This document shows, one piece after another, positions 1 through 35,934 of a stretch of DNA of 35,934 nt. A program made the translations under genes and the position numbers. Positions within the stretch are counted from its first letter, which is position 1; each line of letters starts with the position of its first letter. The stretch spans positions 1-35,934 of the forward strand of contig JAGMBW010000137.1 of assembly GCA_023129535.1 (NCBI GenBank), in the 5' to 3' direction. This DNA is from Desulfobacterales bacterium. GTDB lineage: Bacteria > Desulfobacterota > Desulfobacteria > Desulfobacterales > C00003060. The notes under the pieces were generated by a model. It saw only the letters and a list, made by a program, of their open reading frames with translations. It searched no databases and was not told where the DNA came from.

Positions 1-136
1 CGTTCACGGTTCCCGGTTGAAGAGGCCTAACTGTTTGATATCAAAAGGATGATGCCTCAATAGGGACGACACGAATGTTTCACCCAATGGGTGAAAGAGG
101 CTAATCTGCTCAAAATCCTTCCCAAAATTACGGCTT

Positions 137-155
137 GCCCTCGATAAACGAGGGC
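137..155. other. Small hairpin (GCCCTCG-ATAAA-CGAGGGC), possibly a terminator near the response regulator gene
   Basis: Perfect 7-bp inverted arms read directly; no strong U-tract. Confidence 0.3.
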
Positions 156-210
156 CTTTATCGTAACCTATTGTTAATGTTCACGTTGGACAGAAACGGT
201 CTTGGGATGA

Positions 211-594
211 TTAGCTGGACAGAACTTTACTCACCATCTCTAATAACACTTTAACCCTAACAGGCTTTGCAATTATATAGTGCTTACCAGTCTTGCGCCC
301 TACGGATTCTTCTTCTTGCTTGGTGATGATTCCCGTTAAGAATATTATAGGAATATCGGCAGTAGAAGGGTTTCCTCCAAACACAGCAGCAACTTCGGTA
401 CCATCCATATCAGGCAGACCTATATCCAGAATCACCACGTCGGGCCGCCGATTAATGGCTAACTCTATGGCCTCTTTACCTCTGGTAGTAGAAATTACTT
501 CGTAATTAGCCCGTTTTAAAATATCACTCAGAAGGGTTAGTAGTTCTTCCTCATCGTCCACCACCAATATTTTTTTAACAGCGATATCTGACAT
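211..594 (-). CDS. Stand-alone response regulator receiver (CheY-like) protein
   Basis: ILVVDDEEELL, DVVILDIGLPDMDG, PIIFLTG, AKPV motifs of the REC domain; no output domain in 127 aa. Confidence 0.93.
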   Translation of the reverse strand: MSDIAVKKILVVDDEEELLTLLSDILKRANYEVISTTRGKEAIELAINRRPDVVILDIGLPDMDGTEVAAVFGGNPSTADIPIIFLTGIITKQEEESVGRKTGKHYIIAKPVRVKVLLEMVSKVLSS

Positions 595-838
595 AATTTT
601 CCAAATATCTATAATTTCTTAATCTGTCAAGGGGAAATAAATGTTTCAGACAAGTCAAGGGAATTTGCACGCATGCCTATGGCGCAGGATGATCTGACCT
701 AAAGTGATCGGTTCATGGTTCACGGTTCACGGTTTTAACCCCTGAACGTTGAACCGCTTAACCTGGGTCTGATGAGAGATTTGTGGCAGGAACCTGAGGT
801 GTGGAGAGGAAACGGGAGTTTTTACGACTTCATCAAGA

Positions 839-2230
839 TCAAGGTACAGTACATTTTTGATCACAGAATATTTTTCCGGGGTTGAGGATGCCGTTGGGGT
901 CGAACACGGCTTTGATACGCTTCATCAGGGCAAGCTCTTCACTGCCAATCTCCATCCCTATATACGGGGTCTTGGTAATCCCGACCCCGTGTTCGCCAGA
1001 GAGGGTTCCCCCCAGTGCAATCGTTTGTCTGAACAGTTCTTCGACTGCAGATTCAGCCTTTTCGAGCATCTCCTTATCACGCCGGTCCAGCATAATGTTG
1101 AAGTGGATATTGCCGTCACCCGCATGACCAAAGGTCACGATGGTCAGGCCGGTCCTGCGTCTCAGGTCGTCTATCCATTCGATCATGTCCGGGATTCGGT
1201 TGCGCGGCACCACGATGTCTTCATTAATCTTGTCGGGGCCGAGTCTGAAAAGGGCGGGCGATATAGCCCGACGGGCCCTCCAGAGGTCTTTCGCCTCTTG
1301 GGCCGAAGAGGCTGCATGTACCTGATAAGCGCCACAGTTCTTGCAGAGGTCGGTCAGGTCACGGATGGCAGCCTCAACAGCCGAGAGGCTTCCGTCCATC
1401 TCTATCAGGAGCATGGCACCAGCTTCCAGAGACAGGTCTATATTCAGGTAATCCACAACACATCTTATGGCCGCACGATCCATATACTCGATGGTCCTGG
1501 GTACAACCCCTGAGCGGATGATCTCACAAACCGTTCTTGCAGCGTCCTCGATTCGGGAAAAGACCGCACGGAATGTGCGAACGGCCTGAGGGAGAGGAAA
1601 CAATCGGAGCACGATTTTCGTAATAACCCCCAGAGTCCCTTCCGAACCGACCATCAGCCGGGTCAAATCATACCCCACCACACCCTTGGCTGTACGCACG
1701 CCGGTCCTGATGATCTCTCCGGTGGGCAGCACAACCTCAAGGCCCAGGACATAATCGCGTGTCACACCATACTTTACGGCACGGGGTCCGCCCGCGCACT
1801 CAGCGACATTCCCCCCCAGCGTACTGAATGAAGCGCTTGATGGATCGGGTGGATAGAAAAGTCCTTTTTCCTCCACCACTTCCTGAAAATGGCCTGTAAC
1901 CACGCCAGGTTCTACCTCTGCCACAAGGTTGTCGCTATCAATGGTCAGGATGCGGCTAAAACGGGTCATGACCATGACCAGCCCGCCTTGAACCGCAAGC
2001 GCCCCGCCGGTCATGCCAGTGCCTGCCCCCCGGGGAACCACAAAAAACCGATACTCGTTTGCCAGTTTCAGGATATTCGAGACTTCATCTGTATTCGCCG
2101 GAAAGGCCACGGCATCCGGATGGTAGTGACGGTTTGTGGCATCGTAGGCATAACAGAGCACGTCTTCTGCTGCGGTCGTGACGTGGTCCTGGCCAACGAT
2201 CGCCTCGATTTTAGCTATGATCGGGATCAA
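839..2230 (-). CDS. glcD: FAD-binding oxidoreductase, glycolate oxidase subunit GlcD-like
   Basis: ORF 839..2362; VVPRGAGTGMTGGAL, GSEGTLGVITKIVLRL, FGHAGDGNIHFNI, GEHGVGITKTPY, PNGILNPGKIF motifs. The ORF-track ATG lies inside dnaA; a TTG start at 2230 (IPIIAKIEAIVGQDHV) is more likely. Confidence 0.9.
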   Translation of the reverse strand: MIPIIAKIEAIVGQDHVTTAAEDVLCYAYDATNRHYHPDAVAFPANTDEVSNILKLANEYRFFVVPRGAGTGMTGGALAVQGGLVMVMTRFSRILTIDSDNLVAEVEPGVVTGHFQEVVEEKGLFYPPDPSSASFSTLGGNVAECAGGPRAVKYGVTRDYVLGLEVVLPTGEIIRTGVRTAKGVVGYDLTRLMVGSEGTLGVITKIVLRLFPLPQAVRTFRAVFSRIEDAARTVCEIIRSGVVPRTIEYMDRAAIRCVVDYLNIDLSLEAGAMLLIEMDGSLSAVEAAIRDLTDLCKNCGAYQVHAASSAQEAKDLWRARRAISPALFRLGPDKINEDIVVPRNRIPDMIEWIDDLRRRTGLTIVTFGHAGDGNIHFNIMLDRRDKEMLEKAESAVEELFRQTIALGGTLSGEHGVGITKTPYIGMEIGSEELALMKRIKAVFDPNGILNPGKIFCDQKCTVP

Positions 2231-3587
2231 AATTGCCTGATTCCAGCCTCTTGGAAAGGAACTCCACCTGTTTCTGCACAGGCCCCTGTTCTCGAATGCG
2301 CCTTTCAACGATGCCGATAGCGTGAAGGGTGGTGGCATGGTAGCGATTGAAGCTCCGGCCAATCGCCTGAAAAGTCTGGCCTGTGTACCGACGGGCTAAG
2401 TACATGGCAATCTGTCTGGGCTGGACAATGCCCCGCTTCCGGGAGCGGGACAGGATTTGCTCCATGCTGATCTTGTAGTATTTGGAAACGAGTTCCTGAA
2501 TGCTCTTTACAGTGATTTCTTGAAACCGTCGAGCAATATTTCTTACAACGCTTTCAGCGAGTTTAAGCTCTATGGGCAGCTTAAGGAGCGAGGCCTTGGC
2601 CGCAACTCCGATCAGGCCGCTTTCAAGTTGCCTTACATTCTCGGTAAGCTCGCTGGCAAGATAATGGACCACATCTTGCGGAATCTCGAGCGATTTCAGG
2701 GAGGCCTTTTTGTTGATAATGCGCACACGAGTCTTGTAATCGGGTGATTCTATACTCGATATGATACCGGAAGAGAGCCGTGATGCGAGCTTTCCATCCA
2801 ACTTGGGGATATCATCAGGCAGATGACTGCTTGTGAAGATAAGCTTTTTTCTTGCCGCAAGCAGAGCATCAAGGGTGTAGCCCAGCTCGTGCTGGGTTTT
2901 CTCCTTGCCACTCAAGAACTGCACGTCTTCCAGAAGCAGCACATCGCACTGCCTCCGATATTTGTCTTTGAACTGTTCAATGCTGTCGTGGCGGAGTGCA
3001 TAAACCATGGCATTGGTAAAATCCTCTGCCGTCACGTAGCAAACGCGGATGCTGGAATCGTGATTCAGGATGTGGTGCCCTATAGCCTGGGAAAGATGGC
3101 TTTTCCCAAGACCTGTCTTTGACAAAAGAAAGAGGGCATTCTGGTAGCCATCTCTTCCACATGCTAAAGCCAGAGCTGCTTCATAGGCAAAATCGTTGGA
3201 CACACCCACAACAAATTGATCGAACGTGAAGTCCTTTTGAAGAAGGCACGACAAATGATGCCCCGGTGTAACATGGGGAAGAAGGAGCTGCCTTTCGTTA
3301 AGATGGTGGTCACCCTCTTCCCTGTGGCTACTGGAGACCTTTAAGGTGATCCGACAGGGTGTTTGGAAGACCTTTTCAAGCTCTGCCTCGATCAAGCGGA
3401 CATAATGATCAATGATCCATTTCCTGGCAAAAGTGCTGGGACAACCCAACACGACCTCATCGCCCCGTTGCTCTAACCACTCCAGAGCTTCAACCCAGAC
3501 CATAAAAGCGTGGTGTGGTATCTTTTTGTGGATTTCGGTTTTGACCTGATTCCAAACAGATCGCACGGTTCTACCTGAGCTTCCCAC
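2211..3587 (-). CDS. dnaA: Chromosomal replication initiator protein DnaA
   Basis: TFDQFVVGVSNDFAYEAA, GLGKSHLSQAIGHH, DVLLLEDVQFLSGKEKTQ, C-terminal RQIAMYLARRYTGQTFQAIGRSFNRYHATTLHAI (domain IV). Confidence 0.93.
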   Translation of the reverse strand: MGSSGRTVRSVWNQVKTEIHKKIPHHAFMVWVEALEWLEQRGDEVVLGCPSTFARKWIIDHYVRLIEAELEKVFQTPCRITLKVSSSHREEGDHHLNERQLLLPHVTPGHHLSCLLQKDFTFDQFVVGVSNDFAYEAALALACGRDGYQNALFLLSKTGLGKSHLSQAIGHHILNHDSSIRVCYVTAEDFTNAMVYALRHDSIEQFKDKYRRQCDVLLLEDVQFLSGKEKTQHELGYTLDALLAARKKLIFTSSHLPDDIPKLDGKLASRLSSGIISSIESPDYKTRVRIINKKASLKSLEIPQDVVHYLASELTENVRQLESGLIGVAAKASLLKLPIELKLAESVVRNIARRFQEITVKSIQELVSKYYKISMEQILSRSRKRGIVQPRQIAMYLARRYTGQTFQAIGRSFNRYHATTLHAIGIVERRIREQGPVQKQVEFLSKRLESGNFDPDHS

Positions 3588-3699
3588 CTCTACAGAGCAG
3601 GCCTATAAGCTGCCACACAAGGGTATGAAAAAAGGTAAAAATTCTGCCAACCTACGGAGGCACATTAACAGGGCAGAACTTAGCGCCCTTCGGGCGGAC

Positions 3700-3780
3700 T
3701 TTTTTGACAGGATTAACGGGATTTACATGATTTCTTTACTTTTCTTATATCCTGATTATCCTGTATATCCTGTCAAAAAA
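3700..3780. repeat. Inverted-repeat element, TTTTTTGACAGGAT ... ATCCTGTCAAAAAA, with internal degenerate AGGATT/ATCCTG units
   Basis: Perfect 14-bp arms at 3700-3713 and 3767-3780. Confidence 0.75.
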
Positions 3781-4280
3781 AGGAATTTCCTATACCATCA
3801 ATTTAGGGAAAAGGTGCAAAAATGTTGGATTCTGAAGAGATATTAACGAAAAGAAATTCTCTATGCCGTAAGGTTTGCCGTTCTTAAGATATCGCTAATG
3901 GGTTGTCAAACCGAAGGGTGTGGAGTCTTGAGGAGTTCGTGAAATATTTTTCAACAGTGCATAACAAATTAATATCATAATATTATAGATGACAGCTCGC
4001 TCAAAACCTCTACAATTCGGCTTCTGCTCAGATCGCCATTTTATTTTAGTATTTTAAAGCCTTGGCCGATTTTACGGTCATCTTTCGACATCCCTTCGTT
4101 TTCAAAAAAGCTGCGATTTTCTCCCATTTTTCCCTATTTTCTCAAAATTGTACCGCAGATCCCTTTTTCCGGCGTAAGAGCCTGTTTTTACCAGAATAAA
4201 AATTCCAGAACGGAATGCGCGGCTCTCAACAGCACTCAGAGTCCCTGGGACCAGACGTATTTGACTTTTCAGGGGAAAAC

Positions 4281-4497
4281 TTATACCTAAATTGAGCGAT
4301 TTCTTTTGGGATTTGTTGTAGCCGCACGCTTTAGCCTGCGTTTATCAAACCCGCCTGCCATCGCCTAGCACAGTGTATAGCTTATATGCCAGCAAGCATG
4401 GCAATGGCGGGCAGGACCAGTTGGGTGAATGTGAAGTTGCCCCAACCAACGCAACCTAAAGGTTGCGGCTACAAGAATCGCTCAATTTAGGTTATAG
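4281..4497. repeat. MITE-like inverted repeat element (ends CCTAAATTGAGCGATT...TTGTAGCCGCA) with a nested internal inverted repeat
   Basis: Left end cctaaattgagcgatt...ttgtagccgca; right end is its reverse complement tgcggctacaagaatcgctcaatttagg; inner CCCGCCTGCCATCGC / GCATGGCAATGGCGGGCAGG. Confidence 0.75.
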
Positions 4498-4528
4498 TGA
4501 AATAAACAAAATTCGTTCCGAGTTCCGA

Positions 4529-5566
4529 GTGAAAGCCATAACAAAACGCCCTATCATAGGGATCACCATGGGAGATCCCGTTGGGATTGGACCTGAAATA
4601 ATCTTAAGAGCCCTTGCCAAAAGCGCGCTTTATAAGACGTGCCGTCCCCTAATTCTGGGCGATGTGGCGGTGATGACCGCCACAAACCAGTGGTTAAGAA
4701 CCGGCCTCAAGATTCGCCCTGTGGATAGCCCTGAGGCCGGGCTCTATCAATCGCGCAGCGTCGATGTGATCGGGCTCTCTAACCTCGATTACGGCCAGCT
4801 TCAATACGGGCACCCCACCCAGGAGACCGGCCGGGCCATGGTGGAATACATAACTTGGGGTATCGACTGGGCCATGAAAGGGCGCGTTCATGGCCTGGCG
4901 ACGTGTCCAATCAACAAACTGGCCATGCACATGGCGGGGGTCGACTTTGATGGGCATACGGAACTCCTGGCGCAGCGCACCAAGACCTCAAACTATGTCA
5001 TGATGCTCGCCGGGAGCAGGCTCCGGGTAGCCCTGGTAACCATCCACCTTCCTCTGGCCCAGGTCCCCGGAAGCCTTACCACTGAAGCAGTTTTTAAAAC
5101 CATTCGTATCACAGAAGAGGCCCTCAGAAACTCTTTTGGTATCCCGGGGCCGAAACTCGCGGTAGCAGGCCTGAACCCGCATGGAGGGGAAAACGGCTTG
5201 TTTGGAGATGAAGAGATCCGGATTATCTCACCAGCCCTCCGCCAGGCTGCCGAGGCAGGAGTTCAGATATCCGGCCCCTATCCACCGGACACGGTTTTCT
5301 ATTGGGCTCTAAAGGGGAAGTGGGATGCAGTCATCTCCATGTACCATGACCAGGGGCTGATTCCTTTTAAGATGGTCCATTTTTCCGATGGGGTGAACAC
5401 TACCCTGGGTCTGCCCATTGTGCGGACATCTGTCGATCATGGCACGGCGTATGATATTGCGGGGGCAGGCAAAGCCGACCCCGGGAGCCTGGTGGCTGCC
5501 GTTCGCATGGCTGCCCAGCACGCAATTAGACGTTATAGCGCAGAGCGCAGAGCGCATGGCGCATAG
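4529..5566 (+). CDS. pdxA: 4-hydroxythreonine-4-phosphate dehydrogenase PdxA
   Basis: PIIGITMGDPVGIGPEIILRAL, INKLAMHMAGVDFDGHTELLA, GLNPHGGENGLFGDEE, MYHDQGLIPFKM, TSVDHGTAYDIAGAGKA. ORF ATG at 4463 lies in the repeat element; GTG 4529 is preferred. The C-terminus runs into a heptamer array. Confidence 0.95.
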   Translation: MKAITKRPIIGITMGDPVGIGPEIILRALAKSALYKTCRPLILGDVAVMTATNQWLRTGLKIRPVDSPEAGLYQSRSVDVIGLSNLDYGQLQYGHPTQETGRAMVEYITWGIDWAMKGRVHGLATCPINKLAMHMAGVDFDGHTELLAQRTKTSNYVMMLAGSRLRVALVTIHLPLAQVPGSLTTEAVFKTIRITEEALRNSFGIPGPKLAVAGLNPHGGENGLFGDEEIRIISPALRQAAEAGVQISGPYPPDTVFYWALKGKWDAVISMYHDQGLIPFKMVHFSDGVNTTLGLPIVRTSVDHGTAYDIAGAGKADPGSLVAAVRMAAQHAIRRYSAERRAHGA

Positions 5567-5590
5567 GGCAAAGCGCATAGGGCAAAGCGC
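5536..5590. repeat. Heptanucleotide array, left arm (consensus SGCAWAG)
   Basis: CGCAGAG CGCAGAG CGCATGG CGCATAG GGCAAAG CGCATAG GGCAAAG CGCATCAG read directly. Confidence 0.88.
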
Positions 5591-5591
5591 A

Positions 5592-6041
5592 TCAGTCTCT
5601 TAGAGACTTTTGAAAATTGGTAATTTTTCGGCATAAGTGATCCAGTTTGTCGAGAAGTTTTTCAAGTGTGTTATCAGTGATTAGACTACGCTTCTTCAAT
5701 AGAATTAGGATATTTGCATTTTCGAAGGTGGATCGTCGAGCAATGTTTAGGAACTGGTAAAATTCGTTCGCTGAATTTGAACCGCTACCCTCCGCGATGT
5801 TATTCGACATGGACATCCCTGCACCGCGCAGTTGTTCAGCAAAACGGTAAAGCCTCTTTCTGTCGAGATCTTCAGCAATATCGAAAAGCTCGTCAGCGAT
5901 CTCAATGGCCATTTGCCATATTTCCAAATCTTGAAATCTGAATTTACCCAATCCCCTAATCTTTCCCCTCTGCCCCATGCCCCATGCCCTATGCGCTTTG
6001 CGCTCTGCCCTATGCGCTATGCGCTCTGCCCTCTGCCCCAT
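5592..6041 (-). CDS. Four-helix-bundle protein (S23 / 23S rRNA-intervening-sequence family, Avd-like fold)
   Basis: FQDLEIWQMAIEIADELFDIAEDL...RFAEQLRGAGMSMSNNIAEGSGSNSANEFYQFLNIARRSTFENANILILL is the family signature. The N-terminal ~30 aa of the ORF are array-encoded, so the true start is probably downstream. Confidence 0.88.
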   Translation of the reverse strand: MGQRAERIAHRAERKAHRAWGMGQRGKIRGLGKFRFQDLEIWQMAIEIADELFDIAEDLDRKRLYRFAEQLRGAGMSMSNNIAEGSGSNSANEFYQFLNIARRSTFENANILILLKKRSLITDNTLEKLLDKLDHLCRKITNFQKSLRD

Positions 6042-6067
6042 GCCCCATGCCCTATGCGCTCTGCGCT
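5968..6067. repeat. Heptanucleotide array, right arm (inverted; consensus CWWTGSS)
   Basis: CCCCATG CCCCATG CCCTATG CGCTTTG CGCTCTG CCCTATG CGCTATG CGCTCTG CCCTCTG CCCCATG CCCCATG CCCTATG CGCTCTG read directly. Confidence 0.88.
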
Positions 6068-6918
6068 TACCTTGCGCCAGTTATCAAGTCCAGTGTAAAT
6101 TGAGACGTGGTCTGGGCAATTTCTTCACAAAGATCTCTGTTTTTCGGCCGACAAGCTTTACCTAAGATATCAGTACAATCGGCGCTGCCAAATCGTGATA
6201 CAAATTTTCTGTACAGCTTTCCCACACGGAGACTGGTTTTGAAGGATGGGTGAAGATCCTCATTTTGAAAAACCCTGCTTCCTTCTTTCATGGCCGCGAA
6301 GCCTGCCCTGAAAACCATGGCAGGCTGTGTCCTCTGCAGTTCCGTTCCATACACTGTACCCAGTGCCAAAACGCCACCCATAAGGGCGCCACATATGTCG
6401 CCCTGAAACGCTATGCCGCCGGAAAACCCTTGAGTCATCCTTGAAATTGAATCGAGGTTAAGCTTGAGCTGCGATTCGATTCGTGACAGGACCGCACTGG
6501 CACAATGAAATTCGTCTGTGCCGAATGGGGGGGTTATCCGGTATGGCCCTTTTGGAGGGAGTGCACTATCAGGCCTTTGAATAATGTCAAAGACAGATTC
6601 TATTGATGTGTAAACAACTTTCAGGCATCTTATTCCTTTCAGGAAAAAACGCCTGATGTCATAGCCTTCTTTAAATCTTACGCCGGTAATCTCCCTGCAT
6701 TTGCTGGTACGAAAACGTCTGGTGAATCTCCGGTAAAAGTCAATACAATCACCGCATAAGCGGTGGTAGTCATGATCCTGGTTATATAAACCCAGGGATA
6801 AGACGCCCCCGGTGAGGGCACCGCAGGTATCTCCCTCGTGGCCGATACCACCGCCCAGCCCAGTTGCTGCTTTCAGTATCTTCCTGTCTTCTAAACTCAG
6901 AAACCACTGAGTTGCCAT
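6067..6918 (-). CDS. C_GCAxxG_C_C family protein (internally duplicated)
   Basis: Two copies of the family core: GLGGGIGHEGDTCGALTGGVLSLGL and GFSGGIAFQGDICGALMGGVLALGT, with further conserved Cys. Confidence 0.85.
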   Translation of the reverse strand: MATQWFLSLEDRKILKAATGLGGGIGHEGDTCGALTGGVLSLGLYNQDHDYHRLCGDCIDFYRRFTRRFRTSKCREITGVRFKEGYDIRRFFLKGIRCLKVVYTSIESVFDIIQRPDSALPPKGPYRITPPFGTDEFHCASAVLSRIESQLKLNLDSISRMTQGFSGGIAFQGDICGALMGGVLALGTVYGTELQRTQPAMVFRAGFAAMKEGSRVFQNEDLHPSFKTSLRVGKLYRKFVSRFGSADCTDILGKACRPKNRDLCEEIAQTTSQFTLDLITGAR

Positions 6919-7093
6919 AAGGACGGCCTGGGCTCATGTGGCTCCACCGAAGATGTACCTGATAGATTCGGAAAAGGCCTTTTGTATTTGGAATTTCGGC
7001 ACAGGTTTTCCTATATAAGGTGTCATAAGAAGCGTCAAGCCCAAAGGCAACTTGTAACCAGAGAACCGTCTGTCTTTTCTTGACTTAAGATCT

Positions 7094-7345
7094 TTTTCCA
7101 TCGGGGCAAATGCCACGATCATCTGCGGTACAAGCCTTGGACGGTACAGCTTCATTGGCGCCGGTTCTGTGGTGACAAAGAGTGTTCCTGACTACGCTCT
7201 GGTGGTAGGCAATCCCGCAAAGCAGATCGGCTGGGTGTGCGAATGTGGCGAGCGGCTTCCAGATAATCTGGAGTGCCTTTTATGCGGGAAGAGATTCCTG
7301 AACCTGTCAGGAACAGGTTTGAGGAAAAAGTCCATGCCATACTGA
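7094..7345 (+). pseudogene. C-terminal remnant of a hexapeptide-repeat (LbH) N-acyltransferase, WbpD/WlbB-like
   Basis: Start-less open frame: FSIGANATIICGTSLGRYSFIGAGSVVTKSVPDYALVVGNPAKQIGWVCECGERLPDNLECLLCGKRF...; absent from the ORF track; upstream part missing. Confidence 0.85.
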
Positions 7346-7485
7346 CCACTGATATCATTTATCATTTATCATTTATCATTCGTTACTCGTTACTCGTTAC
7401 TGGTTACTGGATACTGCTTACTGGTTATTGACCACTGACCACTGACCACTGATCACTGACCACTGACCACTGACCACTGATCACT
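7343..7485. repeat. Second heptanucleotide array, block-structured (ATCATTT / GTTACTC / GTTACTG / ACCACTG units)
   Basis: Continuous 7-nt periodicity read directly: ...TATCATT x4, CGTTACT x3, GGTTACT..., GACCACT repeated with GATCACT variants. Confidence 0.9.
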
Positions 7486-9706
7486 TTGTCCAGCGGCGAG
7501 GGATTGCAACGCTTCCGCCTAATAAGATCAGTAAGGTCCCCACCCACAGCATGGTCATGCCGGGTTTGATACTGACTTCTGCAATGACGGCAGGTAGGCT
7601 TTTCTCTGTGGCAGATCCCGGACCCTGGTATACAAAACCGATGGCTTTTGCCCCTGCGTCTATGCTGGCAAGGGTCAGGTAGGCCTCTTGCGGACCAGGG
7701 AGTTTCACCCCGCTTGATGGGCTGTGCAGTTGGCCTATGGTGATGACCGGTTTGAGCGCGACGGCTTCTGCTCCCTTGTACGAGACCTCAATATTGGCAC
7801 CCACGCTCATGTCGCGGGTGTCTTTCTTGCCCATCATGCCTGACACATCAAAGCCTGTAAATGTGACTCGGTAATCATGAAACTGTTTCGTTTGTCCCTT
7901 TTTTAGATCAAGGCGATTTCCTGAACCACCTCTATCTTGACCAGGGTCGAAATCCACAGGCGATATATAAAGGTCTGAAACAAGTCCCCGCCTGATATGG
8001 GGATGGGCGAAACGGTTGATCTGGCCGCCTCTGGTTTGCTCAGAATAGATATCGGGTCGCGCAATGAACTGACTGTCTCCCTTCTTGACATTTAGGGGAA
8101 GACGCAGCCGCACACCCTTTCCCTCTCTTGAGAATCTCGGCCCATTGAATTTAATGTCATAACCCATAGCCCTTTGCACAGCACCCTGGGCCAACAACAC
8201 CTTGTCAGACCGATCATAGGCAGATGATGAAACAATGCCGAGGAACATCAAGCCCACGCCAAGGTGTGCGATGGCAGCGCCCGAGACGGTGATTTTTTTT
8301 CTGATGAGTTTTGCGGCCAAAAAAAAGTTGATCCCCGTAACGGCGCCGGCAAAGAGTGAAAGGAGCAACATACCTGTGCCAGGATAGCCATTCCACAGGG
8401 CAATCGCCACGGTTAGGGCTGCGCCTGCTATGGCCCACATCAGTTTGGGCAGAAGCCTTGAAAAGCTGTTTTTTCCCCAGACCAGCAGCGGAACAAAGCT
8501 CAGTAGCATTAGCATAAGAATCGCCAGAGGCAAATTGGTGTCCACGTAAAATTGAGTTGACACGTTTGAGGCTTTTTCAAACACCCTGGTTATGAGAGGC
8601 GCAGATGTGCCCATGCCGATTAAAACAGTAGAAAGGCAAAGGATGAGCATGGCAGCAATAAGGCCAAATTCCCTGGAAAAATAGCTGATGGTTTCGCCTT
8701 TTTTGGACACAGGGATCTCCTTTGCCCTGGCGATCAATAGGCCCAAAGAGATAGCCAAAAAGGCGAGCATGAAGATGACCAGCCAGCCAGTGATGCCCAG
8801 ATCCATAAAAGAATGGACTGAAAAATCAGCTAAAATCCCGGACCTGGTGAGAAACGTACAGTAAATGACGAGAAGAAAGGAAGCAGCGGCCAACACGAAG
8901 TTCGTTTTGCGCAATTTCTTGCGCGTCTGCTGCAAGATCATGCCGTGCATCAGGGCCATGCCGGCCAGCCAGGGTAAAAGGGAGGCATTTTCCACTGGGT
9001 CCCAACCCCAGTAGCCACCCCAGCCCAAAACCTTGTACGACCAATATGCGCCGATGATGATCCCGGCACCCAGGCTCACAAAGGCGAAAACCGTCCATGG
9101 CAGGGCAGGCTTGATCCATCGATCATATTCTCTGCGCCACAGGGCGGAAACCGCATAGGCAAAGGGAATGGTAAAGGCAGCATAACCCAGAAAAACCACG
9201 GGCGGGTGGATAACCATCCACGGATCCTGCAAAAGCATATTCAGTCCCTGGCCGTCAGGAGGGGCAACGGCGAGCATCCAGAAGGGACTTTGCTTGAGCA
9301 ACAGGATCGCTAAGAAGATATTGTTCAGGTTGTAAATGAGCATAACCTGGGGTTCCATGTCCTTAGCCTTGAACATAAGCAAGATACCAAGCCAGGACCC
9401 AAGCAATACCCACAGCAGGAAACTCCCTTCCTGACCAGCCCAGAAAGAACTGATCAGGTACTGCAAAGCAAGATCACGGGACGAATATCGGGCCACATAG
9501 CTGTACAGAAACTCGTGGTTCAGAATGAAGTGCATCAACAGCACTGAGGCAATGGTCACGAAGGTGGCAAAGCCAACAAAACTGAGGCGGGCGGCATTTC
9601 GGGCGAGGATATTGTTTTTATTTAAACACACCACAAGATAACATATTGACGATATGCCTATAGCAATGAGTGCCAACCACATGGTAACTTGACCCAGATT
9701 GTTCAT
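7481..9706 (-). CDS. ccmF: Cytochrome c-type biogenesis protein CcmF (heme lyase)
   Basis: YLISSFWAGQEGSFLLW, WMVIHPPVVFLGYAAFTIPFAYA, GGYWGWDPVENASLLPWLAGMALMHG, multi-TM. Confidence 0.95.
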   Translation of the reverse strand: MNNLGQVTMWLALIAIGISSICYLVVCLNKNNILARNAARLSFVGFATFVTIASVLLMHFILNHEFLYSYVARYSSRDLALQYLISSFWAGQEGSFLLWVLLGSWLGILLMFKAKDMEPQVMLIYNLNNIFLAILLLKQSPFWMLAVAPPDGQGLNMLLQDPWMVIHPPVVFLGYAAFTIPFAYAVSALWRREYDRWIKPALPWTVFAFVSLGAGIIIGAYWSYKVLGWGGYWGWDPVENASLLPWLAGMALMHGMILQQTRKKLRKTNFVLAAASFLLVIYCTFLTRSGILADFSVHSFMDLGITGWLVIFMLAFLAISLGLLIARAKEIPVSKKGETISYFSREFGLIAAMLILCLSTVLIGMGTSAPLITRVFEKASNVSTQFYVDTNLPLAILMLMLLSFVPLLVWGKNSFSRLLPKLMWAIAGAALTVAIALWNGYPGTGMLLLSLFAGAVTGINFFLAAKLIRKKITVSGAAIAHLGVGLMFLGIVSSSAYDRSDKVLLAQGAVQRAMGYDIKFNGPRFSREGKGVRLRLPLNVKKGDSQFIARPDIYSEQTRGGQINRFAHPHIRRGLVSDLYISPVDFDPGQDRGGSGNRLDLKKGQTKQFHDYRVTFTGFDVSGMMGKKDTRDMSVGANIEVSYKGAEAVALKPVITIGQLHSPSSGVKLPGPQEAYLTLASIDAGAKAIGFVYQGPGSATEKSLPAVIAEVSIKPGMTMLWVGTLLILLGGSVAIPRRWTK

Positions 9707-9900
9707 TCTAATTTTACCTTTCTTGACTTCTCCAAATTCGGGTAACTATTCCGCCCCTTTTTGCCCAGCGCTCCCTCTCCGCCAGAGAAACGCCGGACTT
9801 TCAGCAGGGGAGGGGGAGTTTCTGGAAGCAACCCAATAATTAAATCATTTTCGGGGTAAACGTCAATGGTTGAAGTGGCTGGCGTTTTATTTCCTCTTTT

Positions 9901-10060
9901 TCTCGTTCCCATGCTCTGCGTGGGAACGCGGTCCTGCGGGCGCTCTGCGCCCTTTCCGTAAGGCTATGTATATATTGAGCTCTTGCCATGAGTTGGCTGA
10001 TTCAGTAGGGCGTAGAGCGCCCATCGGTATCCGTTCCCACGCAGAGCGTGGGAACGAGAT
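9901..10060. repeat. Inverted repeat element with ends TCTCGTTCCCAYGCTCTGCGTGGGAACG
   Basis: cgttcccatgctctgcgtgggaacg at the left and cgttcccacgcagagcgtgggaacgaga at the right; inner GGGCGCTCTGCGCCC / GGGCGTAGAGCGCCC pair. Confidence 0.8.
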
Positions 10061-10155
10061 ATCGAGACGTAATCATGGGTGCTAATGGCCACTTCTTTTG
10101 GGTTGATGAACGTTTTTTGTCATGGAAGAATACTTTGAATCGGGGTATAACATTC

Positions 10156-10336
10156 GGCATAGAGCATAGCGCAAAGCGCATAGGGCATAGCGCATGGCGC
10201 AAAGGGCAGAGCGTGGCGCAGAGCGCATAGGGCATAGTGCAAAGTGCAAGAAGCCAAAACGCCATGCGCCATGCGCCATGCCCTATGCGGAGCGAAGCGA
10301 TAGATGCGCTCTGCGCTATGCGCTATGCGCTATGCG
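10156..10336. repeat. Inverted heptamer-array pair without an enclosed gene (same consensus as the arms at 5536-6067)
   Basis: Left: GGCATAG AGCATAG CGCAAAG CGCATAG GGCATAG CGCATGG...; ~15-nt spacer; right: ATGCGCC ATGCGCC ATGCCCT...ATGCGCT CTGCGCT ATGCGCT ATGCGCT. Confidence 0.88.
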
Positions 10337-10355
10337 ACAAAGCGGGGGGATTTAG

Positions 10356-12095
10356 ATGACAGGCAAGGTGATCTTAAAGGACGCCTTTAAGCGTTTCACG
10401 TGGGACCTGGACAAGATCTTAGTACCTCAAGAGACGGTGCGAAGGTTTAAGGAAAAACTCAAGGAGGTGAATCTGGATATCTTAGAAAGGACAATGAGAA
10501 TTGATAACGGCAGGTTGGATATTCCCGTATATTTCAGCATATGCGGCCAGGATGCCCACAAGGTCACAGGCACAAAAAAACAGATGGGAAAAGGAGGCAC
10601 GCCGCAGCAGTCAGAGGCGAGTGCGGTGATGGAGTTGGCTGAAAGATTCAGTTTTTTCAGCTTTTACAAAGATCCCAAGAACTTCTTTGTTGAAGAATAC
10701 CGAAACCTGAAAAATCATGCCATCCCTTTTAAATCGATTGCACGATCTGTGCACGACGATTCTGACGACCTGGAAAAGGCCCGAGAGATTTTTTCCAGCC
10801 TTCCTCTGAAATGGACGTGGGCCTACAATATGACCCGACAGGAAGAGGTCCTTGTCCCCTTTAACTGGTTTTTTGCCATCAACGAATACAATGGGCCATG
10901 TGCCGGAAATTGTGTGGAAGAGGCATTATGCCAGGGCATATGCGAGGTCGTGGAAAGGCATGTATCATCCATAATAAGCCGCGACAAACTCAGGGTACCC
11001 GCAATTGATTTGAACTCAGTAACCGATCCATTGATTCTTGAGATGATTGGCAAATATGAGAAAGCGGGGATCAGGTTGTTTGTCTCTGATTTTTCCCTCG
11101 ATACCGGCATTCCGAGTGTGGGTGTCCTCGCTTATGACCCGTCCACTTTTCCGGAAAGAAGCGAAATAGTGTGGACTGCCGGCACGACGCCCAATTCCCA
11201 AAAGGCCCTCAATCGTGCCCTGACAGAAGTGGCCCAGCTTGGCGGGGATTTCAACACGGGCTCCAACTATGTGGCCAGCGGTCTCCCCAAGTTAAAAACC
11301 CTTAAGGAGGCGGATTCTGTCATCCATCCGCACAGGGGGATAGATATTACAGAACTGCCAGACCTTTCCCATGACAACATAAAGGTAGAGGTGGAAAACT
11401 GTATTGCTGCCTTATCGCGAATCGGTATGGAGGTTATTGTTGTTGATGTCACGCATCCGAGGCTTGAGATCCCGGCCTTTTACACCATCGTACCGGGTGC
11501 CCATTTTCGAGAACGGGCCGCAGGAACCAGCGTGGGGATGTTCTCAGCGAAATTGATAGCAGAAAGTGGCAACCCTGAATGGGCAATCGCGCAATTACGC
11601 AGGATGAACGCCCTGATGCCGAGGAAATACTACGTGAACTTTTTCCTGGGATCATGCCATCTTTCTATGAATGAACCATCTGAGGCGTTAAGGTTTCTTG
11701 AGGAGGCTTTGGCACTCAATCCCAAAGAGGAAGACATTGCCAGTGTATATTCCTATATGGGGATCTGTTTGAGAGATTTGGGCCAATACCGGCAGGCCAT
11801 TTGCGCCCTGGAGAAAGCAGAGAACTGCGATAATGAGAGAACCGACGTCTACAATCTGATGGGATTTTGTTACTTCAAATTAAAGGAGCATGAAAAGGCG
11901 ATTGAATGCTTCCAGAGGGTACTGCGCCTAAACCCCGGTTCCGCTATTGACTATGCCAATATCGCTTCCAATTATCGGGATATGGGCAAGAAAGAAGAGG
12001 CTATCCGTTATTATCAAATTGCTCTGGAGCTTGATCCCACCCTAAAGTTTGCCAGGGATAATTTGCGCAAACTGCTGAATACAGAAACACTATGA
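10356..12095 (+). CDS. YcaO-like protein with C-terminal TPR repeats
   Basis: SICGQDAHKVTGTKKQMGKGGTPQQSEASAVMELAERFSFF, GNCVEEALCQGICEVVERHV, RALTEVAQLGGDF (YcaO core), then LGSCHLSMNEPSEALRFLEEALALNP ... YNLMGFCYFKLKEHEKAIECFQRVLRLNP (TPR). Confidence 0.9.
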   Translation: MTGKVILKDAFKRFTWDLDKILVPQETVRRFKEKLKEVNLDILERTMRIDNGRLDIPVYFSICGQDAHKVTGTKKQMGKGGTPQQSEASAVMELAERFSFFSFYKDPKNFFVEEYRNLKNHAIPFKSIARSVHDDSDDLEKAREIFSSLPLKWTWAYNMTRQEEVLVPFNWFFAINEYNGPCAGNCVEEALCQGICEVVERHVSSIISRDKLRVPAIDLNSVTDPLILEMIGKYEKAGIRLFVSDFSLDTGIPSVGVLAYDPSTFPERSEIVWTAGTTPNSQKALNRALTEVAQLGGDFNTGSNYVASGLPKLKTLKEADSVIHPHRGIDITELPDLSHDNIKVEVENCIAALSRIGMEVIVVDVTHPRLEIPAFYTIVPGAHFRERAAGTSVGMFSAKLIAESGNPEWAIAQLRRMNALMPRKYYVNFFLGSCHLSMNEPSEALRFLEEALALNPKEEDIASVYSYMGICLRDLGQYRQAICALEKAENCDNERTDVYNLMGFCYFKLKEHEKAIECFQRVLRLNPGSAIDYANIASNYRDMGKKEEAIRYYQIALELDPTLKFARDNLRKLLNTETL

Positions 12096-12194
12096 AAATC
12101 CCGAGGAAAGGACAAGACATACCCAAACGATTGAGCAGCAGGGATTTAAATACTGCCCCAGCCCGTCCCCGGTCTCAACGGGCCAATGGAGGGA

Positions 12195-12512
12195 TCAGTC
12201 GATTTCAGAAACCTTGTCGTGAGGACCGACATCAAAAAAACGCACTGTTTCATCAATCATATCAGAACAGTCATGACAGCGTAGGATTTTGTCGTCACCT
12301 CTTTTGCGACAGATTCTGCAATAGCTGTAAACGATGACAAAATTCTTTGCCACTGGAACACTGAGTAAACCACGAAGATCGTATTTCAAAGGTTCACCCA
12401 TCAGAGGTTTTTGTAATATCTTGTCGATCTTATTGACAATGCGCTTTCTAACGGAGGAGAATTTTTTCAGCGATTTGATGAATTCATCCGAATAGGTCTC
12501 ATTCATTTCCAA
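12195..12512 (-). CDS. RelE/ParE-type toxin with a CxxC...CxxC insert
   Basis: FIKSLKKFSSVRKRIVNKIDKILQKPLMGEPLKYDLRGLLSVPVAKNFVIVYSYCRICRKRGDDKILRCHDC...FFDVGPHD; overlaps the upstream antitoxin by 14 nt. Confidence 0.8.
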   Translation of the reverse strand: MEMNETYSDEFIKSLKKFSSVRKRIVNKIDKILQKPLMGEPLKYDLRGLLSVPVAKNFVIVYSYCRICRKRGDDKILRCHDCSDMIDETVRFFDVGPHDKVSEID

Positions 12513-12759
12513 AGACCTCTTTGCGGTTGTGCCACTTCATTTTGCCTGCTCGGCTCTTGTTAAGAGTTTCCATTAGGGACTTGTAGAATTCAGGAGATGA
12601 CAAAATGGTCTCCATTCCTTGATTCTCTTGAGCTCGTTTTAGATTCAAAGCCCATTGGTTTATCAATTCTGACATGGACAGTCTTTGAGAAAGCGAAAAC
12701 CCTTTGAGAAATCTCGATAGATCATCATCTAGTGTTATGTTCACCCTAACTTTTCCCAT
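12499..12759 (-). CDS. Ribbon-helix-helix-like antitoxin partner
   Basis: MGKVRVNITLDDDLSRFLKGFSLSQRLSMSELINQW; start chosen at the internal Met of ORF 12499..12825. Confidence 0.7.
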   Translation of the reverse strand: MGKVRVNITLDDDLSRFLKGFSLSQRLSMSELINQWALNLKRAQENQGMETILSSPEFYKSLMETLNKSRAGKMKWHNRKEVFGNE

Positions 12760-12797
12760 GGCAACCCCCTTTTTTCTCAGCTTTTGGAAAATGTCAT

Positions 12798-12816
12798 TGT
12801 ACACATAATATACACC
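12798..12816 (-). promoter_or_regulatory. Possible TA-operon promoter/operator (imperfect palindrome TGTA-CACATAATA-TACA)
   Basis: tgtacacataatatacacc about 40 bp upstream of the antitoxin start. Confidence 0.3.
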
Positions 12817-13174
12817 GCACTTCAACCACTGTCAAGTTCATCTAATCGTTTCCGCAATATCTGGCCCAAGATCTTGACAAGATTGGTGATGTCCATTACA
12901 AATCCATAACAAAACCGTCTGGTCGATGGCTTTTTGGTTTGGCAAGCTATCCGGAGGCAACCTGTTCCCGTGGAAGGTAGAGATTATGGCGCGGACGCTC
13001 AGTGCTCGCTGCCACTCTATCTTTTTCCCATAAGGAAAGGTTTTGGGCTGATTTGTCTTTCTATAATGTGACGGAAGTGCTGAATAGGATAGCTCCACTG
13101 GCAAAAGCTCCATGCGATGCTATCGCACTTCGTGGAGCCAACGCGCAACACGTAACTGAACCGGGAGAAAAACG

Positions 13175-13930
13175 ATGCTACAAGTCGAAGATTTGCAGGT
13201 CAAGCTTGGCGACAAGGAAATCCTCAAACACATTGATCTGGAAATTCATCCGGGTGAAACCCATATCTTATTTGGTCCGAACGGGTCTGGAAAGACGTCT
13301 TTACTCATGACGATCATGGGTTACCCGCAGTATAAGGTCACCGGCGGAAAGATAGTCTTTAAAGGGGAAGATATCACCCATATGCCTGTGAACGAGCGAG
13401 CACAGCTTGGCATCGGGATGTCTTACCAGCGGCCCCCCACCATTCACGGAGTGAAAACAAGGCAAATGATTGAAATTTGCTCTAAAGGGGAGGTTGAGCC
13501 AGAGGTCCTGGCTGAAAAGGTAAATTTTTCTGAATTCCTGGAGCGTGACATCAATGAGGGCTTTTCGGGCGGTGAGATCAAGCGCTCCGAACTGTTGCAG
13601 TTGATGGCGCAGGATGCGGATCTCTTGCTTTTTGATGAGCCGGAGTCGGGTGTGGACTTGGAAAATATTTTCCTCATAGGGAACGCGATCAGCGAATTGC
13701 TGCAACGGGACTTTAGGGTGAACGCCCAAAAGAGCCAGAAGGAGCGTCGCAAAGAACGAACCAAGATGGGCCTGATTATCACACACACCGGTTTTATCCT
13801 GGATTATGTGACAGCCGACAAAGGACAAGTTCTTTACGAGGGCGTGCTGACTTGTACGAGCCATCCCCGGGAGATATTCAGATGTATTAGCAGGGTTGGA
13901 TATAGGGAGTGTGTAAGATGCGCGATTTAG
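13175..13930 (+). CDS. sufC: SufC-like Fe-S assembly ATPase
   Basis: Walker A LFGPNGSGKTSLL, YQRPPTIHGVKTRQM, EGFSGGEIKRSELLQLMAQDADLLLFDEPESGVDLE. Confidence 0.92.
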   Translation: MLQVEDLQVKLGDKEILKHIDLEIHPGETHILFGPNGSGKTSLLMTIMGYPQYKVTGGKIVFKGEDITHMPVNERAQLGIGMSYQRPPTIHGVKTRQMIEICSKGEVEPEVLAEKVNFSEFLERDINEGFSGGEIKRSELLQLMAQDADLLLFDEPESGVDLENIFLIGNAISELLQRDFRVNAQKSQKERRKERTKMGLIITHTGFILDYVTADKGQVLYEGVLTCTSHPREIFRCISRVGYRECVRCAI

Positions 13931-15129
13931 ACAAAAAGGCCTTACAGGCGAAGGAGAAGAAGGCAGGGCTCGGCCCGGACATTGATCTTGATACTTTTCA
14001 GTCTGAACCCGTTGCCCACGATTATCTGGAGGACCTGGGTGCGTTATCTGCAGCCGACAAGAAGCAGATGGTCCTGGCGGGGATAGATGCCGAGGAAAAG
14101 GAGCGGTCGGGTACTTATCTTCAAAAAGACTCTGCGGTGATCCACGCCCATTCCAAACAGGAAGGGCTCGAGGTGATACCGATCAAGGAAGCGCTAAAGC
14201 AATATGACTGGGTCAAGGATTACTACTGGAAATTGGCATCAGTGGATACCGACAAGTACACGGCCAGGGCCCGTCTTGACCTCCATAACGGCTATGTAAT
14301 CAGGGCCCTTGCCGGCAGCAAGGTTATCTATCCTGTCCAGGCCTGTATGTATTTGGAAAAGGAGGGTTTAAGCCAGAACGTCCATAACATTATTATTGCT
14401 GAAGAAGGCTCAGAGCTTCACATCATTACAGGTTGTGCCACAGCTCCCCACGTGCAACGGGGACTCCACGTGGGCATCTCTGAGTTTTACGTCAAGAAGG
14501 ACGCAAAGCTTAGCTTCACCATGATTCACTACTTTGCAGAAGAGATGATGGTGCGCCCCAGATCGGTAGGACGGGTTGAGGAGGGCGGTCTTTTTCTGAA
14601 CAATTATATTTGCATGAGGCCGGTCAGGTCTCTCCAGATGTATCCTACCACGAACCTGGTTGGAAAGGGGGCAGTGGCCCGTTTTTACAGCCTCCTTGTT
14701 GGTAGCCCCGGCTCTGAAATGGACGTGGGCAGCCGCATTTTCCTGAAAAAGGCAGGTACCCGTGCCGAGATCATCTCCCGTGCCATCACCAACGGCGGAA
14801 ACATTATTGCCCGCGGGGACCTGATCGGTGAGGTGCCCGGCGTGAAGGCCCATCTTGAGTGCCGGGGGCTCATCCTTAATGGTGGCTCCATTCGCGCTAT
14901 ACCGGAGCTTGAGGGTAAGGTGGATGGCGTGGAGATGTCTCACGAAGCTGCCGTGGGCAAGATCGCGCAACATGAAATCCTCTATCTGATGTCTCGTGGT
15001 CTGAGTGAAGATGAGGCCACTTCGACCATTGTCCGCGGGTTTTTGAGTGTTGATATTCCGGGGCTGCCGCCTCAGCTCAAAGCTGAGATCGATCGCGCCG
15101 TGGAACAAAGTGACAAAGACATGATGTAG
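13909..15129 (+). CDS. sufB: SufB/SufD family Fe-S scaffold protein
   Basis: NIIIAEEGSELHIITGCATAPH, HISEFYVKKDAKLSFTMIHYFAEEM-type region, GLILNGGSIRAIPELEGKVDGVEMSHEAAVGKIAQHEILYLMSRGLSEDEATSTIVRGFL. Confidence 0.9.
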   Translation: MCKMRDLDKKALQAKEKKAGLGPDIDLDTFQSEPVAHDYLEDLGALSAADKKQMVLAGIDAEEKERSGTYLQKDSAVIHAHSKQEGLEVIPIKEALKQYDWVKDYYWKLASVDTDKYTARARLDLHNGYVIRALAGSKVIYPVQACMYLEKEGLSQNVHNIIIAEEGSELHIITGCATAPHVQRGLHVGISEFYVKKDAKLSFTMIHYFAEEMMVRPRSVGRVEEGGLFLNNYICMRPVRSLQMYPTTNLVGKGAVARFYSLLVGSPGSEMDVGSRIFLKKAGTRAEIISRAITNGGNIIARGDLIGEVPGVKAHLECRGLILNGGSIRAIPELEGKVDGVEMSHEAAVGKIAQHEILYLMSRGLSEDEATSTIVRGFLSVDIPGLPPQLKAEIDRAVEQSDKDMM

Positions 15130-15284
15130 ATCTATATCACAAGCACCAGGACGCGTTTGAAGCCTGCAAGGATTGTCACAACATATTTCCCAAGGTTGCA
15201 GGGACCATCGAAGCTCTGAAGGTTCAAGGGAAGCTGGAGACCGTGGCGTCAGGGACGTTGGTGCACAAAGTGCTTGACGCATAA
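15129..15284 (+). pseudogene. C-terminal remnant of a c-type cytochrome with one CxxCH
   Basis: Start-less frame DLYHKHQDAFEACKDCHNIFPKVAGTIEALKVQGKLETVASGTLVHKVLDA*, beginning at the sufB stop. Confidence 0.55.
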
Positions 15285-15481
15285 AGGACTTATCGAAATG
15301 CCATTTTAGGGATTGGGGACATCGTGCAGAGCGTGCATGCACAACTCGTCAGTTCCCGGGGTAAATCGTGGTCAAGTCTGCACTTGACTCATCTGCCAGT
15401 AGGGCCATGCCTTGTGCGACCCTGAAATGTTTTCTTCTTGCGGGACCCTTTCAACAGTTTGTCCTTTCCCGGCCGGGGGCA

Positions 15482-15616
15482 GGTGGCCTGAAGCGCTTTT
15501 TCCGCATCTGTGCCTTGCGCTTGGCATCGCCATATTTTCCAAATCCGCCGCCCATAAACACTTCCTTGAAGATCTCGCATCAGACTTATTCAACAAATTC
15601 AACAACCCCAAGGTTT
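15482..15616. repeat. Direct repeat, left copy, bracketing the methylase-HEPN module
   Basis: Core ttggcatcgccatattttccaaatcYgccgcccataaacacttccttgaagatctcgcatcagaSttattcaacaaattcaacaa shared with 19349-19487. Confidence 0.9.
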
Positions 15617-15755
15617 CCTAGAAACTGGAAAACTAAAGCGCGTCCCCAAACTCTTTCAATGAGCATCTTTTATCAGAGAAAAAATCTAAAAGATATTTTG
15701 ACATCATCTTTAAGAAAAGCTAAGTAAATAGAAAATTAATTGACCAACCAATAAG

Positions 15756-15965
15756 ATGAAGCAGGCCTCCATTACATTTAAGACAGCACCTGAGATAAAA
15801 CAAGCTTTGGAAGTACTCTCAAAGCAGGGCTTTCGGAGCCTTTCTGCCCAGGTGGAAATGATTGTTGTCAAATACCTCGAAGAACAGGGTATTGACTGGC
15901 GGGGAGATGGCGAAAAGAAAGTCAATAAACAGCCACACTTAGGTAGCGGCAATGAACAAGAGTAA
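15756..15965 (+). CDS. Small RHH/CopG-like DNA-binding protein
   Basis: MKQASITFKTAPEIKQALEVLSKQGFRSLSAQVEMIVVKYLEEQ; overlaps the start of the methylase ORF by 14 nt. Confidence 0.65.
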   Translation: MKQASITFKTAPEIKQALEVLSKQGFRSLSAQVEMIVVKYLEEQGIDWRGDGEKKVNKQPHLGSGNEQE

Positions 15966-18639
15966 TAAAGCTGAAGCAATGATCAAGCCTATAGAGGATG
16001 CATTTTGTTCTATAGGTTATAAACGCAGTCTAATAAGGAAGGACTACGCTTACACAGATTTTTTCGCTCGGGAGGCGTCCATCAGAACGATCGATATTGC
16101 CATTTTTGGACAAGAGCCGACGGACTTCCGCTCTGCATGCTTCGGAGTGAAATTTTTTGACGATTCTTCTACTGCAGAGCTTGTTGTAAACGAGCTACGT
16201 GCCTTCGGTGCCCCACAGTTATTCATTGTAAGAAACGCAAGGTCTGAGCGCTGGCGTAACACACAAAAGAGGCCCATTTTTCGAGAGGAACTAAGAACCG
16301 ATACTTTGCCAAAGATTATCCGGGCCCGTAGGAAAGATTGGAATCCCGAAAGAATAATTAGGCAAAAATCAGGTTTCCCGGAGCCAGAGGCAACACAGTT
16401 GGATTTCATTGATGTCGGATTATTGCCGGCATTGGAACATGAAGCTTCTGCAAAAATAGATTCTCTAATCCGCCGTGTCCTTTATCGTGTCGAGCAAGAA
16501 TTAAAACGAAACAAAATACCCTTTGATGCCCCCACTATTTTCAATATTGTTTTCCGGTTATTGACGGCAAAACTTCTAAAAGACAGGGACATTAAAACGG
16601 AACCTGGTATTGATTTGTCACAGCCGTTGGCATCTTTGATTGCCGCGTCGCAATATTATGGCTACCAAATTGGGAATAAAATCAAAACCCTGCCAAAAGA
16701 ATTACTGGAAGGTATTTCAAAAGAGATCAGAGATTCCTTTTCGCTTTGTAATTTGTCTGTTGATACGCTTGCCTATGTTTACGAAAACACGTTTGTTTCT
16801 GGAAAAACTCGTAAAGAGTTGGGAATTCACAGCACCCCGTCCTACATAGCCGAATATGTTCTTTCACTAATGCCAATAGAGGATCTACCAAGGTCGAAAT
16901 GGAATGTTTTGGATCCTATGTGCGGACATGGTATCTTTTTGATAGCCGCTATGCGGCGCATGCGTAATTTACTCCCATCGGATTGGGGCCTCACACGTAG
17001 ACATAGATTCTTCATGGAAAGACTCCACGGTATCGAAATTGATCATTTTTCCATAGAAGTAGCACGCATGTGTTTAATGCTGGCAGATTTTCCTGAGTCC
17101 AATAGCTGGGATCTCCGGCGCGCAGATGTGTTTGACAAAAACATTCTTGAGTCCAGTGTGGCAAACGCTACAATAATTGTGGGGAACCCGCCCTTTGAAA
17201 CGATGAAAGAAAATGGACCTGAGATTCCTAAACCGGTTCATCTTCTCAAAAGAATTCTGCCGTCTCTGACTGAAGGTGGCCTTATCGGTGTGGTTCTGCC
17301 TCGTTCGTTTTTGGATGGAATCGATTACCAGGCTGAGAGGTCTGTTTTCTTGCAAGATTTTCATGTGCTTTGCCTCACCTCATTACCGGATAGGGTTTTT
17401 CTCCACTCTGATGCAGAAACCGTGATTGTTGTTGCGAGGAAGCAGAAAAGCAAAATTAAGAAATACACCATCTATCGTGAGGTAAAAGGTCACCATAAAG
17501 AAAGATTTCGAACCCGTTATAATGTGACATGGGAGGATAAGATCCCGCAGGCTTACTTTTCAGACCAACAGGACGGCAGGCTGGTTTTGCCCATGCTGCG
17601 GGAAATATGGGAAAGGTTAGACAGCCTGCCCCGTCTTGGAGATATTGCCGAAATCAAGAAAGGCGTTGAATATGAGCCAAAGGAAGTGAAAGGTAAACTT
17701 CATGAAATAGTTCAATCGAAACCATTTTCCAGGTCAAAGCCTGGGATCTATAATGTAACGGATGGTTTCAAATCATTCGTGGCAGATGATACAGTTTACA
17801 TGTCAACCGATAGAAAGTTGAGGAGAAAAAGGGCGATGGGGGCATGGGAGTTGGATTGGGACAGCCCGAAAGTAATCATCCCGACTTCTCGAACCTCTAG
17901 AGGCCCTTGGTGCTATGCTGCTGCCATTGACACAGAAAAGCGATTACTTCGCCGAAGTTTTTGTGCAGTTTGGCCCAAAAATGATAATGTGGAGGTCGAA
18001 TTGCTGGCGGCTCTACTTAATTCCCCCTTAGCTCAGGCTTTTGTTCATACACATACTTCTAAGAGAAATATACCTGCACGTATTTATGAATCTATACCAG
18101 TCCCACAGAGTTTGGGTGAAGCTGGTCAAATCATTGTGCCTCTCGTAAGTGAATATTTGCGGTGTCGTTCAACAGATCTGAAGAAGGCAAAAGAGATCCT
18201 CCTTCAAATCGATGCTGAAATACTCAAGCTGTATAAACTTCCTCCTCGCCAGGAACGACAGGTGCTCGATATTTTCTGGGGGGATACGCGGCGACGAGTG
18301 CCATTTGGTTTCACTGGTTACATTCCGCCAGATCAGACGTCTTTAAGGGAAGAGCAGCTATCTCCTGAGATGATCAGCTTGTACTCCTCCAAGGAGATAT
18401 TGCGGTTCTTACCTATAGCTCTTGATATCCTTCACGACTGCTTTGCTTCAATTCTAGAATTGCATGTGCTCCCGGAACAAGATCCCGAGACAGGGGAGAA
18501 ATGGATCTTGATTGATATTGCCGTTGAGGGGGATATAGCCGAGGTATTAGACAGTTATGATAATTATGCTGAACAATGGGTATCCTCGGCACCGTGGTTG
18601 GTACGTGAGAACATCAGGCTCTCTTATGACATTGTTTAA
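15952..18639 (+). CDS. N6-adenine DNA methyltransferase, Eco57I/type IIG-like architecture
   Basis: VLDPMCGHGIFLIAAMRRM (SAM motif I), IIVGNPPFETMKE (NPPF), HSTPSYIAEYVLSLM, downstream region resembling a target-recognition domain (LGDIAEIKKGVEYEPKEVKG..., ALLNSPLAQAFVHTH). Confidence 0.88.
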   Translation: MNKSNKAEAMIKPIEDAFCSIGYKRSLIRKDYAYTDFFAREASIRTIDIAIFGQEPTDFRSACFGVKFFDDSSTAELVVNELRAFGAPQLFIVRNARSERWRNTQKRPIFREELRTDTLPKIIRARRKDWNPERIIRQKSGFPEPEATQLDFIDVGLLPALEHEASAKIDSLIRRVLYRVEQELKRNKIPFDAPTIFNIVFRLLTAKLLKDRDIKTEPGIDLSQPLASLIAASQYYGYQIGNKIKTLPKELLEGISKEIRDSFSLCNLSVDTLAYVYENTFVSGKTRKELGIHSTPSYIAEYVLSLMPIEDLPRSKWNVLDPMCGHGIFLIAAMRRMRNLLPSDWGLTRRHRFFMERLHGIEIDHFSIEVARMCLMLADFPESNSWDLRRADVFDKNILESSVANATIIVGNPPFETMKENGPEIPKPVHLLKRILPSLTEGGLIGVVLPRSFLDGIDYQAERSVFLQDFHVLCLTSLPDRVFLHSDAETVIVVARKQKSKIKKYTIYREVKGHHKERFRTRYNVTWEDKIPQAYFSDQQDGRLVLPMLREIWERLDSLPRLGDIAEIKKGVEYEPKEVKGKLHEIVQSKPFSRSKPGIYNVTDGFKSFVADDTVYMSTDRKLRRKRAMGAWELDWDSPKVIIPTSRTSRGPWCYAAAIDTEKRLLRRSFCAVWPKNDNVEVELLAALLNSPLAQAFVHTHTSKRNIPARIYESIPVPQSLGEAGQIIVPLVSEYLRCRSTDLKKAKEILLQIDAEILKLYKLPPRQERQVLDIFWGDTRRRVPFGFTGYIPPDQTSLREEQLSPEMISLYSSKEILRFLPIALDILHDCFASILELHVLPEQDPETGEKWILIDIAVEGDIAEVLDSYDNYAEQWVSSAPWLVRENIRLSYDIV

Positions 18640-18642
18640 GCT

Positions 18643-19104
18643 ATGAAGCCACGCGAGTTTGAATACCTCGCCGCAAGACTTGCCGAGCGTGGTACCCATC
18701 CATCCGAATTTCGCACTGCAATAAGTCGTGCTTACTACGCTGTTTACAATGTAGGTGTCGAGTTGCTCAGGGAAATGGGCGTTACTCCAACTGAAGGTCC
18801 AGGTGGCCATGGAGATGTACGCCGTTATTTTAACTACAGCGGCAACAGTGACGTTAAAAAGGTAGCGAGCCAAATGGCTGATCTCGCTGCCAGTAGGGTA
18901 CATGCAGACTACCATTTGGATAGGAACGATGTGGAGAACAAGAAGAAAGCCAAAGCTCTTGTCCACCAGGCAACCAGGATGATTGAAACTTTGACCAAGT
19001 GTTGTACCGGGCAAAGGCGTGACCAGATTATTAAATCGATACAAGAGTTAGATCGAAAAGTTAAAAGGGCAGGGAACGATGCACGAAAGGAGAATCACAC
19101 TTAA
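18643..19104 (+). CDS. HEPN domain-like protein
   Basis: MKPREFEYLAARLAERGTHPSEFRTAISRAYYAVYNVGVELLREMG...RVHADYHLDRNDVENKKKAKALVHQATRMIETL; starts 3 bp after the methylase ORF. Confidence 0.7.
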   Translation: MKPREFEYLAARLAERGTHPSEFRTAISRAYYAVYNVGVELLREMGVTPTEGPGGHGDVRRYFNYSGNSDVKKVASQMADLAASRVHADYHLDRNDVENKKKAKALVHQATRMIETLTKCCTGQRRDQIIKSIQELDRKVKRAGNDARKENHT

Positions 19105-19348
19105 TACGTTGATCGGATACGTACGATTTAGCCCTCCATTTCGGAATAACTAAGAAATGCCAAGAAACAATCTCTGGGCATGGCAAAAATTGCGCGAGTA
19201 GTGGCTTCAGGCCTTCATCATCAGACTGGCCCTATCCCAACCTCATAAACCTTCAGCACCTCATCGCCATACGGGAAAATCCGGGATGTACCTGAAATCT
19301 TAGCATTTTGCTCCTTTCAAGAGCCTCCTCTGCCACTTGTCGAAAATC

Positions 19349-19487
19349 AGGAGGCCTGAGGCGATTTTTCTGGATATGCGCCCTGTGCTTGGCATCGCCA
19401 TATTTTCCAAATCTGCCGCCCATAAACACTTCCTTGAAGATCTCGCATCAGAGTTATTCAACAAATTCAACAACGTCCCCAAGGTTT
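19349..19487. repeat. Direct repeat, right copy
   Basis: See 15482-15616; same orientation, with small indels. Confidence 0.9.
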
Positions 19488-19620
19488 CACATCTTGCCGT
19501 CCACGCCAATCGGAACCGTGAATTTGCCACTTTCATTGAGACTTGACTCGGTTATTGACTTGAGCGAGTACCAGTTTGTGCGTCGATACCTGCGCGACAT
19601 GGCTTCTATCCGTGGTAGGA

Positions 19621-20550
19621 CTATGCGTTCCAAAATTTCGGTTGCATTATTTCCAGGATATTCTCGGGAACAATTTCATTCGTCTTGATATTCCCGGCCA
19701 AATCAGTCAATTTTCTCCGGAGCCTTTCAACGTAGGGCCCTTTGGGTGCTGCCACAAACTTAAGATCATTAAAACATTCAGCCAACACTCCGAAGAAAAC
19801 AACAAAAGGATCTTCTAAATCGCCAACAGCATATTCATTAGGATTATCCATGTTGGCGGCATCGTAATAAATCAGTGTTTTAACCGGGTGCAACATAAGC
19901 TGGATGAGCAAAATCAGCGCGTGGCAGACAGCGGCTATGCTGCGATGTTTGGGGCTGATCTCTTCGGCAATATAGCTCTCACTGGCGTCAAAAGCCTTAA
20001 TACCGACATTGGACGACGCTCTGATCCGTATACCGATCAAGGTATTGGAGCCCGTCAGTTTCCATGAAACTGTTACTGTTATCTGATCCAGGTGATCCTG
20101 CCCGCCAAAGTGGTTACGAATTCGCCGCCGCTTGGTATGCAGTTTCTTAAGCTTGGATGGAGAAGAAGGCAGCAACAAATGGCGGATTTCGGTTTTGGGC
20201 TCGTGGTAACTATTCTTTATGACATGATCGGTTTTCGTGAGAACGACATCAGGTATAATGCGGATGCCTGGAAGCGGCTTGCCTGTAATCTTCTTTTCCT
20301 CGATGTAATAACTCCTGAGTCCTTTGGATAAAACCTTGTTGTGAAAAGGCCGGTCTGTGGTTAGGAATATGGTGGCATTATTTAGGAGATGATGCAGAAT
20401 CTGTCCGTCCGGCATACCCGGATGTTCTTGTCGAACATATAGCTGGTCTAAAGTCCAAAAACCTTTTTTTCTGGCGAAGGCCTCAAATCGCTTCATTTTT
20501 GAAATTGACACAGACTCGTCGATAACAATTCTTTCTACAGTTTTTTTCAT
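19621..20550 (-). CDS. PIN-like (DUF5615-like) N-terminal domain fused to an unidentified C-terminal domain
   Basis: IVIDESVSISKMKRFEAFARKKG...DGQILHHLLNNATIFLTTDRPFHNKVLSKGLRSYYI; C-terminal LIGIRIRASSNVGIKAFDAS...CHALILLIQLMLHPVKTLIYYDAANM. Confidence 0.6.
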   Translation of the reverse strand: MKKTVERIVIDESVSISKMKRFEAFARKKGFWTLDQLYVRQEHPGMPDGQILHHLLNNATIFLTTDRPFHNKVLSKGLRSYYIEEKKITGKPLPGIRIIPDVVLTKTDHVIKNSYHEPKTEIRHLLLPSSPSKLKKLHTKRRRIRNHFGGQDHLDQITVTVSWKLTGSNTLIGIRIRASSNVGIKAFDASESYIAEEISPKHRSIAAVCHALILLIQLMLHPVKTLIYYDAANMDNPNEYAVGDLEDPFVVFFGVLAECFNDLKFVAAPKGPYVERLRRKLTDLAGNIKTNEIVPENILEIMQPKFWNA

Positions 20551-20646
20551 AGTGAAAATCTAAGCGCATCATTAAGGATTTTTGTTTCATTTTAACCCAA
20601 CATTCCATTGTTCCAATAGCGGAGCTAAGAGTTCAACCACGGGGAA

Positions 20647-20766
20647 TCAAAACTGGTCGAACAAATGAAGCTGTTTGTCATGCTCCTTCTTCTTCTGCCG
20701 ATTGCAAAACGCCTGCACCAACTCCTTAATGTCCTGTATTCTCTCAGTTTTTTCAATCTTTGTCAT
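20647..20766 (-). CDS. Very small ORF or N-terminal gene remnant
   Basis: MTKIEKTERIQDIKELVQAFCNRQKKKEHDKQLHLFDQF* (39 aa), below the ORF-track cutoff. Confidence 0.3.
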   Translation of the reverse strand: MTKIEKTERIQDIKELVQAFCNRQKKKEHDKQLHLFDQF

Positions 20767-20781
20767 GGCGCTTCGTCCTTA

Positions 20782-21537
20782 TCAGTCTGAAGTCTGTTTT
20801 ACCCATCTCTTCCTAACCCTTTTTTCAAAAGTTTCGGCGGATTCTGGCGCACGACCTGCTACAATCTTTTCAAAATCACCAATAAAACTGTATTTTCTGG
20901 AATGATCTTTACGCACACGATCAACAAGGGATACCCACACCTGCTCATGACCTGCCTTCTTATAGAGCTTTCCGGCCTTCCTAAAATGTTCAAGTGCGTA
21001 CCAGTAATATTTACTCTTTCTTTTCTTAAGTATGCGCATCCCCATGGTGCCATAAATCTTTGCCGCTGCCCGGCAGTGTTTTTTTGCGAGTCCCTTGGCC
21101 GCCTTTTCCGTTATATAGTGGCTGATTTGCTCAAGTTTATCGTATTCCACGGAAACAATACGTTCGGAAAGCATGTCCCATTGTTTGGTCTTGCTACAAA
21201 TCTCAATAAATGCGGACAATGAGGTCTTTTTCGTTTTCAGCAGAGCTTTTTCGTGCCATTCTTTGAAATCCTGTTTGGAGATGTATTTCATCAATTCATC
21301 ATAGCCATACACTGAAGGATATTTTTTGAATTCAGACCAGGCACTTTTAAAAGCATCTTCTCTCCGTCCCAGTTTATCGAGTAATTCCTGTATCATGCTC
21401 GTCAACCCATAACTGGATTGATTGCCCCATTCGCGTTTCTTTTCGAGGGCCAGTCCTTTTTCAACCCAAGCCAGCGCATCAGCAAAGCGCTTTTTTTCTT
21501 TGTACAACGAGGCGGGCGGGCGGGATGAGGCGGACAT
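20782..21537 (-). CDS. Helical/TPR-like repeat protein, C-terminal half (in frame with 21538..22185 across a TAG)
   Basis: KEKKRFADALAWVEKGLALEKK..., HFRKAGKLYKKAG helical repeats; the upstream codon is TAG in the same frame. Confidence 0.6.
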   Translation of the reverse strand: MSASSRPPASLYKEKKRFADALAWVEKGLALEKKREWGNQSSYGLTSMIQELLDKLGRREDAFKSAWSEFKKYPSVYGYDELMKYISKQDFKEWHEKALLKTKKTSLSAFIEICSKTKQWDMLSERIVSVEYDKLEQISHYITEKAAKGLAKKHCRAAAKIYGTMGMRILKKRKSKYYWYALEHFRKAGKLYKKAGHEQVWVSLVDRVRKDHSRKYSFIGDFEKIVAGRAPESAETFEKRVRKRWVKQTSD

Positions 21538-22185
21538 CTAAAACTTGACACATTCCGGCTCAAGTTTCTGTCCCTGCCTTATCGTCTGAACAATTTTTGC
21601 TTTGTCAGAGCCGGGTGCAATCTGTTGCTCCAATTCGTATAACGCATCAAAACCATCAGGCACCGTATCATAGTAGAAAGCCAGGACCAATTCTTCAAAA
21701 CTACTCATGTCATGCTCTTCTTTGCATGCTTTCAAATAATAGTGAATCAGATCGGTCAGAATACTTCTAAACTCATGGAAAAAGCCAAGATCATTTAGGA
21801 GACCTATGTCAGTCGGTCTCCTTTCTAACCCGAATATCAGCAGTCTTCTCAAATGTTCATTGCCCCTCTTGAAATACTTTCTGATAAGTGGATAATTTGG
21901 AGTGGCTGACTCTTTCTCGGCCAGATATGTATCCAGCACTTGATCTGAAAGCTTCGCTGCCCCCTCAAAATATGCTACAAGAAGTTCCTGATTAAGATTC
22001 TCCGGCTTAGCTATATTCTCCTCAACCTCCTCTTCGCCAGATTCATCATCTACCCATTGAAAACCCAATTCTTCAAGTTTACTTGCCCAATTCTTGGGGT
22101 TTTGCTTTATCGTTTTGGAAACTTGCTCGAAGACCAATTCATGCCTTAATTTTTCAAAATCGTCATCAGACATGCTCCTACCCAC
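21538..22185 (-). CDS. Helical-repeat protein, N-terminal half
   Basis: MSDDDFEKLRHELVFEQVSKTIKQNPKNWASKLEELGFQW...; ends ...EPECVKF-TAG followed directly by ATG in frame. Confidence 0.6.
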   Translation of the reverse strand: MGRSMSDDDFEKLRHELVFEQVSKTIKQNPKNWASKLEELGFQWVDDESGEEEVEENIAKPENLNQELLVAYFEGAAKLSDQVLDTYLAEKESATPNYPLIRKYFKRGNEHLRRLLIFGLERRPTDIGLLNDLGFFHEFRSILTDLIHYYLKACKEEHDMSSFEELVLAFYYDTVPDGFDALYELEQQIAPGSDKAKIVQTIRQGQKLEPECVKF

Positions 22186-22204
22186 TAATCACACAAATAA
22201 TGAC

Positions 22205-22408
22205 TCAGGGTCTGGGTTCTCTCAGCTCCATTGCTGCGGTTGTTATCTCAAACTGTTCGCCGGGGATCTCTTTGATATGGCCTTGTTCCCAGACGACAAC
22301 CGGAGTGTCGGTTTGTCTGGCCCGTTGGATTACTTTCTTTGCGGCCAGTCGGAAAGCCGCGTCGGCTTTCGATGACAATCCCGCACGTTGCTCTTTCTCT
22401 TCGTTCAT
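22205..22408 (-). CDS. Small antitoxin-like protein adjacent to the zeta toxin remnant
   Basis: MNEEKEQRAGLSSKADAAFRLAAKKVIQRARQTDTPVVVWEQGHIKEIPGEQFE (internal Met of ORF 22205..22444). Confidence 0.55.
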   Translation of the reverse strand: MNEEKEQRAGLSSKADAAFRLAAKKVIQRARQTDTPVVVWEQGHIKEIPGEQFEITTAAMELREPRP

Positions 22409-22440
22409 GGGTCTATGCCTCCACACTTCGTTTGATTTGT

Positions 22441-22755
22441 TCAAAGAGGCCGGAATAAAACAGTCGGAGTTCGCCGTAGGCGGACGTAGCTCCGTCCGGA
22501 CAGGGTTGTTTCAAAACCGAAGTCCTGTTTTGCACCGGTTAGTTCCGTGATTCGAGTCAAAAGCAACCGCCCTGCTCGCAGGTTTTGCGTCTCCGGGGCA
22601 AAGGGCGACAATCCGGCAGCGATCAGATCTGCGTTCAAGAACTCGCGGCAATTCACGAAGTCGGGCAAGAATTCAGCGGAAAAAGTGGTTTTCCCGGCAC
22701 CGTTTGGCCCGGCTATCACGTAAACCGTGGGTGATTGAACGCTGCTAGTGTTCAT
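22441..22755 (-). pseudogene. Zeta toxin family kinase, truncated
   Basis: VYVIAGPNGAGKTTFSAEFLPDFVNCREFLNADLIAAGLSPFAPE...DFGFETTLSGRSYVRL is intact, but the remainder expected for this family is missing after about 90 aa. Confidence 0.78.
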
Positions 22756-22798
22756 GCTTCATTCCATTCAAGAATTTCTCATTTGTCTCATTCGTGGT

Positions 22799-23040
22799 TC
22801 ACTCTGCCTTCTTCCCGGTGACCTTCTTCGCTTCCGCCAAGAGATCGCCAAACTTACCGTAGTTGACCTTCACGCCGTCGTCAAGGTCAAGGCTGATCCG
22901 CTGGTCGGCGTAATGGCGCAGCTTTTCGTCGAAACTCATTGTCCAAGGGGTCGCTCTTCGGTTTTGCAGGTTTCAGTTTGAAGCTCCATGGCTCCGCTAC
23001 AACGATCAATTCCTCCATCCTCGACTTTCTTGCCATCATG
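22799..23040 (-). pseudogene. C-terminal remnant of an adenine-specific DNA methyltransferase (Eco57I/PglX-like), frameshifted
   Basis: MMARKSRMEELIVVAEPWSFKLKPAKPKSDPLDNEF (frame 1), then DEKLRHYADQRISLDLDDGVKVNYGKFGDLLAEAKKVTGKKAE* (frame 2), joined at about 22938. Confidence 0.65.
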
Positions 23041-23133
23041 AACCGGTTCTAAAAGGATTACTTAGAAACTGTAAAACTAAAGAGCATCCCCAAACTTTCT
23101 TCGCATCATTTCAGCGTATGGGGAGTTATTGAA

Positions 23134-23502
23134 TTATTTAAGGACGTCCCGCATATCTATGACCAAAAGAAACCACCTGTCGTAGTTTGATAACTGTTGT
23201 ATGTGTCCCAGGACTTGGTCTTCTTCAACAGCACCTTTCTTTATCTTGGTTTCTATTCCAATACAGGAAGAAAAATCCTCTGTGTAAATGTAACCGTCTG
23301 GAATGGAATCTCTTTCCTTGACGATTGTAGGAGCCGTCTGGGACAACAAATTGATTTGTCTGGACGTCAGTTTGAGCTTGTACTTTTTCAGAATGGAGTT
23401 TAGCAAGCCTCTGTTGTTATTCAGAAATAGTAATAAGGAGTTCGTAATGTGGTTCTCTTTTTGTTCATACTGATCAAAGATATTCCTCAGTTTTCGGCGC
23501 AT
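23134..23502 (-). CDS. PD-(D/E)XK nuclease family protein, probably truncated
   Basis: SIPDGYIYTEDFSSCIGIETKIKKGAVEEDQVLGHIQQL fits D...ExK; only 122 aa. Confidence 0.6.
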   Translation of the reverse strand: MRRKLRNIFDQYEQKENHITNSLLLFLNNNRGLLNSILKKYKLKLTSRQINLLSQTAPTIVKERDSIPDGYIYTEDFSSCIGIETKIKKGAVEEDQVLGHIQQLSNYDRWFLLVIDMRDVLK

Positions 23503-23711
23503 AATGTATACTCTCAGTAATGTTTGAGCCCCACTCCAAAATGCTAAATTTGCTTAGAAGGCCTCATTGTGGAGTTTGGAACATCAGCGGCGTTAGGACA
23601 TTCGTGCCTGGGCCACTGTTCCTAACCAACTATTCTTTCCTATTTGATGCATAAACGTGCGTAAATGGGACCACGTTTCAGATGTGGCCAATTCCCACGA
23701 ACGCCTCTTAT

Positions 23712-24209
23712 TCAGTGTACAAGGTTGAGCATAGCATTTCTGTTATGAACAGTATCCTCGTAGTAGGCCAACATTTTCTTGAATTTATTGTACAGGATAT
23801 CAAAATCAGATTCTATCCAGCCACCAGGGGGATAGATTGGTATTGAGTTCATAACATCGGGATCGAATTGTGAAAGCAAATCATCCTTGGTGATTTTACA
23901 TATAGCAGAACACACTTCATCGACTTCATTTGGCATTAGATACATACAAATATCGACTCCCCAATCTTCCTCAAACAAGAGGTGCTTTCCGAATATAGCA
24001 TATGACTCTGGAGGCTCACCACCCAGGTGGTCCCCTGTTATTAGGAAGTTGAGGCCATACAAGCTCCTACCCAAATACAAGCCTTCATCGATCATAACCT
24101 TTGGGTCCTCATCCTCATAGAAAATCCATTGGTCAATAAGTTCGTGGTCCTCTTGTATTCTCTTTAGTTGGGACAATGTAACTTGATGCAAGGTTGCTAC
24201 TATTCCCAT
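23712..24209 (-). CDS. DUF1877-like (YfbM-like) protein
   Basis: MGIVATLHQVTLSQLKRIQED..., LYLGRSLYGLNFLITGDHLGGEPP, YYEDTVHNRNAMLNLVH. Confidence 0.65.
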   Translation of the reverse strand: MGIVATLHQVTLSQLKRIQEDHELIDQWIFYEDEDPKVMIDEGLYLGRSLYGLNFLITGDHLGGEPPESYAIFGKHLLFEEDWGVDICMYLMPNEVDEVCSAICKITKDDLLSQFDPDVMNSIPIYPPGGWIESDFDILYNKFKKMLAYYEDTVHNRNAMLNLVH

Positions 24210-24229
24210 ATCTGAATCATGCCTTTATC

Positions 24230-24991
24230 TTATGCCTGGAAGATGTTTGCTACAATGTGTTGTACCATGTCGGCAATTAAGTTCTTAATGTCATCAAAAG
24301 TTTCAGATTTCTCGCCTGTTGCCTCATCCATGTATAGTTTCCGGTTGATTTCGAGCATTAGCGAGAAGACTCGTTTGTCTTTTTCCAAAAACTTGAGCGG
24401 GACATACGTTCCTTCGAATGGTTTGTTTTGAGCTGTCCTTAGATTGTGTTCCCTGAAAAAAGTTTCCGCTAATTCAATCAAGTTTTTCGGTGTGTGGAAG
24501 GAATCAGTGCCTAAACAAATATCAGGGCGATTGGGATCCTGGTTCAGCTCATATGGTAAAGGCTTTGAGGGAAAACTATGACAATCGAGAATTAGGGCTC
24601 GCCCATATGTTGCCAGTTCATCTCGCGTAGCCTCATTAAGACGATTGTGGTGGGGGTTGTAATAAGCATCTATCAATCTAGCTCTTTCAGATTCTGACGG
24701 TGGATGCCTGAGTAATTTTCCTGATGAAGTCCTTGTGTATATTACACCCATTCCTACCTCTGACATCTTTTCTTCTGTATCTTCCAGAAATCGTTCAGGA
24801 TCGACAATCAACCGTGAAACAGGAAAAGAAATGACAGAATCTTCTTCATTAGCATGGCGGGCGAACAGTTCGTCAGTATGCGCGTCTGTCATCAAGGTCA
24901 ACTCATGGTTCAATTCTTCCTCGTTCAAGAGAATTGCTGTTCGCAAATCAGAAGGAATTATCCTTGATGCATGTGGTATGTGAAATATCAT
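24230..24991 (-). CDS. N-formylglutamate amidohydrolase family protein
   Basis: MIFHIPHASRIIPSDLR, LTLMTDAHTDELFA, VSRLIVDPERFLEDTEEKM, GRALILDCHSFPSKPLPYE. Confidence 0.88.
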   Translation of the reverse strand: MIFHIPHASRIIPSDLRTAILLNEEELNHELTLMTDAHTDELFARHANEEDSVISFPVSRLIVDPERFLEDTEEKMSEVGMGVIYTRTSSGKLLRHPPSESERARLIDAYYNPHHNRLNEATRDELATYGRALILDCHSFPSKPLPYELNQDPNRPDICLGTDSFHTPKNLIELAETFFREHNLRTAQNKPFEGTYVPLKFLEKDKRVFSLMLEINRKLYMDEATGEKSETFDDIKNLIADMVQHIVANIFQA

Positions 24992-25099
24992 GTTCTACAT
25001 ACTCAGTGGCGGGGGTACGCCATACGCTGCATGCAGTGACAGGAAGCGGGGTCTTGGCATTCGGTTTGCGGCACGAGTCATATCTTAACCCCCCTTTTC

Positions 25100-25951
25100 T
25101 CACAATTTCTTCCAGTTGGAATTGACCAGCTTGTAGGAACTAAGATGTAATGATGAATAGTCTTTGTCGTTTCTCAGGATGGATGCAAATGCTCTGATCG
25201 TATGATCTTCAAGCCTTTCAAGGATGTTTGAGAACTCAGGCTTAATGACATCGTAACGGAAAAGATCCCAGTCTGCCAACATGTTCTGGTGGTGTCTCCC
25301 TGGTCTTACCCGGGTTCCCAGAGTCTCAGCCTTCCCAATGTAGAGCAGTTTCTTCTTTGTATGAGCCAGATAGTATATGACATTATTCGCGTGTTTATGC
25401 TTATTGAAATCCTTAACTCTAATCCAGTCGGTGCTTCTGGAGACCAGGTATTTCTTCTCGTTGTCAAATAGCCACGAGAAAACGTTCTCATCTGCAAGCC
25501 TTTGAAACAGAGCATTCCATTCATTCCTAATTTGTATGAAAACGACAAATTTTACTGTTTCTGGGTCAATAGGCTGCACAATAAAAACTTCCTGCTGTCC
25601 GCCGCTCAACTGAGACCTAAACTGTCTTCCCTCTTCCGTTGCATCAAACAATTCTTTTTGGCTCTTCAAAATGACATAGCTCTGAATAAACGTTTTTCGC
25701 AGCTTTTTCAGGAGGTCTTGGTTGGTATCGTACCTGATTTGTAAGTACTTCTGGTGCCCTGTGGCGCTGTGGTTAAGCTTTGCTGAATATTTTTTTCTAT
25801 CCCAGAGAATATTGATGTGTCTTGAGGTACCAAGCTTCAAAGGCTTTCCTGCTTGAAAATCCTTGTAGAGATGTTTTGGAATAGTAATGCCCCAAGCTAG
25901 AGTGGATCTATCGACTTTCTTATAAATTGCCTGATATTGCTTTCCCTTCAT
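25100..25951 (-). CDS. GIY-YIG nuclease-like protein with an unassigned N-terminal domain
   Basis: NVIYYLAHTKKKLLYIGKAETLGTRVRPGRHHQN (GIY-YIG-like core); N-terminal LAWGITIPKHLYKDFQAGKPLKLGTSRHINILW... unassigned. Confidence 0.7.
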   Translation of the reverse strand: MKGKQYQAIYKKVDRSTLAWGITIPKHLYKDFQAGKPLKLGTSRHINILWDRKKYSAKLNHSATGHQKYLQIRYDTNQDLLKKLRKTFIQSYVILKSQKELFDATEEGRQFRSQLSGGQQEVFIVQPIDPETVKFVVFIQIRNEWNALFQRLADENVFSWLFDNEKKYLVSRSTDWIRVKDFNKHKHANNVIYYLAHTKKKLLYIGKAETLGTRVRPGRHHQNMLADWDLFRYDVIKPEFSNILERLEDHTIRAFASILRNDKDYSSLHLSSYKLVNSNWKKL

Positions 25952-26154
25952 AGAACCCCTCTTCAGACTTGCTTAGATTCAGGGTCAGCCCCGGTGCAAT
26001 CTTAATTCGTCTCCAGAAACGAAAGCCCATGCCCTCGTAACATCAATCAATCACACAATTTGGCAAAATAAGAGGATCCCGCACTCAGCAAATGATCAAT
26101 TGTCAAGAGTAAAGATTCGTTCCCAATAGCCCCGCGTCCCCAATAGCCCCGTAA

Positions 26155-26402
26155 TCAAATTGAGAGCAAATTACTTTCGATCTCATCAATCAGGGCGGCA
26201 AAGTTAGGATTGTCGAAGCTGATGTTAGGCGCCTGGACGCGATGGCGTTTTATGTCGGGTGGCACGTGCTTGTGGTGAGGGTATGTACTGGCCAGAGATG
26301 GGTCATTCGGATGTGGCTGAGGATTGTAGACTGCTGTATCGAAGGATACCGATTCGGCAGCGTGTAGACCAGTTGCTCATATTCCGGCAGGGAAGGGAAC
26401 AT
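26155..26402 (-). pseudogene. DUF6516/TumE-like toxin, internally deleted and frameshifted
   Basis: N-term [26 protein letters not shown], then in another frame [57 protein letters not shown]; start overlaps the partner gene's stop (TGATG). Confidence 0.7.
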
Positions 26403-26701
26403 CAAGCATCTACCAGTTGTGGATTGGGTTTCAACCGAATAGCAGGAGCAGCAGAGCTATGTTTGAGGTCAACAACAAAGGCGTGGCTTTGATGTTTAAA
26501 TTCGGCCTCGCGTTCCATCTGCATTTCGTAGGCACTAGCCCATCGCGCAAATTCGGTTGTTTGCTCAACCCCTTCATCGTCCAGCAGGCCTTGCTGATAC
26601 AGACCGTAAAAGTCATGGGAAGTCACGCCATATTTTCGCTCGTAAGCATGGGTCCGTGCTCGCAGAGCCTGCAGCTCTTCGATTAATTCGTAGAGGGTCA
26701 T
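26402..26701 (-). CDS. TumA-like antitoxin partner
   Basis: MTLYELIEELQALRARTHAYERKYGVTSHDFYGLYQQGLLDDEGVEQTTEFARWASAYEMQM (internal Met of ORF 26402..26743). Confidence 0.6.
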   Translation of the reverse strand: MTLYELIEELQALRARTHAYERKYGVTSHDFYGLYQQGLLDDEGVEQTTEFARWASAYEMQMEREAEFKHQSHAFVVDLKHSSAAPAIRLKPNPQLVDA

Positions 26702-28069
26702 TTTTCTATTCCTCCTCAGTGAAAATAAATAATATGTTATCACGATCCGGGACAGTTTACAAACACAAACAGGGCTGACCCATCACCCTACGGCTTTTCA
26801 ATAATGCTAAGTTGCCTGGGGCCATCAAGCACCATTTGTGCAATCTCGTCTAAGGTGCGGCTATCCGGTTCATTCCTGAGCGAATTGAAGAATGTCAGGA
26901 TGGGACACAAGGAACCACGATCCGCCCGCCCATACAACCCCAACCTTTCATGATTATACGATAGATCACTCATACTTACCCTGTTCAATAATACCGATGG
27001 AATCTTGTTGCCCATATTAACTCATATCAACGATAACTAAATCAACATTCCGATCATTCCATCCATTTAACAGGGCTCACAGATTCCTTAAACAGACTAC
27101 TGGCTTTAATAGAGCTTAAGTACACCACCCGGGTGATACAGGATTGGTGCGCCAAGAATCGGCAAGAAGTTGCCATTTTTCGTCAATCTCGTTGGCGTAA
27201 TCTCGTATTTCTTCCAATTTTCAGTCAAAGACCTTTCTTTGCCTGTACCTTTCCGCCATTCTTAGTAAGCCTCTACAATATGTGGTGTCGATTTTCGGTT
27301 TGACAGACAACCCATTTTTTGTCATATTTTACCCTGAAAAATCAAATTCCTATCTATCAGGCATCACCTGGAACAAGGGTTTTGATATCAAGGCGGTCGA
27401 TGACGCCAGGGAGTTCGCCAATACCGGGAAGGGAAAAGGGGGTCGTGCTAAGCCAAGTAGGTAATATTACCGGACATGCTTGCAAGATCCGGCTCTTAAA
27501 GGGACCTAAAACGACCTTTTTGGGGTCAAAAAGAGCAGTTTAACAGGGGCATGGCGAGGCCGAAACGACATTACAATGTTCGTGAGAGCAAGTGCACACA
27601 GAGGATCGCTGCCTGCCCCGTTAAATGCCGTGTCTGATTTAACCGGGGTTGGTAGCACGAATTTTAAAAAGCTTTCAAAGGAGTTCAGCAAAGAAGTTGC
27701 CGAAGATATTTTAAGGCAGACAAAGAGGACGATCAGATGGTTAAAGCAAAATATACCACAACTGAAATCACGAAAATAGCAAAGGCCTTGGCTAAGAAGA
27801 TGCTGGATATTCAAGCGGGGCTTGCCAGGGTATTTTCTAAGTATTTGTCAATAATAGAACCATTAGGGTACTCATCAGAAGATTTTCAATCTGCAGATCC
27901 AGAAACATTACTTGGCGAAATCAAGAAGTCAGGGAAGGTTTTATGTTCTGGAGCGAAAAGCGGGACGCCCAGGCAGGCGCTTCGCTCGCAATGATAGAAG
28001 CGAAGGGGTCGAAATGACATGAAGACGTATTCTCGGACAGACTCCTAAACAGAGATTGTCTGCTCGTTT

Positions 28070-29650
28070 TTAAAGCTCTAAGGGAATTACCGATTTCACT
28101 AAGGGAAGGGCTCGCAGCTCTTTCAGAGTTCCGTCTGGTGCAGGCGTATCCGTAACCAGCAGGACCACATTTCGCTCACCATCCTTTTCCTGACCTACAT
28201 GCATCCCGCCAATATTGATGTTGTGTCGCCCGAGCACCGTTCCAATGCTGCCGATAGCGCCGGGCTTATCTACATTATGGATGAAAAGAAGGTGGCCTTC
28301 AGGAACCACTTCCAGCCTGAAGGCATTGACCCGGACAATCCTTGGTTCGTGCTTGCCAAATATGGTCCCGGAAACCGTGTCGGACCCTTCAGAGCCCGTT
28401 GCCTGAATCGAAATGAGATTGGCAAAATCTTCGGCTTCCACACTGCGCGTCTCGGTGACTTTGATTCCCCGTGCCTTGGCGATCACGGGGGCATTGACGA
28501 AATTGACCTCATCTTTGAGGAATGGAGTGAGCAAGCCCTTTAAGGCGGCCGTGGTGACAGGTGCCACATCAAGGCCCAAGAAATCCCCGAGATATCTTAT
28601 GGTAACCGCCTTTATAGCTCCTTTGGCAAGCTGGGCCTGGAGACAGCCCATCCGTTCGGCCAGTGTCAGGTAAGGCTGGAGTTTAGCCAGCAATTCTCCG
28701 GTTACTGATGGGACGTTGACGGCATTGATAATCGTGCCAGTCTGAAGGTAATTTATGATCTGTTCAGCCACATTCACTGCCACATTGGCCTGGGCCTCGA
28801 CCGTAGAGGCCCCTAAGTGCGGGGTGCAAATGACGTTATCAAATTCGAAGAGAGGGGAAGGGCCCGGGGGCTCAGTTTCAAAGACATCTAAAGCAACGCC
28901 TCCGACTTTCCCGGATTTGAGGGCATCGGCCAGGTCTTTTTCGTTCACGATACCGCCTCTGGCGCAGTTGATGATCATGACGCCCTGCTTCATCTGGTCG
29001 AAGGCTTTGTTATTCATGAGGTTGATGGTCTCTTTCATTCTGGGTACGTGAACGGTGATATAATCCGAACGCCTGTACAGCTCTTCCAGAGAAACCATCT
29101 CCAAACCGGCTTGCTCCACCAGTTCTTTGTTCACATAGGGGTCGTGCACAATGACCCGCATCCTGAGTCCCCGGGCCCGGTCAGCCACGATACTCCCGAT
29201 CCGACCATAGCCAATCACGCCCAGGGTTTTGTTAAAGACCTCTCTGCCCTGGAGGTTTTTCTTTTCCCACCGCCCGGCCTTCAAGGATGCGGTGCCCTGA
29301 GGGATGTTCCGCGAAAGGGCAAGCATCATGGCTACAGTGTGCTCAGCCGTGGTCACCACATTTCCAGTGGGCGTGTTCATGACTGCGATGCCTCGTTTAG
29401 TGGCTGCCGGGATGTCCACATTATCGAGCCCGATACCGGCCCGCCCTATCACTTTCAGCCGGGTGGCTGCCTTGAGGACGTCCTCGGTCACCTTCGTGGC
29501 GCTCCTTATGACCAGGGCGTCGTAGTCATGTATGGTGGCTTTTAACTCCTCCGGCGTGAGGCCGACTTTCACGTCAACGTCAATACCCCCGGCCTCTTTG
29601 AACATCTTAACGCCGATCTCTGCCACCTTGTCACTTACCAGGACTTTCAA
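28070..29650 (-). CDS. serA: D-3-phosphoglycerate dehydrogenase (long form, C-terminal ACT domain)
   Basis: VIGRAGIGLDNVDIPAATKRGIAVMNTPTGN, LGVIGYGRIGSIVADRA, INCARGGIVNEKDLADAL, VCTPHLGAST-like ICTPHLGASTVEAQ, C-terminal DKPGAIGSIGTVLGRHNINIGGMHVGQ. Confidence 0.97.
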   Translation of the reverse strand: MKVLVSDKVAEIGVKMFKEAGGIDVDVKVGLTPEELKATIHDYDALVIRSATKVTEDVLKAATRLKVIGRAGIGLDNVDIPAATKRGIAVMNTPTGNVVTTAEHTVAMMLALSRNIPQGTASLKAGRWEKKNLQGREVFNKTLGVIGYGRIGSIVADRARGLRMRVIVHDPYVNKELVEQAGLEMVSLEELYRRSDYITVHVPRMKETINLMNNKAFDQMKQGVMIINCARGGIVNEKDLADALKSGKVGGVALDVFETEPPGPSPLFEFDNVICTPHLGASTVEAQANVAVNVAEQIINYLQTGTIINAVNVPSVTGELLAKLQPYLTLAERMGCLQAQLAKGAIKAVTIRYLGDFLGLDVAPVTTAALKGLLTPFLKDEVNFVNAPVIAKARGIKVTETRSVEAEDFANLISIQATGSEGSDTVSGTIFGKHEPRIVRVNAFRLEVVPEGHLLFIHNVDKPGAIGSIGTVLGRHNINIGGMHVGQEKDGERNVVLLVTDTPAPDGTLKELRALPLVKSVIPLEL

Positions 29651-29727
29651 TTTTGTTTCTCCTTCAATTCGTTAAGAATGAAATTCGCGTTCTTTATGGC
29701 AGAATCTGTTTGCCATGTTCAACAAAA

Positions 29728-29869
29728 AGTGAACTAAAGTGTCTAAAGTGTCTAAAGTGAGCTAAAGTTAATGTGCACGCCTTTGGCGTGATCAGTCTTA
29801 AAAACAGGTTGCGCTGAAAGCGCATTCCTTAACTTTAGGCACTTTCAACTTTAGTTCACTTTAGGCACT
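29728..29869. repeat. Inverted pair of 9-nt tandem arrays (GTGNCTAAA) between serA and serC
   Basis: Left agtgaactaaagtgtctaaagtgtctaaagtgagctaaagttaa; right ttaactttaggcactttcaactttagttcactttaggcact. Confidence 0.88.
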
Positions 29870-30057
29870 ATTCCGGTTTATCCGGGTTAGGAGTTACGTA
29901 TTTCAATTGACCATTCTTACTTTCAAAATCGATGACTTGTCAAGTGGCTCTTGAGCAAGTCACCGGTTTTCCCCTTGACATCATTCCATTACTCCAATAC
30001 TGCAATTGGGGGGAGGCCGCAAATTGCTGATTCAACAAGATCCGTCAGGAGGTTCAA

Positions 30058-31143
30058 ATGAACGGGAGAATCTACAACTTCAATCCGGGGCCGGCAGCTC
30101 TGCCCTTGCCCGTTTTGGAGGAAATCCAGGCAGAGTTTTTAAACTTCAAAGGGTCAGGCATGTCTATCACGGAAGTGAGCCATCGATCAAAATGGTTTGA
30201 TGAGGTCATACAGGACGCCACAGCGTGTGTCAGACGGCTCCTTAAGCTCGATGAGATCTTCAACGTGCTCTTCCTTCAAGGTGGAGCAAGCTTGCAGTTT
30301 TGCATGGTTCCTATGAACTTGCTCCCCGAGGGCCAGTCGGCCGATTATGTAAACACTGGCACGTGGGCTACCAAGGCGATCAAAGAGGCTAAGATTCAGG
30401 GAAGAGGGATCAAGGTCGTGGCCTCATCTGAAGATAAGAATTTCTCTTATATTCCCACGGACATTGCCTTCAGCCCGGACGCCGCCTATGCCCACATCAC
30501 TTCCAACAATACGATCAAGGGGACTCAGTGGCAATCTTTTCCTGACACAGGCGCGGTCCCCCTTATCTCTGATATGTCTTCAGACATCATGAGCCGGTCT
30601 TTTGATGTTTCTCCTTTTGGTTTGATCTATGCCGGGGCTCAAAAAAACCTGGGGCCCACGGGAGTCACCCTGATCATCATTCGCCGGGACATGCTGGAGC
30701 GTGTGCCCCAGGACCTTCCTACAATGCTGAAGTATACGACCTTCGTGGACCACAAGTCCATGTTCAATACTCCCCCTTGTTTTGCCGTTTACACGGTTCA
30801 ACTGGTCCTAAGGTGGCTGGAAGAGACCATTGGCGGAGTTGAAAAAATGGAAAAAATCAACCGGGAGAAGGCCAGCTTCCTTTATCGGGCGATTGATGAG
30901 TCAGGATTCTACACTGGCACGGCGGAAAAGGAGAGCCGGTCTCTCATGAATGTCACCTTTCTCCTTCCCAGCGAAGATCTGGAAAAACAATTCGTGCAGC
31001 AGGCCCTTGAGCATGGCCTGGGCGGACTCAAGGGTCACCGTTCTGTCGGAGGGTGTCGGGCCTCCATCTATAATGCCACAAACCTGGATGCGGTTAAGGC
31101 CCTGGCGGATTTTATGGAGGAATTTGCGCGAAAGAACGGCTGA
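30058..31143 (+). CDS. serC: Phosphoserine aminotransferase
   Basis: IYNFNPGPAALPLPVLEEIQAEFLNFKGSGMSITEVSHRSKWFDEV, LFLQGGASLQFCMVPMNLL, YAGAQKNLGPTGVTLIIIRRDML, GLGGLKGHRSVGGCRASIYNA. Confidence 0.97.
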   Translation: MNGRIYNFNPGPAALPLPVLEEIQAEFLNFKGSGMSITEVSHRSKWFDEVIQDATACVRRLLKLDEIFNVLFLQGGASLQFCMVPMNLLPEGQSADYVNTGTWATKAIKEAKIQGRGIKVVASSEDKNFSYIPTDIAFSPDAAYAHITSNNTIKGTQWQSFPDTGAVPLISDMSSDIMSRSFDVSPFGLIYAGAQKNLGPTGVTLIIIRRDMLERVPQDLPTMLKYTTFVDHKSMFNTPPCFAVYTVQLVLRWLEETIGGVEKMEKINREKASFLYRAIDESGFYTGTAEKESRSLMNVTFLLPSEDLEKQFVQQALEHGLGGLKGHRSVGGCRASIYNATNLDAVKALADFMEEFARKNG

Positions 31144-31153
31144 GATTCTTTTT

Positions 31154-31432
31154 CTATTTTGCTCCCGAGAAAAATATCATCCACAGCCCTAACAGGATAA
31201 AAAGCGCCCCAGCCCCTGTCTTGACATAGTTGGCAGGGATGAGCCTGCCCAGACCGGCCCCAAGCAAAACGGCTAACAAAGATGTCAGGACCAGGGCGGA
31301 CGCAGAGCCCAAAAACACAGCAAGCCGCGATTTGCTTTCAGCAGAAAAAGAAAGCGTGGCCAGTTGCGTCTTATCCCCCAGTTCCGCAAGAAATATCATC
31401 CCAAACGTAGCTAAAAATACCTTGATGTCCAT
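31154..31432 (-). CDS. UPF0016/GDT1-TMEM165 family membrane protein
   Basis: FLATFGMIFLAELGDKTQLATLSFSAESKSRLAVFLGSASALVLTSLLAVLLGAGLG. Confidence 0.88.
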   Translation of the reverse strand: MDIKVFLATFGMIFLAELGDKTQLATLSFSAESKSRLAVFLGSASALVLTSLLAVLLGAGLGRLIPANYVKTGAGALFILLGLWMIFFSGAK

Positions 31433-31465
31433 TTCTTAAGCCCCTCCTTCAATCCGCACGATTTA

Positions 31466-32320
31466 TCACGCCTTGACCAGAGCGCGCAGCCGCTCTAAAT
31501 TCAAGCGATCGTAGTCCACAGGCCCCTTTCCCTTAGGCGTCTCCAGGATCTTGGGAAGGGCTTTTAGCCGCGGGTCGTTCATGATGAAGCGGAAGGCATC
31601 CATCCCAATGGCTCCCTCCCCGATGTGCTCGTGTCGATCGACCCGGCTCCCCAGGCCCTTTTTCGCATCATTTACATGTATTACACAAAGACGGTCAAGA
31701 CCTATGACTCTGTCAAAGGCCCGCATGGTTTCCTGGTAAGCCCTTTTCGTGCGAAGGTCATATCCTGCCGCAAAGACGTGGCAGGTATCAAGACAAAACC
31801 CGATCTTCCCTTTGGCCTTAACTCCATTAAAAATATGGGCGAGTTGCTCAAAGGTATAGCCCAGATTCGACCCCTGCCCGGCTGTCGTCTCAAGCAGAAG
31901 ATGAGAGGCGGCATCGGGAACGTCCTCAAACACCTTGTTGATTCCCTCTGCAATACAGGACAAGCCCTCATCTTCTCCTGTTCCCATGTGGGAGCCCGGG
32001 TGCATAATCACATAGGGTATGCTCAACCGAGATGACCGTACAAGCTCATGCTCAAGCGCCTTTATGGACCTTTCATATTTGCTCTCTTCAGGCGAGGCTA
32101 AGTTGATCAGATAGGAACTATGCGAGCAGACCGACTTTACACCACTCTGCTCTCTTGCAACATCGAAATGCTCAATATCCTGGTCAGTCAGAATTCGTTC
32201 CTTCCAGGTGCTGGCATTCTTTGTGAATATCTGCAAAGCGGTGCACCCGTAATCATGGGCGGTAAATAGAGCCTTATGCAGGCCGCCTGCAATAGAAAAA
32301 TGGGCGCCGAGGAGAACCAT
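31466..32320 (-). CDS. nfo: Endonuclease IV (deoxyribonuclease IV)
   Basis: LLGAHFSIAGGLHKALFTA, ALQIFTKNASTW, CSHSSYLINLASP, MHPGSH, LLETTAGQGSNLG, GFCLDTCHVFAAGYD, HVNDAKKGLGSRVDRHEHIGEGAIG. Confidence 0.95.
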   Translation of the reverse strand: MVLLGAHFSIAGGLHKALFTAHDYGCTALQIFTKNASTWKERILTDQDIEHFDVAREQSGVKSVCSHSSYLINLASPEESKYERSIKALEHELVRSSRLSIPYVIMHPGSHMGTGEDEGLSCIAEGINKVFEDVPDAASHLLLETTAGQGSNLGYTFEQLAHIFNGVKAKGKIGFCLDTCHVFAAGYDLRTKRAYQETMRAFDRVIGLDRLCVIHVNDAKKGLGSRVDRHEHIGEGAIGMDAFRFIMNDPRLKALPKILETPKGKGPVDYDRLNLERLRALVKA

Positions 32321-32400
32321 TTGGTGATCTTGACCCCGTCTTTTCATTTGTGGTGGTGGTTGGCTTGTTTTTTTGGCGAAAAAGGGTATTCTCACAATCC

Positions 32401-33438
32401 ATGCAGAATCGTCCTGACAATAGCGATGATAAAGAACCTGTCAAGGTCCCGATCGAGGATGTTCTGGATCTGCACACCTTTGCTCCGAAAGAGATACCCA
32501 GCTTGTTGAAAGAATATCTGAACGCCTGCCAGACGGCCCAAATCTATTCTGTAAGGATTATCCACGGCAAAGGCAAGGGCTTTCTGAGAAACCGGGTTCG
32601 CGGTTTGCTCAAGAATCTGCCCGTGGTGGCCTCGTTTTCGGACGCTCCGCCGAGTGCCGGGGCCTGGGGCGCCACCATCGTTGAACTGACGAAAGAGATC
32701 GACTTTGAGTCACCAGAATGGGCTCACATCCTTGATGAGGGAGCAAAGGCCATGGGCGTGAGCCTGGGACGGTCTCAAATCGCGCAGTTTGCCATCCATG
32801 CCAAAGAAGTAATGGCGTGGAATCGATTCGTCAATCTGACGGCCATTACAGATCCGGTTGAGATTGCCGTAAAACAGTTTCTTGATACCCTGCCCCTCTT
32901 GCCTTTCATCCCTCCAGGCTCATGGCTCCTGGACATCGGTTCTGGAGCTGGATTTCCCGGCATTCCCCTGAAAATCTTGCGCCCAGATCTGCACCTCTTG
33001 CTGATCGATGCCTCAAGGAAGAAGGTTAGCTTCGAGAGGTATATGATAAAAACGCTCGGCCTTAAAGATATCGAAGCCCGTCATATCCGTGCTGAAGAAC
33101 TGCTAACCGAGCTTCAGACCACCCCCACCCAAACCCTCCCCCTTCAAGGGGGAGGGCAGGGAGGGGGTAAAGGCCAATTACGGCCGTATGACGTCATTGT
33201 ATCAAAGGCCGTTTCAAAGCTGAAAGGATTTCTCGAACAGGCCATTCCGTTACTCCGTTCGCCAGGTATCATGATTGCCATGAAGGGAAGGTCAGTGGAG
33301 GCCGAACTTGAAGCCGTACGTTCAAAAATTGAGGCCGAGGGCCTCACTCTCACCGTAAGAAAATACCGGCTTCCTCACCTTGATATCGAAAGATCCCTGG
33401 TTGTTTTGAGCAATGCTCCCATAAAGGTATTGGAGTAA
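32401..33438 (+). CDS. rsmG: Fusion of an N-terminal Smr domain with 16S rRNA (guanine527-N7)-methyltransferase RsmG/GidB
   Basis: Smr: VPIEDVLDLHTFAPKEIPSLLKEYLNACQ...VRIIHGKGKGFLRNRVRGLLKNLP; RsmG: NRFVNLTAITDPVEIAVKQFLDTL, LLDIGSGAGFPGIPLKI, DASRKKVSF, DVIVSKAV. Start taken at internal Met 32401. Confidence 0.9.
   Translation: MQNRPDNSDDKEPVKVPIEDVLDLHTFAPKEIPSLLKEYLNACQTAQIYSVRIIHGKGKGFLRNRVRGLLKNLPVVASFSDAPPSAGAWGATIVELTKEIDFESPEWAHILDEGAKAMGVSLGRSQIAQFAIHAKEVMAWNRFVNLTAITDPVEIAVKQFLDTLPLLPFIPPGSWLLDIGSGAGFPGIPLKILRPDLHLLLIDASRKKVSFERYMIKTLGLKDIEARHIRAEELLTELQTTPTQTLPLQGGGQGGGKGQLRPYDVIVSKAVSKLKGFLEQAIPLLRSPGIMIAMKGRSVEAELEAVRSKIEAEGLTLTVRKYRLPHLDIERSLVVLSNAPIKVLE
33118..33173. repeat. 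G/C-rich palindromic interspersed repeat embedded in the rsmG reading frame
   Basis: CCCTCCCCCTTCAAGGGGGAGGG near-perfect palindrome (33134-33156), translated as TTPTQTLPLQGGGQGGGKG. Confidence 0.85.
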
Positions 33439-33460
33439 TGGAGTATTGGAGTATTGGAGT
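33424..33460. repeat. 8-nt tandem array (TATTGGAG)
   Basis: ggtattggagtaatggagtattggagtattggagtgatg, beginning at the rsmG stop region. Confidence 0.8.
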
Positions 33461-33893
33461 GATGTGATTCCACGACGGTTCCCCTACCTGCGGGGCGAAG
33501 CCCCCCCTGCATGCGGAAAACCTCCCCAGATCCTTTTCCTCTCATTTATCGCCTTACTCCTCTTTCTGGGTTGCAAGTGTTGAATTTATTCTGTGATTAC
33601 AATCAGATAGCACTCAGTTGTCTGCTGCGACAAGGAGTTGAATCGTATTGGCACAGAGATTGCCGCTATCCTTGAGCAGGATAAGAAGAAAGGTAACTTC
33701 AGACCTCGTTAAGTGGTTAAGTAGTTGTTCTCGTTTGTTTTTGTACAGTTTGCATGAAAATTGGACACTCGTAGAATTCAGGAATTCAGGAATTTCAGAA
33801 CTCCTGACCTCTGGCGAATAACTAACTGATTTTACTTGACAGGGGTGAAAATATAGCGTAAAATGGAATGCAACAAATAAGGAGGTATTTGCT

Positions 33894-35934
33894 GTGCTTC
33901 AAAGCTATATTCCATTCCTTCCAGAGGGTGCCAAACCAATAAACAACCATGTGGCGATTTATCGTCATGATGAAAAAATTGAATTTTTTACAGCATCAGG
34001 TCCAATCTACTCCTGTCAAGAAAGTGATCTGTATGGACTTCGGCTGGCTCAAGGGATTATCGTCACACAGACAACAACAACTCCAGCCGAATTTGCCAAA
34101 GCATTAAATATTAACAGAACCACTGTTTATCGAAACCTTAACAGATATCAACAAGATGGGCCTGCTGCCCTGATCATCGATAAAAAAAGTAATCGAAAAG
34201 CATACAAACTTAACGGAACGGCTAACCGCCAGGTACAAACACTTCTTAACAAAGGCTATTCTTTAAAAGCCGCGGCAAAGCAAGCCGGTATCACTGAAGG
34301 CTGTATCCGCTATGCAATAAAGAAAGGCACGATAGTAAAGAAAAAACAACCGGATGAGAAACCGGAGCCACACCAGAAACTTAAAAGTGCTTCAGAGCGC
34401 TCAACAGAAGATAATAACTGTGCCATCGGGATTGCTGCCAAACGCGAAGCAGAACGTGCGCTGGCAAGCACCGGCAAAATAATTGAGGCAACTCCTCATT
34501 TTAGCGCCATCGAAGGGGTTCGACATGGTGGTGTGCTGCTGGCACTGCCGGCATTAGCAAGAGTTGGCCTTTTGGAAGCCGGAAGAAAAGCATACGGCGT
34601 TCTTCATAAAGGCTTTTATGGCTTACAGTCGGTTTTGCTGACCCTATCGTTTATGGCTCTTTTGAGGATCAAAACGCCTGAACAGTTGAAAAGGTGCAAT
34701 CCCGGCGAACTGGGCATTGTTTTGGGCCTTGATCGCGCACCTGAGGTAAAGACGCTGAGAAAAAAGCTGAAGGAGATGGGATTACGCAATAAAGCCGGTG
34801 AGTTTATATCATTTTTATCTAAGAGATGGGTTGATCAAGATAAAGATGTAATCGGATTCGCATATATCGATGGTCATGTACGTCCCTATAATGGCCGTAA
34901 GCATAAGCTGCCTAAGACCCATGTTGCCAGAAGACGTCTTTGCATGCCTGCAACGACTGATTTTTGGATAAATGACGCAAAATGTGAACCATTATTTTTT
35001 GTAACAGCGGAAGCCAATGATAGCCTGTTGTCGATGCTCGAGAAAGAAGTTATTCCGGAATTGAAAAAACTTGCTGGAAAAGGGAACAGAGTAACACTGG
35101 TTTTCGATCGTGAAGGGTGGAGCCCCAAATCTTTTGAGAGATGGTTTAAAGCAGATATTGATGTCATCACTTATCGTAAGGGCAACTATGATCCATGGCC
35201 TGAAGATTGTTTTATTGAAGTTGAAAGCCATGTCCGAGGTAAAGCTGTAAAGTATTTACTCGGAGAACGCAGCATTAAAATAAATAAGAATTTCTGGCTA
35301 CGAGAGGTCAGGCGACTGTGTGACGATGGACATCAGACATCGATAACAACCACCCGGCAGGACCTTAATTGTGAACAGGTTGCGCGACGAATGTTTTTCC
35401 GATGGAACCAGGAAAACTTTTTCCGTTATATGCGTGAGGAATATGCACTTGATCATCTTGTAACAAATGACGTTGAGCCTGCTGATGTAGAGCGCTTGGT
35501 GCCGAATCCCGAAAAAAAAGAAAAAAGGAAACTGATAAAAAGATTCAAACGGGAAGTTGAGAAGCTAAAAAAAGAGTATGGGGACAAAGCTTTTCAAAAT
35601 GATGAAACGCGCCATCCTACCATGAGGGGCTTTAATATTGCAAATTCTGATTATAAGAAGAAGGTAGTCAAACTTGAAAAAGAAATCGAACAATTAAAAA
35701 TCGACCTGAAACAAATACCTGATAAAATAGCTGTAAAACATTTACTGGCTCAGCACGAAATTGTTCGTCTTGAAACTGAGCGTAAAATGTTTACTGATGG
35801 GGTTAAAATGATTTGCTATCGTGCCGAGACCTGCTTGCTTAATCTTATAGCGCCCTTCTTTGCCCGCAATAATGACGAAGGCCGTGCCTTTTTAAAAAGT
35901 GTTTTTCAGCAACCGGCAGATATAATACCGGACA
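33894..35934 (+). CDS. Large DDE-type transposase (partial, runs off the window)
   Basis: GTG start preceded by AAGGAGGT; 680 codons open to the edge by manual translation. N-terminal HTH AEFAKALNINRTTVYRNLNRYQQDG; GFAYIDGHVRPYNGRKHKLPKTHVARRRLCMPATTDFWINDA; VTLVFDREGW; RWNQENFFRYMREEYALDHL. Confidence 0.85.
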   Translation, partial: MLQSYIPFLPEGAKPINNHVAIYRHDEKIEFFTASGPIYSCQESDLYGLRLAQGIIVTQTTTTPAEFAKALNINRTTVYRNLNRYQQDGPAALIIDKKSNRKAYKLNGTANRQVQTLLNKGYSLKAAAKQAGITEGCIRYAIKKGTIVKKKQPDEKPEPHQKLKSASERSTEDNNCAIGIAAKREAERALASTGKIIEATPHFSAIEGVRHGGVLLALPALARVGLLEAGRKAYGVLHKGFYGLQSVLLTLSFMALLRIKTPEQLKRCNPGELGIVLGLDRAPEVKTLRKKLKEMGLRNKAGEFISFLSKRWVDQDKDVIGFAYIDGHVRPYNGRKHKLPKTHVARRRLCMPATTDFWINDAKCEPLFFVTAEANDSLLSMLEKEVIPELKKLAGKGNRVTLVFDREGWSPKSFERWFKADIDVITYRKGNYDPWPEDCFIEVESHVRGKAVKYLLGERSIKINKNFWLREVRRLCDDGHQTSITTTRQDLNCEQVARRMFFRWNQENFFRYMREEYALDHLVTNDVEPADVERLVPNPEKKEKRKLIKRFKREVEKLKKEYGDKAFQNDETRHPTMRGFNIANSDYKKKVVKLEKEIEQLKIDLKQIPDKIAVKHLLAQHEIVRLETERKMFTDGVKMICYRAETCLLNLIAPFFARNNDEGRAFLKSVFQQPADIIPD

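Follow-up and report, generated by a model that had tools for sequence, protein, structure and literature searches.

An S23 gene between mirror-image arrays

The window analysed here is a 35,934-nucleotide stretch of DNA from a Desulfobacterales bacterium. It contains an element of about 0.5 kb, comprising one S23 gene between two mirror-image arrays of 7-mers, as well as a separate pair of arrays that encloses no gene. The relevant features are:

4463..5566, (+): pdxA, the left neighbour, with an array-encoded C-terminal tail
5537..5591, no strand: left inverted array, about 8 degenerate 7-mers of the GCGCATAG type, which overwrites the 3' end of pdxA
5592..5951, (-): S23 four-helix-bundle gene (PF05635/TIGR02436), probable TTG start at 5951-5949
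5961..6067, no strand: right inverted array, about 14 degenerate 7-mers, reverse complement of the left array
6067..6918, (-): C_GCAxxG_C_C-family gene, the right neighbour, in the same direction as S23
10157..10252, no strand: left arm of the gene-less pair, of the same unit class as the window S23 arrays
10265..10339, no strand: right (inverse) arm of the gene-less pair

The left array consists of forward GCGCA[T/G/A]AG-type 7-mers, while the right array carries the inverse units and extends to the stop codon of the C_GCAxxG gene. An independent array detector recovered the same two arrays and paired them as inverted (score 38 inverted versus 7 direct), and the source genome contains 256 matches to the pattern GCATNGNGCANNGNGCANNGNGCA but 0 to its reversed control. 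The original prediction had placed these arrays at 5536-5590 and 5968-6067, and a second, gene-less copy at 10156-10336; all of these held, with bounds refined to 5537-5591, 5961-6067 and 10157-10339, respectively. When considered as RNA, the arrays are paired in the predicted fold and form a closing stem around the S23 open reading frame (z = -7.0). No Rfam match was found in the window, and the S23 gene is not inside a 23S rRNA gene.

The S23 protein matches PF05635 (E 8.7e-27, 93.9 bits, curated cut-off 33.8) and TIGR02436 (91.2 bits, cut-off 24). Its structure model (mean pLDDT 97.4) matches the solved S23 structures 2gsc and 2rld, with the Avd structures 4dwl and 8ube as weaker matches (TM 0.78-0.79), which confirms both the predicted S23/Avd-like identity of the gene and its structural kinship with Avd. 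Profile searches identified no recognised catalytic domain or motif in S23. The gene had been predicted to span 5592-6041, and its longest open reading frame does reach 6041, which is inside the right array. However, the paralogue L006 begins MAKFRFQDLEIW, for which the window equivalent is [TTG]GKFRFQDLEIW. Translation therefore probably starts outside the array, with the TTG at 5951-5949, rather than with the ATG at 6041. This revision is inferred from sequence alone.

The element overwrites pdxA at its 3' end. In the window, the PdxA protein terminates in AIRRYSAERRAHGA, a tail that derives from the array, while array-free relatives end in AITRMAI or AINRMAIR. This peptide tail, SAERRAHGA (window 5520-5566), has parallels at L187/L437 and L220, where the starts or ends of neighbouring genes are likewise replaced by arrays, giving new start codons or tails (for example, an altered start of MSQISALEVCR versus MSTPSAIEVCR). 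The original prediction had proposed that related strains be compared for presence or absence of the unit at this locus. In same-genus relatives, pdxA is followed by other sequence, with arrays absent in several, and the C_GCAxxG gene is not adjacent to pdxA. A comparison of the relatives' pdxA loci provided neither a clean target duplication at the junctions of the window copy nor a fully syntenic empty site. The mobility of this particular copy is therefore inferred from its family membership and from the differing sequence after pdxA in relatives.

Inverted arrays are a general feature of S23 genes

The source genome (2.9 Mb, 98% complete) encodes 18 S23 (PF05635) genes, nearly all of which are flanked by short tandem arrays where the downstream array is the reverse complement of the upstream array. 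Each sub-family has its own unit, a feature that had not been predicted:

GTCAGTG: L001, L016, L017
TTGCTCG: L003
GTCCAAT: L004
GCGCATA: window S23
GTTGCAG: L009
GGTTACA: L011, L012
GATTGTT: L015
9-mer GGGTCTATT: L007
8-mers: L002, L008, L018

The survey was then widened to 164 bacterial, archaeal and phage S23 genes, drawn from viral contigs, from relatives and from named GTDB genomes across many phyla. Collection scans were based on alignment A2, as alignment A1, which includes all sub-families, was too diverse. Each upstream flank was compared with its own reverse-complemented downstream flank and was scored as positive if it exceeded 99% of mismatched pairs. Inverted flanks were detected for 111 of the 164 genes (67.7%), versus 0.6% of 956 control windows from the same loci, so the outcome that would have refuted the original prediction, homologues lacking flanking arrays, did not occur. 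A period of 7 dominates, with 8 and 9 as minor classes, while some S23 genes have no detectable arrays. Annotation places S23 elements inside the conserved operons cas6-cas4 and cas10-cmr3, and a reading of translated flanks suggests that carA-carB, hisA-hisF, argD-argF and yicC-gmk also host them. At L206, two tandem S23 copies share a common middle array (array-S23-array-S23-array).

Gene-less array pairs are abundant

An array census of 499,440 bases of the source genome identified 139 tandem arrays with periods of only 7 (100 arrays), 8 (21), 9 (13) and 10 (5), versus 0 arrays in a Markov-shuffle null of 0.5 Mb of this genome. The same 0.5 Mb contains 22 inverted pairs, nearly all of which are gene-less, and 18 of the 22 have spacers of 2-43 bp. 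Gene-less arrays far outnumber S23 genes, an abundance that also went beyond the single copy originally predicted. Inverted pairs without a gene are dispersed across the genome and have the unit classes seen around its S23 genes. The units of gene-less pairs best match those of S23 genes in their own genome (0.64), followed by S23 units of the same genus or order (0.56) and of other phyla (0.40), although the margin over the same genus or order is small. Two REP-like palindromes, CGTTCCCACGC..GCGTGGGAACG, are found just left of the window gene-less pair (9904-10056) and represent a separate repeat system; palindromes of this kind are associated with RAYT transposases.

Filled and empty sites show that the unit is mobile

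Species-level empty sites were sought in plasmids and phages only. An insert comprising arrays plus S23 is present in Trichormus plasmid C (L215) and a Scytonema plasmid (L233), but is missing from the same site in pCC7120beta (L225) and a Tolypothrix plasmid (L226), where the surroundings are ~97% identical. The empty site reads AAAAAGTAATTAACAAATAA and the filled site AAAAAGTAAT-[element]-GTAATTAACAAATAA, which reveals a 5-bp target duplication, GTAAT. The exact insert is ~430 bp and contains only the arrays and the S23 gene, with no transposase gene. Beyond this insertion, no other array-bearing indels were detected in a scan of four related plasmids.

The S23 subtype of the GTAAT-site element is also present at an unrelated site in the Nostoc plasmids L567 and L568. 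The L568 element has TTCTA at both ends and the L567 element has TTCTA and TTCTG, while the empty plasmids L570 and L571 feature ATTTTAGGTTATG at this site, which represents the same two codons with a different spelling. In the related phages L195-L197 (the same as L323, L324 and L330), the element is bounded by AGGAA; the phage relatives L325, L326, L329 and L354 lack the element, and this 5-mer is missing from their spacer. Finally, a ~170 bp gene-less array element bounded by GTCAT/GTGAT lies inside an S23 gene of L216 (pNPUN01) that is uninterrupted in L213. Repeats of 5 bp were therefore found at four sites, of which one is exact against an empty site and two (the phage and L216 gene-less cases) are weak. 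Across 118 elements, direct repeats of at least 5 bp at the boundaries exceeded those of permuted pairs (P 0.002-0.014, depending on the window used), although this signal is modest. No fixed terminal bases specific to the elements were identified. Sites at TraM (L218), an integrase (L213 versus L230 and L231), cas10-cmr3 (L223/L232) and cas6-cas4 (L220/L569) are filled and empty or differently filled, but their junctions are too diverged for a duplication to be read, and further viral scans provided no cleaner junction. In the Calothrix/Nostoc plasmids L213, L214 and L216, the S23 element adjoins a conserved tyrosine-recombinase operon.

This comparison of filled and empty loci shows that the S23 array unit is mobile as a family. 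A second outcome that would have contradicted the original prediction, a fixed gene with arrays that come and go independently, did not occur: the whole unit varies between near-identical plasmids and phages, with target duplications. The proposal of an undescribed mobile element is thus well supported for the family, while for the window copy it depends on family membership and the relatives' pdxA flanks.

Arrays and S23 proteins diverge together

Array similarity rises from ~0.2 for S23 pairs with <40% identity to 0.83 for those with >80% identity. When only pairs with unrelated flanks were considered, similarity was 0.33, 0.51 and 0.69 in bins of rising S23 identity, although the top bins are small. 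The array period agrees in all 74 of the 74 S23 pairs with at least 60% identity. Purifying selection acts strongly on S23 proteins from different sites, with dN/dS values between copies of 0.02-0.19 where dS could be estimated. Both co-divergence and purifying selection are expected if the S23 protein and the array ends form one functional unit. In three Flavobacteriia (L134, L148 and L153), an S23 element occupies one common site while its array units have almost fully diverged, indicative of fast array turnover.

The orientation of S23 genes differs between cells and viruses. In cellular genomes where both neighbours are co-directional, S23 is transcribed with them in 67 cases versus 3 against, whereas the same tally for viral contigs is 1 with versus 10 against, from fewer independent lineages. 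The cellular bias may reflect read-through expression; the phage bias is unexplained. In phage contigs L187-L210, S23 is mostly opposed to neighbouring structural genes, and some Bacteroidetes-like phage copies feature a TAnnTTTG promoter-like motif between the array and the S23 gene.

A model for S23 array elements

We provisionally name this family 'S23 array elements', in which a full copy is ~0.4-0.6 kb and the unit is 7 bp, or less often 8-9 bp. Their recurrent architecture, presence/absence variation, target duplication at the best site and gene-less relatives are all directly supported by the data above. We consider it likely (probability ~0.68) that the window harbours one copy of a widespread group of transposase-less mobile elements, in which insertion is directed by an S23 oligomer through recognition of its own arrays, with strand transfer by an unidentified activity. 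The role of S23 and its binding to arrays are inferred. In this model, the oligomer would bind its own arrays as DNA ends, or in hairpin form, and would then bring both ends of the element together and direct insertion with a 5-bp stagger. Either S23 or a second enzyme recruited by it would carry out strand transfer; S23 may not be the mobility enzyme, because no catalytic motif was recognised. Gene-less pairs would represent non-autonomous copies that are moved in trans. Cellular insertions would persist mostly between the genes of operons and in the direction of transcription, where read-through could express S23 and the paired arrays could form an RNA hairpin.

A bolder version of this model is possible, although less likely, in which S23 (~115 residues) would be both the array-specific factor and the catalyst of a new transposition mechanism. 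In this version, the elements would also have given rise to intervening sequences in rRNA, to heptamer repeats in cyanobacteria and Xanthomonas and, through domestication, to Avd. Catalysis by S23 is an inference, and the protein resembles none of the DDE, HUH, serine, tyrosine or reverse-transcriptase enzymes.

The main rival to the preferred model of S23-directed insertion is a MITE-like non-autonomous element that is mobilised in trans by a DDE-type transposase of the host, where S23 would be a passenger or helper and the arrays would be transposase-binding sites. This is compatible with the lack of a known catalytic domain in S23 and with gene-less copies being more numerous than S23 copies, and a fixed 5-bp duplication is typical of DDE-type transposases. 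However, a single host transposase would not explain sub-family-specific units that co-diverge with the protein; in addition, there are no fixed terminal repeats and S23 is under purifying selection across insertions. We regard this explanation as unlikely.

Three further explanations have very little support. A Y1 (HUH) transposase could be spreading the arrays as REP-type sequences: their gene-less inverted doublets form hairpins as in REPINs (PMC3116915), and 20 of 22 relatives have Y1_Tnp genes. However, no such arrays were found at Y1 genes with enough flank to test, S23 genes occur in two relatives, G007 and G011, that have no Y1 match, and a target duplication would not be expected from HUH transposition. 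A Y1 transposase is thus unsupported as the partner of S23. Alternatively, S23 could act like Avd alongside a reverse transcriptase supplied in trans, with the element spreading through RNA. The common S23/Avd fold, the transcript hairpin and the same-direction operon bias would fit this, but the apparently constant 5-bp duplication does not, and no RVT_1 match was found in the source genome (98% complete, with 18 S23 genes) or in G007, G009 or G023. A reverse transcriptase partner was rejected based on the lack of an RVT_1 match in the source genome. Lastly, an ordinary, non-mobile cellular gene with slippage-prone regulatory repeats would account for variable array copy number, for the frequency of heptamer simple repeats in bacteria (PMC4692102) and for some S23 genes that remain fixed at one site through speciation (L134/L148/L153), but not for inverted pairing or sub-family-specific units, and it is contradicted by filled/empty pairs that show precise presence/absence with target duplication and by the same element at unrelated sites.

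Relationship to known systems

S23 array elements could account for the orphan S23 proteins as well as the unexplained 7-mer repeats of bacteria, and would tie together the function of the very widespread S23 family, the possible spread of S23-bearing rRNA intervening sequences (IVSs) and the origin of over-abundant bacterial 7-mers. Should S23 be what drives movement, few protein-coding mobile elements would be smaller, and recognition would follow a code whose protein and repeat unit change in step. The mechanism is testable on the known filled/empty plasmid pair. The literature searched contained no report of S23 genes being associated with inverted arrays, although most subscription journals were outside its coverage. 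S23 array elements are real, widespread and apparently undescribed.

The 428-nt IVS of Coxiella 23S rRNA contains an S23 open reading frame, and its function and origin have been described as unclear, with old transposition hypotheses cited (PMC4990558). Like S23 array elements, 23S rRNA IVSs are ~0.4-0.5 kb, carry a gene of the same family, have inverted ends that form an RNA stem and show a sporadic distribution that suggests transfer. In contrast, S23 array elements are found between protein genes or tRNA genes and in phages and plasmids rather than in rRNA, their ends are tandem 7-9-mer arrays (IVS ends were not compared), and presence/absence with a target duplication is documented. The heptamer repeats of Xanthomonas and Nostoc also form 7-mer arrays in convergent (inverted) pairs; these have no known role and have generally not been tied to mobile elements (PMC4692102), while a heptanucleotide hairpin is present in the Nostoc tRNA-Leu intron (PMC3488679). 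The authors of these studies did not draw a link to S23.

Avd of diversity-generating retroelements (4dwl, 8ube) has the same protein fold, but S23 array elements have no reverse transcriptase and no template or variable repeats, and the source genome gave no RVT_1 match. MITEs and small insertion sequences are comparably short, with inverted ends and a short target duplication, whereas S23 elements lack a transposase gene and a fixed terminal repeat, and their S23 gene is under selection. The nearest organisational analogue is provided by REPINs (PMC3116915): as in the REPIN/RAYT system, many gene-less inverted hairpin doublets are accompanied by a small number of protein-coding full copies, but the full copies of S23 array elements encode no HUH transposase, their ends are tandem 7-mers instead of a palindrome, and a 5-bp target duplication marks their best-resolved insertion sites.

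Follow-up and report, generated by a model that had tools for sequence, protein, structure and literature searches.

Organization of the locus

The window analyzed here, a stretch of 35,934 nucleotides comprising contig JAGMBW010000137.1 of a Desulfobacterales bacterium, contains three genes on the same strand that lie between two copies of a direct repeat. The features considered below are as follows.

15480..15606, no strand assigned: left repeat copy, a dispersed genus repeat that is not module-specific
15756..15965, + strand: gene for an RHH-like (Arc/MetJ-type) small DNA-binding protein, 69 aa
15952..18639, + strand: N6-adenine DNA methyltransferase gene, 895 aa
15952..16341, + strand: conserved alpha/beta domain at the methylase N-terminus (residues 1-130), without a conserved PD-(D/E)xK-type triad
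16732..17511, + strand: methyltransferase core (residues ~261-520), with SAM motif I DPMCGHG and catalytic NPPF
17512..18291, + strand: TaqI_C-like target recognition region (residues ~521-780), from a Pfam match at residues 638-705 and Foldseek
18349..18636, + strand: C-terminal domain of the methylase (residues 800-895), predicted cognate antitoxin or adapter for the HEPN protein
18643..19104, + strand: HEPN-like gene, predicted ribonuclease toxin, 153 aa
19348..19474, no strand assigned: right repeat copy, a second instance of that dispersed repeat; the two copies share 91% identity

The three open reading frames named in the preliminary description are real and are packed as described there: the end of the RHH-like frame overlaps the start of the methylase frame by 14 nt, and 3 nt separate the methylase stop from the start of the HEPN-like frame. 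It was also correct that no separate restriction endonuclease is adjacent, since the module has SufC and SufB on its left and an unclassified gene on its right. Neighbors within the window are SufBC, YcaO and unclassified genes, and the neighbors scanned include neither of the BREX components PglZ and the DUF499/BrxC ATPase.

The 69-aa protein was assigned to the RHH class by its motif alone; it has no match in Pfam and only two weak solo relatives across 185 related genomes. It had been presented as part of a three-gene module, and this is not borne out by the relatives, which have MerR-like, Xre or Zn-ribbon proteins or nothing recognizable at the upstream position. The small upstream protein of one such locus (L103) has no similarity to it. 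The RHH-like protein is probably an operon regulator.

The methylase

Pfam matches in the 895-aa protein are to N6_Mtase (PF02384, 3.7e-16) and to the TaqI_C specificity domain (PF12950, 7.1e-6), and its AF2 model (pLDDT 86) matched CamA (4.7e-24), M.BseCI, BrxX and MmeI in Foldseek. The glycine of motif I (G325) and N412-P413-P414 of motif IV are present in 48 of 48 homologs, and F415 in 46. With motif I, an (N/D)PP(F/Y) motif and a recognition domain all intact, the protein has the sequence hallmarks of an N6-adenine methyltransferase and is predicted to be one.

The N-terminal domain was inspected for a nuclease, as had been proposed earlier. At the candidate positions homologs seldom carry the required residues (D48 in 3/48, E at 65 in 0/48, K67 in 1/48), leaving no D/E/K triad; Pfam matched no nuclease family in the methylase, and the domain has no profile similarity to the N-termini of type IIG enzymes. 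We considered whether it might be a decayed restriction endonuclease, with which the order of its secondary structure elements agrees, but because that profile similarity is absent we do not claim homology. Since a conserved nuclease signature is missing from the domain, the methylase is unlikely to be a type IIG enzyme sufficient by itself.

The HEPN-like protein

A Pfam search with the 153-aa protein returned no match. Its HEPN identity is proposed because three lines of evidence converge: a weak PADLOC match to PDC-M05B (2.5e-4), an AF2 model composed entirely of helices (pLDDT 95.6), and Foldseek top matches that are mostly HEPN toxins (probability 0.9-0.99, TM 0.47-0.54, E 0.1-0.5). As modeled, the protein is consistent with the four-helix HEPN fold. 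The residues R85-D89-Y90 of an RxxxDY motif, together with H56, are invariant in 18 homologs. The Rx4-6H motif for which inspection had been suggested is found in part: the window sequence RVHADYH fits Rx5H, as does RNHADYH at locus L041, but RINADYK (G034) and RNKCDYD (L087) do not, and the motif that the homologs conserve is RxxxDY. In the HEPN-T class an aspartate replaces the histidine and a conserved histidine lies elsewhere (PMC3710099). The protein is probably an RNA-cutting toxin.

The methylase family and its downstream toxins

A genome scan with the methylase as a single-sequence query found nothing; an alignment-based query worked. Of 163 loci, the best 80 were compared. The family ranges over Desulfobacterota, Nitrospirota, Planctomycetes, Chloroflexi, Verrucomicrobia and Alphaproteobacteria and extends to plasmids, and almost always a small toxin gene lies directly downstream of the methylase. 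Among the 76 relatives with downstream DNA in this best 80 of 163 loci, the slot holds a PIN (VapC-like) RNase in 73, a HEPN protein in two and an HNH protein in one; a toxin is downstream in all but one of the 76, with a median gap of 0 nt, and tight operon overlaps are seen among the methylase-toxin loci. With the window included, locus G322 is the fourth HEPN-linked case. A methylase copy on a Rhizobium plasmid is followed by a RES gene (1.5e-16). A viral collection yielded a single relative matching the methylase over its full length, followed by a PIN-like frame, and GenBank phages gave partial matches to the methylase core only.

Methylase and toxin form a conserved unit, and the predicted toxin is of the RNase kind. 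HEPN itself is not the conserved partner that had been supposed; it is a rare variant in a slot usually filled by PIN RNases (73/76 in the best 80 of 163 loci). For this reason the refutation proposed earlier, that HEPN not be conserved beside the methylase in other genomes, is misleading. Known toxin families (HEPN, PIN and RES) lying in what appears to be one operon with their partner are what is expected of a type II toxin-antitoxin (TA) system.

The C-terminal tail of the methylase changes with the toxin

The C-terminal domain of the window methylase is preceded by a disordered linker and by a sharp break in homology at residue ~793. The break is clearest against locus L042, the closest PIN-linked relative among the best 80 of 163 loci, where identity is 45-67% in blocks to residue 780, 85% at residues 781-793, and 11% thereafter. 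PIN-linked relatives lack the window methylase's last ~95 residues, which recur in other HEPN-linked methylases; beyond residue 780 the tail measures 45-65 aa with PIN and 116-128 with HEPN, and is extended with RES. The end of the RES-linked methylase matches, in order, two domains of RES antitoxins, Xre_MbcA_ParS_C (1.2e-4) and ParS_M (7e-4), both under the Pfam curated cut-offs. Because the tail is absent with PIN, recurrent with HEPN and Xre/MbcA/ParS-like with RES, tail and toxin appear from sequence to have been exchanged as a pair between relatives, and the methylase tree indicates at least three toxin exchanges.

The tail also recurs in proteins that have no methylase. Tail-like proteins of this sort lie directly upstream of HEPN homologs at G034 (1.3e-23) and G401 (5.1e-31), and although the remaining methylase-free matches are mostly weak individually (E 0.01-2), in 14 of 20 loci it is the HEPN-upstream gene that matches the tail better than any other gene there, versus 2.2 expected. 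A PADLOC Cas5 match of a 216-aa protein at G034 was set aside as short and partial. On plasmids neither the HEPN-type tail nor HEPN itself had a match. Distant PIN genes have no PIN-type tail near them; they are VapC genes of the usual sort, and AbrB-like antitoxins accompany several of them. Plasmid PIN searches returned mostly the same methylase-linked genes and distant cyanobacterial VapC. Since no stand-alone antitoxin resembling the PIN-type tail was found in either search, we take the data to show the correspondence of tail and toxin for HEPN and to suggest it for RES, and do not extend it to PIN. Taken together, the distribution of the tail suggests that it is the toxin's own antidote.

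A proposed toxin-antitoxin operon built on a DNA methylase

The reading we judge rather likely is that the locus is a TA operon in which a sequence-specific DNA adenine methylase and the antitoxin form one fusion protein, a hybrid of restriction-modification (R-M) and TA systems. In this proposal the HEPN protein would be a toxin with ribonuclease activity. A cognate antitoxin domain, formed by the ~95 residues at the methylase's C-terminus, would keep it inactive in a methylase-toxin complex, and the small upstream DNA-binding protein would regulate the operon. If the tail is the antidote and is swapped together with the toxin, loss of the methylase could free the toxin, as could a phage anti-methylase or anti-restriction factor that blocks it; a conformational change of the methylase at unmodified target sites may be a third route. 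Freed toxin would then cleave RNA and stop growth, as abortive infection or as addiction, like PrrC-EcoprrI. Some defense genes occur among the flanking genes, a raw and uncontrolled observation. The methylation-gated RNA cleavage put forward in the preliminary description remains hypothetical and takes a more specific form, in which the methylase polypeptide itself appears to bear the toxin's cognate antitoxin domain.

Release could instead be gated as in R-M systems, with the methylase scanning DNA and unmodified phage sites activating a bound RNase that replaces the restriction nuclease. A methylase without a nuclease signature but with a target recognition domain, its homology to the defense methylases BrxX and MmeI, and a downstream slot in which nuclease or NAD-directed effector families replace one another are all consistent with this. 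However, the trigger is not something that sequence can show, and because the tail acts in an antitoxin-like manner without a methylase elsewhere, the data can be accounted for without any sensing by the methylase. We consider such direct gating somewhat unlikely.

Less probable still is an ordinary type II TA system in which the methylase is simply the DNA-binding, autoregulatory arm of the antitoxin in place of RHH or HTH, with no phage sensing or methylation discrimination. The tail and toxin do behave as a TA pair, and the plasmid copies and tight operon overlaps would suit such a system, but an upstream DNA-binding protein (MerR-like, Xre or RHH) is usually already present, and the SAM and catalytic motifs and recognition domain kept across phyla would be needless in a mere operator binder.

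Mobility of the module through its flanking ~130-bp direct repeats, as previously suggested, is very improbable. The repeats are real and 127 nt long, but at 91% identity they are less than the near-identical sequences claimed. Two copies in direct orientation do flank the module, and its G+C content (0.44-0.48) differs from that of the adjacent SufB (0.53). However, the window's genome holds seven copies and the repeat is found in 16 of 22 congeneric genomes, with up to 24 copies; because it is dispersed through the genus in this way, it does not mark the module as a mobile unit. A search for an empty site among congeners gave no clean example, homology on the left stopping at the SufB stop and the downstream gene varying.

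Finally, a self-sufficient type IIG enzyme with HEPN as a chance neighbor is scarcely credible: the Eco57I/MmeI-like fold and a 130-residue alpha/beta domain at the nuclease's place in type IIG enzymes speak for it, but against it are the unconserved triad at the candidate strand positions, the dissimilar N-terminal profile and the toxin filling the downstream slot across phyla.

Relation to known systems

No described system in PADLOC or in the literature searched, including searches for methylase-toxin fusions and PIN-methylase pairs, has this methylase-toxin architecture. One close parallel is PrrC-EcoprrI, a HEPN anticodon nuclease that a type Ic R-M complex keeps silent; there too a HEPN RNase lies beside a DNA-modification enzyme and is predicted to be kept latent by that enzyme (PMC3506569, PMC3710099). 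Unlike PrrC-EcoprrI, the window has no HsdR or HsdS and its HEPN protein no ABC-ATPase, a single methylase polypeptide combines a recognition domain of its own with an apparent antitoxin domain, and the type of toxin is exchangeable. Toxin-coupled immune systems, for which PrrC-PrrI is the example, have been proposed to lack typical antitoxins and to leave restraint of the toxin to immunity components (Makarova et al., PMC3506569), and in R-M systems fusions of HEPN domains have been noted with nucleases, helicases and ATPases, but not with methylases (Anantharaman et al., PMC3710099).

The toxins of classic TA systems (VapBC with PIN, Xre-RES, and HEPN pairs) also fill the downstream slot of the methylase family, and for HEPN and RES the tail resembles the antitoxin part of type II systems; unlike there, a ~780-residue adenine methylase bears the predicted antitoxin domain. 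By structure the HEPN toxin fold closest to ours is that of MNT-HEPN (HepT-MntA). PDC-M05 consists of a nucleotidyltransferase and a HEPN protein (PMC12988326); in contrast to it and to MNT-HEPN, the gene upstream of HEPN in the window is a methylase, with no nucleotidyltransferase. A methylase core and recognition fold are shared with type IIG/IIL enzymes (Eco57I, MmeI, BpuSI, DrdV), CamA and BREX PglX/BrxX, but the window has no recognizable nuclease domain or BREX partners, and its effector is a separate toxin gene. The top PADLOC match of the methylase is mad2 of MADS (1.3e-20), yet it scores 36 against the 720 bits of the NCBIfam MAD2 cut-off and the other members of the MAD1-MAD8 set are not adjacent in the window, so that the likeness is generic only. 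Panacea antitoxins likewise pair one conserved module with many toxins (PMC8832971), but there one antitoxin domain neutralizes them all, whereas in the methylase family the tail changes with the toxin and the methylase stays.

The family is a direct case of a DNA-modification enzyme that seems to carry an antitoxin domain proper, matched to its toxin. HEPN, PIN, RES and HNH form a natural swap series on one methylase, through which one can ask whether methylation state controls an RNase, and the operon is compact enough for testing in laboratory strains. Tentatively, and as a possibility less likely than not, these loci may constitute a separate class of defense, with a methylase chassis distinguishing self from non-self, an exchangeable antitoxin tail, HEPN, PIN, RES or HNH effectors, and methylation-gated release. 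A more distant clade of the methylase perhaps carries a metallo-beta-lactamase effector.

Toxin gene and methylase tail

The three reading frames of the candidate defence system (RHH, adenine methylase and HEPN) are present where the preliminary description placed them, between two copies of a 127-bp repeat that are 91% identical:

15480–15606, dispersed repeat, first copy
15756–15965 (+), RHH-like protein
15952–18639 (+), N6-adenine methylase, 895 aa
18643–19104 (+), HEPN-like protein, 153 aa
19348–19474, dispersed repeat, second copy

A profile scan of GTDB genomes yielded 80 methylase loci, the best 80 of 163, and the toxin slot directly downstream was judged in the 76 with 240 nt or more of sequence after the methylase. 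The proposed methylase–HEPN pairing holds in that a toxin gene occupies the slot in all but one of these 76, but the gene is HEPN in only two (L041 and L087) and encodes a PIN domain in 73 (visibly decayed in L046); the remaining locus, L096, carries an apparently frameshifted HNH-like reading frame at 3205–3700. Plasmid copies in Sinorhizobium and Agrobacterium have PIN in the slot and one in Rhizobium Q54 has RES, while a phylum search added a methylase with HEPN in genome G322 (locus L126, G322:C2), where a type I specificity (HsdS-like) gene stops 18 nt short of the methylase. More distant methylases (about 26% identity) are followed by a metallo-beta-lactamase gene; L012, L013, L014, L015, L016 and L017 share the layout with a ComEC-like metallo-beta-lactamase-fold gene, and L017 has a MerR-like gene upstream. 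In the congener G006 a type III-like methylase (L010:2–952) starts immediately after the PIN gene.

The methylase tail (the C-terminal ~95 residues) and the downstream toxin appear to change together. Beyond residue 780, PIN-linked methylases have 45–65 residues and HEPN-linked ones 116–128, and the RES-linked methylase also has an extended tail. Identity between the window methylase and L042, its closest PIN-linked relative among the best 80 of 163 loci, is 45% over residues 1–130, 51% over 131–260, 67% over 261–520, 58% over 521–780 and 85% over 781–793, and beyond that 11%. The window tail is 51% and 40% identical to those of the HEPN-linked L041 and L126, and in the AF2 model it forms a small alpha-beta-beta-alpha-beta domain after a low-confidence linker (796–810). 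Placed on the methylase tree, the window has the PIN-linked L042 as its sister within the HEPN group; the HEPN-linked L087 branches elsewhere, among PIN types, and the RES-linked L040 among alphaproteobacterial PIN types. These positions indicate at least three toxin exchanges.

Judged by sequence, the tail looks like an antitoxin. A 216-aa protein of genome G034, encoded without a methylase, resembles the window tail alone and ends 1 nt before a HEPN gene whose product is 39% identical to the window HEPN. An HMM built solely from methylase-linked tails matches this protein (1.3e-23) and a second methylase-free protein, upstream of HEPN in genome G401 (5.1e-31); further matches are mostly weak taken singly. 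Of 20 HEPN loci where an ORF lies upstream, 14 have their best tail match in that ORF; ORF counts would predict 2.2 such loci. As separate evidence, the C-terminal end of the RES-linked methylase matches Xre-MbcA-ParS_M (7e-4) and, next to it in the expected order, Xre_MbcA_ParS_C (1.2e-4), both below their curated cut-offs; in RES antitoxins these domains bind the toxin. No stand-alone counterpart of the PIN-type tail was found near distant PIN genes.

The HEPN-like and upstream proteins

The window HEPN-like protein has no Pfam match; the best structural matches of its model (pLDDT 95.6) are HEPN toxins, but their E-values exceed 0.1. Residues R24, R29, H56, R85, D89 and Y90 are conserved. 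The anticipated Rx4-6H motif fits the window and L041 proteins as Rx5H but not those of G034 and L087, the conserved motif being RxxxDY. This pattern would fit the HEPN-T class, listed with D in place of H and another H conserved (PMC3710099). Separately, a widespread RxxxDY HEPN family (L142–L160 and others) is preceded by proteins that share a C-terminal domain but vary at the N-terminus. It looks like a little-described toxin–antitoxin family lacking any methylase.

Methylase relatives are commonly preceded by a small protein, with a 4-nt overlap. Since 21 of 47 scanned match MerR_1 and others are Xre or Zn-ribbon-like, the window RHH-like protein is one of several accessory types. A Nitrospirota-type clade (L043, L044, L047, L048, L050 and L057) has a conserved 51–60-aa zinc-ribbon-like protein in place of MerR or RHH.

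A candidate restraint on the toxin

On the simplest reading, the methylase would hold the neighbouring toxin in check through its toxin-matched tail, and methylase loss or inhibition, or contact with unmodified DNA, would free the toxin. From sequence, we infer such restraint for HEPN and RES and extrapolate it to PIN types; the trigger is a guess. The known precedent is PrrC, which EcoprrI keeps silent until a phage anti-restriction peptide releases it (PMC3506569, PMC3710099). Possibly the locus is instead a plain toxin–antitoxin module with the methylase as its DNA-binding arm. SAM and catalytic motifs are intact across 48 methylase relatives, and in the window methylase PF02384 is accompanied by a specificity domain of the TaqI_C type. 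Its AF2 model, from a 48-sequence alignment (pLDDT 86), resembles CamA, M.BseCI, BrxX, type IIG enzymes and MmeI. It is unlikely to be a self-sufficient type IIG enzyme, which the preliminary description had named as the case against its proposal, because no nuclease family matches and the N-terminal domain has no conserved D/E/K set.

PADLOC models gave only generic methylase similarity for the module and recognised none of the PIN, RES and upstream proteins tested; the limited literature searched describes no methylase–toxin operon of this layout. Some of the 73 larger flanking ORFs strongly match defence models (type IIG, type III methylase, reverse transcriptases, CARF regulator, MADS), which is only suggestive of a defence association.

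Flanking repeats and other toxin-like genes

The bracketing repeats are real, but they belong to a dispersed ~130-bp family of the genus, since the window genome has five further copies (seven in total, including G000:C45, C126 and C21) and the repeat is present in 16 of 22 congeners, with up to 24 copies in one. Recombination between the flanking copies could occur; they are no evidence for the dedicated mobile unit once suggested. On the left, the window matches its congeners as far as the SufB stop codon (15129); from there onward the sequences differ.

Elsewhere in the window, 12195–12512 and 12499–12825 (−), between YcaO and SufC, encode a probable ParE-like toxin, called from a weak Pfam match (1.5e-4), and a small partner upstream. 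A possible fragment of a Zeta-toxin-like gene (0.0014), accompanied by a small partner gene, lies at 22205–22755 (−).
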